Part shown: positions 1 to 64,000 of the stretch, piece after piece
Layout: each line of letters begins with the position of its first letter
Position numbering within the stretch: position 1 is the first letter of the stretch
Assembly (NCBI GenBank): GCA_019695335.1
Contig: JAIBAF010000010.1
Span: 1 to 64,000 of the forward strand
Length of the DNA: 64,000 nucleotides
Direction: 5' to 3'
Origin: a bacterium
Lineage (GTDB): Bacteria > CLD3 > SB21
Position numbers and translations under genes: made by a program
The notes under the pieces: model-generated
What the model saw: the letters and a program-made list of their open reading frames with translations, nothing else
The model's database searches: none
What the model was told of the DNA's origin: nothing

Positions 1-49
1 TCGACAATTTATCAAAATTAGAACTCTTGAAACCAGACAATTTCAGATG

Positions 50-83
50 AATCCCTGCAATTTCAGCTGTGGGGATTTTTTTT
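50..83 (+). terminator. Intrinsic terminator upstream of porU
   Basis: A hairpin of about 10 bp (arms 50-59 and 68-77, two G-U pairs, 8-nt loop) runs into an eight-T tract at 76-83. It has the form of a rho-independent terminator for a gene left of the window. It ends only 18 nt before the porU ATG, so it could also act as an attenuator for porU. Confidence 0.75.
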
Positions 84-101
84 AACGTTATTAAGGAAAT
101 C

Positions 102-3100
102 ATGAAGCGACAATGGCTTATTGTTTGGATCCTGATTGTATTGATCCTTGAAAATTTACCGGCACAAACGATCCAATCCAAAAACGATTACTTTACTATC
201 GTTTCAGAAAAAGACGGTGAACTTGTTTACGAATTTAATTTCAATCGTCCTTCGATATCATCGTTTTTGAAGAATGGCACGACCTATGACCAACTCGAAG
301 TTCCATTTTTTGAACTTACACAAGAAGATGGCGCTCCCCTGCTTCCCAAAATCAGTTATTTACTTGAATTGCCTGAAGGTCAGCCACAAGCTCAAGTCAT
401 CCATTCTCAAAAAGAATGGCTCAGCATTGGTCAAGTTTTTTATCAAAATTATTCGGAAAAGAAAACTTTGCCGGATGAATGGCTCCCCAAAAATTATACG
501 CGTTTGGATTACGTAGGAAAAATGAGAAATATCCCTATGTATCAATTGACGATCTATCCTTACCGCTATAATGCATCTAAAAAACAAATTGAATTTAACA
601 AACAACTTCAGATCAAAATTACTTACCAGGCCTCTCAACGCGTGCAGGTTACTGAAAGCCGGATCGATGAAGTCGACCAACTGCTGAAATCCAATAGTTT
701 GAATTATGAATTCGCCAGAAAAAAGCGCCAATTAAAAAGCAAGGCTACGCTGAACAAAACAGCAGTACAGTCATCATTAATGCAAACAGCACAGGCGTCA
801 GGATTTTATAATATTTTAGGATCGCCTCATATTAAAATTATCGTTGATACCGATGGACTCTACAAAATTCCTTACTCGTATCTGGTTGAAGAAACCGGGA
901 TGAATTTTAAGAACATCGATCCCCGGACGTTTCGTTTGTTCAATCAAGGGCTTGAAGTGCCGATATATTTTCAGGGCGATTTTGACGGACAATTTAATGA
1001 AGGAGATTTTTTTGAATTTTTCGGTGAAAAATATCTTGCCAAATTCAACCGATACATTAATTCTATTCCGAAAATCAAAGGACATTACATTGATCCCTGG
1101 AGCGATGACAATGCCTATTTCCTCACATGGGGCGGTAATTTCGGTCTGAGAATGGTTGAAGAAAACGGTGGAAAAGTCGAGGCTGTTAATCTCAATCGCC
1201 CTTCTAATTTTAATTTTATCGCTCATTACGAAACGGATCGAACCAGACTTAGCATTAAAGATATCAATTTGATCCAACCTACAGCTGTCGAGGACATCTG
1301 GGCTTATGACGAAGGCATATCATACATTCAAGGCGGTACCGGCGAAACTTCCAGTCGTGAATACAGCTTCATCGTTGAACAACCTGAAAAATCACTGCCA
1401 TCAACATTTTCATTGTTGATCAACTTGCAAGGAGTAAGCACTGGCAGCCATCTCGTTTCCATTTTGCTCAACGATGTCGAAATTAGCGGCGGCAATTTGA
1501 GTTGGACTGGGCCAGAGAAATTTCAAACAGAGATTTTGATAAATTATTTGTTGATAGATACCGGTGTTAATCGACTACGCATTACGACACCGTCAAGCGC
1601 TGATCGTACATTAGATATTCTTGCCCTTAATTGGTTCGAACTCAAATACAAAAGAACTTATCGTGTACAGAAGGATTATCTACTCTTTTATCCCAGTTCA
1701 GATGGTGTTGCCGGATACACCAACCAATTTACTATTCGTGCCTTCAAAGACCCCAATATTAGTATTTATAAAAAAGGTGTAAGCAAGATTGTCAACTGGG
1801 ATTTAAGACGCATTGTAACTGATAATACTTGGAATGTAGAATTTCAAGACCTGTCTCCATTGAGTAATACCGAATACGTTGCCGTGAGCGAGACAGCGAA
1901 ATTATTGCCCAAATCAGCTACATTAAATACATCTACAAATACCTTATTGACCGAGTCGCATAATGCCCGTTACCTAATCATTACTCCTAAAAGATTTAAA
2001 AACGCCGTCTTGCCATTGCAAACATTCCGTGCATCCAAAGGATTGCCGGTAGAAACTATCGCTGTCGAGGACATTTATGATGCATTTGGTTTCGGGGTTA
2101 AAAGTCCTTATGCCATTCGCGATTTTCTGCGATATACCTACACACAATCAAATTGGCAGGGTGCTCAAGGATCACCTTTATACATATTATTGGTCGGCGA
2201 TGCTTCTGAAAATTCAAAAAATACGGCCGATATTTTGCCGACTCAACATATCCAAACTGAAAAATACGGATCGACGGCCAGCGATTATTGGTACAGTCTG
2301 GCGGACGACGATGATATTGTTCAGGATTTTTTTATAGGACGTTTTCCGGTATCTGATTCCGTCACGATTCAGACTATCACGGATAAAATTATACAATATG
2401 AACAATCGGTGTTGCCTGGCGCATGGAAAAACACAGTTCAATTTATTGGTGGGCAAAACGAAAGCCGCGGCGTCTTATCCAACAACAGTGAAATCCCTGT
2501 TGACGTATTTCGATATCAATCCAGTAAATTGATCAACAACACGATGCCGCAGGCTTTTTCGCCAAAACGGATTTACGCATTTCCACGCAATGACCAATTC
2601 ATAGGCGGTGCGAACGATGTCATCAGCAGTTTTAACGATGGCCGATTGATTGTGACTTATCTGGGTCACGGCGGCGGAGGTATTTGGGGCGACTTAGACG
2701 CCGTTACCGGTAAACCGCTATTGAACAATGATCAGGTGGATGAAATATCCAATCAAGGTAATCGCTATCCTTTCGTTCTGAGTATGACATGTTTTGTCGG
2801 CGCTTTTGACGGTGGCAATCCGGCGCTGGGCGAAGTTATGCTGACCAAACCTAACAAAGGGGCTATTGGAGTATTGGCATCGAGCGGTACAGGATGGATT
2901 ATCGGCGATTTCCAGATGCTGGAGCAATCGCTTCAATCTTTTTTACAAGAAGGTGTTTCAGTCGGTGCGGCCGTTGCTCAAGGAAAAATCAATTACTTGA
3001 TACTCAAAGGACAAACCGACGTTGAAGTGAGCGGATCCGGCAGTTCTCTGACACAATCTTTCATCGCACCAAGCATGGCTTTCCAATTCAATTATCTCGG

Positions 3101-5249
3101 CGATCCGGCATTAATGCTCAAAACGCCGAAAAAGAAATCTTTTACAGTTTCCAATTATAGCCCTCAGAAAAGTGAAACAATCACTATCAATGGAACTCCT
3201 GATTTCCAATCCGGATCCGGAACAATTGAAGTTTTTCAAAGCAAGCCGGTTATTGACAGCGTTCAAAATGGAGCCAATCTTCCTTCTATTATAACACTCT
3301 ACTCCGCACCATTTACGATCACCAACGGAACTTACAATTTCGGATTGAACCTGTCAGCAATTCCCGCAGAACAATTATCGGAAGGCATAACCGGTTTGAG
3401 AGTTTTCGGCGAGTCCTCAGATGGAACTTCGAGTTTTAACGCACAGGCTTCAATAGCTATCAATGCAACGTATATGGACCAGATTCAAACTGTTCCTGCA
3501 TCACTGACAAGTTCCGATACCGTACGATTTAAACTACTTGCGACTGACCCTGAAGGTGTTTCATCAGTTGTCGTTCTATACGACCGTTTCGGCACCATTA
3601 CTGAGACCGGCCTTATTGATACGTTATATTCTATCGGATCCAATTACTTTCAGTCGCTCGGTTCGGGTCCATTTCAAGAAAATGATCTCATTCGTTATAG
3701 GATCAAAGTCAAAGATCAAAATGGCGATTCGACGCTGTCATCTCAGTATGAATTTAGAATCCTGCCCGGGATCGATCTTTCATTGGGATTTTTCCCTGAC
3801 CTGAATGATTTGGCAACAACAAGAATCTTTTTGGGTGGCACGGATCAAACGAAAATTTTGGCCGAAATTGACAATCTCGGTGTTTTACCATTAAGCAATG
3901 TGAAAGTTCAGTTTTACGACGGCGACCCCAGGACAACCGGAGTTTTGCTCAGTGAAACAACGGTAACTTTGGATGGCTCTGTCCCGAACGCCAATCAAAT
4001 TGCAAAAGATACAGCTTCCGTTATTTCGGCCTTGTCCAATGGTGCGCATCAGGTATTTGCATGGATCGATCCCGATTCATCCGTCAACGACATTGATCGT
4101 TCCAACAATCTCGCTTATGCGCCGATCATATTGAACCGTTTCAATATCACTCCCTCTTTAGGCTCCACTTATTCCGGAACAAAAAACGATACTGTTTCCA
4201 TCGACTCAGGACTTTTTATCAGCGTTCCTCCAAATGGTGTTGCTCAAAATACCGTTTTGGGATTGACTTCGACGACCAGCATTTCCTTGACAAATCAGCC
4301 GGATTTGCAACTGGCCGTACCTTATAATTTGACATTGCCAACGGCATACCAACTTGATTTTAAAAAAGCCAGTGAAGTTTTTTCAAGCGGAAAAAGCTTA
4401 CTCGTAATGTTCCATTACGACACGGCTCGTTATAAAGATCAGCTTAACTATCGTGATTCTTTGGCTGTGTACCGCTGGGATTCCGGTAACAAACGTTGGA
4501 AATTAGTTTCGAAAGATACGCGTGGAATTTCCGGATTCATCACTATCGAAATTACGTCGGTGAACGACGTCGGATTGCTCGCTTTGATGATCAATCGGGA
4601 TTATACGCCTCCGGTTATTGAAGCGACGGTTGAGGGTCAATTCTTTGCTCAAAATTCCATTGTACCGCGCAATCCGAAAATCGCTGCTTTGCTTAGCGAT
4701 CAAAACGGCGTTAATCTCGATCCGAGTACGATTGTAGTCTTGGTTGATAACCAACCGGTCAACGAAGGCGATCTTGTTGTTCCCGATTCTTTGAATAACT
4801 CTAATTCAGTAGCCATTACGCTCAACCGAAGAGAATTCGATCCTGGTGCACATACGATTACTTTTCAGGCTAAAGACATCAGCGGCAATACCAGCGCACC
4901 CTTCGAGCTAAATTTCAAAGTTGTAGCAAAAATGGATATCAAACTTATGGGTAATTTTCCCAATCCATTTGCAAATACGACAACTTTTGTATTTCGAGTT
5001 GAAGCATTCGAACAGCTCGACAATCTTGAAATCAGCATTTACACGGTTTCCGGAAAACGAATTCGTAAGATCACGCCGGACGACGTCGGTAATCAGGTTC
5101 TCAATGCCATAGGTTATCACGAAGTAGTCTGGGATGCGACAGACGATAAAGGTAATAATATTGCTAATGGAATTTATTTTTATCTCATCAAAGGTAAATT
5201 GAATGGCAAAACCATTGAACGCAAAGGTAAACTGGCATTTTTCAGATAA
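102..5249 (+). CDS. porU: Type IX secretion sortase PorU-like, gingipain-family C25 peptidase
   Basis: Secreted 1715-residue cysteine peptidase of family C25, most likely the PorU sortase, which cleaves sorting domains of type IX cargo and attaches cargo to the surface. A signal peptide (about residues 1-22) is followed by a gingipain-type N-terminal region. The C25 catalytic domain (about 623-1005) has His856 in a GHGGGG motif and Cys897 in SMTCFVGAF. A CARDB-like domain (about 1225-1345) follows, and a type A sorting domain lies at the end (from about 1610, NFPNPF motif, closing with ANGIYFYLIKG). The ATG at 102 is chosen because AAGGA sits 5-6 nt upstream; the in-frame GTG at 69 lies inside the preceding terminator. 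The porV gene follows after 24 nt, and the pairing is what favours PorU over an ordinary C25 cargo peptidase. It is longer than Porphyromonas PorU. No substrate specificity is visible. Confidence 0.88.
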   Translation: MKRQWLIVWILIVLILENLPAQTIQSKNDYFTIVSEKDGELVYEFNFNRPSISSFLKNGTTYDQLEVPFFELTQEDGAPLLPKISYLLELPEGQPQAQVIHSQKEWLSIGQVFYQNYSEKKTLPDEWLPKNYTRLDYVGKMRNIPMYQLTIYPYRYNASKKQIEFNKQLQIKITYQASQRVQVTESRIDEVDQLLKSNSLNYEFARKKRQLKSKATLNKTAVQSSLMQTAQASGFYNILGSPHIKIIVDTDGLYKIPYSYLVEETGMNFKNIDPRTFRLFNQGLEVPIYFQGDFDGQFNEGDFFEFFGEKYLAKFNRYINSIPKIKGHYIDPWSDDNAYFLTWGGNFGLRMVEENGGKVEAVNLNRPSNFNFIAHYETDRTRLSIKDINLIQPTAVEDIWAYDEGISYIQGGTGETSSREYSFIVEQPEKSLPSTFSLLINLQGVSTGSHLVSILLNDVEISGGNLSWTGPEKFQTEILINYLLIDTGVNRLRITTPSSADRTLDILALNWFELKYKRTYRVQKDYLLFYPSSDGVAGYTNQFTIRAFKDPNISIYKKGVSKIVNWDLRRIVTDNTWNVEFQDLSPLSNTEYVAVSETAKLLPKSATLNTSTNTLLTESHNARYLIITPKRFKNAVLPLQTFRASKGLPVETIAVEDIYDAFGFGVKSPYAIRDFLRYTYTQSNWQGAQGSPLYILLVGDASENSKNTADILPTQHIQTEKYGSTASDYWYSLADDDDIVQDFFIGRFPVSDSVTIQTITDKIIQYEQSVLPGAWKNTVQFIGGQNESRGVLSNNSEIPVDVFRYQSSKLINNTMPQAFSPKRIYAFPRNDQFIGGANDVISSFNDGRLIVTYLGHGGGGIWGDLDAVTGKPLLNNDQVDEISNQGNRYPFVLSMTCFVGAFDGGNPALGEVMLTKPNKGAIGVLASSGTGWIIGDFQMLEQSLQSFLQEGVSVGAAVAQGKINYLILKGQTDVEVSGSGSSLTQSFIAPSMAFQFNYLGDPALMLKTPKKKSFTVSNYSPQKSETITINGTPDFQSGSGTIEVFQSKPVIDSVQNGANLPSIITLYSAPFTITNGTYNFGLNLSAIPAEQLSEGITGLRVFGESSDGTSSFNAQASIAINATYMDQIQTVPASLTSSDTVRFKLLATDPEGVSSVVVLYDRFGTITETGLIDTLYSIGSNYFQSLGSGPFQENDLIRYRIKVKDQNGDSTLSSQYEFRILPGIDLSLGFFPDLNDLATTRIFLGGTDQTKILAEIDNLGVLPLSNVKVQFYDGDPRTTGVLLSETTVTLDGSVPNANQIAKDTASVISALSNGAHQVFAWIDPDSSVNDIDRSNNLAYAPIILNRFNITPSLGSTYSGTKNDTVSIDSGLFISVPPNGVAQNTVLGLTSTTSISLTNQPDLQLAVPYNLTLPTAYQLDFKKASEVFSSGKSLLVMFHYDTARYKDQLNYRDSLAVYRWDSGNKRWKLVSKDTRGISGFITIEITSVNDVGLLALMINRDYTPPVIEATVEGQFFAQNSIVPRNPKIAALLSDQNGVNLDPSTIVVLVDNQPVNEGDLVVPDSLNNSNSVAITLNRREFDPGAHTITFQAKDISGNTSAPFELNFKVVAKMDIKLMGNFPNPFANTTTFVFRVEAFEQLDNLEISIYTVSGKRIRKITPDDVGNQVLNAIGYHEVVWDATDDKGNNIANGIYFYLIKGKLNGKTIERKGKLAFFR

Positions 5250-5273
5250 CGATCAACTTTATACAAGGCTGTT

Positions 5274-6314
5274 ATGAAATTTTTGGTTTTTGTATTATTG
5301 TATTTAACTGCTTCACTGGTTGCCGGCGACAACGATCGCTTGTATACTAATTCTTTTTTAGATATTCCTCTTGGAGCACGTGCCGCAGGCATGGGCAATG
5401 CATACGGCGCCGTTGCGGACGACGGAACTGCGTTTTATTGGAATCCGGCGGGCATCGTCTTAGGCCATAAACGTGAAGTTTCCATGACTTTTGCCGATCA
5501 ATTCGGCGGTTTCGGTCAGTACAATTTTCTCGGTTATACGCATCAATTAAAAGGCAATTATGCATTTTCAGTTGCATGGATTCGCTACAGCATCGGAAGT
5601 ATTAAGGAATTCAAAGAGCTGGCAGACAATTTCAATGATCGCGTCGATCCCGATTACGATTTCAGTAAATATTACAATGGACGGTTCGATTATACCGATA
5701 ACGCATTGTTCTTCTCATTTGCAAAACTCAATAAATTCCGACTGAATCTTGGATGGCTTTATAACGATTTTCCAATTCAAATACCCATCGGCGTGAACTT
5801 TAAAGTCATCACGGGCGGAACCAGCGGCATTCAAGGCAATGGCGTCATTGCTGAAGATGCCAAAAAGTTCGGCATTGGCGTGGACATTGGTACTATGATC
5901 ATGTTTGGAATGAACGACCTTCTTGAAGCGCCGTATCTTGGTGACTTCGCTATGGGTTTGAATATTCAGGACGCTACGACTACTGCTGTTCGTTGGAATG
6001 CATTGTCTTCTACAACGCGTGCCCAAGACGTCGCACCGGTCAATGTAAAATTTGCTTTGTCATATATTCATCCTCTGGATGAATTGCAAAGTAACGTCCT
6101 TTTGACGTACGAACGCAATAGTCGTTACGACGCCAACTACCATTATGGAGTTGAATACGATTATAAAAAGACCGTCGCGTTACGCCTTGGTTATGATAAT
6201 GGCTTAATTACTTACGGCACTGGAGTTTCGATGTACAATTTTCACATTGATTATGCCTTAGTTAATCATGACCTGGGCAATGTGCATCGCATCAGCGTAT
6301 CATATAAATTTTAA
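5274..6314 (+). CDS. porV: PorV/PorQ-family outer-membrane barrel (type IX shuttle)
   Basis: 346-residue outer-membrane protein of the PorV/PorQ family (FadL-like beta-barrel). PorV partners PorU and shuttles type IX cargo from the translocon to the attachment complex. A signal peptide covers about residues 1-18. The mature N-terminus carries the family signature IPLGARAAGMGNA followed by a DDGTAFYWNPAG segment. The rest alternates aromatic and polar residues as expected of barrel strands and ends in a terminal Phe (SVSYKF). An AAGG element precedes the ATG. It lies 24 nt after porU and 9 nt before a lipoprotein gene, so the three form one operon. PorQ-like or other paralogous roles are possible because many FCB genomes carry several copies. 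Confidence 0.88.
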   Translation: MKFLVFVLLYLTASLVAGDNDRLYTNSFLDIPLGARAAGMGNAYGAVADDGTAFYWNPAGIVLGHKREVSMTFADQFGGFGQYNFLGYTHQLKGNYAFSVAWIRYSIGSIKEFKELADNFNDRVDPDYDFSKYYNGRFDYTDNALFFSFAKLNKFRLNLGWLYNDFPIQIPIGVNFKVITGGTSGIQGNGVIAEDAKKFGIGVDIGTMIMFGMNDLLEAPYLGDFAMGLNIQDATTTAVRWNALSSTTRAQDVAPVNVKFALSYIHPLDELQSNVLLTYERNSRYDANYHYGVEYDYKKTVALRLGYDNGLITYGTGVSMYNFHIDYALVNHDLGNVHRISVSYKF

Positions 6315-6323
6315 GGAATATCA

Positions 6324-7196
6324 ATGAGACTGAAAATTTTAATTCCTGCATGTTTGTTTCTGATATTTGTTGCTTGCCCGACTGTTGATCCGCCCGAAGT
6401 ACTACCACCGGGCGTCAAAATTATTCCATTTTCATCACAAACGTCGGCCACTGAAAGAGGCATCCGCCCAAAAGAAGGCACCCAAAATATTTTGATAATA
6501 GAATGGGACGATGTTGAAACTCAATCGATTCTGGATCGGTACGATGTCTACCGTTCAAGAGGTATCGACAGTACGTTTATTTTATGGGGCAGCGTTTTAG
6601 CTGACGATCCGACATTATTCGAGGATACACGGGTTAATTTAGACACGGCATATTACTATTTTGTTGTTGCAGTCGACTCAAAAGAAAACATGAGTGACAC
6701 GTCCAAATATTTTGAGAATAACGACAGCATAGCGGCATACATTCAATCGTTTCGTTTGGGACCGAAAGTAGCTTTACTTGCTTTCCCGACCATCAGTGAT
6801 GATACCGTGAGTACAAAACCGCGTTTCAGTTGGTGCCTTGGTCAAGAAACACAAGTACCGATCAAATATGTTGTCCGACTGGCATTACCTCCATTTGAGA
6901 ATCCAATACCGATCTGGATTGCCGAATTACCTTATCTCGGATTTGGCGGCGGCAACTGCGCTGACCCGGCTTCACAAGAATATGCGACTTTTCACAACGC
7001 CTCTTATCCTGCTTCAGAGGTCATCGACAGTTTACGTGCCCGCTCGAATGTTACGATATCGTATATTGATAATACGAGATTGCCTGGCCCGCGTTTATCC
7101 AAAACAAATTATCTCTGGCGCGTTGATTGTGTTTTTGGAACGCGGTATGAATCACGTAGCGGATGGATGCCGTTCGGGGTAAATGTTGATTATTAA
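6324..7196 (+). CDS. Lipoprotein with a fibronectin III-like domain
   Basis: 290-residue predicted lipoprotein. The N-terminal hydrophobic stretch ends in a lipobox (IFVAC, Cys18). Residues about 45-125 look like a fibronectin type III module: a strand ending in IIEWDDV, then YDVYRS and a later YYFVVAVDS strand. The C-terminal half has a second beta-rich region with a RFSW motif and a final WRVDCVFG strand. AAGGA precedes the ATG at 9 nt from the porV stop, so it is cotranscribed with porU and porV. The function is unknown; the position suggests an envelope or surface role linked to type IX secretion, which is inference. Confidence 0.75.
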   Translation: MRLKILIPACLFLIFVACPTVDPPEVLPPGVKIIPFSSQTSATERGIRPKEGTQNILIIEWDDVETQSILDRYDVYRSRGIDSTFILWGSVLADDPTLFEDTRVNLDTAYYYFVVAVDSKENMSDTSKYFENNDSIAAYIQSFRLGPKVALLAFPTISDDTVSTKPRFSWCLGQETQVPIKYVVRLALPPFENPIPIWIAELPYLGFGGGNCADPASQEYATFHNASYPASEVIDSLRARSNVTISYIDNTRLPGPRLSKTNYLWRVDCVFGTRYESRSGWMPFGVNVDY

Positions 7197-7263
7197 TAAT
7201 TGATTCTGACAACTATGCATGTTAAATTCACACCACAATTTTTATCTTTAATTTGGTTAGGTT

Positions 7264-8244
7264 ATGAATTTTATCGACTCTATTCGAACTCGCGCCCGCG
7301 AAAAAAAACGACGGATTGTTTTACCGGAAGGTGAAGAGGAACGGACATTACAGGCCGTTAAAATTATTCTTGAGCAGGAAATCGCAAAGCCGGTTTTGAT
7401 TGGCGATGCTGACAAAATTCGTAATAAAGTTTCGCAATTGAACATCAACCTGCCGTCATCCGTCTCCATCATCGATCCGCGTAAATCTGAAAAAGCAACC
7501 GATTTTGCCAGCGAACTTTTCACACAGCGTAAAAGTAAAGGCATGACCTATGAACAGGCCAAAAGTTTGATGACGGACATGACTTTGTATTTTGGAGCGA
7601 TGATGGTTCGTCGCGGTGATTGCGACGGAATGGTTGCCGGCGCAGTTAATACAACAGCTGATGTGATGCGCTCGGCGATATTTTCAGTAGGAACCGCACC
7701 GGGAATCAAAACTGTTTCGAGCGTTTTTATGATGGTATTGCCGGATGGCCGCGTGATCACATACGGCGACTGTGCGGTTTTGCCATATCCGGATGAAAAT
7801 CAATTGGCCGATATCGCCATTGCCTCAGCAGAAACACACCGTCAATTAGCCGGCGAAGAGCCTATCGTCGCCATGTTGTCGTTTTCAACCAAAGGCAGCG
7901 CTAAACATGAAGCGGTTGATAAAGTTTTAAATGCCCTGAAAATCGTTAAACAGAAAAAACCGGATTTGAAAATTGATGGAGAGTTGCAATTTGATGCCGC
8001 TTTTGTGGAATCGGTGGGACAGAGAAAAGCCCCCGGCAGTGCCGTCGCCGGTAAGGCCAATGTATTTATATTCCCCAACCTCGATGCCGGTAATATTTGT
8101 TATAAAGTAACGGAGCGCGTGGGCAAAGCGCAAGCCATCGGCCCTGTCATACAAGGATTGGCCAAACCAATCAATGATCTATCACGCGGCTGCAATGCGG
8201 ATGACATCGCGAATGTAACGGCAATTTGTTGTCTCAAAGCTTAA
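7264..8244 (+). CDS. pta: Phosphate acetyltransferase (short form)
   Basis: 326-residue Pta, which interconverts acetyl-CoA and acetyl phosphate in the cytoplasm. It matches the short class that consists only of the PTA_PTB catalytic domain and lacks the N-terminal P-loop/DRTGG regions of the E. coli enzyme. Visible family features are the N-terminal RRIVLPEGEEERTLQA segment, the RRGDCDGMVAGAVNTTADV region in the middle, and the C-terminal VFIFPNLDAGNICYK signature. No ackA is adjacent, so the acetate kinase partner must be elsewhere or absent. It is 67 nt after the lipoprotein gene and ends in a strong bidirectional terminator shared with dxs. Confidence 0.95.
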   Translation: MNFIDSIRTRAREKKRRIVLPEGEEERTLQAVKIILEQEIAKPVLIGDADKIRNKVSQLNINLPSSVSIIDPRKSEKATDFASELFTQRKSKGMTYEQAKSLMTDMTLYFGAMMVRRGDCDGMVAGAVNTTADVMRSAIFSVGTAPGIKTVSSVFMMVLPDGRVITYGDCAVLPYPDENQLADIAIASAETHRQLAGEEPIVAMLSFSTKGSAKHEAVDKVLNALKIVKQKKPDLKIDGELQFDAAFVESVGQRKAPGSAVAGKANVFIFPNLDAGNICYKVTERVGKAQAIGPVIQGLAKPINDLSRGCNADDIANVTAICCLKA

Positions 8245-8258
8245 TTTGACTAACAAAA

Positions 8259-8290
8259 AAACCCTCGCTCCGTTAACGAAGCGAGGGTTT
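8259..8290. terminator. Bidirectional intrinsic terminator between pta and dxs
   Basis: A perfect 11-bp stem (8259-8269 with 8280-8290, arms around CCCTCGCT) closes a 10-nt loop. A-rich flank on one side and T-rich flank on the other let it stop transcription of pta on the plus strand and dxs on the minus strand. Confidence 0.92.
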
Positions 8291-8314
8291 TATTTTTTAC
8301 CTGTTTTCTTAGCA

Positions 8315-10297
8315 TCACATAACTTTGGATACTCCCGGTTCCAAAAGGCGCATACCATTACGCTGCTTTTCAATCAATCTTTTTACTGTATTGGCTACAC
8401 CTTGAGGATCAAGACCCACACGCTGATAGAGAATCGAATTCTCGCCGTGTTCGACGAATTGATCTGGCAAACCTAACCGTTCAACTCGAAGTTTGGATAT
8501 TTTAAGATTAAAATCTTTATCCTTTTTCAATCCTTTTTCTATAAAACCTGGCGAATAAATTACTTCGATTATACCGCTGCCGAAACCACCCATTAATACA
8601 TTGTCTTCGACAGTGACAATTGTATCGAACTTTCTGCACATTTCAATTAACATATCTTCGTCCAGCGGTTTGACAAAACGGGCATTAACTACGGTCGCAG
8701 TATATCCGTCCTGAACCAACAATTTGGATGCTTTCATCGCATGATCGACCATGTTGCCAATTGCAATAATCGCTGCGTCGTGGCCTTCGACGACGACTTC
8801 AGATTTGCCAATCTCCAACTTTGTAAATTCATCTTTGATTTCGACGCCTAAGCCATTGCCTCTCGGATAACGAACAGCTATCGGGCCTTCATTGTATACT
8901 ACGCCGGTATAAAGCATGTCTTTTAATTCATTTTCATCTTTAGGCGCCATCACCACCATACCTTGAATACAACGCAAGTATGAGAGATCCAATGCACCAT
9001 GATGCGTCGGTCCATCCGCGCCAACCAATCCGCCGCGATCCATACAGAAAAACACTGGAATTTTTTGAATCGCGACATCATGAACAACCTGATCAAAAGC
9101 ACGTTGTAAAAACGTTGAATAAATTGCAGCAATCGGCTTACACCCTGACAAAGCCAATCCTGCGGCCATGGTAACCGCATGCTGTTCAGCGATACCCACG
9201 TCAAAAAAACGTTCAGGCATTTCTTTAGCCAAATATTTCAAGCCCGTTCCATCAGACATCGCCGCCGTAATCGCAACGAGGTTAGGATGCTGCTTGCATA
9301 ATTTAACGACTATTTTTCCGAAAACGTCTGTGTATGCCGGAGCCGATTTAACTTCTGTGCCGTCTTTTTTAGGTGGTGAAACTGCATGAAATTTATTCGC
9401 ATTCACTTTGTATTTTTCGACGTCCTGCTCTTCCAGAGGCATGCCTTTTCCTTTTTTGGTCAACGCATGAACGAGGATCGGTCCTTTAAGATGCTTGACA
9501 TCATTGAGCAGTTTGATCAGGCGTGGCAAATCATGACCGTCAACGGGACCAAAATAGCGAAATCCCAGACTTTCAAAAAAATGGCCGGGAGTTAAAATCG
9601 CTTTGATGCCTTCATCCAATTTAGCTACATGTCGGCGCAATTTGTCCCCCACCTCATGCATTTTTCCAAGTCCGTTCCAAATTTCGTCTTTAACCTTATT
9701 GTACAACGGCATGGAAATCAAATCGGTCAGATAATTCGACAGCGCCCCAACATTGGTTGAAATCGACATCATATTATCATTCAGAATAACGATCATGTCG
9801 GTCTTCAACGAACCGGCATTATTCATTGCTTCAAAAGCCATTCCGCCGGTCAGCGAACCATCGCCGATGATACTAACAACTTTATAATCTTGTTTCAAAT
9901 GATCGCGAGCTACGGCCATACCTACACCAGCTGAAATCGATGTGCTGGCATGACCAGCGCCAAACGCATCGTACTCACTTTCGTGAATCTTACAAAAACC
10001 GCTCATCCCATCCGTCTGGCGAATTGTATGAAAACGATCTTTGCGACCGGTGAGTAATTTATGCACATAAGCTTGATGACCGACATCCCAGATTATTTTA
10101 TCTTTGGGAGCGTCGAACACATAGTGCAAAGCAACTGAAATTTCCACCACACCTAAACTGGGCGCCAAATGTCCGCCGATCCTCGTAATCTCATCAATCA
10201 CATATTGACGTAATTCCTGGGACAATCGCACTAACTCATCTGTTGACAAATGCTTTAGATCTTTGGGAGAATTAACACGATCGAAAACCTTTCCCAT
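8315..10297 (-). CDS. dxs: 1-deoxy-D-xylulose-5-phosphate synthase
   Basis: 660-residue Dxs, the thiamine-diphosphate enzyme that condenses pyruvate and glyceraldehyde-3-phosphate in the first step of the MEP isoprenoid pathway. Key elements are His43 in GGHLAPSLG, DVGHQAYVHK at 71-80, the thiamine-diphosphate/Mg motif GDGSLTGG at 145-152 followed by the MNNAG segment, and the transketolase Glu in DVGIAEQHAV near residue 370. The start has GGAGA 8 nt upstream. It is transcribed alone, with the bidirectional terminator beyond its 3' end. Another MEP gene, ispF, lies 3 kb away on the same strand but not in the same unit. Confidence 0.97.
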   Translation of the reverse strand: MGKVFDRVNSPKDLKHLSTDELVRLSQELRQYVIDEITRIGGHLAPSLGVVEISVALHYVFDAPKDKIIWDVGHQAYVHKLLTGRKDRFHTIRQTDGMSGFCKIHESEYDAFGAGHASTSISAGVGMAVARDHLKQDYKVVSIIGDGSLTGGMAFEAMNNAGSLKTDMIVILNDNMMSISTNVGALSNYLTDLISMPLYNKVKDEIWNGLGKMHEVGDKLRRHVAKLDEGIKAILTPGHFFESLGFRYFGPVDGHDLPRLIKLLNDVKHLKGPILVHALTKKGKGMPLEEQDVEKYKVNANKFHAVSPPKKDGTEVKSAPAYTDVFGKIVVKLCKQHPNLVAITAAMSDGTGLKYLAKEMPERFFDVGIAEQHAVTMAAGLALSGCKPIAAIYSTFLQRAFDQVVHDVAIQKIPVFFCMDRGGLVGADGPTHHGALDLSYLRCIQGMVVMAPKDENELKDMLYTGVVYNEGPIAVRYPRGNGLGVEIKDEFTKLEIGKSEVVVEGHDAAIIAIGNMVDHAMKASKLLVQDGYTATVVNARFVKPLDEDMLIEMCRKFDTIVTVEDNVLMGGFGSGIIEVIYSPGFIEKGLKKDKDFNLKISKLRVERLGLPDQFVEHGENSILYQRVGLDPQGVANTVKRLIEKQRNGMRLLEPGVSKVM

Positions 10298-10496
10298 TCA
10301 AATATTCTCCTATACATGATTAAATTCGGAAATTAAAAAAAACCAGAACATTTACAAAAGTAACGATTTGCCCGTCGGGAGTCAACACTTAATTTCTACT
10401 CGAAAGCCTGTATTTTCAGTCGTTTTCAGGTGACGACACTCTCACAGCAACTAAAAAAACTGCCAACCACGCTTAATTCAATGTAAAGCAATTATA

Positions 10497-10531
10497 AAGT
10501 ATTAATAAAGTTAATACTTTTTATTAACTTT
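10497..10531. repeat. Overlapping AT-rich inverted repeats in the dxs intergenic region
   Basis: Two perfect inverted repeats overlap: an 8-bp pair (10497-10504 with 10512-10519) and a 10-bp pair (10507-10516 with 10522-10531, arms AAAGTTAATA/TATTAACTTT). They share bases, so only one hairpin can form at a time. They lie in the 346-nt divergent gap between dxs and the AgmX/TonB-like gene, just upstream of an FNR-type box. They may be operator sequences or a switchable leader; nothing else coding-like is visible in that gap. Confidence 0.5.
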
Positions 10532-10548
10532 AGTTGTTTAGGACGGTT

Positions 10549-10592
10549 TTGATGTAAATCAATAAATAATAATATCAAAACTTTGGTATGAA
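10549..10592 (+). promoter_or_regulatory. FNR/CRP-family box with downstream -10 element
   Basis: Positions 10549-10562 read TTGATGTAAATCAA, a perfect match to the FNR consensus TTGAT-N4-ATCAA. A -10-like TATGAA lies at 10587-10592 with no good -35, which puts the box centre near -43 of the inferred start site, close to the class II activator position (-41.5). The gene served is the AgmX/TonB-like CDS at 10644. Binding by an FNR/CRP-family regulator is inferred. Confidence 0.6.
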
Positions 10593-10643
10593 AATTGAGA
10601 TTAATATAAACGGTTTTTGATAAAACAAATTTAGGAGATAAAA

Positions 10644-11645
10644 ATGAAATCCTTAACTGCATCAGCATCACTGACCAATCCTTTGGTCTTATCATTTCCC
10701 AAAGAATTCCAAAAAGGAATTTGGAAATCGATTGATAAGCGTTACGCTGCTATTTTGACGGCCACATTCATTCTGTGTTCTGTGCTGCTTATTCAGCGAA
10801 TCACGCAGACAATCCCGTTAAAAGCTTCAGTCGATATTATGCACTACATCAAAAAAAATCCGAAGATCATCGGATTAACTTATGAAGATATGGAAAGGAT
10901 AGACGTTACCAAAACCATTGAAACAACTAAAATCGATGTCAACGTAAAAACGCATGAACAGCTCAAAAAGCTGGATGTTCAAGATCGTAAAACAGCCTAT
11001 CAAAACATGATTAAACAGAAAGTCGCTGAACGCATGCAGCGATTGGACGAACAAATGAAAAATTACCTCAAAAAATTTGAAACCGACGGCAATAATAAAT
11101 TTGGTTTTCTTACTAACAATAATTCCAATCAACAAGACGTCAATAACTTGATCATTGCAGTTTCCAACGATAACTCCATCAAGTCGTCGTTAATTAATGG
11201 AAACATTCAACTGCTTACTTCAACTTCTAATGTCATTGACGATCCAAACTTTAAGACTGACCCTAATAATTTGGCTCGTGTCGAATTTAAAAATACATCG
11301 AATGAATTGGTCAAGTTCTCATCTTCAACGATTGAGCGCAAAAATGCGATTGCAACAGTGTCGGCGTCTGATATTAGTCTTGCGATCGCCAATTATGAAA
11401 CAGCCGTACAACTTACCTATCAACGCTTTCTTAAAAATGATCCGAATTTAAAAGGCAAAGTCGGCGTCCGTATTGTATTCGATTCAACAGGTAAAGTAAC
11501 CACTGTTACCGTTATTGAAAATACGACGGGAAATAGCGATTTCGCACAGGCTCTTATCGGAAAAATCAAAACTTGGCAATTTCCAAAATATACGCGTAAA
11601 GCAGGACTTATTACAATCAATCAATCTTTCGTATTCGGCAAATAG
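10644..11645 (+). CDS. AgmX/PglI or TonB C-terminal-domain envelope protein
   Basis: 333-residue inner-membrane-anchored protein. A cytoplasmic N-terminus of about 33 residues is followed by one membrane segment (AAILTATFILCSVLLIQRI, about 35-53) and a long charged periplasmic stretch with coiled-coil character (about 85-150, VAERMQRLDEQMKNYLKKF). The C-terminal domain (about 240-333) has GKVGVRIVFDSTGKVTTVTV and IKTWQFPKY, the pattern of TonB-like AgmX/PglI C-terminal domains. Such proteins couple inner-membrane energy or gliding/secretion machinery to outer-membrane partners. A strong SD (AGGAGA) precedes the ATG. It is monocistronic, with a terminator 60 nt past the stop. No ExbB/ExbD genes are adjacent, so the partner is unknown. 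An FNR-type box upstream suggests oxygen- or redox-responsive expression. Confidence 0.75.
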   Translation: MKSLTASASLTNPLVLSFPKEFQKGIWKSIDKRYAAILTATFILCSVLLIQRITQTIPLKASVDIMHYIKKNPKIIGLTYEDMERIDVTKTIETTKIDVNVKTHEQLKKLDVQDRKTAYQNMIKQKVAERMQRLDEQMKNYLKKFETDGNNKFGFLTNNNSNQQDVNNLIIAVSNDNSIKSSLINGNIQLLTSTSNVIDDPNFKTDPNNLARVEFKNTSNELVKFSSSTIERKNAIATVSASDISLAIANYETAVQLTYQRFLKNDPNLKGKVGVRIVFDSTGKVTTVTVIENTTGNSDFAQALIGKIKTWQFPKYTRKAGLITINQSFVFGK

Positions 11646-11660
11646 ATTTATCTAAGTAAC

Positions 11661-11692
11661 GTGTTTCAAATGAATAGAGGCGTTTGAAACAC
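11661..11692 (+). repeat. Perfect 10-bp hairpin after the AgmX/TonB-like gene
   Basis: GTGTTTCAAA at 11661-11670 pairs perfectly with TTTGAAACAC at 11683-11692 across a 12-nt loop. It begins 15 nt after the stop codon. No T-tract follows, so it is not a terminator by itself; it may protect the mRNA 3' end or be a protein-binding palindrome. Confidence 0.55.
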
Positions 11693-11705
11693 TGGAGGTC
11701 AAGTC

Positions 11706-11733
11706 AAATCCCGGCTTAAAGTCGGGATTTTTT
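11706..11733 (+). terminator. Intrinsic terminator after the AgmX/TonB-like gene
   Basis: AAATCCCG at 11706-11713 pairs with CGGGATTT at 11723-11730 and is followed by further Ts. It separates the AgmX/TonB-like gene from glgC, whose own promoter should lie in 11734-11790. Confidence 0.85.
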
Positions 11734-11804
11734 ATTGCCTGTGTCAGACAGTTTATATACATTACATAATCATTCCACTGCCAATTCATCACCGGGAGCT
11801 AGGT

Positions 11805-13049
11805 ATGACTCCGATCTCATCGAGCATGTTTCGCAAAACATTGACGATTATCTTGGCTGGAGGTCAGGGCGAACGACTTTATCCTCTGACTAAAGATCGT
11901 TCTAAGCCCGCCGTTCCATTTGGCGGTAAATACCGCATTATCGATTTCACTCTGTCCAACGTCATTAACTCAGGATTTCGAAAACTTTATCTCATTACAC
12001 AATATAAATCCCAATCTCTCGATACGCATATTCGTGAAGGCTGGAGCTTCTTAAATGGCGAATTGGGTGAATTCATCTATTCTATTCCACCTCAATTTCG
12101 CACATCCAATCACTGGTATCAAGGAACCGCCGATGCAATTTTTCAAAACCTGCATATCTTACAAGACGAAAATCCAGAGTATATTATTATACTTTCAGGC
12201 GATCACATTTACAAAATGGATTATCTGAAAATGCTGCAGTATCATATTTCACAAAAAGCCGACCTGACCGTATCCGGAATCGAGATTGAAATAGAGCAGG
12301 CTCATCAATTTGGCGTGATGGTCGTTGACGAAAGTAATCGCATTATTGAATTTCAGGAAAAGCCCAAAGAGCCCAAGCCTTTGCCGCATAAACAAGATAC
12401 CTGTTACGTCAATATGGGAATTTATATTTTCAGTGCGTCGGCACTTGCCAGAGTTTTGGTCGATGATGCCAAGAAAAAAAACTCGCATCATGATTTCGGG
12501 AAAAATGTAATTCCTTCGATGTTGAATAGTCACAAGGTTATGGCATATAATTTTGAAGATGAAAATAAAGCCGGAAGGCCCTATTGGCGAGACATAGGAA
12601 CATTGGACAGCTATTATGCTTGCAGTATGGATCTTGTCTCAGTAACGCCGGAATTTAATCTTTATGATGCCGACTGGCCGATCCGTACGCATCAGGGACA
12701 ACATCCTCCCGGAAAGATGGTATTTAATGAAACAACGGAAAATAACCGGGTTGGCGTTGCATTGGACTCTCTCGTTTCAGGAGGGTGTATTATTTCAGGT
12801 GGGAAAGTTGTACGGTCACTTTTGTCTCCCAATGTACGAATTCACAGTTACTCATACGTCGAAGAATCAATTTTATTCAGCAACGTCAGCATTGGCCGGC
12901 ACGCAAAAGTTCGTCGCGCCATCATTGATAAAAATGTCATTATTCCTGAAAATTATGAAATCGGCTATAATTTGGAAGAGGATAAAAAGAAATTTTTTGT
13001 CACACCTTCTGGAATTGTCGTCATTGCAAAAAACACACGCTTAGATTAG
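11805..13049 (+). CDS. glgC: Glucose-1-phosphate adenylyltransferase
   Basis: 414-residue ADP-glucose pyrophosphorylase, which makes ADP-glucose from glucose-1-phosphate and ATP for glycogen synthesis. The N-terminal nucleotidyltransferase motif [13 protein letters not shown] (about 17-29) and the [15 protein letters not shown] segment are intact. GDHIYKMDY near residue 131 carries the catalytic metal-site Asp. The C-terminal third has the hexapeptide pattern of a left-handed beta-helix. Length matches the bacterial family (about 400-430). An alternative start is Met8. Its 3' end overlaps that of ispF by 4 nt on the opposite strand, with no terminator between. No other glg gene is adjacent. 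Confidence 0.96.
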
Positions 13050-13522
13050 CCCTTCTGCAATAAAACAATCGCATACGCTGTTATTCCCTCTCCGGTACCC
13101 GTAAACCCCATCCCTTCAGATGTTGTTGCTTTGATAGAAACGGCATCGGTTTCAATCTTTAAAACTCTTGAAATATTTTCAGTCATATTCTTAATGTACG
13201 GAGCAATTTTTGGTTTTTGCAAAACAATGGTTGAATCGATATTGATTACGGCGTACTTTTTAGAGACAATGAGTTCGTTAGTTTTTTCCAGCAGAATCAT
13301 GCTTGAAATGCCTTTAAAGCTCTCATTCGTATCGGGAAAATGTTTGCCAATGTCACCGAGCGCTAATGCGCCAAGCATTGCATCACAAATAGCGTGAAGC
13401 AACACATCTGCATCCGAATGTCCTAATAATCCTTTTTCAAAAGGAATTTCTACACCGCCAAGAATCATCTTTCTTCCCTCAACCAACCGATGCACATCAT
13501 AACCTTGACCAATACGGTACAT
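13046..13522 (-). CDS. ispF: 2-C-methyl-D-erythritol 2,4-cyclodiphosphate synthase
   Basis: 158-residue IspF, which cyclises CDP-methylerythritol 2-phosphate with release of CMP in the MEP isoprenoid pathway. Zinc ligands Asp9 and His11 (GYDVH) and His43 (ADVLLH) match the family, as do the [19 protein letters not shown] and [10 protein letters not shown] segments. The C-terminal [12 protein letters not shown] motif that contacts the cytidine is present. GAGGA precedes the ATG. It follows the penicillin-acylase-family gene by 1 nt, so these unrelated functions share a transcript with the YfhO-like gene further upstream. Confidence 0.97.
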
Positions 13523-13523
13523 G

Positions 13524-16043
13524 CTAGTCCTCAGTTTTAGGTTTTAAAATGAGTTTGTGTGGGTACTTTTCAATTTCAGTTTGGTTCATTGATACAGTTT
13601 TGTACAGGCCATCCAGCCACATAGGGGTTTGATCCTGATAAAAGTCGCTATAAGGCTGTCCACTCTGTCCCACTGTCAGAATGGTCATCGGATGCAAACG
13701 GTCACTAAAATCGACAATTCGTCGCATAGACGCTCCAATAAGCACATTAAACCGCTCATCGTTGTAATGATATTCCGTATTATTCACGGTCGTAGTATTG
13801 CCACCGACCGAAAATGGTCCTACGTTAAATAAACGATCGAACGGCTTTTGTTTACCAATCAAATGTTCAAATGTTACCGTGTGTAAAGTTCCCCATTTCC
13901 ACCCCGCCGGTTCTTCATGAATTTTAGATTTAAGCCATTCAATACTTTCCACAAAACTCTTCTTAATAATTGCATCGCGAGTTTCTTTCTCCAATGTTTT
14001 TTGATCATCCCACCAAGGCGAAGTATTATTGGATAATAATTGTGTAGTAATCCGTGTAGGAATATTGGATAAAGTAATAAAGGACTTGAATAAATCAGAC
14101 CCCATCTCATCTTCAAAAGTATTTTTAAGCAATTTCTGAAAAAAAACATTGAAAATAGCTGCACCACGGCTATCGGGTGCCATCACATAATCCCAATGTT
14201 GAACGAATAAATAAGCTTCATGATAAAGCTTCTGATAGCCTGACTTATCTTCGTCAGACGTAAACAAGGAGTCAGACGATAATACTTTTAATAAAAAAGG
14301 GGCCACTTCGGCTGCATGAAACGAATAAAAATCTTGTTGCAATATTTTACAATCTTCTACACTGATTTTTTCTTTAGACTTTAGAAATTGATGAATTCGT
14401 TTTACCCTCGATGGATGTTCCCAATAGTTTGAAATAAAATACGGGAACCAATTACCTGCTGTTTTATTGTTGGCTGAAGCCACGTAATGATCTGAAGGAT
14501 TAAAAGTATATGGCAGTTGCTCAAAGGGCACGATACCTTGCCAATCGTTTAAACTGGTCGTGCCATCCAGAAGTGCTATACCATTACCGCTTCGACGAAT
14601 GGGAATACCGGACATACACTGATAGCCAATATTGCCGTCATTATCGGCGTAAACAACATTCTGCCCAGGAACTTTAAAATACCGCGTCGCTTCACGAAAT
14701 TCCTGCCAATCGCGCGCTAAATTCAGTTTATAAATAGCTTTCACTTCATTGCTATAATAATGCCCAAGCCATCGCATTGCAATAGCTTGTTCATCTCTCA
14801 ATTCTTTTTTTGTAAAATCTGAAATAACCGGGCCATGACTTGTAAATGAAACGGGCAACAAGACCGCGGCTGAATCCTTCACCTTAATTTCTTCGTAAAT
14901 CGTAGTCAAATCATTCCATTTACCATTCAAAAGAAACCGGCCATCGCGAATCGTTTCAACATAAAAATCGGCGTCATCGGTCATAACGTTGGTAAATCCC
15001 CATGCGATATTCCGATTATTGCCCAGAACAATCATCGGAACACCAGGAAAAGTAAAGCCTGTGACATCGAATCGGCCACCGGATAAATGCATTTCATACC
15101 ATGTAGAAGGAGCACTATGCGCAAGGTGTGGATCATTAGCTAAAATGGGTTTACCGGTCGTACTTTTACGGCCATCAACAACCCAATTATTGCTACCGAT
15201 GGCCGAACCGTCAAAACCGGCAATCGTTTTAACGTCCTCATTGATTTGCATCCATCGCGTTAACATTGACATTAATGATTTTGATAGTCGAATATCAAAA
15301 GTATTTTGGGAGTAACTATTTTCCTTCGGAAGTTCAAAATCTAATTTTATGTGGCTCAATGCAGGCTTATCGCCTACTATTGTTGGCGCATCATCCGGGA
15401 AACGCGGTAAAATTTCGAACATTTTTTGATTACCTACAGAATCGGCAATTTGTGCGTACATCACGTCCACGTACCACCCCATATTTAATTGCCATGCCAT
15501 GACACGCGCCATTGCAACCGTGTGCTCAATTTCCCACGGATACGGCTCGTAACCCAACAATGTAAATTCGATGGGATAATTATTGAAGTGCTCACGCAAA
15601 TACAGATTAACTCCATCCGAATATGCCTGCAATAAAGTCCGGGTTTCGGAATCAAGACTGTCAGCAATCATTTTTGCCGTACGCATCAGGCCGATCGTAC
15701 GTAGAAACTTATCGGCTTCGAGTGTTTTGGTCCCTAGGATCTCGGACAATCGCCCGGCCGCAACGCGCCTCAGTAAATCCATCTGCCACAAACGATCCTG
15801 CGCCTGTACATAACCGGCCGAAAACATCAGATCATGTTCGTTATCCGCCATAATATGCGGCATACCATATTGATCACGGTACACTTCCACGGTGGCAACC
15901 AATCCTTCAGCCACATGGTCGCCGTCAATTTGGGGTAACGATTTTTTGATAATGAAAACGCCTGCCCAATATAATGCGCCGCTCAATATTAGCAGAAAAA
16001 TAATACTGCCGAAAAAAAACTTTTTGGGTTTAGTCCAAATCAT
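13524..16043 (-). CDS. Penicillin acylase-family Ntn hydrolase, membrane anchored
   Basis: 839-residue Ntn-hydrolase of the penicillin amidase family (S45), which cleaves amide bonds of acylated substrates. Residues about 10-30 form a membrane anchor or uncleaved signal. The alpha-chain region includes [11 protein letters not shown] and [13 protein letters not shown]. The nucleophile is Ser284 in GSNNWVV, the expected first residue of the beta chain after self-cleavage. [20 protein letters not shown] follows as in the family. It starts in a 4-nt overlap (ATGA) with the end of the YfhO-like gene and is followed by ispF after 1 nt. The natural substrate (for example acyl-homoserine lactones or a peptide amide) cannot be told from sequence. 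Confidence 0.9.
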
Positions 16044-18556
16044 ACAGGGTCTTTTTCTTGGTTACGTGATCGTACAAATTGAACTATTGCCAAAACTATC
16101 ATCAAGCCCGTAACGCTATAAAAAGACAGAGCACTGACCCAGATTCCAAGATTGAATTCTTTGGGTTCAAATCTAAATTCAACTTTGTGTTCGCCGGCCG
16201 GAACAACGACCGATCGTAAAATATAATCTGTTTTATAAATTTCAACATCACGTCCATCAATCAACGCTTTCCAGCCGTGAGGATAATAAATTTCACTGAG
16301 CACCATCATGGATGGTTTGTCCGTATAAATATTCATTGAAATATAATCACTTTGAAAGCCGGTAAAGCTAATGCGCGTCGAATCCGGTGATTGTATTTCA
16401 GTTTCCATTTTCTTCTCAACGATAGCCGAAACAGCCGGATCAAATCCCGGTGAATTCAGATAATCGAATATTTGCTGTTTGTTTGATGTGACAATGGCAT
16501 TATTCACAAAAAAAGCACGTGGTAAAAACCCGGTATATTCATAGACAAGATTCTTACTTTGTTGGTCCATGTGGACTAATTTGAATCCTTTATCTTGGGG
16601 CAGTTGTCCATTTGCAATAAAGTATTTGACGTTCAGCATTTTGGCAACATTGAAATTAATCGGAAATTGTGAGTCACTGCCTTTGTATAACGCAAAATCA
16701 ATAATATCCTGATAAATCCGCATCTTGGCGGGACTATAGCCTCCGATACTTTGAATTCCAAAATAATTCCAGACGGGTGAACCCGATTGAGCATGTTCAT
16801 TTAAAGAAAAAATACGGAATCGAGCTGTATCGGCTTTTAAAAATTTAATGGCTGATGTTTCTTGAAACTCTGCCGTGAGCGATGCCTTGTTCTGTGGTCT
16901 TAATATTTTTTTATTTAAAATTAAAACATCGATGTATAATGAAACCAGCAAAACAGCTAGCGCAGCTCCTGCACTGATTTTTTGACGTAAATATAAATAA
17001 ATAATCCCAGTAATTACTGATGCAAATGCTGCAAATTTAAAAAATCCGCTGCTCAGTAAATCGAAACGTAATTGTTTCAATTGCGCAATCTGCTGGGCGT
17101 TGTAACGTTTAACGTCATCATCGGCCAGTAAGGAAAACATGTCCATAAAAATTTTCTTAAATAACAAGCTCACGATCAAAACAACAACTGCACCGATTAA
17201 TAAATATAAAAACGCCTTAGCAAGATCATTCCTTTTTTTCTTTTCTTCTTCAGTCGGATTGAAAATAAAATCCAAGCCATAACAGGACATTAACGTTACA
17301 GCAAAAATAAAGATCGACAAGATCATGGATGGAACACGGAACTTATCAAAAAAAGGAAGTATCGTAAGAACCAGCTTAAAAAACGGCTCAAAATAACGGC
17401 CAAAAGAAATCAGAAGCGAGATAATAGCTACCGTCATCAGCCATTTGGTGACCATGTTACGGCGATACACCACAGCGATAATAGCTGCCAGCATAGGCAA
17501 TAAACCGAAATAGAATGCCGACGAAGTAAACGTCATCCATCCCCAGTATAACGGACTTTCCAATCCGAAAAACGTCGGAACAAAAAATGTGATTGACTCA
17601 AGAGGATGAAACGACCAATTCGTAATATATTCAAAAGTCATTCCACTGCCGGCGGCTACTTCCGCCGATTCTGCAAATGCCGGCGCTATGCTGCGCATAG
17701 TTACATCAGAATAGACATATTGCGAAAAATAACTTAGCGCGCCGAAACATAAACCAACTACCATTGCACTGGCGAGTCCTGTACCGTTTTTTAGAATTCC
17801 AACGCGGTCAGTTTTAAAATGTTCAATTGCATAATAAATAAAATAGATCCCTACTGTCATGAAACCATAATACAGAATTTGAGTGTGTCCGGGATCAAGA
17901 AAGAATATTCCCATCACATAACCCAAGATCGTCCAATTGAGTAATGATCGATCGTTGAAAAAACGTACCACGCTCCAAACAACTAAAGGTATATAAGCCG
18001 TCGTTTTTACTTTTCCACCATGCCCGGCGGCCATCGACGCAACAAAAAAGTTACAGAACATGTATCCGATAGCAGCCGATAATGAAATCATATACCCAAA
18101 GCCTAGTTGTCTTGCTAATAAAAACATGAAAAGTCCGGCAAAAAAGAACGTGGCGATCTCCCATGAATTATCCCGATTAAAAAAAACAAAGTTTGCAGCA
18201 ACATTGATATAATATATCGGACTCAAAAATCGCTCATACTTCACAACTGGAATATCGCTTTGATCACCATACATGCCGCTGGCAAAACTCGGCATTCCTG
18301 AGAACATGTATGGAAACCACAACGGCATGGCTCCTTCTTTTTCAGTTAATTCTTTTGCCGCTTTACTAATGCTGGTTCCCGTCGAAACATCCCCACCGGC
18401 TGAAAATACTTTTCCTTGTAGTACATAATCACTGAACATAATCATCGTTAAGAGATACAAAAGAATTATTGATAATACGTCCTTTTGTAACGAATTAAGC
18501 GAAAACGTACTCGATTTTGTTGGTTTCGAACGTACTGCAGCATTAACTTTAGGCAT
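16040..18556 (-). CDS. YfhO-family polytopic membrane protein
   Basis: 838-residue membrane protein of the YfhO type, related in layout to GT-C glycosyltransferases. After a 25-residue cytoplasmic tail there are roughly 12-14 hydrophobic segments up to about residue 560, then a soluble, mainly beta C-terminal domain (about 600-800), then one last membrane helix (about 810-830). The first extracytoplasmic loop holds GGDVSTGTS, near where GT-C enzymes carry an acidic catalytic residue. Bacillus YfhO has been linked to lipoteichoic-acid glycosylation; the role here is unknown. A GGAAAG element precedes the ATG. It heads the unit YfhO-like, acylase, ispF. Confidence 0.82.
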   Translation of the reverse strand: MPKVNAAVRSKPTKSSTFSLNSLQKDVLSIILLYLLTMIMFSDYVLQGKVFSAGGDVSTGTSISKAAKELTEKEGAMPLWFPYMFSGMPSFASGMYGDQSDIPVVKYERFLSPIYYINVAANFVFFNRDNSWEIATFFFAGLFMFLLARQLGFGYMISLSAAIGYMFCNFFVASMAAGHGGKVKTTAYIPLVVWSVVRFFNDRSLLNWTILGYVMGIFFLDPGHTQILYYGFMTVGIYFIYYAIEHFKTDRVGILKNGTGLASAMVVGLCFGALSYFSQYVYSDVTMRSIAPAFAESAEVAAGSGMTFEYITNWSFHPLESITFFVPTFFGLESPLYWGWMTFTSSAFYFGLLPMLAAIIAVVYRRNMVTKWLMTVAIISLLISFGRYFEPFFKLVLTILPFFDKFRVPSMILSIFIFAVTLMSCYGLDFIFNPTEEEKKKRNDLAKAFLYLLIGAVVVLIVSLLFKKIFMDMFSLLADDDVKRYNAQQIAQLKQLRFDLLSSGFFKFAAFASVITGIIYLYLRQKISAGAALAVLLVSLYIDVLILNKKILRPQNKASLTAEFQETSAIKFLKADTARFRIFSLNEHAQSGSPVWNYFGIQSIGGYSPAKMRIYQDIIDFALYKGSDSQFPINFNVAKMLNVKYFIANGQLPQDKGFKLVHMDQQSKNLVYEYTGFLPRAFFVNNAIVTSNKQQIFDYLNSPGFDPAVSAIVEKKMETEIQSPDSTRISFTGFQSDYISMNIYTDKPSMMVLSEIYYPHGWKALIDGRDVEIYKTDYILRSVVVPAGEHKVEFRFEPKEFNLGIWVSALSFYSVTGLMIVLAIVQFVRSRNQEKDPV

Positions 18557-18690
18557 TAAGACTTTCCTTGTAATTAATGAATTATTAAAGGCTTGAAAAG
18601 TTAGGAAATTATGAATTGAATTACAAAACTATTTTAGTGAAGGATAATAGGAAGGATGAGGAATGTGCGATAAAGCATTTAAAACAGAAG

Positions 18691-18789
18691 TTATTCTTTT
18701 TTTGACATTATGCGAATCCACAAGGCTACCGACATGATTGTATAACATATTAGCAAAATTAATCCCATGACAATTACCGACTTTTCCAT
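18691..18789 (-). CDS. Possible 32-residue single-pass membrane protein
   Basis: A small reading frame encodes a 32-residue peptide with an acidic/basic N-terminus (MEKS), about 22 hydrophobic residues and a basic tail (RIMSKKE). An AAGAG element lies 7 nt before the ATG. The layout resembles small accessory subunits of transporters (MetS-like or symporter accessory proteins), but no symporter gene is adjacent. It sits in the 401-nt gap 18557-18957, upstream of and on the same strand as the YfhO-like gene. Apart from this frame I see no gene, hairpin or clear promoter in that gap. A chance ORF cannot be excluded. Confidence 0.35.
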   Translation of the reverse strand: MEKSVIVMGLILLICYTIMSVALWIRIMSKKE

Positions 18790-18957
18790 GTTCAGACTCT
18801 TTTTTCAATTTTTAAAATTACTTTTTAAAAGGTTAATGTAAAATTCGACTGCCTGCAACTGGCCTTTTAGGTAGTTTTAACAAATTCCTTTTCAAAAAAA
18901 GATCGTTTTTGTATCTTTCGGGTAGTTACCGATTCACTTCTTGGAAATTTTTCATAT

Positions 18958-19989
18958 ATGAATCCCGAATTTCATCGATCAATTGGGGCCTTTTTTAGAA
19001 GGCTCGAACCGTTAGATGTCGAATGGCCGTCTTACTACGAAAGCGTCGAATCAGAATATCATGCGCTTAGCAGTACAGGCGTGATTAATTTTTCTTTGTG
19101 TGGACGAATTCGATTTAAAGGAAAGGACGTATTGGATTTTCTCAATCGTCTCTCCACTAACGACGTCAAATCAATGTTCGATGGCGAGGTCCGTGCGACC
19201 GTATTGGTCAACGAAAAAGGTAGGATTATCGATCTTGTAAGATTATATAAGGATTCCGATTCCATTTGGATGATATGTGCCCCACAAAACGATAAAAAAA
19301 TCTTTCAGTGGCTTGATCGTTACATCATCCGTGATGATGTTAAAATGGAGATCGTTACTGCAGATTGGGACCAATTCGAAATAGCAGGAAACTTATCGGT
19401 AACATTAATAAATAAATTATTTGAAATAACTCCTCGGCCAGGAAAATTTGAAAAAATAACTTTTGAGCAAAACTCTTTGATCGTTTCTTCATCTAATCTC
19501 TTAAAAATTCCTTGTTTTACAATTCTAGTGCCACAAATAATTAGTCAGCAACTCTGGGATCAACTAAACTTAGCCGGCGCAAAGTCATGTGGATGGGATG
19601 CGTTCAATACCCATCGTATCGAACAAAAGATCCCTCTGTTTCATTACGAACTATCAGAAAAATTTAACCCACTTGAAGCAGGATTGCTTGAAGCAATAAG
19701 TTTCACCAAAGGATGTTATATTGGTCAAGAAGTTATCGCACGCCTTGACAGTTCCAATAAAATCCAGCGTCAATTGTACTTGTTTGAATTTGATGACCAG
19801 GTTTCTTTTGAAAACAATATTTTATCGGATGAAAAAGAAGTTGGTATGATCACAAGTTCCGTTTTTTCAATTAAACACAAAAAGTTTATTGGATTAGGCT
19901 ATGTAAAAACTGAATTTGTAAAAAAGCATAATGAATTTACAATAATTGACAAAGCAAAAAAAATTGGATGTAAAATTTTAGAGCCATGA
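18958..19989 (+). CDS. ygfZ: YgfZ/GcvT-family folate-dependent Fe-S protein
   Basis: 343-residue protein of the YgfZ (Iba57) branch of the GcvT fold. These tetrahydrofolate-dependent proteins support maturation or repair of [4Fe-4S] enzymes. The diagnostic K-G-C-Y-x-G-Q-E motif is present at Lys251-Glu258, with the conserved Cys253. The N-terminal GcvT-like region includes FLNRLSTNDVKSM and the RATVLVNEKGRIIDLV strand pair. True glycine-cleavage T protein is excluded by this motif and by the absence of gcvH or gcvP nearby. It is followed by the HU-like gene behind its own promoter, so it is probably monocistronic. Confidence 0.9.
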   Translation: MNPEFHRSIGAFFRRLEPLDVEWPSYYESVESEYHALSSTGVINFSLCGRIRFKGKDVLDFLNRLSTNDVKSMFDGEVRATVLVNEKGRIIDLVRLYKDSDSIWMICAPQNDKKIFQWLDRYIIRDDVKMEIVTADWDQFEIAGNLSVTLINKLFEITPRPGKFEKITFEQNSLIVSSSNLLKIPCFTILVPQIISQQLWDQLNLAGAKSCGWDAFNTHRIEQKIPLFHYELSEKFNPLEAGLLEAISFTKGCYIGQEVIARLDSSNKIQRQLYLFEFDDQVSFENNILSDEKEVGMITSSVFSIKHKKFIGLGYVKTEFVKKHNEFTIIDKAKKIGCKILEP

Positions 19990-20018
19990 ACAGTATTTGA
20001 GCTAACTTTAAGTTTTAC

Positions 20019-20047
20019 TTGACAATGAGAAATGAATTCTTTATTAT
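20019..20047 (+). promoter_or_regulatory. Sigma70-type promoter of the HU-like gene
   Basis: A consensus -35 TTGACA (20019-20024) is separated by exactly 17 nt from a -10 TATTAT (20042-20047). The expected start site near 20054 leaves a leader of about 44 nt with GAGGAG ahead of the ATG at 20098. It is the strongest promoter I can read in the window, as fits an abundant nucleoid protein. Confidence 0.8.
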
Positions 20048-20097
20048 AGGCCTACGTAGTTGAAACGAGATTATGGGTTTTAGAGGAGATTTCTTCA

Positions 20098-20424
20098 ATG
20101 AAAACAATGACTAAGAAAGATGTTTCCAAGCGTGTTGCTGATAAGATGAACGAGAAAGTTCATAATGTTGAGCATTTGGTAGACATTGTTTTCGAATCAA
20201 TACGAGAAATTCTCTCCGAGGCCGATCCGGATGTCCGTATCGAAATCCGTGATTTTGGTGTGTTTGAGGTTAAGACGACCAAAGCTAAGCCTAAAGCGCG
20301 TAACCCCAAAACCGGTGAGATCATTTATGTTCCTCCGAGACGAAAAACACATTTTAAACCGGGCAAATTACTCAAAGAAGTACTCAAACAACCGCTGAAA
20401 CCTGGAGAAAACGCAGGTAATTAA
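20098..20424 (+). CDS. HU/IHF-family DNA-binding protein
   Basis: 108-residue nucleoid protein of the HU/IHF family, which binds and bends DNA as a dimer. The N-terminal helices (MTKKDVSKRVADKM) lead to the beta-arm with the family signature around RNPKTGEIIYVPPRRKTHFK (about 69-88); the usual Pro at the arm tip is present in the KPKARNPKTG context. A 12-residue tail (KQPLKPGENAGN) extends past the usual 90-95-residue length. The start has GAGGAG about 12 nt upstream, and Met4 is an alternative. A strong promoter precedes it and a terminator follows. Confidence 0.93.
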   Translation: MKTMTKKDVSKRVADKMNEKVHNVEHLVDIVFESIREILSEADPDVRIEIRDFGVFEVKTTKAKPKARNPKTGEIIYVPPRRKTHFKPGKLLKEVLKQPLKPGENAGN

Positions 20425-20450
20425 AAGATTAGATAATAAAAAAAATTAAG

Positions 20451-20488
20451 AAACCATCTTGAGAACTTTCAAGATGGTTTTATTGTTT
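20451..20488 (+). terminator. Intrinsic terminator overlapping the ruvX leader
   Basis: A perfect 12-bp stem (20451-20462 with 20469-20480, arm AAACCATCTTGA) with a 6-nt loop is followed by a T-rich tract to 20488. It ends the HU-like transcript. The T-tract abuts the preferred ruvX ATG at 20489, so it also forms the ruvX leader if transcription reads through. Confidence 0.85.
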
Positions 20489-20923
20489 ATGGTCAAAGGC
20501 AGAATATTGGCAATCGATTACGGAGAAACCCGCATAGGGCTGGCATTAAGCGATCCGATGCGTGTCATTGCCGCAGGCTTAACTACTCTCATCGTAAAAA
20601 ATGAAAATGATGCCATAAAACAATTAACGGTAATTATCCGAGAGCAAGACGTAGTTCAAATTGTATTGGGATTACCTTACGATACTCAAGGGCATCTGAG
20701 CGCAAAAGCAATGAAGATTAAATCATTTGCCGATGTGCTTAAAAAAGAAACGGACATTCTTGTAGATTATTGTGATGAACGATTTTCATCCGTTACGGCA
20801 AAAAAAATGCTGTTAGAATCAGAACCAAAAAAGAAACGTCGCGGCAAAGAAAAAATAGACACTTTAGCAGCCGTTGTAATCCTGCGGCATTATATGGATT
20901 CTCAACGACAATCATCCGTTTAA
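20489..20923 (+). CDS. ruvX: Putative pre-16S rRNA nuclease / Holliday junction resolvase YqgF
   Basis: 144-residue RNase H-like nuclease of the YqgF/RuvX family, implicated in 16S rRNA 5'-end maturation. The three acidic active-site positions are visible in ILAIDYGETRIG, in YCDERFSS and in KIDTLAAVVIL; LGLPYDTQG is the second family motif. The frame is open back to a TTG at 20459, but those codons lie in the HU terminator stem. The ATG at 20489 gives the usual N-terminus (MVKGRILAIDYG) and length. No Shine-Dalgarno precedes it, so initiation may be leaderless. The 3' end overlaps yqeY by 12 nt on the opposite strand. Confidence 0.9.
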   Translation: MVKGRILAIDYGETRIGLALSDPMRVIAAGLTTLIVKNENDAIKQLTVIIREQDVVQIVLGLPYDTQGHLSAKAMKIKSFADVLKKETDILVDYCDERFSSVTAKKMLLESEPKKKRRGKEKIDTLAAVVILRHYMDSQRQSSV

Positions 20924-21376
20924 TTTCTTTTTCACTAATTCCTGAACTTTTTTACCGTCGGCTTGCCCTTTGACCTTATTCATGACGATTCCCATGACTT
21001 TACCCATATCTTTGGGTGACGAAGCGCCGGTCTCTTTGATCGATTCATCCACTATTTTGGACAGTTCGGCGTCGTCGAGCTGTTTTGGCAGATAGTCAGT
21101 TATAATACTGAGTTCATAAATTTCTTTTTTAGCCAGATCCTCACGACCGCCTTTCTGATATAATTCGATCGCTTCCTTCCTGCGTTTTGATTCAGCCAAT
21201 AAAAATGACATCTCATCTTCCGCTTTAAAATCCGCCCCTTTATCGATAATCAATTTTTGCAAACTGGATTTTAACATTCTAATGGCATCTAATCTTTCCT
21301 TATCTCCACTCTTCATCGATTTTTTGAGTTCTTCGTTAAGCTGATTAGCCAAAACTGATTCAGCCATAATTGCCAT
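20912..21376 (-). CDS. yqeY: GatB/YqeY domain protein
   Basis: 154-residue YqeY-family protein, a free-standing relative of the C-terminal helical domain of the GatB amidotransferase subunit. The typical sequence runs from a helical N-terminal domain (DAIRMLKSSLQKLIIDKG) through EIYELSIITDYLPKQL to the small C-terminal domain with MGKVMGIVMNKVKGQADGK. Its biochemical role is unsettled; a link to tRNA-dependent amidation is suspected from homology. The first ATG has AGGGA 6 nt upstream; Met4 is possible. It is convergent with ruvX. The 248 nt upstream hold an 8-bp GAGAGAGT/ACTCTCTC inverted repeat about 70 nt apart but no gene. Confidence 0.93.
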   Translation of the reverse strand: MAIMAESVLANQLNEELKKSMKSGDKERLDAIRMLKSSLQKLIIDKGADFKAEDEMSFLLAESKRRKEAIELYQKGGREDLAKKEIYELSIITDYLPKQLDDAELSKIVDESIKETGASSPKDMGKVMGIVMNKVKGQADGKKVQELVKKKLNG

Positions 21377-21624
21377 AGCTGGTCCCTTTTTTGTTTAATT
21401 ACTAAAAATTGTTGGGGAATATAAGAGGAGAAGTTGTGAGGATCAAGTAATTTGACTAAGGGAAAAAATAATGAGAGAGAGTAGCATTTTCATAAACCAA
21501 AATTAATGGAAGAAATAGAGTTACTATTTCTCTGAAAATACTTTAAGGAACTCTCTCCCACTTAACCCTACCTTGCGCAATAAATATAGATTGAATTGCC
21601 CAGCCCTGCTGTGACACACGTCAC

Positions 21625-24600
21625 TTATGAAGGTATTTCGTGGGGTTTGCATGGGAGTGTAAATGAAAATTCAGTCCATTCATTGATTGTGCTGTCAAAA
21701 GTTATCCTACCTTTATGTTTCTCAATTATCCCATAACTTATTGATAAACCTAAACCTGTGCCTTGGCCAATTGGTTTGGTAGTAAAAAAAGGATCAAACA
21801 CTTTCGAACGAATAAACTCTGGAATTCCGCACCCATTGTCTCGAATTTTTACGATTACTCCACCATCATTTTCATTTTCGGTTGTAATATTGATTTCGCC
21901 AACGATCGTGCTCGATGAATGATTTAAATATTTTTTTTCAATCGCTTGCGCAGCATTGACTAATAAGTTCAAAAGAACTTGATTGATCTGATTAACATAA
22001 CAAAAAATGTTATTGGTCGCATGATAATGTTTGTTAATCTCCAGAATATGTTTGTACTGGTTCATAAAAAGCTTAACGGTTGTATCAATACAATCGTGGA
22101 TGTCGACTTCATTCAATTCAACTTCATCCAAACGTGAAAAATTTCTAAGATCCAGCACAATATTACGAATACGTTCCGTAGCATTTTTCATACTTCCAAT
22201 GAGTACGTCCAAATCAGATTTTATGAATTCGTAGTCAACCGATTTTTTGTACGATTCGATTTCAGTAAATAATTGTCCATTAGACTGTGATTCATATTGA
22301 GCAATCAACGTCCGCAGTGTTCGGACATAATCATCCACATACATGACATTACCGGCAAGAATAGAAGTAGGATTATTGATTTCATGCGCAACTCCTGCTA
22401 CTAATTGTCCCAATGCGGCCATTTTTTCCGATTGCACAAGTTGAGTCTGAGTTTTTTGAAGCTGATCCAGTATCTTTTGTAGCTCTTCCTTTTGTTTTAG
22501 AATTTCAGACGTCCGCTCCTGCACTTTCATTTCCAGTTCACGGTTTCTTCGTCTCATTCTTTGCAACTTCTGGTTGACCCGAAATCGATAACTTCCATAC
22601 GTAACGCCTGAAATCACTAAAATTGTAATGGTGATAAGCCAGGGATTAATCCACCATGGTGCAGGAATACTGAAAGATACGGCTGCAGGTAAAGCGCTAA
22701 AAACTTTCTCGCTATTTTGTGCACGGACGACAAACGTATAATCTCCCGGACTCAGATTCGTATATCGAATTTCGTTTTTCTTTGTAAAGTCTGACCAATT
22801 TTCTTCAAAACCTTCTAATTTATATTGGTATTGATTTTCTTTTTCGTCTAAATAGGATAGAGCAACAAATTCAAATTCAATTGAATTGCCTGTAGGAGAA
22901 AAATGTAGTTGCTGTTGCACATTAGAAAGAAAATTAAAATAAATGACCGAATCAGACATTGCAATTTTTTTTATATAAACAGGCGGAGCAATAGCAGCTT
23001 TTTCGTGTAAATCCTGAAATCGGGTTAATCCGCTAAAACTGCCGATCCAGACTCGCTCTTTTTGATCCAAATACAGGCTGTTGTTAGTCGTCGCTTCGTC
23101 ACCGAGCATGCCGCTGGTCTTGCTCAGAAGTTTAATCAACTGCGGATTATCGTTATAGTTAAACCAGCCAAAACCTTTACTGCCAAACCACATACGATCA
23201 TTTTGCTTATCATATTCGATGACCGGAACGATATTGTCACCTAATCCTAGATTTTTTGCACTGTAATTAGTGAACTCTTTTTCATCAAAATGAGAAATTC
23301 CTAAGTCACTCCCAATCCATAAATTGCCATTTTTATCCTCGCAAATAACATTGACCGTGTTATCGATCAATCCATTTTCTTTTGTCCAAATCTGAAATCT
23401 CAATGAATCCAAATTCGAATAATTCTGAACTAAGACTAAACCGCCGGAAACGCCCAACCATATTCGATGATGATGATCTTTAAAAACAGACCATACCTGA
23501 TTACCTGGTAAGCCTTTTTCTTTGGAATACAAAGCCGTTTTTTTTCCATCATTCACCATCAATCCATTGAGCGTACCAAACCACATCCATCCATTATCGC
23601 TTTCTTCGATATCAATAATTGTAGATTGCGTAATCGAATAAATATCATTTCGATTACGGACGTTACCATTCTTATATTCAAAAAGATGATGTTCGGAACC
23701 CACCCATAAAACTTTTTTTCGATCAAATTTGAGTGACCATACGGCGTCTCCTGCAGGTAACCAGTTTTTGGAGATGGGACGGATTTGTGCATGGTCATAT
23801 ACGTCTAATCCATTATCGCTGCCTATATAGATCATATCTTCGTCATCCCCTGTCACAGCATTGACAACATTAGAAGACAGGCCATCTTTAATGGTAAAAT
23901 TAAAAATGTTTTGATAGGGAATTTTAAAACATCCACCGCCGTTTGTGCCGACCCAAATAGTTCCTTCGCGATCTTCGATAACAGCATGGAGGCTGTTGGA
24001 TGAATAATTTTCATCCATAAAATAACTGTGAAAGTGTCCGCGCCGATACTTACTGAGTCCATGATCCGTGGCGATCCATATCGAAGAATCGCGCGTAACC
24101 GTTGCGGCTGAAACATCCGGATGAACAAGTCCATCCTCCACCGTCAGCTTTGTAATAAAAGCATGATAGTCTTGGCTTTGGCTCTTCAAAAAACGTTGAA
24201 CGTCAAAAAGCTGAACACCATTTTTAGTACAAAATATAATCCGTCCCATCCAGTCTTCGGTTATTCTATTGACGTCGTCTTGAATAATTAAACTTTTAAA
24301 AACAGAATCATACTTTGTTTGTTGAAATTTCAGCCATGCTACGCCGCCACGCCCGCCAAACCAAAGGTCGCCACGGCTATCGATAAAACCTGCACGAAAA
24401 TCGTTACTGATCAGACCTTTTTCCCTGGAAAAATTTGTAAATTGTTTTCCATTAAATCGGCTAACGCCTCCGTGATTAGTAGGAAACCAATAATTTCCCA
24501 GTCGGTCTTTGACCGTTTCCCAAACGAATCCGTTTCCTAGACCGTCATCCGAAGTATAATTTTCAAAAGTTTGTCCGTCAAAAATGGAAACGCCTTCGTC

Positions 24601-24894
24601 GCATGTGATCCACAATTTATCATCATCATCTTGAAAAATACTGCGAACTACATTGCCGACCAATCCGTCATCTTTAGTAAATGTCCGGAATTTGACGCCA
24701 TCATATTTGATTAATCCTCCGCCTGTGGCAAACCACATGAAGCCATGACGATCTTGATGAATATCCCACACCTGGGCGTGCGGAAATCCATCGTTGAGCG
24801 AATAATATTTAAAATACAATTGCTGCGAGTAACCGTTTATAACGATACTCCACAACAATCCTACGCTCCACAGAATCGATTTGTGTGATTTCAT
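21625..24894 (-). CDS. Periplasmic propeller (Reg_prop/Y_Y_Y) sensor histidine kinase
   Basis: 1089-residue membrane sensor kinase. After a signal peptide (about 1-23), a chain of Reg_prop repeats (W-I/F-G/A-T/S motifs such as [16 protein letters not shown]) fills about 25-640 and should form two periplasmic beta-propellers. A Y_Y_Y domain follows (about 650-735, [10 protein letters not shown]), then one membrane helix (about 738-765), a coiled coil and a kinase core: HisKA with His837 in GVAHEINN, an N-box, DNGCGIP and [10 protein letters not shown]. Unlike Bacteroidota hybrid two-component systems it has no receiver or AraC domain, so phosphate must go to a separate regulator, which is not nearby. 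It lies 34 nt after the LPP20/DUF4384 gene on the same strand. The ligand is unknown. Confidence 0.93.
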
Positions 24895-24928
24895 TGAGAT
24901 TTGATGGAAGAATAAAAGTCGAACCAGA

Positions 24929-26530
24929 CTATTTCAGGCTTTTTACGGTTGTTAACGACACACTGGCTTCGGCATAACCGGTATCTTTTTTACCCATCGC
25001 AACGGCCTTAAAATTTTCAACCAGCGATTTTGTATCTTTTTTCAAAAGATACATTCCATTTCCGATTTGCTGAACGGATTGTTTGTCCAACTCCGGAAAT
25101 GGTTCGGTGCTTGCAAAAGCTTTGATCAACTCAGTTCCAAACGGTTCAGCGACTGTAAATTCAAACGGTGTATCCGATCCTCCCAATGTGTATACATTAT
25201 CCGCACGCATTTTAAAAGATTTGTCCGAAAGAGTATTGGGAAATATCTGGATATTATTTCCACCGGCATCGTGATAAATAACTTTGACATAGCAATCCTG
25301 GTTGGATTTGAGATAAATCAACAGTTTTTCATTCTCTTTATAAACGCCGCCGTCTCCCCGATCTGTCCAAATCACCAGTTTGAGATTAGAATTTCGTTTG
25401 TCATCTTTGAGTAATTCCAAATCGCTTTGGATTTGAGAGAAATTCTCGGGACGATAGCTGATCGATTTTGGAATAGATTTTTCAGGAAATGTCAGATTAG
25501 CGCTGCCAATGTTTTCGCCTGTCACCCGAGTTACGATCTGTGTCCGTATTTCAATTTTGTCATCGAGTTCCCAATAACTTCCAATGATGGTAGCATCAGC
25601 GCCGGAAATAGACGCCAATCCTTCCGCCGTCCCGTCAAATTGAATTCCGTGAGATTGCAGGTATTGCGAAACTTTTTTACTGCCAATGACTTTAGCCTGA
25701 CCAATTTTGGCTAACTCAACTTCGATTTTTTCTTTCAGATACGCCGTGAAGGCACTGGACATTTTAGTGTTTTGATAATTGAAATTACCAAATACCACGC
25801 TGGTGTTGGCCGCATGATCACCGAAGGAACGGTATAATTTGTATACCAACAACGCAACGGTGATATCCAGATTGCTATTGGCTTCATCTTTTCCGATGGC
25901 ATCAATGATGCCTGAAATTTCAGATTCCTCGCTGATTTTACTTATTCCCGCTTCAAACGTTTCATCAGGCTGAATGATACGAAGCTTCTTCAATTGACGG
26001 TCCATACGTTCTAATTCGGAAATGCAAATTTGCATTTTTTCGATCGCTTCGTAATAACTCTTGTTCTTAAAAAGCACTTTGCCTTGTTCAAGAAAATTTT
26101 TGTAACGCGCATTTTTGTCCGTAATTTCGGCGCGTAAAGCTTGGCCGGCTACTTGCCGGTCTAGAACCGCTAAAGCATAGTACGTTTTATTTTTTTTATT
26201 ATAATCGGTGTCTTCGATTCGCAAGCCTTGCAAATCAAGATTCACAGCAGCTTTAGATTCTTCAACAACGGTCGAACTTGATTCGCCGCTTTTACCTGAA
26301 ATTTTTTCTGTACTTGAATACGTTTGTTCGCCGGTAATTTTTACTTCGATAATTTTGGCAATATTCAGAAAAGCCTGATTTTTGGCCTCATCGATTGTTG
26401 ATCCGGCTCCCACTGCTTGAAGATATTTGGCATCAGGAAACTTATCGGATTTATTTTTCTTCGCCCAATCTTTTTCCTGCGCTACTGACCATTGGCAAAC
26501 AAAAAGAAAAGCTAAAAGCCATGTTTTCAT
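24929..26530 (-). CDS. Secreted LPP20 and DUF4384 domain protein
   Basis: 533-residue exported protein with a signal peptide (about 1-17) but no lipobox. Residues about 30-140 match the LPP20 lipoprotein-like pattern (YLQAVGAGSTIDEAKNQAF then YYALAVLDR). A helical linker follows, then a region resembling TolB-N/CsgG-type nucleotide-fold modules (about 245-350, FGNFNYQNTKMSSAFTAYLK and ATIIGSYWELD). The C-terminal domain (about 385-500) has YKENEKLLIYLKSNQDCYVKV and IQIFPN, typical of DUF4384. It probably acts in the periplasm; the function is unknown. It is the first gene of a two-gene unit with the propeller kinase, which hints at a sensory accessory role (inference). Confidence 0.8.
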   Translation of the reverse strand: MKTWLLAFLFVCQWSVAQEKDWAKKNKSDKFPDAKYLQAVGAGSTIDEAKNQAFLNIAKIIEVKITGEQTYSSTEKISGKSGESSSTVVEESKAAVNLDLQGLRIEDTDYNKKNKTYYALAVLDRQVAGQALRAEITDKNARYKNFLEQGKVLFKNKSYYEAIEKMQICISELERMDRQLKKLRIIQPDETFEAGISKISEESEISGIIDAIGKDEANSNLDITVALLVYKLYRSFGDHAANTSVVFGNFNYQNTKMSSAFTAYLKEKIEVELAKIGQAKVIGSKKVSQYLQSHGIQFDGTAEGLASISGADATIIGSYWELDDKIEIRTQIVTRVTGENIGSANLTFPEKSIPKSISYRPENFSQIQSDLELLKDDKRNSNLKLVIWTDRGDGGVYKENEKLLIYLKSNQDCYVKVIYHDAGGNNIQIFPNTLSDKSFKMRADNVYTLGGSDTPFEFTVAEPFGTELIKAFASTEPFPELDKQSVQQIGNGMYLLKKDTKSLVENFKAVAMGKKDTGYAEASVSLTTVKSLK

Positions 26531-26706
26531 ATCGACATCTCAATTTGGATTAAATGAAAATTCAGGACAGGATTTAACGTGTTTAATATATGCGATTTAC
26601 GTAATAAATGCAAAGAAAAGCTCGACGTATTCCCTTGAATTTGTTGGAAAAAAAAGTTACATATAACCGATTTTAATCGCCCAACCAGCATTTCAGGAGA
26701 TTACAC

Positions 26707-28077
26707 ATGGAAAAGGTACTTGATTACATTGAATCCAATAAAGACGCTTACGTAAATGAATTAACCGATTTTTTACGTATTCCCAGTATCAGCGCTGATC
26801 CGAAACACAAACAGGATGTCGAACGTTGCGCCCAATACGTTTCCGATCAAATGCGGAAAATTGGTTTAAACAATGTCCAGGTTTTCCCGACCGACGGACA
26901 TCCGATTGTGTATGGCGAATGGTTAGGAGCGCCGGGAATGCCGACCGTTTTATATTACGGCCATTATGATGTACAGCCTGTGGATCCGTTGAATTTATGG
27001 CATAGCGGGCCATTTGATCCGACGATCAAAGATGGGTACATCTACGCACGGGGTTCTTCCGACGACAAAGGTCAGGTTTTCATGAATTTCAAAAGCGTCG
27101 AAGCGCACATGAAAATTAACGGCAAATTACCGGTGAATATCAAGTACATCATCGAAGGCGAAGAAGAAGTTGGCAGTAATAATCTCGATAAATTTATTGC
27201 GGCGCATACGGAAATGCTGAAGGCTGACATCGTATTAATTTCCGACACATCTTTTTTTGCCGACGAAATGCCGTCCATTGCTTACGGTCTTCGCGGCCTC
27301 TGCTATATGGAAATTGAAATGACCGGCCCCAATCGCGACTTGCATTCCGGCGTTTACGGAGGCGCCGTTGCCAATCCAGTCAATGAGTTGGCTAATCTTA
27401 TTGCTAAATTAAAAGACAAAAACGGGAAAATTGCGATCCCTGGATTCTACGACAAAGTTCGCCCGCTTACCAAAAAAGAAAAAGACGCTTATAAACGCCT
27501 GCCTTTCAAACGAAAAGAATATCTCGCGGAATTAGGCATTAAAGAAACATTTGGAGAAAAAGGCTACTCGATTCTCGAGCAAGTGAGCGGCCGTCCGACA
27601 CTTGATTGTAACGGTATCTGGGGCGGTTATCAGGGAGAAGGAGCCAAAACCGTACTACCTTCTAAAGCCGGCGCAAAAATCAGTATGAGACTTGTTCCGA
27701 ACCAGACACCTGAAGCAATCGCCAAACTGTTTGAAAAACACGTCAAAAAACTATGCCCGAAAACCATGCAAATCAAAGTAACGACTTTGCACGGAGCTTA
27801 CCCGGCTATTACGGACATTACAACCAAAGAGATTACGGCCGCAGCAAACGCTTTGGAAAAAGTATTCAAGAAAAAGCCGCTCTTCGCTCGTGAAGGTGGT
27901 TCTATACCTGTAGTGGCTGCGTTTGAAAAATTATTGGGATTGAAATCCATATTGATGGGCTTCGGACTTGATTCAGACGCTATCCACTCTCCCAATGAAC
28001 ATTTCAAATTAGCTAATTTCCATCGCGGGATCAAAAGCACAGCAGTATTTTTTGACGAATTAGCCAAATTAAGTTAA
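26707..28077 (+). CDS. M20-family dipeptidase
   Basis: 456-residue zinc peptidase of family M20 (carnosinase/CNDP-like dipeptidase branch). Zinc-site residues are visible: His86 and catalytic Asp88 in YYGHYDVQP, bridging Asp120 in GSSDDKG, and the acidic GEEEVGS motif (Glu152/Glu153) with the general base. The C-terminal DAIHSPNE segment supplies the last His ligand. The middle LHSGVYGGAVANP region belongs to the dimerisation domain. It has no signal peptide, so it is cytoplasmic. AGGAG precedes the ATG. A strong terminator follows, just ahead of the EI24-type gene. Peptide substrate range is not predictable. Confidence 0.93.
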   Translation: MEKVLDYIESNKDAYVNELTDFLRIPSISADPKHKQDVERCAQYVSDQMRKIGLNNVQVFPTDGHPIVYGEWLGAPGMPTVLYYGHYDVQPVDPLNLWHSGPFDPTIKDGYIYARGSSDDKGQVFMNFKSVEAHMKINGKLPVNIKYIIEGEEEVGSNNLDKFIAAHTEMLKADIVLISDTSFFADEMPSIAYGLRGLCYMEIEMTGPNRDLHSGVYGGAVANPVNELANLIAKLKDKNGKIAIPGFYDKVRPLTKKEKDAYKRLPFKRKEYLAELGIKETFGEKGYSILEQVSGRPTLDCNGIWGGYQGEGAKTVLPSKAGAKISMRLVPNQTPEAIAKLFEKHVKKLCPKTMQIKVTTLHGAYPAITDITTKEITAAANALEKVFKKKPLFAREGGSIPVVAAFEKLLGLKSILMGFGLDSDAIHSPNEHFKLANFHRGIKSTAVFFDELAKLS

Positions 28078-28097
28078 TGTAATCTTATACCACTATA

Positions 28098-28130
28098 AGC
28101 GACGGAATTTAGGTTCCGTCGCTTTTTTTT
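28098..28130 (+). terminator. Intrinsic terminator after the M20 dipeptidase
   Basis: A perfect 10-bp stem (28098-28107 with 28114-28123, arm AGCGACGGAA) with a 6-nt loop runs into eight Ts ending at 28130. The next start codon is only 8 nt further, which leaves no room for a separate promoter after it. Confidence 0.92.
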
Positions 28131-28138
28131 ACATTTTT

Positions 28139-28894
28139 ATGGTAAAAGATTTTCTTAAAGGCATCCACTACCCTTTTTCGGCAATCCGGTTTATTGCGCA
28201 TCATCCAAACCTTGGAAAATTCATTATCATTCCGTTTATAATTAATGTTTTATTATTTTTAGCCGGATTGATTTTTTTCATAAGTAATATCGACTCACTA
28301 TTGCAGATCGTCCCCAAAAACGACGCATGGTATTTTGCGATTCTATATTACCTGTTAGCGACTCTGCTCGTTGCGTCTTTTCTCATTGTGACGTTTTACG
28401 TTTTTACGGTCATCGGCAACATGATCGCTTCGCCGTTCAATTCGGTGCTTTCGGAAAGGATCGAAGAACTGCAATTTAACAATAAGACAGACCAATCTTT
28501 TAATTTCAAACTCATTATTCGGGATGCCTATAGAGCGGTTATGACCGAATGCAAGCGGCTTCTTCTTTTTATTTGTATTTTTATTCCGATATTTATTCTA
28601 AACTTTATCCCGGTAATCGGCCAGGCGCTTTATTTCATCCTGATGCTCGTATTCACTGCATGGGGATTGAGCTTTACATTCATGGATTATGCGATGGAGA
28701 GAAAAATAGTATCATTCCGGCTTAAGGTTCAAATTTTGGCATCGCGAAAATCCCTGATGCTTGGTTTTGGATCGATGTGTTTTTTATTCGGTTTGATTCC
28801 AATCCTTAATCTTTTTTTGATTCCCGTTTGCGTTACGGCTGGGACACTAATTTACTTTAACGAATTTGATTCACCTAAACCGAGCGGCGTATGA
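28139..28894 (+). CDS. EI24/CysZ-like membrane protein
   Basis: 251-residue integral membrane protein of the EI24 (CysZ/DUF540) superfamily. It has about four long hydrophobic regions (about 28-50, 65-95, 145-185, 205-240). The loop FTVIGNMIASPFNSVLSERIE is the family hallmark, as is the N-terminal GIHYPFSAIRFIAHHPNL segment. E. coli CysZ is a sulfate permease, but most homologues are uncharacterised and no cysteine-synthesis gene is near. There is no Shine-Dalgarno, and the start abuts a terminator T-tract. The ATGA overlap with hutH implies translational coupling. Confidence 0.83.
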   Translation: MVKDFLKGIHYPFSAIRFIAHHPNLGKFIIIPFIINVLLFLAGLIFFISNIDSLLQIVPKNDAWYFAILYYLLATLLVASFLIVTFYVFTVIGNMIASPFNSVLSERIEELQFNNKTDQSFNFKLIIRDAYRAVMTECKRLLLFICIFIPIFILNFIPVIGQALYFILMLVFTAWGLSFTFMDYAMERKIVSFRLKVQILASRKSLMLGFGSMCFLFGLIPILNLFLIPVCVTAGTLIYFNEFDSPKPSGV

Positions 28895-30408
28895 ACAGCA
28901 TTGAAATTAACGGCAGCAATCTTGATTTGGAAATCATCGATCATATTTTACGCGAACATGTGTCAGTCAAACTTTCTGATCACGCTATGGCTTTGATCGG
29001 ACAATCGCGCGAGATCATAGAGCATATTATTCACTCCGGCAAGACCGTATATGGCGTCAATACTGGTTTCGGAAAATTCAGTGACGTACGAATCAGCCCC
29101 GATCATATCGATCAATTACAAACTAATTTAGTTCGCAGTCATGCTTCCGGAGTTGGCCGGCCTTTTAGCGATGATATCGTCAGGGCCATGCTTCTTTTGA
29201 AAGCAAACGGTCTGGCAAAAGGCTATTCCGGCGTAAGGCTCGAAGTCGTTCAATTACTCATTGACATGTTCAATCACAATGTGCTTCCGGTTATTCCGGA
29301 AAAAGGTTCGGTCGGTTCAAGCGGCGACCTGGCGCCGTTGGCGCATCTTGCATTAGTCATGATGGGTGAAGGTGAAGCTAAATTTGAAGGCGAGCTCATG
29401 AGCGGCGGCGATGCGCTGGCACAGGCCGGACTTCATCCTATTCGATTAAAATCCAAAGAAGGCCTCGCCGTGCTCAATGGCACGCAAGCCATGACAGCGG
29501 TGGGATCAATCAATCTTATTCGAGCGCTGAATATCCTTGAATGTGCCGACATTCTGGGAGCCATGTCTACCGAGGTTCTATTATGTACGGATACGGCCTT
29601 TGACGAACGTATTCATAAAGCCCGCAACCAGGACGGTCAAATGACATCGGCTGAAAATTTACGCACGTTATTGCACGGAAGCCCGATGGTTCAATCACAT
29701 GTTGATTGTAAAAAAATTCAAGACGCTTACAGCATCCGCTGCATGCCGCAAGTTCACGGAGCGAGCCGTGACGCTGTCCGCCACACACAACAAATCGTCG
29801 AACGCGAAATCAACGCCGCATCGGATAATCCATTGATTTTCATTGAAAACGGCGATGTATTGTCCGGTGGGAATTTTCACGGACAGCCTGTGGCGTTGGT
29901 TATGGATTTTCTTGCCATAGCCATGAGTGAAATCGGCAATATTTCTGAGCGCCGGACGGCGTGGATGATGGATGCCCATTTGAGCGACGGCTTACCTGCA
30001 TTTTTAGCCAAAGACGGCGGGCTGAATTCGGGCTATATGATTGCGCAATACGCGGCCGCGGCGCTTGTTTCGGAAAATAAAACGTTATGCCATCCGGCCA
30101 GCGTGGATTCGATTCCGACATCGGCCAACAAAGAAGATCACGTCAGCATGGGCACGATCGGCGCCCGCAAATGTTTGCAAGTCATTGAAAACGTCGAAAC
30201 AATTTTGTCTATTGAATGGCTGTGCGCAACGCAAGCCGCCGATTTTCGAAAACCGATTGAACTGGGTTCCCGTACCAAACGAGCATACGAACTCCTTCGC
30301 AGTAAGGTGCAGCCGCTTGAGAAAGACCGAGTAACCAGTGTAGATATTGATGAAGCTACGAGATTGCTGCGCAGTAAAGCGCTTGTAGAAGAAGTGTGGG
30401 ATCGATAA
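28891..30408 (+). CDS. hutH: Histidine ammonia-lyase
   Basis: 505-residue aromatic-amino-acid lyase that removes ammonia from histidine to give urocanate. Active-site features are Tyr54 in VYGVNTGFG and His84 in RSHASG; the His is typical of histidine-specific rather than phenylalanine-specific enzymes. The cofactor tripeptide lies in GSVGSSGDLAPL: it reads Ser143-Ser144-Gly145 in place of the canonical Ala-Ser-Gly, so the MIO group would carry a hydroxymethyl instead of a methyl side chain. Full length matches HutH (about 500-510). No hutU, hutI or hutG is adjacent; the upstream EI24-type gene overlaps by 4 nt. The 3' end is convergent with parB, 18 nt apart. Confidence 0.93.
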   Translation: MNSIEINGSNLDLEIIDHILREHVSVKLSDHAMALIGQSREIIEHIIHSGKTVYGVNTGFGKFSDVRISPDHIDQLQTNLVRSHASGVGRPFSDDIVRAMLLLKANGLAKGYSGVRLEVVQLLIDMFNHNVLPVIPEKGSVGSSGDLAPLAHLALVMMGEGEAKFEGELMSGGDALAQAGLHPIRLKSKEGLAVLNGTQAMTAVGSINLIRALNILECADILGAMSTEVLLCTDTAFDERIHKARNQDGQMTSAENLRTLLHGSPMVQSHVDCKKIQDAYSIRCMPQVHGASRDAVRHTQQIVEREINAASDNPLIFIENGDVLSGGNFHGQPVALVMDFLAIAMSEIGNISERRTAWMMDAHLSDGLPAFLAKDGGLNSGYMIAQYAAAALVSENKTLCHPASVDSIPTSANKEDHVSMGTIGARKCLQVIENVETILSIEWLCATQAADFRKPIELGSRTKRAYELLRSKVQPLEKDRVTSVDIDEATRLLRSKALVEEVWDR

Positions 30409-30426
30409 GAAGGAACTATTACAAAC

Positions 30427-31359
30427 TCAAACAACTTTCATCGTATCAATCATTTCTAAAAGCCTCTCCAGATCGTCATTGGAATAATATTCAATTTCCA
30501 ACATTCCTCCGCCGCCTTGTGCTTTCGGTTTTAAACGAACTTTCGTACCGAATTTCAATCGCAATCGATTTTCGACGGCATCCACATGTGGATTACGTTC
30601 GGCGACTTCTTCGATCTGGAATTTCGACGCTTTTTTCTCATGTTTGCCGTCAAGATCGTCGAGCATTTTTTTGACCAACTCTTCGGTTTTGCGCACGGAT
30701 AAAAATCCATCAACCACTGTTTTCCATGCTTTCAATTGATGCGCGCTTGACGGCAACGACACTAACGCACGACCGTGGCCTATTGTAATTTCTTCATTAC
30801 GTAAGCTATCTTGAATTTCAGAAGGCAATTTCAATAATCGAAGGATATTGGTAATGGTCGAACGGTCTTTCCCGATTTTCTGCGCTACTTCGTCCTGAGT
30901 CAGACGGCAGGTGTCAATAAGTTGCTGGTACCCTTCCGCTAATTCAATCGGATTGAGCTTTTCCCGCTGGACATTCTCGATTATTGCAAGCTCTAGCATT
31001 TCCTCGTCCGTTACCGATTCGCGAACATATGCCGGTAATGAATCCAGGTTAGCCATTTTTGCAGCACGGAAACGGCGTTCGCCGGCAATCAATTCGTAGC
31101 CGGTATTCGTTTTACGAACCGTTATCGGCTGGATCAACCCGTTTTGTAGCAGCGATTGTTTTAATTCCTCCAGCGCCTGCTGATCAAATTCTTTTCGCGG
31201 TTGAAACGGATTTGGCCTGATCGCATGGATCGGAATGGTATTGACGGAGGTCTCAGAATGTTTGAGGGTACCTTGAGAAGTAAGATTGGCTCCCGGAATT
31301 AATGCGCTAAGGCCTTTTCCAAGACCAGTGTTTTTTCTTGGAGGAAATTTATCAGTCAT
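30427..31359 (-). CDS. parB: Chromosome partitioning protein ParB (Spo0J)
   Basis: 310-residue ParB CTPase and parS-binding clamp for chromosome segregation. The N-terminal GLGKGLSALIPG peptide is the usual ParA-contacting segment. The CTP-binding motif GERRFRAA lies at 93-100, preceded by NPFQPRKEFD. A helix-turn-helix region (about 150-200, LTQDEVAQKIGKDRSTITNILRLL in the sequence) recognises parS. A C-terminal dimerisation region ends the protein. It lies 18 nt downstream of parA on the same strand. Confidence 0.96.
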   Translation of the reverse strand: MTDKFPPRKNTGLGKGLSALIPGANLTSQGTLKHSETSVNTIPIHAIRPNPFQPRKEFDQQALEELKQSLLQNGLIQPITVRKTNTGYELIAGERRFRAAKMANLDSLPAYVRESVTDEEMLELAIIENVQREKLNPIELAEGYQQLIDTCRLTQDEVAQKIGKDRSTITNILRLLKLPSEIQDSLRNEEITIGHGRALVSLPSSAHQLKAWKTVVDGFLSVRKTEELVKKMLDDLDGKHEKKASKFQIEEVAERNPHVDAVENRLRLKFGTKVRLKPKAQGGGGMLEIEYYSNDDLERLLEMIDTMKVV

Positions 31360-31377
31360 AGTATTTTAGGTTAATGG

Positions 31378-32157
31378 TCAGGTCGTTTGCGGTTCTAAAA
31401 TGTTGGCGATGACTTCTTTGGCCAACCCCATATAGTCTTGTGAGCCGACAGAGGCAGGATCGTACAGAATAATCGGTTTACCGTAACTGGGAGCTTCTCC
31501 CAATTTGATATTGCGGTGAATGACGCTTTTAAAAACTTTGTCTTTGAAATACTCTTTCACTTCGCTCACGACTTGATTGGACAAATTCAATCGGCTGTCA
31601 AACATCGTCAGTAAAACGCCTTCAATCGTTAAATTGGTATTGAGGTGACGTTGAACCAAACGAATCGTATTCAACAATTGCCGTAGACCTTCCAGCGCGT
31701 AATATTCGCATTGAATGGGAATGAGCACGGTATCCGATCCCGTAAGCGCATTGAGCGTTAAAAGCCCGAGCGATGGCGGACAATCGATTAAAATAAAATC
31801 ATATTTATCTCTGACCGGTGTAATAGCATTGAGAAACATTTTTTCACGGTCTTCGAGATTGACCAATTCGACCTCAGCGCCAACAAGCCGAATGTGAGCC
31901 GGCACTAAATCCATTTTACCCATCATAGTCTTGAGAATGGCATCTTCGAGTTTCATATTGTGAATGAGCATTTCGTAGGAGCTCTTTTCTATAGCCTCCA
32001 AATCAAACCCCAATCCGGTCGTCGCATTGGCTTGAGGATCCATATCGATCACAAGCGTACGCTTATCGGCGTGGGCCAGGCACGAAGCTAAATTAATAGC
32101 GGTTGTCGTCTTCCCCACTCCGCCTTTTTGGTTGGCTATAGCAATCACTCTACCCAT
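31378..32157 (-). CDS. parA: Chromosome partitioning ATPase ParA (Soj)
   Basis: 259-residue ParA/Soj-type ATPase that forms nucleoid-bound gradients to segregate ParB-parS complexes. The deviant Walker A motif KGGVGKTT is at 11-18, Walker A' is in DMDPQANAT and Walker B in DFILIDCPPSLG. GAGGA precedes the ATG. It heads a parA-parB unit with its own promoter and flanking ParB-like half-sites. Unusually, no gidA, rsmG or other origin-linked gene is adjacent; the upstream neighbour is nuoM. Confidence 0.96.
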   Translation of the reverse strand: MGRVIAIANQKGGVGKTTTAINLASCLAHADKRTLVIDMDPQANATTGLGFDLEAIEKSSYEMLIHNMKLEDAILKTMMGKMDLVPAHIRLVGAEVELVNLEDREKMFLNAITPVRDKYDFILIDCPPSLGLLTLNALTGSDTVLIPIQCEYYALEGLRQLLNTIRLVQRHLNTNLTIEGVLLTMFDSRLNLSNQVVSEVKEYFKDKVFKSVIHRNIKLGEAPSYGKPIILYDPASVGSQDYMGLAKEVIANILEPQTT

Positions 32158-32213
32158 TAAAAAATCCTCAAAAAGAGGGCTCCGTTAAGAAAGGTTTCAT
32201 TCAGAATAGCGCA

Positions 32214-32242
32214 AATGTATCAAATCGCATAAGATAATGCAA
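32214..32242 (-). promoter_or_regulatory. Sigma70-type promoter of parAB
   Basis: Read on the minus strand, TTGCAT (plus 32242-32237) and TACATT (plus 32219-32214) are separated by 17 nt, giving a start site near 32207 and a leader of about 50 nt before the parA ATG. Confidence 0.6.
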
Positions 32243-32249
32243 CGTTTTT

Positions 32250-32274
32250 GTGAAACATTTTTAGTTTGTTTCAC
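32250..32274. promoter_or_regulatory. Inverted parS-like half-sites upstream of parA
   Basis: GTGAAACA at 32250-32257 and TGTTTCAC at 32267-32274 are the two arms of the parS consensus TGTTTCACGTGAAACA, but in swapped order and 9 nt apart. The pair ends 8 nt upstream of the parA -35. They could bind ParB for autoregulation, or be a remnant of a parS site. Confidence 0.5.
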
Positions 32275-32298
32275 GCAATAAGAACCAATCCCCCAACT

Positions 32299-33831
32299 TT
32301 ACATGGTAGGAATTCCCAAACGTGGAAAAATATCATTGGTAAGTCCGGAATTGATCAAATCGACAATCCAAACCGGATAGGCACCGGCCAATACGATCGT
32401 CAGCATAAGTATTGACAAAGCAAAAATTTCCCTGCGGTCTGTATCCAGTAAATGAGCGAAATGTTCATTCCGTAAAAGCGCTTCCGTAGGCTGGCCAAAG
32501 AAAATTCGCTGTACGGCACGAAGAACATAGATTGCCGTGAAAACTACGCCTGTCAGACAAATGAGCGCAATATATTTCATCATCGGACTTGGCGTTCCGG
32601 CAACTCCTGCAGAAAATGCACCGGTAAGTACCATCAATTCAGATACAAAACCCGACAGACCCGGAAGTCCCAATCCGGTCATGCCGGCAAAAACAAACGC
32701 AACCGTCGTGAAAGGCATTATTTTAGCCAACCCGCCCATGTCTGTGATCATGCGCGAGTGCAAACGTCCATACACAATTCCAACTAAAGCAAAAAGTAGT
32801 GCTGTCATAATTCCGTGTGCAAACATCTGATAAACAGCACCGTTGATTCCTGCCGAAGTCAACGTACAAATCCCCAGAGTTACAATTCCAAGGTGCGACA
32901 CGGACGAATAAGCGATAATATATTTCATATCTGTCTGCCTGATCGCCGACAAAGAGCCGTAAACAATATTGACGACCGTAAGGCACGCAAAAAATAACGA
33001 CCACTCCTGAGCGCCGTGCGGCATAAATTGTAATCCAATACGAATGATTCCGAACCCGCCGAGCTTCATAAGAACGCCGGCGTGAAGCATACTGACGGCT
33101 GACGGCGCCGATGCATGGCCATCCGGTGACCATGTATGCACCGGCCATAAACCACCGATCGTCCCAAACCCAACGAATACCATTGGATAGAAAATGTATT
33201 GCCAGGATTCTGACATGTTAAAATTTTGGCGCAGAAAATCGTAATCAAAACTCCACACGCCCGTGGCGGCATGGGCCTGAACATAGAGCCCAAAAACGGG
33301 AATTAATAATAACGCACTACCCAAGAGCAAGTACAACGTCAGTTTCATCGCCGAATATTCCTTCCGGCCCGTTCCCCAGATCCCGATCAACAAATACATT
33401 GGCAAGACGGCCAATTCATAGAATACCAAAAACAAAAAAACGTCAAATGAAACAAACACGCCGAACACGCCGCTCACTAAGATGAGCAATAGCGCAAAAA
33501 ACTCTTTCTGACGTTCTTTGATTTCCCACGAAATGAGGCAACCGGTAAATATCGTAATCGATGTCAGTAATAACATTGCAATACTGATTCCGTCGGCTGC
33601 AATATGATAATTAATACCCATCACTTGCACCCATGGAATATTGACTTCATAATTTCGTGCAACGGCAGGATCGTAGAAAATATACGCTACGACCGATAAT
33701 ATGACAGTCAGCAGCGAAGCGAACGAGGCGGTCATGCGTACGCCTGTGACATTCTCTTCCGGCATCATCATAATAATGAGCCCCGCCAGCGTCGGAATAA
33801 ATACGATTGCAGATAGTAAATAAGGTTCCAT
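32299..33831 (-). CDS. nuoM: NADH-quinone oxidoreductase subunit M
   Basis: 510-residue antiporter-like membrane subunit of complex I, one of the proton-translocating modules. It has about 14 hydrophobic segments. The conserved Glu of TM5 is in FVFYELAVLPMYLLIG and the broken-helix Lys/His region is in PDGHASAPSAVSMLHAGVLMKLGGFG. The ATG at 33831 is chosen over a TTG two codons earlier. It lies 7 nt after the methyltransferase stop, so it is still in the nuo transcript although separated from nuoL by two foreign genes. No nuoN follows; the next gene is parA. Confidence 0.94.
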   Translation of the reverse strand: MEPYLLSAIVFIPTLAGLIIMMMPEENVTGVRMTASFASLLTVILSVVAYIFYDPAVARNYEVNIPWVQVMGINYHIAADGISIAMLLLTSITIFTGCLISWEIKERQKEFFALLLILVSGVFGVFVSFDVFLFLVFYELAVLPMYLLIGIWGTGRKEYSAMKLTLYLLLGSALLLIPVFGLYVQAHAATGVWSFDYDFLRQNFNMSESWQYIFYPMVFVGFGTIGGLWPVHTWSPDGHASAPSAVSMLHAGVLMKLGGFGIIRIGLQFMPHGAQEWSLFFACLTVVNIVYGSLSAIRQTDMKYIIAYSSVSHLGIVTLGICTLTSAGINGAVYQMFAHGIMTALLFALVGIVYGRLHSRMITDMGGLAKIMPFTTVAFVFAGMTGLGLPGLSGFVSELMVLTGAFSAGVAGTPSPMMKYIALICLTGVVFTAIYVLRAVQRIFFGQPTEALLRNEHFAHLLDTDRREIFALSILMLTIVLAGAYPVWIVDLINSGLTNDIFPRLGIPTM

Positions 33832-33838
33832 AATCAAT

Positions 33839-34630
33839 TCATTTTCGTTTTAATATCATATAAACGCCCATCACGAGAATTTCTCTCAGCAAGGGCACGC
33901 GTTTCACCCATTGTATTTTTCTCGGCTTCACACCGTACCGGATTTCAAACGATGGACGTGTAAGATAGCAGTCCTGATGATCAATTTGAAAAACCGATTG
34001 CCGGATAGCCTGATTCAGCGATCCGATGGTTGTCTTCGTGCTTGTAATTTCTTTGGCCACATCCAGTGCCTGTTGATTGCCTTTCTCCACCGTAGCCACA
34101 AATCTATGATACATAGTTTCCGGCAAAAATTGCGTGTAAGGAAGTTTTCCTAATTTTGTTTTGGCAAACACTTGTTGATGCGCTCCGTACGGCGAATAAA
34201 ATGGCGGATAAGTAATAAAAATTCGTCCATCTTTAGTCAATAACCGGTCGCATAATTCAAACACTTCCTTTTTACGAGGCAAATGCTCAATGACATCACG
34301 AAACAAGATCAGATCGTATTGATCCGTATATTGCGCATCGTAACTCCGGTCATAAATATCAGCCGTAATATATTGCACTTTTCCCGATGCATGCTCGGAA
34401 TATTCAAACGGTGTAATGTCCAATCCGACGGCTTTTTCGCAACGTTCTGCAAAAGCTTCGATCACGCCTCCGCTCCCGCAGCCGATTTCAAAAACTTTTT
34501 TCCCTTCTAGCCGGACGCCGTTGTTCTCGAGCATCGGAATCAAATACTTTTTCGCCAAAATATTCTGGTATGTCCAATAATAATCCTGCCAATTTTTAAA
34601 ATCCGAAGGTTTGATCATCAGCGCCGTCAC
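33839..34630 (-). CDS. SAM-dependent methyltransferase within the nuo operon
   Basis: 263-residue class I methyltransferase. Motif I (VFEIGCGSGGVIEAF) is at 46-60, followed by an acidic residue after strand 2 (VGLDITPFE), DLILFRDVIEHLP as motif IV, and GRIFITYPPFYSP in the C-terminal half. The pattern is that of Methyltransf_11/25 proteins acting on small molecules, lipids or glycans. The GTG start forms a GTGA overlap with the stop of the GT-C-like gene; an ATG four codons later is the alternative. nuoM follows after 7 nt. The substrate is unknown, and a role on the product of its glycosyltransferase-like neighbour is plausible. Confidence 0.85.
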   Translation of the reverse strand: MTALMIKPSDFKNWQDYYWTYQNILAKKYLIPMLENNGVRLEGKKVFEIGCGSGGVIEAFAERCEKAVGLDITPFEYSEHASGKVQYITADIYDRSYDAQYTDQYDLILFRDVIEHLPRKKEVFELCDRLLTKDGRIFITYPPFYSPYGAHQQVFAKTKLGKLPYTQFLPETMYHRFVATVEKGNQQALDVAKEITSTKTTIGSLNQAIRQSVFQIDHQDCYLTRPSFEIRYGVKPRKIQWVKRVPLLREILVMGVYMILKRK

Positions 34631-36240
34631 CCTTTGGTCTTTTCAAATACATAAATCGCAAACTTACGGTCCGGAGAGACGAACTGCTGAACAAATTTAT
34701 AATCGGGATTTTTTGTCAGATCGTCCTGCTGAACGTTGCTGCTGAGGCGCCAGCTATAATGCGTATCCCAAACAACCAAACCGCCTACCGGAAGCTCAGC
34801 CATTTTCTCTTTACGCATTTCCAGATAGTTGCCTGCGGCGTACTCTTTTGCATAATAATTGAAATCGTCAAAAAAGAAAAACCACGGATGCGCAATCATC
34901 GTTTTCGGCGATTTCGTTTTCAAATTTTCCTCAAAATATACCTGAAAATTCTTAACCGTCTGATGCTCCGGAGCTAACTGCAAGGGCGGCTCTTTAATGA
35001 AAGTATATGCCATTGTCCCTATGGCCGCCGAAATTAGCATCAACTTTTGAAAAAAACGTCCGCTAAAATTCAAATAATGTTGCAAAACAAACAACAATAC
35101 CAGCAATAAAACCATTGAGAATTTCAAATAATCTTTCTGAGGTGATATAAAATAATCACCGATCAAATCAAACGAATAATACATCAACGTTATTACGGTA
35201 ATCCCTATTAAAGCGATCAATGACGTCTGTCGATTCTTTTGATCATTGAGCCACGTATTGGCGCCATCAAGAGCCCATAAAGCCATCATCGGCGCAACAC
35301 CAACAAAATGCCGTAAAAATCCGATCGAAGCTACATTCCCCTTCCAATAAAAATACACGTGAGTACAAAAAATCAGTATACACGAAATATTGATGATGTT
35401 GACACTGCGCTGACGGATATCATGAACCAATTGCAATAAAATAAAAACAAACAAAACAGGACCAACAATAAAAATAAATCGCTGAAAATAATGTTCAAAC
35501 GGGCCGTTCTGATAAAGGCCATGCCCAAATGATTTGGAAGCAGTTAATAAATATAGCACGTCGCCGGTTGCTATCATACCGGCAATTTGGTATAACGCTA
35601 AGCCGGTTCCCATAGCAAGAATCGGCCAGTATTTTTTCTCACGAAAAAATACAATCGCAAATATTGGCAAAATTAATACTAATTCCGTTCGTCCTAACGG
35701 CATCAACGATAACAGCAGCGCCGACGTCAACCATTTTTTCTTGTAGTAGTAATAAAGCCCGATTGCTAAAAAAAATGCGGCCAGAGGTTCGGTACATAAA
35801 CTATAACTCGTAATAAAAAACAGCGGCTGGAAAGCAATAAAAATAAGTGCAAGCCAAGGATTGGGTTTACCGGAAGCTTGTGCAGCTTTATAAGTAAAGT
35901 AACAGGTCGCAATTGATAATAGAATCGTTGCGGCTGCGCAATACCAATATCCTAATTGGGATGGCAATAAGAAAAAAATTATCGCAAGCGGCCGCCCCCA
36001 AATACTGAGAAAAAATTCCGGTTTTGTCATGGCCGCCTGTGCCATAAAATAACGGCCGATATTATCGTCGTCGTACGGACGCGGCGACTGTATCGTCCAA
36101 TATGCCGCGATGGCCGCAAATCCTGCTAAAATCAATACAATATTTTTCCACGATATTGCAAAAACATCTTCTTTATTCTGATTCTGTGAATTGGATGATG
36201 ACGCAATTCTGCCTGTTTTGACGGAAGCTGGCATGATCAC
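34627..36240 (-). CDS. GT-C-type polytopic membrane protein within the nuo operon
   Basis: 537-residue membrane protein with about 10-12 hydrophobic segments and a soluble C-terminal part (about 430-537). The first extracytoplasmic loop carries SPRPYDDDNIGRYF (Asp57-Asp59), the acidic loop motif typical of GT-C polyprenyl-phosphate-sugar glycosyltransferases. GRTELVLILPI and the HGLYQNGPFEHYFQRF loop also suit that fold (DUF2029/PMT-like). It probably transfers a sugar outside the cytoplasmic membrane; donor and acceptor are unknown. Its GTG start overlaps the nuoL stop (GTGA) and its stop overlaps the methyltransferase start in the same way, so it is tightly coupled into the complex I operon. 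Confidence 0.78.
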   Translation of the reverse strand: MIMPASVKTGRIASSSNSQNQNKEDVFAISWKNIVLILAGFAAIAAYWTIQSPRPYDDDNIGRYFMAQAAMTKPEFFLSIWGRPLAIIFFLLPSQLGYWYCAAATILLSIATCYFTYKAAQASGKPNPWLALIFIAFQPLFFITSYSLCTEPLAAFFLAIGLYYYYKKKWLTSALLLSLMPLGRTELVLILPIFAIVFFREKKYWPILAMGTGLALYQIAGMIATGDVLYLLTASKSFGHGLYQNGPFEHYFQRFIFIVGPVLFVFILLQLVHDIRQRSVNIINISCILIFCTHVYFYWKGNVASIGFLRHFVGVAPMMALWALDGANTWLNDQKNRQTSLIALIGITVITLMYYSFDLIGDYFISPQKDYLKFSMVLLLVLLFVLQHYLNFSGRFFQKLMLISAAIGTMAYTFIKEPPLQLAPEHQTVKNFQVYFEENLKTKSPKTMIAHPWFFFFDDFNYYAKEYAAGNYLEMRKEKMAELPVGGLVVWDTHYSWRLSSNVQQDDLTKNPDYKFVQQFVSPDRKFAIYVFEKTKG

Positions 36241-38216
36241 CGGTACATGGCTACGAGAATTTCAGGAATTGCAACATACAACGTTGCCAGGATTATAAAC
36301 AGCGCCAGCATCACGACAAGGATATAACTTTGCAGACGACCGCTCTGTACCGGCTGCATCAGGATTCCGATTCGAGTCGTGATAAATCCAACCAGATCGA
36401 CGGAGCCGTCGACGATATTCCGGTCAAACCATGCACAGGCCGCAGAAATGCGGAACAAAATTTGATTGAGGATCCAACGCCAGATCTCATCGATGTACCA
36501 TTTATTTTCCAGATGAACATATAAGCGGCCAAGTTTGCTTCGTAACGGATCATGCATTTCAGTCGTCCATTCCGGCGACCGTTTAGCATACATTATGAAT
36601 GCAACTAGAATTCCCAATACGGCCACTCCGGCTGAAATGGCTGCGATCGACAAATGAAAAACACCTTCGTGTTCCCACGTTGGATTCAGAAAAGCAGCAT
36701 ACGTTTTTAAACCCAAAGCATGGGCAATATCGGCATTACCGATCAGCCCGGCTACAATGGATAAAATACCCAATACCACCAGCGGCAATGTCATACTCAC
36801 CGGCGATTCGTGCGGATGTTTTTTCTCCGGCACTTCGCCCCAGAACGCAACGAAACACAATCTGAACATATAAAAAGCTGTGAAAAAAGCAGCCGTTAAA
36901 CCGACGCCAAATAACACGTAGCCGTGGATATTACCCACTTCCATCGCTAAGGCTAAAATTTCATCTTTACTCCAAAATCCTGCAAACGGCGGAATTCCTG
37001 CTAACGCAAGCGTTCCTATCAGAAACGTCCAAACCGTAATTTTCATTTTCGATCGAATGCCGCCCATCTCCCAAATATTATTCGTATGCATGGCATGGAT
37101 CACACTGCCGGAACCGAGGAACAGCAACGCTTTGAAAAATGCGTGTGTGAAGAGATGAAACGTTCCCGCCGTCTGCCCCATTAAAGCGAGATCAGTGCCG
37201 GAATGGCCGTGTGAAAAATTATTGACGCCGACCATACCGCCAATCCCCAACGCCATCATCATATATCCTAGTTGACTCAACGTTGAAAATGCCAAAATAC
37301 GTTTGATATCGTGCTGAGCGATAGCAATAGTCGCCGCGAAAATAGCCGTGAAACCGCCAATATATGCAACAAATAACATTGTATCCGGTGAACCGGCGAA
37401 AATCATCACGGCGCGAGCGACCAAGAAAATTCCGGCTACGACCATCGTCGCGGCGTGAATCAATGCGGAAACAGGCGTCGGGCCTTCCATCGCGTCCGGC
37501 AACCAGATATGCAATGGAAACTGTCCGCTCTTGCCCATTGCACCAAAGAAAATTAAAAACGGAAATGCTCTCGCAAGCCATTCCGCAGTCTGACCGTATT
37601 GTTGTTGAATTTCGGCAAAATTAAATGTTCCGAAATATCCCCATGCAATCAGCACGGCCATGAAAAATCCCAAATCGCCTGCGCGCGTAACTGAGAACGC
37701 TTTTTTGGCTGCATCGGCGGCCGATTTTTTATCGTAATAGTAACCGATCAATAAGTATGAACACAAACCAACGAGTTCCCAGAAAATAAACATCTGCAGT
37801 ACGTTGTCCGAAAGAACCAATCCAAGCATTGAAAAAGTAAATAGCGACAAATAGGAAAAAAATCTCGCTTTGCCGTCTTCATGCGCCATGTAACCCAGAG
37901 AATAAATATGAACCAACATCGATACCGTTGTCACGACGATCAACATCATCACCGACAAAGGATCGAGGTAAACACCGATGGTTACTTCAAGAGCCTTCCC
38001 GAGCGGAATCCATTCCAACGTTAAAGTTTGAGCTGTTCCGGCGCCGTTGTACATATCCAGCATCACACGGACCGATAAATAAAATGACGTCATAACGGCC
38101 GCGCATGCAATCCATGCCGTCAGCGTTTTGTAATTCCGCGTAAATAAAACTGTGATGATGAATGAAAATAAAGGCAGTGCAGGAATGAGCCAGGCTAATT
38201 CATAATAAGTAGACAC
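36237..38216 (-). CDS. nuoL: NADH-quinone oxidoreductase subunit L
   Basis: 659-residue antiporter-like subunit of complex I with the long amphipathic lateral helix near the C-terminus. Visible family segments include FIFWELVGLCSYLLIGYYY (TM5 Glu), KSGQFPLHIWLPDAMEGPTP and SALIHAATMVVAGIFLV, and the FSTLSQLGYMMMALG region. The frame is open six codons further to a TTG, but TAGGAGA sits 8 nt before the GTG at 38216, which I choose; the longer form would begin at the nuoK stop. Its TGA overlaps the start of the GT-C-type gene. Confidence 0.95.
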   Translation of the reverse strand: MSTYYELAWLIPALPLFSFIITVLFTRNYKTLTAWIACAAVMTSFYLSVRVMLDMYNGAGTAQTLTLEWIPLGKALEVTIGVYLDPLSVMMLIVVTTVSMLVHIYSLGYMAHEDGKARFFSYLSLFTFSMLGLVLSDNVLQMFIFWELVGLCSYLLIGYYYDKKSAADAAKKAFSVTRAGDLGFFMAVLIAWGYFGTFNFAEIQQQYGQTAEWLARAFPFLIFFGAMGKSGQFPLHIWLPDAMEGPTPVSALIHAATMVVAGIFLVARAVMIFAGSPDTMLFVAYIGGFTAIFAATIAIAQHDIKRILAFSTLSQLGYMMMALGIGGMVGVNNFSHGHSGTDLALMGQTAGTFHLFTHAFFKALLFLGSGSVIHAMHTNNIWEMGGIRSKMKITVWTFLIGTLALAGIPPFAGFWSKDEILALAMEVGNIHGYVLFGVGLTAAFFTAFYMFRLCFVAFWGEVPEKKHPHESPVSMTLPLVVLGILSIVAGLIGNADIAHALGLKTYAAFLNPTWEHEGVFHLSIAAISAGVAVLGILVAFIMYAKRSPEWTTEMHDPLRSKLGRLYVHLENKWYIDEIWRWILNQILFRISAACAWFDRNIVDGSVDLVGFITTRIGILMQPVQSGRLQSYILVVMLALFIILATLYVAIPEILVAMYR

Positions 38217-38234
38217 AACCGATTCTCCTAACAA

Positions 38235-38546
38235 CTATCGTTTGAGAGACGTTAATCCTTCGACTTCCAGACTTCGGAAGTTTTTGTAAACAATCATAAC
38301 AATCGCCAGCGCTACGGCCGCTTCAGCCGCAGCAATCGTGATAATAAAAATAACAAAAATGTGCCCCGTCACCGTAGCCGGGTACAGAAAGCGATTGAAC
38401 GCCAACGCAGCCAGGTTGATCGAATTAAATAAAATTTCAATGGATAAAAGCATGGATAAAACCGACCGGCGAATGAGCACACCCGTCATGCCGATGGCAA
38501 ATAAAATGACGCTTAATGTCAGATAATGATATAAACCAATTTCCAT
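38235..38546 (-). CDS. nuoK: NADH-quinone oxidoreductase subunit K
   Basis: 103-residue small membrane subunit of complex I with three helices. Conserved acidic residues for proton transfer lie in MLLSIEILFNSINL (TM2 Glu) and in AAAEAAVALAIV (TM3 Glu). The ATG at 38546 has AGGAG 6 nt upstream and is preferred to the GTG one codon earlier. It lies 11 nt from nuoJ and 18 nt from the chosen nuoL start. Confidence 0.96.
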   Translation of the reverse strand: MEIGLYHYLTLSVILFAIGMTGVLIRRSVLSMLLSIEILFNSINLAALAFNRFLYPATVTGHIFVIFIITIAAAEAAVALAIVMIVYKNFRSLEVEGLTSLKR

Positions 38547-38557
38547 CACATTCTCCT

Positions 38558-39142
38558 TTAGTGCTCTACTTTTTCAGCATGGAGTTCATGTTTCAATTCT
38601 CCGTCGTCATGATCTTCAATCTCATCAACCTCGGCTACCAATGGTTTGCGATCTTCTTGTTTCGCAATGTAGGTTGCTCCGATTAAAGCAACCAGCAATA
38701 AAATCGATACGACATCAAACGGAAAAATAAATTCACTTAATAATGCTTTTCCAATGAGGCCCAGAATATCAGCGGGAACCGCTGACATTTCGGCTGTCGT
38801 CCATTGAATTTTCACAACAATGGTGAGAATCAAACCCAACAATCCGAGAGCCAAAACCGGCGCCAAAAATTTTTGTGAATTAAATTGTTCTTTGTGTTCA
38901 TCGTTGATTTTTGTAGTCAGCATGATCGCAAAGACAATCAGAATCGTGATCGCGCCGATATAAATCAGCACTTGTACTACGGCAATAAATTCAGCATCCA
39001 GCAGAACAAACAACGCGGCCAGGCAGAAAAGCATCCCGGCCAGAAATGTCGCCGATTTAAAAATATTGCGGTGCAGTATGACTGCCAGCGATGCGGCTAT
39101 TGCCAAAGCTGCAAACAGATAAAACATCAATGCATGTACCAT
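38558..39142 (-). CDS. nuoJ: NADH-quinone oxidoreductase subunit J
   Basis: 194-residue membrane subunit of complex I with five helices; the FIAVVQVLIYIGAITILIVF segment (TM3, with the pi-bulge Tyr) is diagnostic. The C-terminus has an unusual acidic/His tail (about 160-194: DEIEDHDDGELKHELHAE) that is longer than in many NuoJ proteins. It follows nuoI by 3 nt. Confidence 0.95.
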   Translation of the reverse strand: MVHALMFYLFAALAIAASLAVILHRNIFKSATFLAGMLFCLAALFVLLDAEFIAVVQVLIYIGAITILIVFAIMLTTKINDEHKEQFNSQKFLAPVLALGLLGLILTIVVKIQWTTAEMSAVPADILGLIGKALLSEFIFPFDVVSILLLVALIGATYIAKQEDRKPLVAEVDEIEDHDDGELKHELHAEKVEH

Positions 39143-39145
39143 AAC

Positions 39146-39748
39146 TTACTCGCTTTGCTGTGCCGCCGATTTTTCAGCCTGCTTTTTTAAACGTTCTTCG
39201 TGTTCCCGTTTATTGATCACATTGACGATCTCGTTTTCACGGGGTGAAATAATCGGTAAATACGTCGATCCGGTTTGACGGCGGCTGGCGGTGTACAGAT
39301 CGTCGTTATATTTTTTATCTTTCACTAAAATCATGTCCATGTCTGCACGGTCATAAAATGAGAGTTCGTAATCATGTCCCATGATGATCGCGTCGAAATT
39401 GCACGCTTCAACGCACAAATTACAAAATTCGCATTTGGTGTAATCAAGAATAAAATCGTTGGCAATCCGCTTCTTCGTAGGGTCGGGATGTTTGTCATGC
39501 GTCACCTGAATACATGACACCGGACATACCACCACACACGCCATACAGGCCACACATTTGGTATAACCGGTAAACTCGCCTTCGGTTTCATACATCATCT
39601 TCACATAACCGATAAAACGGTCCGCGAGCGGTTTTTTAATTTCCGGATATTGTACCGTAGTCTTTTTGCGAAACATATATTTGAATGTCACGCCGAGTCC
39701 GACGAACAGCGACCACAAACCTTTGATAACTTCGATTAAATAACGCAC
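39146..39748 (-). CDS. nuoI: NADH-quinone oxidoreductase subunit I (2x[4Fe-4S])
   Basis: 200-residue ferredoxin-like subunit that carries clusters N6a and N6b to the quinone module. The two binding motifs are Cys65, 68, 71 and 75 (CVACMACVVVCP) and Cys106, 109, 112 and 116 (CEFCNLCVEAC). The GTG start has AAGGA upstream. With nuoB, C and D it forms the peripheral arm here; NuoE, F and G are not encoded in the window, so the electron donor entering at NuoI/B is not defined. Confidence 0.97.
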   Translation of the reverse strand: MRYLIEVIKGLWSLFVGLGVTFKYMFRKKTTVQYPEIKKPLADRFIGYVKMMYETEGEFTGYTKCVACMACVVVCPVSCIQVTHDKHPDPTKKRIANDFILDYTKCEFCNLCVEACNFDAIIMGHDYELSFYDRADMDMILVKDKKYNDDLYTASRRQTGSTYLPIISPRENEIVNVINKREHEERLKKQAEKSAAQQSE

Positions 39749-39763
39749 AGTTTTTTCCTTCGG

Positions 39764-40747
39764 TTAGCTTTTAAACCAAAGCGCGACGGCGCCGGTAACC
39801 ACTAAATTGACCAAAGCAAAAGGCAACAATATTTTCCATCCGAATTGCATCAAATGATCCACGCGCAATCTCGGGAAAGTCCAGCGGAACCACATCATCA
39901 GAAAGATCAATGTGTATACTTTGATAATGAACACCAAAACATGCAGCCACACGGGTACTTGCGAATTATCTACAAAAGGAATCAACCATCCGCCGAGAAA
40001 TAAAACCGTCATCAATGAACACGCCACGAGCATTTCAGTATATTCCGCCAAAAAGAAAAAAGCGAATTTCATCCCGGAATATTCGGTATGAAATCCTGCT
40101 ACCAATTCGGATTCCGCTTCGGGAAGATCAAACGGCGCGCGATTCGCTTCAGCTGTTGCCGCAATCAAAAACAAAAGAAATCCGAGCGGCTGATAAATGA
40201 CGTACCAAGTGCCCGAATCTTGCAACGCTACAATTTCACGCATCGATAATGTACCAGCGATTAAAAATACACCCAGTACCGATGTCACGAGCGGTATTTC
40301 ATACGAAATCATTTGTGCGGCCGAACGCATGGCACCGATCAGCGCATAACGATTATTCGAACCGTAACCGGCCCAGATTACCGAAAACACCATCGAACTG
40401 CCAAGCGCGAAAACATATACGGCACCCATATTCAAATCCTGGACACCAAGATTTTGTGCAACCGGTATCGTCACAAATCCGGCAAACGGCGCCACAAACG
40501 CTAACACCGGCGCCAAAAAGAAAATCACTTTATCCGACTGAATATTGCGGATATTTTCTTTGGTAACTAATTTGATGATATCGGCTGTCGTCTGTAGCAA
40601 TCCCCACGGCCCCACGCGGTTAGGTCCGATTCGTGACTGTATCCACGCCGAAACTTTACGTTCCATGAAAACGAGAATCAGCACCTGTACAGCGATGAGA
40701 CTGAACAAGATGACCACATATAAAAGTCCCAGAATTACGTCCATCAC
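39764..40747 (-). CDS. nuoH: NADH-quinone oxidoreductase subunit H
   Basis: 327-residue membrane subunit that forms part of the quinone chamber. It has eight hydrophobic segments, with ERKVSAWIQSRIGPNRVGP near the N-terminus and FDLPEAESELVAGFHTEYSG in the middle, both hallmarks of NuoH. The GTG at 40747 is immediately followed by an ATG (40744) that may be the real start. It lies 43 nt after nuoD. Confidence 0.97.
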   Translation of the reverse strand: MMDVILGLLYVVILFSLIAVQVLILVFMERKVSAWIQSRIGPNRVGPWGLLQTTADIIKLVTKENIRNIQSDKVIFFLAPVLAFVAPFAGFVTIPVAQNLGVQDLNMGAVYVFALGSSMVFSVIWAGYGSNNRYALIGAMRSAAQMISYEIPLVTSVLGVFLIAGTLSMREIVALQDSGTWYVIYQPLGFLLFLIAATAEANRAPFDLPEAESELVAGFHTEYSGMKFAFFFLAEYTEMLVACSLMTVLFLGGWLIPFVDNSQVPVWLHVLVFIIKVYTLIFLMMWFRWTFPRLRVDHLMQFGWKILLPFALVNLVVTGAVALWFKS

Positions 40748-40790
40748 ACATTCGCCTTAATTTAAGCTCAACACTTGATCACTTAGTTTT

Positions 40791-42020
40791 CTACCGGTCA
40801 ACATCTCCTAAAACAATATCCACGCTTCCGAGAATCGCAATCAGGTCAGCAATTTTCCATCCTCGCGCCGCCAACGGCAGAATTGATAAATTCGTAAAAC
40901 TCGGCGTACGGTATTTAACCCGATTCGGTTTGACCGAACCGTCCGATTCCATATACACCCCGTATTCACCGCGCGGAGCTTCCTGACGAATATACACATC
41001 GCCAACCGGCGGCTTGATATTGCGGGCCAACTTTTTCACTTTATAATCGCCTTCCGGCAATCCATCCAAAGCCTGACGGACAATTTTCGCCGCTTCCATG
41101 ATTTCATCCATGCGTACGCGAAACCGATCGTAACAATCGCCGTTGAAATAAACCGGAATATTAAAATCAAATTTTGGATACAATGAATACGGTTCTTCTT
41201 TCCGCAAATCCCACGGCAAACCGCAAGCGCGTAACATCGGACCGGTTATATCATAGCTGATCGCTTCTTCCAGCGTGATCGCGCCGATACCGCGTGTACG
41301 TTCGACAAAAATTACATTGCCTGTGATCAGGTCATGATAATCCGCCACGCGATCCGGTAAAATTTTCAGAAAATCATTCACCATTTGAATAAACTTCGGC
41401 GTCACATCTTCGGCTACGCCGCCAACGCGAATGTATCCGTAAGTCAACCGGCTACCACAAATTTCCTCAAACATATCGAGGATCGTTTCACGTTCACGGA
41501 ACCCGTAAACAAATCCCGTTAACGCCCCAATATCGGCCGCAAAAGCTCCCATCCACATCAAGTGCGATGCAATACGATTCAATTCCGACACGATGACCCG
41601 AATGTACTCCGCTCGCTCCGGAACTTCGATCGATGCTAGCTTTTCTACCGCCGCCGCAACGCCCCAATTGGCATTCATCGAGCCAAGATAATCCATTCGG
41701 TCAGTAAAAGGCACGATCTGTTGGTAAGTGCGGTTTTCGGAAATCTTTTCAAACGTGCGGTGCAAATAGCCCAGATCCGGTTCACAACTCTTAACGACTT
41801 CCCCTTCCATGCTCACAACGAGGCGTAACACGCCATGCGTGCTCGGATGCTGCGGCCCGATATTCATTAAAAATTCCTCGACGTGCAATTCATTCTCCGG
41901 CAAACCGCGGAGAATTTGTTTTTTCCTTGGAGGAATCTGATCGATTAACGGAATATCTTTACGGAAGGTTTTCTTCGACGCACTATGGGTTAACTGTTCT
42001 GACATAATTACTCTGCTCAT
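40791..42020 (-). CDS. nuoD: NADH-quinone oxidoreductase subunit D
   Basis: 409-residue 49-kDa-type subunit that lines the quinone site. Visible motifs are NIGPQHPSTHGVLRL (quinone-binding His) and DLGYLHRTFEK in the N-terminal third, and the terminal GSVDIVLGDVDR. It is not fused to NuoC. The first ATG is used here; Met6 would give an N-terminus of MSEQLTHSASKK. The 82-nt gap to nuoC is the longest in the operon and holds an inverted repeat. Confidence 0.96.
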   Translation of the reverse strand: MSRVIMSEQLTHSASKKTFRKDIPLIDQIPPRKKQILRGLPENELHVEEFLMNIGPQHPSTHGVLRLVVSMEGEVVKSCEPDLGYLHRTFEKISENRTYQQIVPFTDRMDYLGSMNANWGVAAAVEKLASIEVPERAEYIRVIVSELNRIASHLMWMGAFAADIGALTGFVYGFRERETILDMFEEICGSRLTYGYIRVGGVAEDVTPKFIQMVNDFLKILPDRVADYHDLITGNVIFVERTRGIGAITLEEAISYDITGPMLRACGLPWDLRKEEPYSLYPKFDFNIPVYFNGDCYDRFRVRMDEIMEAAKIVRQALDGLPEGDYKVKKLARNIKPPVGDVYIRQEAPRGEYGVYMESDGSVKPNRVKYRTPSFTNLSILPLAARGWKIADLIAILGSVDIVLGDVDR

Positions 42021-42029
42021 TCAAAATAG

Positions 42030-42090
42030 CCCGCGAAACACACAAAATTTTTCATTATTTTAATTTGCACTTTTTCGCGTTATTCGCGGG
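42030..42090. repeat. Inverted repeat spanning the nuoC-nuoD gap
   Basis: CCCGCGAA at 42030-42037 is repeated as its reverse complement at 42083-42090, enclosing 45 nt. A direct TTCGCG repeat lies next to the second arm. The stem could form in the nuo mRNA just ahead of the nuoD start; no T-tract follows, so it is not an intrinsic terminator. mRNA processing or stability control is possible. Confidence 0.45.
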
Positions 42091-42102
42091 AAATCGTATT
42101 CA

Positions 42103-42567
42103 TCATTTAAAATCCGGTTTTTTTACAAAAAATCCAGGACGTTCATAATCCTTTCTTAATCCATGCCCGACAAAATCCGGCGGCGTCAGAATGCGACGCA
42201 GTTCGGGATGACCTTCAAATTGAACACCGTACAGATCAAACACTTCGCGCTCAGTCCAATTCGCAATACCCCACCACTTCGTCAACGACTCAATCACCGG
42301 TTTTTGCCGGTCAAGTTTAACTTTGACTAATAGATAATGTTTGTGGCGGTAAGATTGAAAACCGTAGATCAGGTGAATTTGGTTTTCAGAAAGATGATCA
42401 GAGGCTGTCAGAAGATCGAGAACGGTACAATTCAATTCGGGAGATTCACGAATAAATTCAACAAAGGAGAAAAAATCATTTTTGTCAATAATCAGATTTT
42501 TATCGAATTCTGCTTCCGTCTTCGGAAACCGGCTTTTAACCAGTTCAACAATCGCTTGAAATTCCAT
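42103..42567 (-). CDS. nuoC: NADH-quinone oxidoreductase subunit C
   Basis: 154-residue 30-kDa-type subunit of the peripheral arm. The family signature NWTEREVFDLYGVQFEGHPE and the C-terminal RRILTPPDFVGHGLRKDY are present. It is a stand-alone protein, unlike the NuoCD fusion of enterobacteria. It lies 23 nt after nuoB. Confidence 0.95.
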   Translation of the reverse strand: MEFQAIVELVKSRFPKTEAEFDKNLIIDKNDFFSFVEFIRESPELNCTVLDLLTASDHLSENQIHLIYGFQSYRHKHYLLVKVKLDRQKPVIESLTKWWGIANWTEREVFDLYGVQFEGHPELRRILTPPDFVGHGLRKDYERPGFFVKKPDFK

Positions 42568-42590
42568 AAGTATTTTTTTTAATGTTGGGA

Positions 42591-43118
42591 TTAATCTTCA
42601 ACAACAGATTTTTTGCGAAGCACCCCTTCCTTTTCGATTTTCTTTTGCAGTTGCAATAAACCGTCGATCAAAGCTTCCGGACGAGGCGGACAGCCGGGAA
42701 GATAGACATCCACGGGTACCAACTGATCCACACCTTTGACAACTGTGTAAGAATCATAGTAAAAAGGGCCTCCGCCAATCGCACATGAACCCATCGCGAT
42801 CACATATTTTGGTTCCGGCATTTGATCATATAATTGTTTTACCCTCGGCGCCATTTTTTCGGTTACCGTGCCGGCGACAATCATCAGGTCGGCCTGACGA
42901 GGTGAGGCGCGCATGACTTCTGCGCCGAAACGCGACATGTCGAATTTCGACATCATCGTCGCCATCATTTCGATCGCACAGCACGCCAGCCCGAATCCCA
43001 AAGGCCATAACGAATTTTTTGTGCCCCAAGTAAAAATTTTATCGATACTGGTAATGACAATTTCTCCGCCGGGAAATTTTTCGATCTTCGGAAAAACGTC
43101 TTCATTCACTACTCCCAT
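42591..43118 (-). CDS. nuoB: NADH-quinone oxidoreductase subunit B (cluster N2)
   Basis: 175-residue subunit that holds the terminal [4Fe-4S] cluster N2. Ligands are in LACCAIEMM (Cys46 and Cys47), in the [11 protein letters not shown] region and in [10 protein letters not shown]. The ATG at 43118 is chosen because AAGGAG lies 7 nt upstream; the frame extends seven codons further to a GTG. The chosen start overlaps the nuoA end by 10 nt. Confidence 0.96.
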
Positions 43119-43471
43119 TCGAGCGCTCCTTTCTTCCACGCGTACACTAGGCCAAATACCAGCACAATTGTAAAAAACGTAATCTCAACAAACGCTACCA
43201 CGGGAATCGAATTGAATACTTTGACTAATGGAATGAAAAATACTACTTCCACGTCGAAAACGACGAAAAGCAGGGCAAATAAATAATAACGAATGTTGAA
43301 TTGAAAATAGGAATCGGCTTGGGCGGGCAATTCGCCGCATTCATACGGCGTTAGTTTCGCTTTGGAAGGTTTACTCGGACGCAGGGCCCATGAAGCCAGC
43401 ATCGCTACCAGCACCATCCCCGAACCGCCCAGTATAAAAATCAAAACGTAAAGGTATTCTTGCTGCAACAT
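43109..43471 (-). CDS. nuoA: NADH-quinone oxidoreductase subunit A
   Basis: 120-residue membrane subunit with three helices. The conserved PYECGELP loop and the [18 protein letters not shown] helix with acidic residues are diagnostic. A purine-rich GGAGAGAGAG element precedes the ATG. It is the first gene of the nuo operon, about 50 nt after the inferred transcription start. Confidence 0.96.
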
Positions 43472-43527
43472 GCTCTCTCTCCTTCTGCCCGGTGAGAATT
43501 CGGACGAGAATCTTTAAAAACGCGACC

Positions 43528-43556
43528 AATATAAAAAGATAATTTCTATTGTGCAA
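43528..43556 (-). promoter_or_regulatory. Sigma70-type promoter of the nuo operon
   Basis: On the minus strand TTGCAC (plus 43556-43551) and TATATT (plus 43533-43528) are separated by exactly 17 nt. The start site would be near 43521, which gives a 50-nt leader before nuoA. Confidence 0.65.
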
Positions 43557-43589
43557 GCGCGATAGAAGTTTTTTTATGAACCTTCAAAA

Positions 43590-44339
43590 TCAAAAACTTT
43601 TTGTCATACTTGCGCCGATATAATAGCTGTTCATTCCGATCGACGGAATACTTTCGATCCGGAAATTATATCCGGAAAGCTTTTGTCGCTTGTTGTACAT
43701 ACGCACAGCATTGATCGCGCTCAGTACGTGATTGACTACAACGCCATAAACAACAAATTGCGAATAACGTTTATAATTACGACTTTCCAGACGTTTATCC
43801 TCAAAACGGTTCTGGTTTGTTTCATTATCCCACTGCCAAAAATTGGCCGTATTTTCCTCATACACAGCTTCCGGTCCAAAAAAACGGCGTTGAATATCAT
43901 TGAAAGCATAAATATCCGTAAATTTACCGATCACTGAAAAATATCCCGACGGTTTCGATGTTTTCCAATTAACGTTTGCATGGGCCGCAGCTAACGCTTC
44001 GGCGTCGGACCGCGACCAATGGCTGTAACTCTGGAAATAAAAATGTCCGGCCCACAAAAGGGCTTCACTGGCAAAAAAATATTTCCCGGATTGCCATTCC
44101 CGTAACTGCCAATTATTTAGGTAGAGTTCACCCACGCCGGGTACAAGCAGAGACAACAACAACGCTTTTTTCTTTGATTTGACGGTAACGTCTTGTGTCA
44201 AATCATTCTGAGCAGGATAAACAGGAATGGTCCTAATACCTGCAACGCTAAATTTCTGTTTCTCAAATTTCAGAGTACCATCCGACGCGTGCAAAGATGA
44301 AAAAATTACAACAAGAAAAAAAATAAACCACCACCGCAT
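43590..44339 (-). CDS. DUF5683-like envelope protein
   Basis: 249-residue protein with a signal peptide (about 1-18). The segment KKALLLSLLVPGVGELYLNNW (about 56-76) followed by a hydrophobic stretch around YFFASEALLWAGHFYF is the pattern of DUF5683-type proteins common in the FCB group. The rest is rich in Tyr/Trp/Asn and ends in a beta-like IGASMTKSF with a terminal Phe, which would suit the outer membrane. The function is unknown. It lies 40 nt after the histidine kinase and 118 nt before nuoA on the same strand. Confidence 0.65.
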   Translation of the reverse strand: MRWWFIFFLVVIFSSLHASDGTLKFEKQKFSVAGIRTIPVYPAQNDLTQDVTVKSKKKALLLSLLVPGVGELYLNNWQLREWQSGKYFFASEALLWAGHFYFQSYSHWSRSDAEALAAAHANVNWKTSKPSGYFSVIGKFTDIYAFNDIQRRFFGPEAVYEENTANFWQWDNETNQNRFEDKRLESRNYKRYSQFVVYGVVVNHVLSAINAVRMYNKRQKLSGYNFRIESIPSIGMNSYYIGASMTKSF

Positions 44340-44379
44340 TCTATTTTCCCTTTCTGATTTTTTTCAGACCATGAGCCAA

Positions 44380-45804
44380 TTATACAGCAGGCTCTTTCGG
44401 AAATATCAAGACACACCGCGTACCTTGAGTTTCTCCGGCCGCCATTCGAATATCGCCGTTATTTTCATCCACTAATTTTTTTACAATCGCCAGTCCAAGG
44501 CCCGATCCTTTTTCCTTCGTTGTGAAAAAGGGATCAAAAATTTTATCACGAATACCCTCCTCAATCCCCTCTCCGTTATCTTCAATAGAAATTTCGACCT
44601 GATTCCCCGCCGAGCGTGAACCTATCAAAATCCGTCCATTACCGTTCAGCGACTGGATGGAATTCTCTATCACATTGACAAGAATTTGTCGCAAATGACC
44701 GGGATCAACAAATGTACGCCGTTCCTCGATATCCACATCGAAAACAATTTGCTTTTCTTCAATGTCAGGACCGAAGTTCAGTTGGACTTCCTCCACAAGT
44801 TTCAGAATATCACATACCTGAGGCTGCGGATTTTGAGGACGCGCAAATTCCAGGAAATCCGACAGAATTTTTTTCATGACGTCCACTTCCCGGATAATTT
44901 TTTTCGAATAATCCTTTTTCTTATCTCCCGTTTCGAGTTCTTTGTTCAATAAATGAGAAAAAATCTCTACGCCGCCCAACGGATTGCGCAATTCATGCGC
45001 CACGCCAGCCACCATGGTTTTCAAGTATTGATCGCGCTTCAAGATATTTCTGCGCATTTTTTCCATCGTATCTCCGAGAAAACCGATTTCATCCGTACTT
45101 TTGACTTCAATAGCTGTTTCCATATTACCCGATCCGATTTTTTCAGCTTCTTCCATCAATTGCTTGACCGGAGTGTTGATCGTACGTGAAAAGAAATAAC
45201 CGATCAGGATCGATACAAGCACACCGACAATTCCGACCGTAATCAAATGCCATTCAATACGCTTGATCAGGTATAAAAACGTAGCGCTACCGTCAACAGC
45301 AATGACGCCTTTAACTTCCTTATTGACTGTCATCGGTACAAAAGCTGTTTTATACAGCTTACCGTCATAGCTTTCAAACAGCATCGAATGTGACGGCAAT
45401 CCTTTGAGGGTACGTGCAAATTCAACCTGATTATATTTTAGCGACGGGTATGCATAAGTGATTTTCACACCGTCTTCCGTATCTAAGAGACTTCGCCCAG
45501 CAAGATCCATCACATAAATTCGCTCTACGTCAGTAACATCGCGTAAATCGATTAATTTTTTTTTAAAATTTTTATATGTCCGACTGTTTTCATCTCCACG
45601 GGCAAGTTTAGACACCAGTTCAGTATTAATTTGTAATGAAGCGGCATGCGCCACCGCAAGCAGCTTTTTGCCCAACTCTTCATCAAGGCTGTCTTCCGTA
45701 TACCAGTAATGCAGCATCCCGCTGACACTAAAAATAGTAAGACAAAACACTGAAAAAATGGCGATCAGTTTATTCTGAATTTTCGAGGCAATGAATCGAA
45801 ACAT
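44380..45804 (-). CDS. Sensor histidine kinase with HAMP domain
   Basis: 474-residue membrane histidine kinase. Two membrane segments (about 12-32 and 186-206) flank an extracytoplasmic sensor of about 150 residues with a dCache/PAS-like layout (RIYVMDLAGRSLLDTEDG). A HAMP domain (about 207-260, ending STDEIGFLGDTMEKM) leads to HisKA with His270 in GVAHELRNP. The ATPase part has N-, G1- and G2-box motifs (DNGEGIEEG, GSGLGLAIVKKLV). The stimulus is unknown. No response regulator is adjacent. It precedes the DUF5683-like gene by 40 nt, and these may be cotranscribed. Confidence 0.93.
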   Translation of the reverse strand: MFRFIASKIQNKLIAIFSVFCLTIFSVSGMLHYWYTEDSLDEELGKKLLAVAHAASLQINTELVSKLARGDENSRTYKNFKKKLIDLRDVTDVERIYVMDLAGRSLLDTEDGVKITYAYPSLKYNQVEFARTLKGLPSHSMLFESYDGKLYKTAFVPMTVNKEVKGVIAVDGSATFLYLIKRIEWHLITVGIVGVLVSILIGYFFSRTINTPVKQLMEEAEKIGSGNMETAIEVKSTDEIGFLGDTMEKMRRNILKRDQYLKTMVAGVAHELRNPLGGVEIFSHLLNKELETGDKKKDYSKKIIREVDVMKKILSDFLEFARPQNPQPQVCDILKLVEEVQLNFGPDIEEKQIVFDVDIEERRTFVDPGHLRQILVNVIENSIQSLNGNGRILIGSRSAGNQVEISIEDNGEGIEEGIRDKIFDPFFTTKEKGSGLGLAIVKKLVDENNGDIRMAAGETQGTRCVLIFPKEPAV

Positions 45805-45945
45805 AGTGTAATCTAATTCCGCTTGATCCTCGAATCAAGAGAATTTCAATGGAGATGAACTTCGATTCGATATTTTTTAAATGTAAATTACCTTTTAAAG
45901 ACTATCGAGCTTGATGATTGCACTTGCTTTTTTTAAACGACGTGA

Positions 45946-45958
45946 GTAAGTTACTTAC
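45946..45958. promoter_or_regulatory. Short palindrome upstream of the 46 kb envelope operon
   Basis: GTAAGTTACTTAC is a perfect 13-nt palindrome (central T), lying 96 nt before the start of the next gene. It is in the 249-nt divergent gap between the histidine kinase and the envelope operon. It may be an operator; no clear -35/-10 pair accompanies it. Confidence 0.35.
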
Positions 45959-46053
45959 GCTTTGAGGGCTCGTAGCATATGGATTCCACGATTATATCCT
46001 CCAGACAGCACGTCTTTCACATCCTTCAACTTATTATCGCAGGAGTAGTGTGT

Positions 46054-46548
46054 ATGAAAACACTTATCATCAATTTAACAGGATTTTTATTGATTTTATT
46101 TTCCGCCACAGTGTGTTGCCAAGAGCAGCAAAAAAAAATCGAAATTTCAGGCGGACTTTTCAAAACGTACTCGATCAACGGAAAGAAAATCAAAGATGCA
46201 GATGAACTTGAAGCTATTCTAATGGCAACCAACAACAAGCAAGTTAATGAATCATTTTCCAAAGCAAGAACATGGAATTCAGTATCACAGGTTTTCGGAC
46301 TAGCCGGTGGTGCCTTGATCGGTTATCCGCTTGGTGGCGCTATTGCCGGAAAGAAAATCAATAAACCCGTTTTATTTACTGGTATCGGCATTACTTCCGT
46401 TTCCTTGCTCTTTGCAATTCAAGCTGAAAAGCATGGTGTTAATGCTGTTGAAAAATATAATGCGTTTATTGAAACTGGAACCAAAATCGGTATGTATTGT
46501 TCACCCAATCATTCTGCAATTGGTTTATCTATTTTTTGGGCACGTTAA
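46054..46548 (+). CDS. Exported small protein with glycine-rich hydrophobic segment
   Basis: 164-residue protein I do not recognise. The ATG at 46054 is chosen because AGGAG lies 8 nt upstream and a clean signal peptide follows (MKTLIINLTGFLLILFSATV...CQ); the frame is open 25 codons further. A short region SGGLFKTYSINGKKIKD precedes a charged stretch, then a Gly/Ala-rich hydrophobic segment VFGLAGGALIGYPLGGAIAG (about 77-96), which resembles glycine-zipper membrane segments, and a second hydrophobic segment (about 105-122). It is followed after 26 nt by a lipoprotein gene, so both are in one envelope operon. Confidence 0.65.
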   Translation: MKTLIINLTGFLLILFSATVCCQEQQKKIEISGGLFKTYSINGKKIKDADELEAILMATNNKQVNESFSKARTWNSVSQVFGLAGGALIGYPLGGAIAGKKINKPVLFTGIGITSVSLLFAIQAEKHGVNAVEKYNAFIETGTKIGMYCSPNHSAIGLSIFWAR

Positions 46549-46574
46549 AATCATTACAACAGGAATTGAATCTT

Positions 46575-47384
46575 ATGAATAAAAAATATCTATTACTTCT
46601 ATATATACTGATGGTTGCAAGCTGCTCACCGAAAATAATCGTCAAAGAAGATCATGCAGGTGCGTACAGTCCATTGCCAAATGATGCCTTAGTTGATGTG
46701 TTACAATTATCAGACAAAGCTCCGGAAACATGGCTAAGGATCGGTGAAGCATTTTTCGGCGATGGTGGATTTACAGTCGACTGCGGCCTTTATACGATGA
46801 CCGAATTAGCTAAACAAAAAGCGCGCTCCCTTGGAGCAGATGCTATGAAAATAGCCGAACATAAAAAACCCGGTTTGTCAAGCACATGCCATCAGATTCG
46901 AGTCATCTATTATAAAAAATCTTCCGACGTTAACATCGTTTCAACAGCAAAGGAATCTACTGACGCATTAGTTGAAGTTGTCCAAATTCAAACAAAATCT
47001 GAAAGACTAGAAAATAATATTGCCATTGGCTACCAAATCGGCGGTAATACTCTTATCGGCATAGATCATGAAGTAAGGTTGTCTGAATCTTTCGGAATGC
47101 ACTTTGGCGGCGGCTTGGCAGGATTTGGCGCCGGAATCCGTTACCATCTCGGTCCTGAAACGTTAAGTTCTTATTACGATCTCAATTACAAGGACGGCGG
47201 TTTTGGTCTGTTTGAAAGCGTTGCATTCCAGTTTGGCGGGACCTTGGGAAAAAATAGCGGGTTACGTTATGAAATTGGATTGCAAAAACCTCTTTTTATT
47301 AAGAAAAGTTTTAAAAGGAAACTTTTCGACGACAAAAAAGCTCCACCGGTTATACTGGCTGTCGGAATAGGATGGGCATGGTAA
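46575..47384 (+). CDS. Lipoprotein of unknown function
   Basis: 269-residue predicted lipoprotein with lipobox VASC (Cys17). The ATG at 46575 with AGGA upstream is chosen; the frame is open 26 codons further, overlapping the previous gene. The first half (about 35-125) has a compact domain with two pairs of Cys (VDCGLYT and SSTCHQI) and a SLGADAMKIAEH motif seen in small envelope proteins that sort by redox or metal stress. The C-terminal half is Gly- and aromatic-rich (FGMHFGGGLAGFGAGIRYHLG) and ends in GIGWAW, like part of a small outer-membrane barrel. The function is unknown. Confidence 0.65.
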   Translation: MNKKYLLLLYILMVASCSPKIIVKEDHAGAYSPLPNDALVDVLQLSDKAPETWLRIGEAFFGDGGFTVDCGLYTMTELAKQKARSLGADAMKIAEHKKPGLSSTCHQIRVIYYKKSSDVNIVSTAKESTDALVEVVQIQTKSERLENNIAIGYQIGGNTLIGIDHEVRLSESFGMHFGGGLAGFGAGIRYHLGPETLSSYYDLNYKDGGFGLFESVAFQFGGTLGKNSGLRYEIGLQKPLFIKKSFKRKLFDDKKAPPVILAVGIGWAW

Positions 47385-48145
47385 TTATGGTCGGCAAGCA
47401 GTGGTATTATATTGATAGTTTTCAGACTGTCGGTCCCGTTGATCGCCATGAACTCAAGGAACTTTTTCAAAACGGATCGCTCAATAGCAATACCTACGTA
47501 TGGTACGAGTCTTTGACAGAATGGCGAAAAGCAGGAACGCTGCTTCAATTATCGGAATATATTCCCAAAACCGAAACGATTTCTGAATCAGCGGATTTTG
47601 AATTGCCGCCGCTTCCGCATAACCCAATAAGGCTTGAAGAACCGGAAGTGCGACCGTGGCCTCGTTATTTCGCCCGACTGATCGATATCTATTTTATATC
47701 ACTTTTCGTCGGTCTGGGAGCCGGCCTCCTCTCGGCTGCTTTTGAATGGGAGTTCGTTGATAAAATTCATGATGCCGCCTATACTATAGTCAGTGCAGCC
47801 GTATGGGTGCCGATTGAAGCGATTTTTATTGCAGCATTCGGTAAAACTCCCGGCAAATGGATTTTGAACATGGAAATCGTTTCCTCTACCGGCGTTCTGA
47901 TGGATTATCAAAAAGCAATCCGCCGTTCACTCTTAGTGTGGGTACGCGGATATGGATTAGGTATCGGCATCGTTGCTTTTATTACTATGATCGTTGCATA
48001 CAATCATCTCACCCGATACGGCGTAACTACCTGGGATCGAGACGAAGAATGCATCGTTAAGCACGGCGCGATCGGTTTATGGCGCATCCTCGCTGTGATC
48101 AGCCTGATAGCCACTTACATCGCATTGAACTTTTTGATTAAATAA
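47372..48145 (+). CDS. GYF_2 and RDD domain membrane protein
   Basis: 257-residue membrane protein. Residues about 10-62 form a GYF_2 domain (WYYIDSFQTVGPVDRHELKELF and the later YVWYESLTEWRKAG). After a Pro-rich linker the RDD domain follows (about 93-235): RPWPRYFARLIDIYFISL with the defining Arg and Asp, then AFGKTPGKWILNMEIV and a second conserved RRSLLVWV. There are about four membrane helices. RDD proteins are often linked to ion or proton exchange. Several in-frame ATGs (47372, 47378, 47387) compete; all overlap or touch the end of the lipoprotein gene, which implies coupling. Confidence 0.85.
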   Translation: MGMVIMVGKQWYYIDSFQTVGPVDRHELKELFQNGSLNSNTYVWYESLTEWRKAGTLLQLSEYIPKTETISESADFELPPLPHNPIRLEEPEVRPWPRYFARLIDIYFISLFVGLGAGLLSAAFEWEFVDKIHDAAYTIVSAAVWVPIEAIFIAAFGKTPGKWILNMEIVSSTGVLMDYQKAIRRSLLVWVRGYGLGIGIVAFITMIVAYNHLTRYGVTTWDRDEECIVKHGAIGLWRILAVISLIATYIALNFLIK

Positions 48146-48172
48146 TTCGGTACGCTATTTAAGTTTATAACA

Positions 48173-48204
48173 AAAAACCCGTGAGTTTTGACCCACGGGT
48201 TTTT
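48173..48204. terminator. Bidirectional terminator between the RDD and M13 genes
   Basis: An 11-bp perfect stem (48173-48183 with 48194-48204, arm AAAAACCCGTG) with a 10-nt loop is flanked by A- and T-tracts, so it can end both convergent transcripts. Confidence 0.92.
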
Positions 48205-48226
48205 GATTTTTCGTTACAAAAACAAT

Positions 48227-50260
48227 TTACCAGATTATCACACGCAATGAATCCGGTCTTACCATCGGATCGCTATCGGAAAGTCCAAAAGCTTCTTTAA
48301 ATTGTTTCATATTTGAAAACGGACCGTTGACCCGGAATTTACCCGGCGCATGCGGATCGGTTGTAACCAGTAACCGCATCGTTTGATCGCGCATGTTGAC
48401 GCGCCAGATTTGCGCCCAAGCCAGGAAAAATCTCTGTTCGGCTGTAAATCCGTCAATCTTTGGAGGAGCGGGTTTGCCTTCCATCGATTTTTTCATGGCA
48501 TCATATGCAATCGTCAGACCGGCTAAGTCGGCCAGATTTTCGCCCAACGTTAATTTGCCGTTTACGTGCAGCGAATCGACGGCAACGAATTGATTGAATT
48601 GCTCTTCGACTAATTTCGCACGGCGATTAAATTGTTTTTCATCTTCCGGCAGCCACCAGTCTTTGAGATTACCATCGGCGTCGTACTGACGGCCTTCGTC
48701 GTCAAAGCCGTGAGTCACTTCATGACCGATGACGGCACCCATACAACCATAATTAAATGCATCGTCTGCATCAGGATTGAAAAAAGGCCATTGCAGAATA
48801 CCTGCGGGAAATGTGATCGTATTCAGTCCCGGATTATACGAAGCATTGACGGTAGGCGGAGTCATGCCCCAATCTTCCCGATCGACGGGCTTGCCAACTT
48901 TCGCCATCAGGCGGCGAAATTCAAACGAATCGGCGCGCATGATATTAAGAATATATGGACCACGATCGATGTCCAGTCCTGTATAATCGCGCCATTTGTC
49001 AGGATAACCGACTTTGACGGCAAAAGTGCTAAGCTTTTTGAGGGCTTTAACTTTGGTGCTGTCGGTCATCCATTGGAGTTTTTCGATATGATCCTTCATC
49101 GCTAATTTTAAATTGTCAATCATTTCTTTGGCTTTAGCCTTAGCGCGCGGTGGAAAATATTTTTCGGTATACAACTGCCCCAGCGCCATACCGATCCGTT
49201 GATCCGTCGTATTGCTGACCCGTTTCCAACGTAATTGTAATGCCCGTTGGCCGGTAAGCACCGATCCATTGAACTTAAAATTTTGCTCGACAAATGCATG
49301 GCCAAGATACGGCGCAGCCATGTTGATCACGTGCCAGCGTAAATACGTTTTCCAATCGTCAAGCGACACAGCGGTTTGCATAGTATTGAGTTCTTTGAAA
49401 AACTCAGGCTGAGCAACGTTCAGCGACTGGACGTCGCCAAGCCCGACGGACGCCAGATATTTGGTCCATGTAAAATTCGGCATCAGTTTAGAAACTTCAT
49501 CCACCGTCATTTTGTGATAAATGGCGTTCGGATCGCGCTGCTCGACGACGGTCATTGAAGCCTTCGCAAGACGCGTTTCGATTTTCATGATGGTTTGTGC
49601 ATTCTTTTCAGCCGTGACTGAATCTTGCCCCATTAACATGAACATTTTTTTCATGTGCGTGAGAAACTCTGCACGGATCGATTTCGATTTGTCGTCAGCA
49701 TTGAAATAGTAGTCCCGTTCAGGCAACGTAAGTCCGCCTTGCGTCGCCTGTGCAATGACGTCATTACTATTTTTGGCATCTTGGTCAGAATAGAAATTAA
49801 ACATCGGCGACAGGCTGTAGTGATGCAAGTGCGCAATAACATCCTGCAGATCGGTGCCGCTCTGAATGGCATCGATTCGGGCAAATTCTCCAGCCAGCGG
49901 CGCTAAACCGACCATTTCGATACCTGCACTGTCCATACCGCTCGCATAGAAATCGCCGATTTTTTGTTTGATGGTGCCTTTCGGCGCATTCGCCTTCATT
50001 GCGTCATCGAGAAGATCATGCAACTTAATATTATTTTGGTCGCGCAGTTCGTTGAAACTACCCCATGAACCAAATGCTTCCGGAATGGGATTATTTTTGA
50101 GCCAACCGCCATTGGCGTATTGATAAAAATCCGTACCGGGCAAAACCGTAGTATCCAGATTTTTGCGGTCGATACTTAGTCCTGATTTCGGCATAGGCTG
50201 GCTGCAAGCCACCCACATCCATAGAATGGCCAACATGGACAACATCCATAATCTTTTCAT
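48227..50260 (-). CDS. M13-family zinc metallopeptidase lipoprotein (PepO/neprilysin-like)
   Basis: 677-residue peptidase of family M13. An N-terminal signal ends in a lipobox (WVAC) followed by SQPMPK, so the protein is lipid-anchored in the envelope. The zinc site is complete: His513-Glu514-x-x-His517 in GHEVTHGFDD, and Glu574 with Asp578 in ENLADLAGL. The Asn-Ala-Ser-Tyr substrate motif (VNASYNPG) and the C-terminal DPHAPGKFRVNGP are present. The ATG at 50260 follows AGGAGGA. It probably cleaves peptides outside the cytoplasmic membrane. Length matches the family. It is monocistronic. Confidence 0.95.
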   Translation of the reverse strand: MKRLWMLSMLAILWMWVACSQPMPKSGLSIDRKNLDTTVLPGTDFYQYANGGWLKNNPIPEAFGSWGSFNELRDQNNIKLHDLLDDAMKANAPKGTIKQKIGDFYASGMDSAGIEMVGLAPLAGEFARIDAIQSGTDLQDVIAHLHHYSLSPMFNFYSDQDAKNSNDVIAQATQGGLTLPERDYYFNADDKSKSIRAEFLTHMKKMFMLMGQDSVTAEKNAQTIMKIETRLAKASMTVVEQRDPNAIYHKMTVDEVSKLMPNFTWTKYLASVGLGDVQSLNVAQPEFFKELNTMQTAVSLDDWKTYLRWHVINMAAPYLGHAFVEQNFKFNGSVLTGQRALQLRWKRVSNTTDQRIGMALGQLYTEKYFPPRAKAKAKEMIDNLKLAMKDHIEKLQWMTDSTKVKALKKLSTFAVKVGYPDKWRDYTGLDIDRGPYILNIMRADSFEFRRLMAKVGKPVDREDWGMTPPTVNASYNPGLNTITFPAGILQWPFFNPDADDAFNYGCMGAVIGHEVTHGFDDEGRQYDADGNLKDWWLPEDEKQFNRRAKLVEEQFNQFVAVDSLHVNGKLTLGENLADLAGLTIAYDAMKKSMEGKPAPPKIDGFTAEQRFFLAWAQIWRVNMRDQTMRLLVTTDPHAPGKFRVNGPFSNMKQFKEAFGLSDSDPMVRPDSLRVIIW

Positions 50261-50472
50261 CACTCCTCCTTTTTTATTTGATTATCTAATATCTGAATAA
50301 GATAATAATAGAATGGTGATCGCTTGAACGCGATCATTATTTAAAAGTTTCCGGCACAAACGTGTGTTCAAATGCTTCTGAAGAAAGCATCATAGCAAAT
50401 TAAGGCAATTTGCCGTATTTTGAAGCACAAAAGTAGATTAATTAACGTTAAAGTCAATATGAATTAAGGAAT

Positions 50473-50763
50473 ATGATTGAACTTGAGTTGACATTCAAAG
50501 AACGTCAGCGCATTTTGCGTTACATCCAACATGCAATTGAACAAACGCATTTTGGAGGAGGTGCAGTAGAAACTCCCGAGGAAAAATTATTAATTAACAC
50601 ATTCAAAAAAGAAAACGGGAGAATTGAGGTTTCATTTAGACAATTTAAATTGATAGCTGAGTTTGCATTTGAGGCTACAAAAAGCGGTGTTGCTTTATTG
50701 AGGGATGAAGAAATTCTTTTGAAGAAACTTTTGAATGCTTTGGAAGGCTATTATATTCATTAA
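50473..50763 (+). CDS. Small hypothetical protein, possibly truncated by an in-frame stop
   Basis: 96-residue protein I do not recognise, mainly helical and charged, with a GGGAVETPEEKLL loop near residue 28. AAGGA precedes the ATG, and a GCAAATT/AATTTGC inverted repeat lies 60-80 nt upstream. The TAA stop is followed in the same frame by 11 sense codons and then by the ATG of the next small ORF, with no stop until 51046. The two may be one 190-residue gene interrupted by a nonsense change, or two adjacent genes in one frame. Confidence 0.6.
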   Translation: MIELELTFKERQRILRYIQHAIEQTHFGGGAVETPEEKLLINTFKKENGRIEVSFRQFKLIAEFAFEATKSGVALLRDEEILLKKLLNALEGYYIH

Positions 50764-50796
50764 AAAAAAGAACATCATATCGACGAAATCGATCAA

Positions 50797-51045
50797 ATGA
50801 TAACGCTTATTTCACAAGCGTTTTTTAAGCCTGTAATATCCGACAATATAAAAACGAAAGAAAAATACCTGGCAGAAATATTGCCTGACGTTTCTTTAAA
50901 AAAAGAAAGTTTTTTCAAAAAAATATGGTTCTCCTTCAAATCTTTGTTTATAAAAGAACATGAAACCTCTCAACGTCAGGACAAAAATGAAAAAGAGATT
51001 CTCAAGGATGTTATCCGTAAAACAAAAGGCAGGCGTATTTTTTGA
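50797..51045 (+). CDS. Small hypothetical protein in frame with its upstream neighbour
   Basis: 82-residue Lys- and Phe-rich protein I do not recognise (ESFFKKIWFSFKSLFIKE in the centre, basic C-terminus). The ATG has no Shine-Dalgarno. The frame runs back without a stop to the TAA of the preceding ORF, and the intervening codons (KKEHHIDEIDQ) look protein-like, so the ATG may not be the real beginning of this coding segment. Confidence 0.45.
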   Translation: MITLISQAFFKPVISDNIKTKEKYLAEILPDVSLKKESFFKKIWFSFKSLFIKEHETSQRQDKNEKEILKDVIRKTKGRRIF

Positions 51046-51072
51046 TAACGCTTTAATTGGAAGACTATACTC

Positions 51073-51588
51073 ATGGTTTTTTTTAAATCTGACCGATTAA
51101 GCATCCGATCGTTATCCGAAGACGATTTGGAGAATTTCCTCGAATACCGTTCTGACTCGGAAGTGGTCAAATGGCAGGGATTTGGAGTATTTGGTGAGGC
51201 CGAGGCACGGGCATTTCTTCGAGAGCATAATTCAAAAAAAATCGCGGCGGATGATACCTGGACGCAATTGGGTGTCGAATTAATAACCCATCGTAAACTT
51301 ATCGGCGATCTGGCTGTCAGGCTGCATCCGGACTGCAGTGCGCACATTGGAGCGACCTTTCATCCATCGTATCAACGGCAAGGATTTGCCCGCGAAGCTC
51401 TGTCCGGTTTGATCAAGTATCTTCACGATAATTTTGAAGTGAGCGCCGTTATCGGCATAACTGATGCGCGTAATACAGCATCTATTGCTCTTCTAAAAAG
51501 CCTCCATTTTACCTTTGTGAAAGAAGAACGTGACGTTCCATATAAAAGCGAGTTTTGTACCGAATATACGTACCAACTGATCGTATGA
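51073..51588 (+). CDS. GNAT-family N-acetyltransferase (RimJ/RimL-like)
   Basis: 171-residue acetyltransferase of the GNAT fold, Acetyltransf_3 subgroup. The N-terminal SDRLSIRSLSEDDLENFLEYR is typical. The acetyl-CoA-binding segment is FHPSYQRQGFAREAL (Q/R-x-x-G-x-A motif), followed by ITDARNTASIALLKSLHF. The acceptor may be a ribosomal protein N-terminus, a small molecule or an antibiotic and cannot be told. It is convergent with the rhodanese gene, 33 nt apart. Confidence 0.88.
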   Translation: MVFFKSDRLSIRSLSEDDLENFLEYRSDSEVVKWQGFGVFGEAEARAFLREHNSKKIAADDTWTQLGVELITHRKLIGDLAVRLHPDCSAHIGATFHPSYQRQGFAREALSGLIKYLHDNFEVSAVIGITDARNTASIALLKSLHFTFVKEERDVPYKSEFCTEYTYQLIV

Positions 51589-51621
51589 TCGAATTGATTT
51601 ATAAATGCAGTAATTCTCAAG

Positions 51622-52017
51622 TCAGCAACCACAGGCAATTTTTTCAGCGGCGGCATGTGATGCCGATCCTTCCGTTGCAAAACCGTCGCGCTTCCACCAT
51701 TCGATACCGCCGATCAATTCTTTGACGTTGAATCCGAGTCTGGACAGGTTCAGTGCGCCCTTGGTGGATCCATTACAGCCAATGCCATCGCAATAGGTCA
51801 CATAAAGTTTTTCTTTATCAAGAAATTTAACCGATTCTGCATTCATCGTACGATGAGGAAAATTGATTGCACCCGGTATATGTTCACGCACATAATTTTC
51901 CGGCTGCCGTGCATCGATCACGATAATCGATTCACCGTTTTTGAGCGCTTCAAACAGATCTGCAGGATCGGTTTCAAAATCCAATTTGCTCTGAAAAAAT
52001 TCTACACGGTTATTCAT
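51622..52017 (-). CDS. Rhodanese-like domain protein
   Basis: 131-residue single rhodanese domain (about 15-115). It has the typical VIDARQPENYVREHIPGAINFPH entry and an active-site loop YCDGIGCNGST with Cys76 and Cys81, either of which could carry the persulfide. A Cys-rich tail (ACGC) at the very end is unusual and might bind metal or relay sulfur. There is no signal peptide, so it acts in the cytoplasm. It diverges from the LysR regulator gene across a 150-nt gap, and could be one of its targets. Confidence 0.88.
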   Translation of the reverse strand: MNNRVEFFQSKLDFETDPADLFEALKNGESIIVIDARQPENYVREHIPGAINFPHRTMNAESVKFLDKEKLYVTYCDGIGCNGSTKGALNLSRLGFNVKELIGGIEWWKRDGFATEGSASHAAAEKIACGC

Positions 52018-52094
52018 GTTCGCTCCTTGTCGGTTAATTTGACCTTTCCAGTTTACTGTTCAGAGACTTTAAAAGAAAACGAATCTTCTGCATG

Positions 52095-52121
52095 AACATC
52101 ATCATTTTTTTTCATGATGTT
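52095..52121. promoter_or_regulatory. Inverted repeat between the rhodanese and LysR genes
   Basis: AACATCAT (52095-52102) and ATGATGTT (52114-52121) form a perfect 8-bp dyad with an 11-nt spacer in the divergent gap. Size and position suit a LysR-type operator, perhaps for autoregulation. Confidence 0.5.
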
Positions 52122-52167
52122 TAAAAGAAGCAATTGGATTATATTAAGGCACTTTTAAAGAGGTTTC

Positions 52168-53055
52168 ATGGAAATTCGCCATCTCCGTTTGATCAAATTT
52201 ATAGTCGAAGAAGGCAGCCTGACCAAAGCTATGGACAAGTTGCACTTGACGCAATCCGCTCTGAGCCACCAATTGAAGGAAGCAGAATACCAGTTGGGAA
52301 CTAAAATCTTTATGCGCGTGAATAAAAAGATGATCCTGACCAAGGCCGGTGAAAAACTTTATGCCCTTGCCAACGACGTCATTGACAAAATGGACGATAC
52401 GCGCAATGAAATTAAAAAAATGATCTATGGCGAATCCGGAGAAATCAAAATCAGCACGGAATGTTACACCAGCTATCACTGGTTACCCTCGCTCATGCGC
52501 CAGTTCCATCTTCTCTACCCGAATGTCGAGCTGAAAATTGTTATCGAGGCAACGCATTATCCTCTTCAGGGATTATTGAACGGAAAATTGGACGTAGCCA
52601 TCACGAGCGATCCAATAAAGGACGACCATATAATTTATACTGAATTATTTCAGGACGAGATGCTGGCGGTAGTATCGTCTAATCACATGTGGGCCAAACG
52701 CAAATTTATAACGGCTGAAGATTTTACCGATGAAAATCTGATCATCCATTCACTCCCTTTGGAAACCGTTACTATTCACACGGCGGTATTGGAGCCTGCC
52801 GGCATCACGCCCAAAAAAATTACGGTCGTTCCGCTTACGGAAGCTTCCATTGAAATGGTTAAAGCAGAAATGGGTGTTTTTGTCATGGCTCAATGGGCAT
52901 TAAAGCCATACTTAAACAACGGTACTTTAAAAACAATCAAGATCGGTAAAAACGGCCTCAAACGAAAACATTACGTTGCAACGCTGCGGGAGAAGCCGCA
53001 TGCCGGATATTTTGATCAATTCATAGAGTTTCTCCAAAGAGAAATAACGCTGTAA
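52168..53055 (+). CDS. LysR-family transcriptional regulator, MetR-like
   Basis: 295-residue LysR-type regulator. The N-terminal winged helix-turn-helix (about 1-60) reads MEIRHLRLIKFIVEEGSLTK then LHLTQSALSHQLKEAE, followed by the linker helix. The effector domain (about 90-295) begins IKISTECYTSYHWLPSL, which closely resembles MetR, the methionine/homocysteine regulator, at the same place. GAGG precedes the ATG. It lies 5 nt ahead of the Asp/Glu racemase gene, so they are cotranscribed. Effector identity is a guess. Confidence 0.88.
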   Translation: MEIRHLRLIKFIVEEGSLTKAMDKLHLTQSALSHQLKEAEYQLGTKIFMRVNKKMILTKAGEKLYALANDVIDKMDDTRNEIKKMIYGESGEIKISTECYTSYHWLPSLMRQFHLLYPNVELKIVIEATHYPLQGLLNGKLDVAITSDPIKDDHIIYTELFQDEMLAVVSSNHMWAKRKFITAEDFTDENLIIHSLPLETVTIHTAVLEPAGITPKKITVVPLTEASIEMVKAEMGVFVMAQWALKPYLNNGTLKTIKIGKNGLKRKHYVATLREKPHAGYFDQFIEFLQREITL

Positions 53056-53060
53056 ACCTT

Positions 53061-53756
53061 ATGAAAACCATTGGCATGATCGGCGGAACCAGTTGGGTCT
53101 CCACGCTTGCATATTACAAAATCATTAATGAATTGACTAACGAGCGGCTTGGAAAACTGCATTCGGCTAAAATTTTTTTATATTCAATCGATTTTGACGA
53201 ATTCAAAACGCTCGCCGATCAAAATGCGTGGCCGGAAATAGCGAAAATGTTTATCAATGGCGCTCAACGCCTTGAAAAGGCAGGGTCTGATTGTATTGTC
53301 TTATGCTCCAATACGACACACATCATCGCCGACGATGTACAACAATCCATTGCCATTCCGCTCATTCACATCGTCGATGCAACGGCAACGGCTATCGGAG
53401 AAAAACAAATCAATACAGTCGGTTTATTGGGAACCAAGTTTACGATGGAGCATTCGTTTTTCGCTGAACGCTTAAAATCGCTCGATATCGAACCGATTAT
53501 CCCAAATGCATCGGAACGAAAGTTTATTCATGAATCGATTTTCAGCGAATTAACTAAAAATATTTTTAAGCCTGAAACTAAAAAATTTTATTTGACCATA
53601 ATACAGCGACTAATCAATGAAGGCGCACAAGGTATTATTTTCGGTTGTACGGAAATTCCGCTCCTCATCAAGCCTGAAGAATGTTCCGTGCCAATTTTCG
53701 ATACAACTATTATTCACGCCCGGTCGGCGGTAAATTTCGCGCTGGCCGAGATATAA
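53061..53756 (+). CDS. Aspartate/glutamate racemase family protein
   Basis: 231-residue PLP-independent racemase of the Asp/Glu family, aspartate racemase/YgeA subgroup. The N-terminal TIGMIGGTSWVSTLAYYKIIN is diagnostic. The two catalytic cysteines are Cys82 in VLCSNTTH and Cys196 in FGCTEIPLLI, so two-base racemisation is possible. Length fits the family. Substrate could be aspartate, glutamate or another amino acid. Cotranscription with a MetR-like regulator is unusual and might point to amino-acid-responsive control. Confidence 0.92.
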   Translation: MKTIGMIGGTSWVSTLAYYKIINELTNERLGKLHSAKIFLYSIDFDEFKTLADQNAWPEIAKMFINGAQRLEKAGSDCIVLCSNTTHIIADDVQQSIAIPLIHIVDATATAIGEKQINTVGLLGTKFTMEHSFFAERLKSLDIEPIIPNASERKFIHESIFSELTKNIFKPETKKFYLTIIQRLINEGAQGIIFGCTEIPLLIKPEECSVPIFDTTIIHARSAVNFALAEI

Positions 53757-53773
53757 ATTTTCTTAAGCGCTTT

Positions 53774-55759
53774 CTAGTCCTCTTCCGGCTTGCCTCTCAA
53801 CGAATCCCAGATCATATATCCGCAGATACCTATGAACATAACCAGTGCAAACAATTCAGCCGAATGCGATTCCGTCCATTCCGGATCAACCCAATTAAAC
53901 CCGAGATAACGAAGAAGTGCGCTGATGACGCCCATCAAAGCGCCGCCGGCAATGAAACCGCTGGCAATCAAAGTTCCGCGTTCACGACGCGCATGATTGA
54001 CCTGTTCATCCTTACTGCGCGTGGAAACAAAATGCGCAATCAAGCCACCAACCAATAGCGGGGCGTTTAATTCCAGCGGAATATACATACCAAGCGCAAA
54101 CGGCAACGCGGGCACCCCGATCATTGTCAGCGATAGTGCCATCATTGCTCCTGCGGCATATAACATCCACGGCGCCGGATTACCCGACATCAAAGGCTGG
54201 ATCACTGCGGCCATCGCATTCGCCTGCGGTGCGACCAACGCATCCTTGCCGACAAATCCGTACGTCTCGTTCAATAGCAGAATTACCCATCCCACGGTCG
54301 CCGATGAAGCCAGCGTTCCGGCAAACTTCCATGTCTGCTGCTTGTAAGGCGATGAACCTAGCCAGTAACCGATTTTTAAATCCGTGATAAATGAACCGGC
54401 GGCAGAAAGAGCCGTGCAAACGACACCGCCGATCAAAAGCGCGGCAACCATCCCGACCTCTCCCGTCAGCCCAACGGAAACTAAAACGATTGATGAAATA
54501 ATCAGTGTCATCAACGTCATACCGGAAACGGGATTCGTGCCGACAATGGCAATTGCATTCGCTGCCACGGTTGTAAACAGGAATGCAATGATCATCACGA
54601 TCAATAAGCCAACCAACGCATGACCAAGATTACTGACCACACCTAGCCAGAAGAAAATAAAAATAGCAATAGCGGTTAATAAAGTCCCTATAGCAACGAT
54701 ACTCATCGACAAATCGCGTTGCGTGCGGGTACGGCCGTCCGCCGATGCCTTGGGATTTACCAGTTCTTTGAATCCAAGTGTAAAAGCCGACCGAATGACT
54801 TTCGAAGAACGAATAATACCGATAATTCCCGCCATCGCGATGCCGCCGATGCCGATATGACGCACATAGTTCCTAAAAATTTCTTCCGCAGTCATATCAT
54901 GAATAAGTTTCGTTGCACTTGCCCCCAGCGTCATGCTCAATCCGTCTCCGATATAAGCCACCACCGGAACGAGCAAATACCATGACACAAACGATCCGGC
55001 GCAGATAATCGCCGAATATTTAAGGCCAATGATATACCCCAATCCCATCACAGCCGCACCAACGTTGATCCGAAAAACCATTTTTGCTTTATCGGCTAAT
55101 TCTGCGCCTAGCGGAAATACGCGCGTCGTGAAAACCTCGCTCCACCATCCGAACGTCGCAATAATGAAATCGTAAGCGCCTCCAATGATACCGCTGATGA
55201 CCAACACCATGGCTTGTTTGCCGCCTTTTTCACCGGCTACGAGAACTTCCGTCGTCGCCGTGGCTTCGGGAAATGGAAACTTGCCGTGCATGTCGGATAC
55301 AAAATATTTTCTAAACGGAATTAAAAATAAAATTCCAAGGCATCCTCCGAGCAACGATGCCAGGAAAACTTTATAGAACTCTGCATATAATTGGAGAATG
55401 TACAACGCCGGAATTGTAAAAATCGCTCCGGCAACAATGGCGCCCGAATTAGCTCCGATTGATTGAATGATGACATTCTCCCCCAGCGCATTTTTACGTT
55501 TGGTCGCGGCGGATAATCCTACGGCAATGATCGCAATCGGAATCGCCGCTTCAAATACTTGCCCGATTTTTAAACCTAAATAGGCTGCCGAAGCGGAAAA
55601 TATAACCGCTAACAATAGCCCCCAGAAAACCGATCTGAAATTTACTTCCGGGTAAACTTGCTCCGGAACCATTATCGGTACATACGACTCGCCTGAATTC
55701 AGTTCACGGTAGGCATTGGAAGGAAGCCCTTTGATCTGTGTTGTCCCTTGCTCGTGCAT
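53774..55759 (-). CDS. OPT-family oligopeptide transporter
   Basis: 661-residue polytopic transporter of the OPT family with about 14-16 hydrophobic segments. GLKIGQVFEAAIPIAI near the N-terminus and the FPEATATTEVLVAGEKGG loop are hallmarks of the bacterial OPT branch, which is thought to import small peptides or metal-chelate complexes by proton symport. The ATG at 55759 is chosen because AAGGAG lies 7 nt upstream; the frame opens 11 codons further. It is convergent with the racemase gene, 17 nt apart, and monocistronic. Confidence 0.92.
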   Translation of the reverse strand: MHEQGTTQIKGLPSNAYRELNSGESYVPIMVPEQVYPEVNFRSVFWGLLLAVIFSASAAYLGLKIGQVFEAAIPIAIIAVGLSAATKRKNALGENVIIQSIGANSGAIVAGAIFTIPALYILQLYAEFYKVFLASLLGGCLGILFLIPFRKYFVSDMHGKFPFPEATATTEVLVAGEKGGKQAMVLVISGIIGGAYDFIIATFGWWSEVFTTRVFPLGAELADKAKMVFRINVGAAVMGLGYIIGLKYSAIICAGSFVSWYLLVPVVAYIGDGLSMTLGASATKLIHDMTAEEIFRNYVRHIGIGGIAMAGIIGIIRSSKVIRSAFTLGFKELVNPKASADGRTRTQRDLSMSIVAIGTLLTAIAIFIFFWLGVVSNLGHALVGLLIVMIIAFLFTTVAANAIAIVGTNPVSGMTLMTLIISSIVLVSVGLTGEVGMVAALLIGGVVCTALSAAGSFITDLKIGYWLGSSPYKQQTWKFAGTLASSATVGWVILLLNETYGFVGKDALVAPQANAMAAVIQPLMSGNPAPWMLYAAGAMMALSLTMIGVPALPFALGMYIPLELNAPLLVGGLIAHFVSTRSKDEQVNHARRERGTLIASGFIAGGALMGVISALLRYLGFNWVDPEWTESHSAELFALVMFIGICGYMIWDSLRGKPEED

Positions 55760-55929
55760 ACGTATCTCCTTTTCCGTCTTGATCCAATACAATTACGGGA
55801 AGATACGCAGGGAACTATATTTACACGCTGATAGAGGTCATGTGGAAATATGACTTGCGGACATGTGAAGCAACAAATTCACAACGGTAAGCTTTCATAA
55901 AATTTGGTTGCAAAATCTTGAAGCAATGC

Positions 55930-56415
55930 TCAAGACTTTTTGCGCGGATCGATAGCTTTTGGTTCGTCAATAACCATGATGTTGTTGATATTCACTTCAA
56001 CGGTATGAATCGTTTCACCGGGTGAATAGAACCATTCCAATATAACCTGTCCTTTGTGCGACAAAACATCTTTGACTACGCCTTTAGTCATCTTATTAGC
56101 CGCACCGTACATCACCACCATGCCGGTTTTAAGTTCGGCCATTTCTGCTGGATGAAACTTAGTGATGACATGTTTTGTCCAAACGCGTTTGCTTTTTTCG
56201 GTAGCGTGGGAATTGTACAGCCATTCGACCTGATATTCGCCTTTAGTCGCTTCGCTTCCGGCAATAATCACTTTGGCCAGTCCGTATTCGGCAGTAAAAA
56301 GATGCGCATCAAAATAACATGCCAATACTTCTTCGGCTTTCTGCGGTTTGATCATTGCTTCTTGCGCATGAATTCCAGACGCCAACATCATTACAAAAAT
56401 CGTTAAGCTTTTCAT
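55930..56415 (-). CDS. Secreted protein of unknown function
   Basis: 161-residue exported protein I do not recognise. The ATG at 56415 is chosen because GGAGG is 4 nt upstream and a clean signal peptide follows (MKSLTIFVMMLASGIHAQ); the frame opens 34 codons earlier. The mature part is beta-rich: GEYQVEWLYNSHATEKSKRVW, then MAELKTGMVVMYG and VILEWFYSPGETIHTVEVN, possibly repeated SH3-like modules. It ends in a basic tail (DPRKKS). A short hairpin with TTTT just past the stop (55915-55935) may end the transcript. It lies downstream of the B12 operon terminator and should be independent. Confidence 0.65.
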   Translation of the reverse strand: MKSLTIFVMMLASGIHAQEAMIKPQKAEEVLACYFDAHLFTAEYGLAKVIIAGSEATKGEYQVEWLYNSHATEKSKRVWTKHVITKFHPAEMAELKTGMVVMYGAANKMTKGVVKDVLSHKGQVILEWFYSPGETIHTVEVNINNIMVIDEPKAIDPRKKS

Positions 56416-56483
56416 ATAACCTCCAAAAAAAGATCCTATCAATGCGACAAATAACCGGAAGGTAATTGAATGACGAGTCCAGA

Positions 56484-56531
56484 AAATAAAAAACGTCACA
56501 GCGTCATGAAAATTCATGATCAGCGTGACGT
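56484..56531 (-). terminator. Terminator of the cobalamin operon
   Basis: On the minus strand, an outer 7-bp stem (ACGTCAC, plus 56531-56525 with 56499-56493) and an inner perfect TCATGAA/TTCATGA stem form a long hairpin followed by a T-rich tract (plus 56493-56484). It lies 31 nt past the stop of the BFD-like gene. Confidence 0.85.
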
Positions 56532-56561
56532 ATCTGGCAACAAAATGATTCTAAAATACGA

Positions 56562-56756
56562 TTACATCTCGATGATATCAAAATGGGTTTCACCGGTGGC
56601 GATCATTTTTTCAACATATGGGAGGCAAAGGCGGCAATTCACTCCGAATTTGATGCGGGTCTGCAATTCACCGACAGTCTTGCAATGAAAACGATCGACG
56701 ACTTTCTTCATTTCTTCAAAAGTGAGGTTTTCGCATACGCATCGGTTAACTTTCAT
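56562..56756 (-). CDS. BFD-like [2Fe-2S] protein at the end of the B12 operon
   Basis: 64-residue bacterioferritin-associated-ferredoxin-like (BFD) domain. Four cysteines are placed as C-x-C (Cys6, Cys8) and C-x2-C (Cys41, Cys44), as in BFD [2Fe-2S] domains; Cys25 is extra. The ATG at 56756 overlaps the adenosyltransferase stop (TAATG) with AGGA just upstream, so translation is coupled. It is the last gene of the cobalamin operon. A role in supplying electrons to reduce cobalamin before adenosylation is inferred from position; a bacterioferritin partner is not nearby. Confidence 0.8.
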   Translation of the reverse strand: MKVNRCVCENLTFEEMKKVVDRFHCKTVGELQTRIKFGVNCRLCLPYVEKMIATGETHFDIIEM

Positions 56757-57301
56757 TAATCCTTGCTCCACTTAACCTCGTCTTTTCCTGCAAATTTATT
56801 CGCCCACCGGGCAAGCACAAAAAGTAAATCGGAAAGACGATTCAGATACGTCACAACCATCGGCCCGATATTTTCTTCTTTGGATAGACTGACGGTGAGG
56901 CGCTCTGCGCGCCGGCAAACATTGCGCGCCAAATGCAGGTACGCTGAGGTGGTAGTTCCACCCGGAAAGATAAAACTGGTCAGTTCCGGCAATTGCGCAT
57001 CGATGGTATCAATAGACTGCTCCAATTTTTCAACATGAACGGCTTGCATGCGCGGAATGTAACTATTTTGATTATCGTATGGCGTTGCCAGATCGGCGCC
57101 AAGATTAAACAAATCGTTCTGAATCTGAAGTAATATCACGTCGAGCTCTTTTGGCAATTTTACGCTTCGCGCAATTCCAATAACGGAATTGAGTTCATCG
57201 ACGGTGCCGTACGACTCGATACGCAAAGCATCTTTTGAAACTCTTCCACCGCCGAAAAGTCCTGTCGTACCGTCATCCCCTGTTTTAGTATAGATTTTCA
57301 C
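56756..57301 (-). CDS. pduO: Cob(I)alamin adenosyltransferase, PduO type
   Basis: 181-residue PduO-type adenosyltransferase that attaches the adenosyl group of ATP to cob(I)alamin. The N-terminal ATP-binding motif VKIYTKTGDDGTTGLFGGG, then SYGTVDELNSVIG, the CRRAERLTVSL helix and the C-terminal RLSDLLFVLARWAN are all family signatures. The GTG at 57301 is chosen because it gives the usual N-terminus and follows AGGAG; the frame opens seven codons earlier inside the upstream propeller gene. It is trimeric and cytoplasmic in known relatives. It follows the second BtuG-like gene by 7 nt. Confidence 0.95.
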   Translation of the reverse strand: MKIYTKTGDDGTTGLFGGGRVSKDALRIESYGTVDELNSVIGIARSVKLPKELDVILLQIQNDLFNLGADLATPYDNQNSYIPRMQAVHVEKLEQSIDTIDAQLPELTSFIFPGGTTTSAYLHLARNVCRRAERLTVSLSKEENIGPMVVTYLNRLSDLLFVLARWANKFAGKDEVKWSKD

Positions 57302-57308
57302 GTTGCTC

Positions 57309-58316
57309 CTAATCTGCTCCAACGATCATGGATGGCGCTACGCCAACCGGATATTGTTTTTTGAAATTGAATTGTGAATCGAAGCGATATAAAAATCCGT
57401 TGGAAACAAAATCCAAACCGTCGGTCGCCATCAATTCGCCATTGACAAATGCCAAGGCATAAAACGTCAAACTATTACTGATGGATTTGACCGCAACATT
57501 GAGATTCAAATTATAAATACGTAAAGAATTGCTTCCGGAAATATATGCCAGCAATGAATCTTGAAGAGCAAGTTTTACCGGCCTTACGTTTTGAAATTCT
57601 TCAAGCTTTTCGGCCATGGTTTCGGAATTAGCATCAATCACAGCAATAAAACCAACTTCGCTGCTCAAACCGGAGCATGCAACATAAACCCGGTTTCTCG
57701 AAAGATCGGCTGCGATGGCAACGGGGTTTTTTCCGACAATGATCGTGTCAGCCTGCTCTGTAGAAAGATTGATCACCGATATGACCGAGTCATTACGATT
57801 TGGGGAATTTGAAATAAAAGCTTTGTTGCCTATTAAAGTAATTTCATCCGGACGGTGACGCAATTTGATCGTCGACTCCACCGCATGGGTCGCATAATCG
57901 ATTTTTATAACGGCGCTGTCTTCATAAGACGTGACGTATAATTTGCCATTGGTATATACAAGATTTCTCGGCGTTTTAATATCATCAATCGTAGCAACAC
58001 TCTCAAAAGTACGCGTATTGATGATGTCGATTTTGTCCGAAAATGTAACGGCAATAAATCCAAGCGAATCGACCACCAGTATACTGTGAGCCATATCGCC
58101 TAATTTATTGCCGTTAGCTTTTTTATAAACATTCGTAAAAGTCGTGTCGTACGTCGCTGTGTCAAGAATGCTCAGTGTAGAATTGCCAGCGCCGTAATTA
58201 CCTTCACATACGATAAAAACGGAATGTTCGCCTGTTGGTAAAAAATCATCGCCGCCGCCGGAAGCGCCGCAACCGGCTATCGCCATGCATCCCAGTATAA
58301 CGAACACAAACCGCAA
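57309..58316 (-). CDS. BtuG-like surface beta-propeller lipoprotein (second copy)
   Basis: 335-residue lipoprotein with lipobox IAGC (Cys16) and an acidic Gly-rich tether (GASGGGDD). The rest consists of YncE/DUF5074-type repeats such as SVISVINLSTEQADTIIVG and RVYVACSG, which form a seven-bladed beta-propeller. In gut Bacteroides, BtuG proteins of this architecture bind B12 very tightly at the cell surface and deliver it to BtuB. Membership in the riboswitch operon supports the same role here. It differs clearly in sequence from the first copy. It lies 11 nt after the DUF6580-like gene. Confidence 0.82.
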   Translation of the reverse strand: MRFVFVILGCMAIAGCGASGGGDDFLPTGEHSVFIVCEGNYGAGNSTLSILDTATYDTTFTNVYKKANGNKLGDMAHSILVVDSLGFIAVTFSDKIDIINTRTFESVATIDDIKTPRNLVYTNGKLYVTSYEDSAVIKIDYATHAVESTIKLRHRPDEITLIGNKAFISNSPNRNDSVISVINLSTEQADTIIVGKNPVAIAADLSRNRVYVACSGLSSEVGFIAVIDANSETMAEKLEEFQNVRPVKLALQDSLLAYISGSNSLRIYNLNLNVAVKSISNSLTFYALAFVNGELMATDGLDFVSNGFLYRFDSQFNFKKQYPVGVAPSMIVGAD

Positions 58317-58327
58317 ATAAACTCCTG

Positions 58328-58882
58328 TTATTTCGGATTAACGACTACCGGTTTAAGACGAGCCGTAATCGCATGGCTAAGCAATTCATAGATTGCAATG
58401 AATACGGAAATAAACAGCAGGTCCCCGCCGAGTGAATTTCTGAAAAACGGAATGGCCATGATGTAACACTGAATCAGACCGGCCATGTCTTTCGTATATG
58501 TATCATAGGCAAGCCACGTAGCAAAATTAGTCCATATAAAAAAGATCACAGCTGATGCGATTGTTCCGCCTAATGTACGAACGATAAACTTTGTCCTGTG
58601 AGCGCGTTCGTTTTTAATCCACGCACCGATCAAAGCACTAAGCGCAATACATGCGTAAATGACCGGCGTAACCATCCAATCAAAACCGAGGATTGAATCA
58701 GCCACGATCATGGACAGCAGCGGAAGAGCAATGGCATATTTTTTATTCAGGTAAATTCCACCGAAAATCGCCGTTGCACATACCGGGGTGAAATTCCACG
58801 GATGAGGTAACAACCGGTAAAATGCAATTAATAATACTACTACCACAGTCGGAATATAGGCGAGCCACTTTTCGGTACGCAT
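58328..58882 (-). CDS. DUF6580-like small membrane protein of the B12 operon
   Basis: 184-residue integral membrane protein with about five hydrophobic segments. The N-terminal LLPHPWNFTPVCATAIFGGIYL and the following ADSILGFDWMVTPVIYAC are the recognisable features of DUF6580 proteins, which resemble ECF-type S components in size and layout. The ATG at 58882 is chosen because GGAGGAAA lies 5 nt upstream; the frame starts at a TTG 4 codons earlier. Such genes are often found in cobalamin-riboswitch operons. With no BtuCD here, it is a candidate for the inner-membrane step of B12 or corrinoid uptake; this is inference. Confidence 0.72.
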   Translation of the reverse strand: MRTEKWLAYIPTVVVVLLIAFYRLLPHPWNFTPVCATAIFGGIYLNKKYAIALPLLSMIVADSILGFDWMVTPVIYACIALSALIGAWIKNERAHRTKFIVRTLGGTIASAVIFFIWTNFATWLAYDTYTKDMAGLIQCYIMAIPFFRNSLGGDLLFISVFIAIYELLSHAITARLKPVVVNPK

Positions 58883-58899
58883 GGTTTCCTCCAAGAGTT

Positions 58900-59829
58900 T
58901 TAATGTATATGAATGACTTCTTTTTCAAGATATCGATAATGATGCCTGCTTTGAGGCTGCAAAATATAAGACAAGATTTCTACACTGTCAACAATTCTCG
59001 GGCCGGACCGATTGAAGAAATAATGACCGTCCGCAACATACACTCGACCCGTTTTCACTGCTTTGAGCGAAAGCCACCAGTCGTTTCCTGTCAATGCCTG
59101 CAATTCTCGTAACGAATTTTCGACGGTAAACCCGCACGGAGCGATCACCAGAACGTCCGGATCGGCATCGATCAGAAAATTCATATCGATGAATTCAGAA
59201 TGATGTCCTGCTTTTCCGCCTACCGGTATACCTCCTGCCATATCAATCATTTCAGGAATCCAGTTTCCACCAATCATCAACGGATCGATCCATTCGACAA
59301 ATGCAACCGTCGGCTTCGTCGTTTTTCCAGCGAATTGCCGAACTGTGTTCAGTCGAACGTCAATATCCTCGAGAATCTTTTCCGCACGACTTTCTACGCT
59401 TAATGCAATACCGAGCTTCTTAATTTCTTCAAAAATATCTCCCAGCGTCATCGGATTCAGTGTGAAAATCCTAATGTCCGATCGCTTCAACTCCTGCACG
59501 GCTTGCACAACATCGTTGAACGAAACGGCACATACCTCGCATTGCTTTTGGGTAATGATCATGTTCGGCTCGAGCTGTTTTAATTGCTCAGTGCAAATAC
59601 GATATACGCTGCCGGATCGGCGAACGGTCTCACGCACTTGCCGGTCAATATCGCCGCTGGATGCATCTGAATCGATTTTGGATTCCGTAACCACAGGTAA
59701 TTTTTTCACGTCTACCGGAAAATCACAGCCATGTGAAACGGCAACCAAATTATCTCGCAACCCCAATGCGCAAACCATCTCCGTCGCGCAAGACAAAAGT
59801 GAGGCTATTTTTAAATTGGATGATATCAA
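58900..59829 (-). CDS. btuF: BtuF-like cobalamin-binding protein without signal peptide
   Basis: 309-residue protein of the BtuF/FhuD substrate-binding fold (Peripla_BP_2). The N-terminus reads KIASLLSCATEMVCALGL and VAVSHGCDFP, and the two lobes are joined by a long helix (about 105-130). EWIDPLMIGGNWIPEMIDMAGG is the second-lobe signature. No signal peptide is present, so it should be cytoplasmic or unusually exported. It starts at TTG in a TTGA overlap with the first BtuG-like gene. Cytoplasmic BtuF-like proteins are common but poorly understood; corrinoid handling is the likely role. Confidence 0.85.
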   Translation of the reverse strand: MISSNLKIASLLSCATEMVCALGLRDNLVAVSHGCDFPVDVKKLPVVTESKIDSDASSGDIDRQVRETVRRSGSVYRICTEQLKQLEPNMIITQKQCEVCAVSFNDVVQAVQELKRSDIRIFTLNPMTLGDIFEEIKKLGIALSVESRAEKILEDIDVRLNTVRQFAGKTTKPTVAFVEWIDPLMIGGNWIPEMIDMAGGIPVGGKAGHHSEFIDMNFLIDADPDVLVIAPCGFTVENSLRELQALTGNDWWLSLKAVKTGRVYVADGHYFFNRSGPRIVDSVEILSYILQPQSRHHYRYLEKEVIHIH

Positions 59830-60872
59830 TTTTCTTCATTCCTGAAAATAATCGCCGTAGGAAATTCTCCAACATCTTTTTCATTGATCTTTTCAAAAGC
59901 CGAATTAAATATCAAAAATTTTCCAAGCAGTGCCGGCGTCGTTGCGTACACGTTACGATCGTCATCGTCTTCATTGACTGCGACCTGATAATAATTTCCG
60001 TCAATCGTATCGGTCAGTGACAGCGTAGAAGGATCGAAAACCTGGATTAAACCGGTATAGCCGCTGATAAAAAATCCGTGATCGTCATTCAATGCGATCC
60101 GGGACGGGTACAGTGTATCCGTTGCGGCTCCGCGCGTAATTGTGACGAGCGAATCAAGCAATTGGTTGTTCGATCCATTGATTACAAAAATTCCGCCTGG
60201 GACTTTTAGATCACCATATTCATTGCCGTTGCATGCTACATATATTTTATTCCCTGATCGCGCGAATCTCATCGGCCCGTATCCGACACGAATATTTTGC
60301 AGCACTTGGTTGGTTGTTGTGTTAATCACGGAAACCGTGTTGTCGTATCCAAAACCGGAATTGGCCACATACGCACGATCATTGATGACGACAATTGCTT
60401 CCGGAAACGATCCGACTATGATAGAATCTGTAATAGTCAAATTGGTAAAATCCAAAATTTTCACATTACCATCCCAACTTGAAATGTAGGCCCTGTTGCC
60501 GGAAACTTCTTTGATGAAGCGAGGCTGGGCCGTCGGTATATCTTTGATTTTGATAAATGAATTTAAACTTACAATGCGGATGAGATTTGAATTATTGGCA
60601 ATTATAATGGCCAGCGTATCTTTGATCAGCATATCCTGCAACACATCGCCGCCGGTAACGCCATTGGCATTAAGAAATAAATTATTGGTTACGGCTTGTC
60701 CGGCAATATCGTAATACGAAACGTCGCCTGTATTATTATTAAAATTGCCTTCGTTGACAATAAAAATTCCAAGCGTTGTAATATTGTTCGGGCCATGATT
60801 GCCGGTATTTTCGGAACAAGATACAAACAATACGGATACAACTATCCCTATAAGCACCTTTAACGATTTCAT
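59826..60872 (-). CDS. BtuG-like surface beta-propeller lipoprotein (first copy)
   Basis: 348-residue lipoprotein with lipobox FVSC (Cys19) followed by SENTGN. The mature part has YncE/DUF5074-type propeller repeats (VSVINTTTNQVLQNIRVG, IQVFDPSTLSLTDTIDG). It sits directly after btuB in the riboswitch operon, the classical place of BtuG. The N-terminal FIVNEGNFNNNTGDVSYYD resembles the equivalent region of the second copy (IVCEGNYGAGNSTLSILD), so the two are paralogues. Surface capture of cobalamin and hand-over to BtuB is the likely role. The 105-nt gap to btuB has a GC-rich hairpin without T-tract. Confidence 0.85.
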   Translation of the reverse strand: MKSLKVLIGIVVSVLFVSCSENTGNHGPNNITTLGIFIVNEGNFNNNTGDVSYYDIAGQAVTNNLFLNANGVTGGDVLQDMLIKDTLAIIIANNSNLIRIVSLNSFIKIKDIPTAQPRFIKEVSGNRAYISSWDGNVKILDFTNLTITDSIIVGSFPEAIVVINDRAYVANSGFGYDNTVSVINTTTNQVLQNIRVGYGPMRFARSGNKIYVACNGNEYGDLKVPGGIFVINGSNNQLLDSLVTITRGAATDTLYPSRIALNDDHGFFISGYTGLIQVFDPSTLSLTDTIDGNYYQVAVNEDDDDRNVYATTPALLGKFLIFNSAFEKINEKDVGEFPTAIIFRNEEN

Positions 60873-60977
60873 GCTTTCTCCTGTGTGTTATTATTATAAA
60901 TTAACGTTCGATGCTGCCCCGTTTGATGGCACCCGGGCACGCACCGAAGGGTGCTGCTTATTTATTTTTCGATTCAA

Positions 60978-62924
60978 TCAATAAGTTACCGCGACTGAAA
61001 AAAGAAATTCACGCGAAACCGTTGGAAATAAACTCACCGGCTCAAAATACGCATCGAAAACATTTTTCACATCCATCCGCAACGTCGTTTTAATTCGTTT
61101 TATCCTGAACGAATATCCTACGCCTGCATCGGTAATCCAATAAGGCTTCAGAACCAACGTGTTTTGTAAATTGGCAAAACGTTCACTCACATAACGAGTC
61201 GTCGCCGTCGTCGTCCATTGCCTGAATGACAAGGAATGACTCATTTTAAAACTGTATAACGGTTGATACCGCGCTCTGTAGTCTTGATCCGGTTCGCTCT
61301 GATCGATTGCACGGTTTTTGGTGTAATTGAACTCGCTTTTCCAGAAGTTTTGAAAAGCATAAGCGGCTATAATTTCATAACCTTGAGATAACGTCTTGGC
61401 CTGATTAATTGGCGTAACCGGATTGGACACGAGCCACACGATCTGATCGCGCGTACGGATTCTGAAAACATTAAAATCCAACTGCAATGATCCTATGTCG
61501 CTTTCGGCTCCGTACGTAATACCGGCATCGATGGAGACCGACCGTTCCGGCTTGATCGAAGCATTCCCGATCGCGCCGTCACCCCGCCAAAAACGTTCAT
61601 TAAAAGTCGGCGCGCGAAAATTCTTTCCCGCCGAAGCTCGAATTGCATAATATCTTTTCCCATCACGTTTCAGGCCATTCACGCCGATTTTCGGGCTCCA
61701 GGCTGTACCGTAGAGAGAATAATGATCCACGCGGATCGATGGAAATATTAAAATTTGATCCAGCCATTTCATCCCGGGATTCCAACGTACCTCATCACCT
61801 GCGAATGCGCCCTGATGATTGACATCCGGCGTTTCAAATCCCGACGTATTGGTTACTGAGCCCGATCGTTCTTCTGAAAAACCTTTAGCCCCCGAAAACG
61901 TTCCTACCAAACCGCCGGTAAATTTGTGAGCGGCATTGAATTGAAATTCCTGGATCAATTCGCCACTCCATGTGTAAGTTTTTGTATAGCTATTCAACAC
62001 AGGTTCAACATTGGAATAATTGAGCCGCGTGAAAAAATAAGAAGCCGATCCGCGAATCAACCACTGGTCAGTGGCCTGGTAGGAGGCTTGCGGATTGATT
62101 GAAATCTGACGGTCCCCCTGCGTCTCACCGGATAATGCCGAAGTATTATTAAAAATGGTCGAAGGAAATTCAATATCGCGCCACAGCCAGTGATGGTTTA
62201 GGACAATATCCCATTTGGGTGTCAGCCGGCGTACGCTCATCCACCACGCATGACTGTTCGTCGATGAATTGACCCGGTATACTTTTTTATCGCTGATAGG
62301 ATCGTTAACTTTGTAACTGCTGTCAGGTTGATATTCGCGGCGATAGATCAACGAAGTATTCCAACCGGCAAGTGGAAACCGTAAACTCATTCGCCAAGTA
62401 CGTTGATCAAAGGTAGAAATTGCGGCTTCGGATTGAGCTGAAAAATTCTGCGCAGTCTTTGAACCTTTGGTGATGATATTGATCACTCCACCGACGGCAT
62501 CAGCGCCATACAAAGCCGACGCGCCGCCACGATACACTTCGATACGCTCGACGTCTTCAAGATTGATCAGGCTCAAATCCGCAAGACCATACGCGGGATT
62601 GTTGAGTTTAACACCGTCGCGCAAGACCAGCACCTGTTCACCCGTCGAACCGCGCATGGATAAGAGTTTGACGCTGCTGATTCCGCCATAGTCTTTGAAT
62701 TCGATCCCCGCAACCGATTTCAGCGCGTCCTGCAACATTTGAACGTGCGCCTGCTCCAGTGTTTCGCGGGTGATCACCTGCATGGAATTTGGCGCTTCAA
62801 GCGCATATATTTTCGAACGTGTTGCCGTGATCACCGTTTCGTCAAACCGGTATGTCTTTAATGAATCCTGCGCCGCCAACGGCCACACGCTCAACAACCA
62901 TGGTATATAAAAAAAATATCGCAT
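60978..62924 (-). CDS. btuB: TonB-dependent vitamin B12 receptor BtuB
   Basis: 648-residue outer-membrane TonB-dependent transporter. A signal peptide (about 1-18, ending PLAAQ) is followed by a TonB-box-like segment (DETVITATRS), the plug domain (about 35-145, SMRGSTGEQVLVLRDGVKLN and GGASALYGADAVGGVINI) and a 22-strand-type barrel ending in a terminal aromatic (SVAVTY). Length and plug sequence fit BtuB. The ATG at 62924 is chosen; the frame begins at a TTG inside the preceding T-tract. A cobalamin riboswitch with terminator lies directly upstream, which confirms the substrate. Confidence 0.95.
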   Translation of the reverse strand: MRYFFYIPWLLSVWPLAAQDSLKTYRFDETVITATRSKIYALEAPNSMQVITRETLEQAHVQMLQDALKSVAGIEFKDYGGISSVKLLSMRGSTGEQVLVLRDGVKLNNPAYGLADLSLINLEDVERIEVYRGGASALYGADAVGGVINIITKGSKTAQNFSAQSEAAISTFDQRTWRMSLRFPLAGWNTSLIYRREYQPDSSYKVNDPISDKKVYRVNSSTNSHAWWMSVRRLTPKWDIVLNHHWLWRDIEFPSTIFNNTSALSGETQGDRQISINPQASYQATDQWLIRGSASYFFTRLNYSNVEPVLNSYTKTYTWSGELIQEFQFNAAHKFTGGLVGTFSGAKGFSEERSGSVTNTSGFETPDVNHQGAFAGDEVRWNPGMKWLDQILIFPSIRVDHYSLYGTAWSPKIGVNGLKRDGKRYYAIRASAGKNFRAPTFNERFWRGDGAIGNASIKPERSVSIDAGITYGAESDIGSLQLDFNVFRIRTRDQIVWLVSNPVTPINQAKTLSQGYEIIAAYAFQNFWKSEFNYTKNRAIDQSEPDQDYRARYQPLYSFKMSHSLSFRQWTTTATTRYVSERFANLQNTLVLKPYWITDAGVGYSFRIKRIKTTLRMDVKNVFDAYFEPVSLFPTVSREFLFSVAVTY

Positions 62925-62928
62925 AGGC

Positions 62929-62962
62929 AAAAAAAATCCTCACTCCGAATGGAATGAGGATT
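62929..62962 (-). terminator. Riboswitch-controlled terminator before btuB
   Basis: On the minus strand a 12-bp stem with one G-U pair (plus 62962-62951 with 62946-62935) and a 4-nt loop runs into a T8 tract (62936-62929). The 3' arm carries GGAGTGAGGA, the only Shine-Dalgarno-like sequence before the btuB ATG at 62924, so the hairpin can block both transcription and translation. A smaller AT hairpin (62978-62994) precedes it and may belong to the antiterminator. Confidence 0.85.
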
Positions 62963-63037
62963 AATCAACGATCTAGATTTAAGAAAATCTTAAACGATTT
63001 TTGTTAACACTCGCCTTCCCTCGAAGGATTGTAAAAC

Positions 63038-63193
63038 CATTCAGGCAGGTCTCCTGACTTGTGAGTAACCTAACATACCTTCCCGCAGCGTATTACAACG
63101 CTGCAGTGGATTTTAATCTCACTTACAGTTGCGGGGCAGTTCACGATTTCAACGTGATTCCCTTTTCATCCCGATTGCTCGGGACACCTGAAT
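63038..63193 (-). ncRNA. Cobalamin (AdoCbl-type) riboswitch
   Basis: Read on the minus strand, the region has the conserved blocks of the cobalamin riboswitch in order: an AGGTGTCCCGAG start helix, AAAGGGAATCACGT, the CTGCCCCGCAACTGTAAG core, GGTATGTTAGG, and the B12 box AAGTCAGGAGACCTGCCTGA at the 3' end (plus 63060-63041). It controls the seven-gene operon from btuB to the BFD-like gene through the adjacent terminator. Binding of cobalamin should reduce expression. Confidence 0.97.
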
Positions 63194-63230
63194 GAAAATT
63201 TGTCGAAGAACATTTTTCAGAACGCCCATC

Positions 63231-63259
63231 AAGATAATGGCGGAAATCCCGGAAGTCAA
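63231..63259 (-). promoter_or_regulatory. Sigma70-type promoter of the cobalamin operon
   Basis: On the minus strand TTGACT (plus 63259-63254) and TATCTT (plus 63236-63231) are 17 nt apart. The start site near 63224 would put the riboswitch about 30 nt into the transcript. Confidence 0.7.
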
Positions 63260-63280
63260 GAAATTTCTTTTTGAAAGACG

Positions 63281-64000
63281 CTAAAAATTAAATTCATAAG
63301 CAAATTTGAAGTACTGTCCTGCCTGATTCAGCCGACCGTTGTCGCCTTGCAAATTTAACACAAAATAAATGTTGCTACCGGCGAAAAATTCATACTGAAT
63401 CAACGTATTCCAGAGCTGAACACGGTCTATATGTTCGGCAAAGAACGGGTTACCGGCGTCACTTTGGTAAAATGACCTGAGATAAAGTTTATCCATAATC
63501 CTGTAATCCAATTTGATCCTGTAAATCGTTTGATTAACGTCATCGCTGTGTTGACGCCTTAAAGCAAAACTCATCGCCAAACGTCCAAAGGAAAGCGCCA
63601 AATCGGCATAAGGATTGCTCAGGAATGTTCCGTAATATTTTCCAAAATTATATCCGAATGTCAATGAATGATTACCATATAAAAATTTGACATTATGGTC
63701 CTGGAGAAAATTTTTACGTTTTATGATCGTAGAGTCATTGATCTGGTCGTCCGGACGATTATATTCGAAATTATGATTGGCGCTCAACCAATCATTAGCC
63801 TTATAATAGATGTTGGAGCTTATATATTCTTGATGTTTAAAATCGTCAGACAAACGCTGTGCTTTGTAATATTGTAGGCTGACATTCACATTGGAAAATT
63901 TTTGGCGATTCTTGACAAAATTATATCCTCCGCTCACCTGAATTTCGTCATAATCCGATCCATAATTATTAAACAACGTCATCGCATCGAACTTTTTATC
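63281..64000 (-). CDS. C-terminal part of an outer-membrane barrel protein (DUF5916-like), cut by the window edge
   Basis: The frame is open to the last base of the window, so only the final 239 or so residues are visible; the ATG at 63982 is probably internal. The sequence alternates polar and aromatic residues in beta-strand pattern (IKLDYRIMDKLYLRSFYQ, then LWNTLIQYEFFAGSNIYFVL) and ends in a terminal Phe (FAYEFNF), as in outer-membrane barrels. The strand pattern resembles the C-terminal barrel of DUF5916 proteins, which usually carry a carbohydrate-binding-like N-terminal domain. The function is unknown. It lies just upstream of the B12 operon promoter on the same strand. Confidence 0.6.
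   Translation of the reverse strand, partial: DKKFDAMTLFNNYGSDYDEIQVSGGYNFVKNRQKFSNVNVSLQYYKAQRLSDDFKHQEYISSNIYYKANDWLSANHNFEYNRPDDQINDSTIIKRKNFLQDHNVKFLYGNHSLTFGYNFGKYYGTFLSNPYADLALSFGRLAMSFALRRQHSDDVNQTIYRIKLDYRIMDKLYLRSFYQSDAGNPFFAEHIDRVQLWNTLIQYEFFAGSNIYFVLNLQGDNGRLNQAGQYFKFAYEFNF

Follow-up and report, generated by a model that had tools for sequence, protein, structure and literature searches.

A gene pair that lies inside a complex I (nuo) operon in the 64,000-nucleotide stretch of DNA analysed here (the window) also exists without the type of complex I that surrounds it there. The two genes, which encode a predicted GT-C-fold membrane glycosyltransferase (GT) and a class I SAM-dependent methyltransferase (MT), stand between nuoL and nuoM on the minus strand, as the sequence-only reading had described. 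That reading had raised the possibility that glycan or lipid modification is co-regulated with respiration, or that an envelope component linked to complex I is modified. We found that a functional link of the pair to respiration is not supported; it is likely instead that the two genes are part of a transmembrane glycosylation cassette for an envelope glycan, which travels as a passenger with the transcript of complex I.

Along the minus strand the genes follow one another in the order nuoA-B-C-D-H-I-J-K-L, GT, MT, nuoM, parA, parB (Table 1); nuoD to nuoA were called from their position and from matches in syntenic relatives and in the genome G071. The reading frames of nuoA and nuoB overlap by about 30 nt (43109-43139), and the same overlap occurs in G004 and G071.

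Table 1. Positions in the window of the gene pair, its neighbours and two sequence motifs
Feature	Position	Strand	Remarks
GT (predicted GT-C-fold membrane glycosyltransferase, 537 aa)	34627..36240	-	probable start ATG at 36234
Asp58-Asp59 codons of GT, putative GT-C catalytic acidic pair	36064..36069	-	motif RPYDDDNIxRYF, first outer loop
MT (class I SAM-dependent methyltransferase, 263 aa)	33839..34630	-	Methyltransf_23 E=1.4e-13, above cut-off
SAM-binding motif VFEIGCGSGG of MT	34466..34495	-	from translation
nuoL, upstream neighbour of GT	36237..38234	-	PRK06590 671 bits, above cut-off
nuoM, downstream neighbour of MT	32299..33837	-	NDH_I_M 464 bits, above cut-off; probable ATG at 33831
nuoK, J, I, H, D, C, B, A, same operon	38235..43471	-	K, J, I, H by profile
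parB and parA, downstream flank, synteny anchor	30427..32157	-	
Unknown-function gene and sensor histidine kinase, upstream of nuoA	43590..45804	-	

Both joints of the pair had been described as GTGA stop-start overlaps, a type of junction that is common in bacterial operons and not unusual by itself. The overlap between GT and MT is credible, because G001 (at the same place) and G003 have ATGA overlaps there. A GTGA is also present between nuoL and GT, but it is possibly not the true junction: the ATG two codons downstream, at GT residue 3, aligns with the starts of the homologues in G003 to G006, so that the actual junction may be a 2-nt gap. The spacing of 7 nt between MT and nuoM was confirmed for the likely nuoM start. 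Co-transcription of GT and MT with the nuo genes is plausible from this gene spacing. A promoter-like site at 36319-36292, 50-80 nt before GT, was dropped, as its region gave 34 matches against 26 (sd 5) in shuffled sequences and as the site is not conserved in G001.

Outside the window nuo type, nuoM directly adjoins nuoL in 24 of the 25 nuoL loci examined, and the closest outside operon, that of G071, runs from nuoA to nuoM and on to a nuoN-like gene with no insert; the insertion is thus characteristic of the window family. The single exception, L045 (in the unrelated genome G047), has another ORF after nuoL; this ORF (L045:311-1453) resembles, by eye, an N6-adenine DNA methylase, and no nuoM lies within 1.5 kb. 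Within the family, gene order is identical in G001, which belongs to the same genus as the window, and in a second genus (G004, G005 and G006) the order is nuoL-GT-epimerase-GT2-PMT-nuoM, with no orthologous MT found in the three genomes. A short contig of G002 carries PMT-nuoM-parA-parB and ends inside PMT; a cassette of the same kind, with at least PMT, is present in the slot there, though GT itself did not turn up in G002 (85% complete). Sugar genes lie directly before nuoM in every family member with a readable nuoM flank and their contents vary, which makes the slot a genomic site where sugar genes differ from genus to genus. The earlier judgement that this is not a careless recent insertion is borne out, as three or more genera of the family share the slot and both genes are under selection; the comparison of related nuo loci proposed at that time yielded no uninterrupted nuoLM with the pair elsewhere. 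In a limited search of the open-licence literature, we found no case of sugar genes between nuoL and nuoM. The split complex I gene clusters surveyed in PMC12361115 are similar in that nuo genes lie outside a single cluster (here nuoN is detached), whereas sugar genes between nuoL and nuoM set the window apart.

Evidence on the relationship between the pair and complex I comes from G003, a genome that is 100% complete. The nuoA to nuoL, nuoM and nuoN genes of the window-type complex I are all missing from it, and its nuoL/M/N-type matches belong only to a second complex I. GT and MT are intact there, 57% and 65% identical to the window proteins respectively, overlapping and in the same neighbourhood: the order is histidine kinase-unknown gene-GT-MT-HU-ruvX with no nuo genes, such that the histidine kinase and the unknown gene found upstream of nuoA in the window directly precede the pair, and parA and parB lie farther along the same contig in an inverted arrangement. 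The nuoN locus of G003 is also empty, with thiG, a cNMP-binding gene, GT2 and argK contiguous, whereas in relatives GT2 and argK are separated by a 106-aa gene and nuoN. Thus, none of the three places where relatives carry parts of the window-type complex I has them in G003, and GT-MT stays. Loss of the window-type complex I in G003 is a simpler reading than gain, which would take three insertions, one on each side of GT-MT and one at nuoN; this needs to be interpreted cautiously, as species-tree support of 42-73% at the nodes that order the genera is too weak to prove loss, and the reading therefore rests on parsimony over several sites and not on the tree. Under loss and gain alike, GT-MT exists without window-type complex I.

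The pair is therefore not present or absent together with this copy of complex I, as a subunit or accessory gene would be, since G003 has GT-MT and no nuoL, nuoM or nuoN of this type. The functional link to complex I that had been suggested is not supported: GT-MT is retained where all tested parts of this complex are lacking, its partner genes differ from genus to genus whereas the set of complex I genes is constant, and distant homologues in G198 and G423 are found beside sugar genes and not beside nuo. These observations also make it highly improbable that complex I, or an envelope component attached to it, is the target that the pair modifies, a reading whose only argument is the location between nuoL and nuoM and which would have to accommodate other sugar genes in place of MT in G004 to G006. 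As G003 has a second complex I, the role of GT-MT might still be tied to respiration in general. More broadly, tight packing of genes in one operon says little about common function; here a relative without this complex I parts the passenger from the module.

A further alternative is an adaptive reason for the place of the cassette in the complex I transcript: the output of surface glycan would have to track the respiratory state. Retention of the slot in three genera, with differing sugar genes that always end right before nuoM, would be expected under such co-regulation, as would the tight gene spacing, and no conserved internal promoter was found at the nuoL end; however, G003 has the pair without a window-type nuo operon, and an old insertion selected for its own function looks alike, because clean removal from an operon is difficult. 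We regard adaptive co-regulation as unlikely, and we give distinctly less credence to the proposal that this undescribed lineage keeps a changeable envelope-glycan set in the complex I slot since respiratory coupling is adaptive, that is, as a respiration-linked site of glycan expression.

The glycosylation reading draws on the predicted structure of GT. The model built from 11 homologues (pLDDT 79, pTM 0.82) has GT-C enzymes or complexes containing them as its 17 best fold matches in the PDB, among them ALG12 (E = 4e-6, the best), ArnT (E = 6e-6), ALG9, AftB, OST/PglB, Pmt4, GPI-pathway proteins and PimE; TM-scores of about 0.5 assign the fold and not the family. An earlier model from six sequences, with a pLDDT of 47, was discarded, and the value of 79 was reached after five distant homologues had been added. 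On this model GT has the GT-C fold, which it shares with ArnT and the eukaryotic mannosyltransferases ALG12 and ALG9 (Foldseek probability 1.00), whereas sequence identity to these is 10-11% with no family-level match; a PDB sequence search with the GT profile gave chance antibody matches only. Weak profile similarity over residues ~99-219 connects GT to the AZOBR_p60025 family cell surface glycopolymer formation protein and to EpsG, with scores below the family cut-offs (32.1 vs 150 bits for NF046093 of NCBIfam and 20 vs 30.1 bits for PF14897 of Pfam). With GT, the GT-C superfamily gains a divergent group that scores under the cut-offs of current profiles and for which the fold is well predicted and the acidic pair defined.

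By analogy with GT-C enzymes in general, Asp58 and Asp59 are the putative catalytic acidic pair of GT. The motif is conserved down to about 21% identity among the 11 homologues, in which D59 is invariant and D58 nearly so, and the fold would place it on the outer face of the membrane. Observations that count against the glycosylation cassette include a motif that reads DDD, as opposed to the strict DxD of one family, and the lack of a flippase or GT2 in the cassette of the window.

A six-sequence GT profile run against 386 genomes gave clear distant homologues in G111, G198 and G338 only, and an extra search around G198 added G423. The order is GT2-MT-GT in G198, with a 4-nt overlap between MT and GT, and GT2-GT in G423, with no nuo genes nearby in either genome; the neighbourhoods in G111 and G338 are of mixed kinds and lack such a pairing. 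The G198 methyltransferase is 28% identical to the window MT over 137 aa, in the SAM core alone, so that the pairing in G198 could be convergent. The GT homologue of G198 (L129:8293-10497) has a C-terminal TPR domain. GT2 is not adjacent to GT in the window, adjoins it in G423, is one gene off in G198 and lies within the cassette in G004 to G006; GT2 candidates are present elsewhere in G000, the genome of the window.

Multi-component transmembrane glycosylation divides labour among a GT2, a flippase and a GT-C enzyme with a DxD-like motif (PMC8035078), and by analogy with these systems the contexts in G198 and G423 speak for a role in sugar transfer, with a polyprenyl-phosphate donor made by a GT2. 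Three-component systems such as CsbB/GtcA/YfhO (PMC8035078) resemble GT in the GT-C fold and in an acidic motif close to the first outer loop, and the relatives of GT are similarly encoded beside a GT2; the window differs in that no GT2 or flippase is adjacent, an MT is present and the genes lie inside a nuo operon.

MT scores 51.3 bits against the Methyltransf_23 cut-off of 27 and is thus a class I SAM methyltransferase; it exceeds several Pfam cut-offs, none of which gives a closer assignment. UbiG is its best named profile (38.8 bits) and is among its closest solved structures, as would be expected if MT methylated a quinone in the manner of UbiG or MenG, with the substrate as the tie to complex I and GT incidental. 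The score is, however, far under the UbiG equivalog cut-off of 102.95 bits and the likeness is confined to the SAM core; MT moreover travels with GT, in the window genus and in G003, and not with nuo, and the GT-MT overlap is still there in G003. We consider quinone methylation very unlikely.

Both genes are under purifying selection and, by this test, functional. A comparison of G000 with G001 gives a dN/dS of 0.05 for MT and, for GT, of 0.06 (NG86) to 0.12 (YN00); values for the nuo genes lie at about 0.00-0.06, and those for sugar genes of the cassette in G004 to G006 at 0.03-0.16. All of these ratios are rough, as dS is near or above 1. GT is the fastest-evolving gene in the operon (84% identity vs 92-99% for nuo); fast divergence is usual for surface-glycan genes.

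Gene order, predicted fold, acidic pair, purifying selection, partner variation and occurrence without window-type complex I are the observations on which the cassette reading is based. According to this reading, a GT2 encoded elsewhere in the genome would make the carrier-linked donor, and GT would take the sugar from the polyprenyl-phosphate carrier on the outward-facing side of the inner membrane, transferring it, by way of Asp58/Asp59, to an envelope glycan or glycolipid. The cytoplasmic MT would methylate one of the sugars of that glycan before it is exported. In an ancestor of the family the cassette would have lodged between nuoL and nuoM, and it probably rides along on the transcript of complex I without belonging to the complex.

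The window-type complex I has other peculiarities. In its operon (32299-43471), nuoD and nuoH lie too close together to accommodate nuoEFG, and the operon is without nuoN, which stands alone on another contig (L054:7282-8757); a second complex I is encoded on contigs C2 and C48 of the same genome. The 106-aa gene (L054:6931-7251, equivalent to contig C33:14930-15250 of the window's own genome, outside the window) directly precedes nuoN in G000, G001, G002 and G006 and is also found in G005; it was not found in G003, where nuoN is also absent. It is a candidate accessory gene of the window-type complex I, and as a partner of complex I it is a stronger candidate than GT-MT. Shortly upstream of the detached nuoN lies the GT2 glycosyltransferase gene (L054:6010-6870), which is kept in G003 without nuoN.
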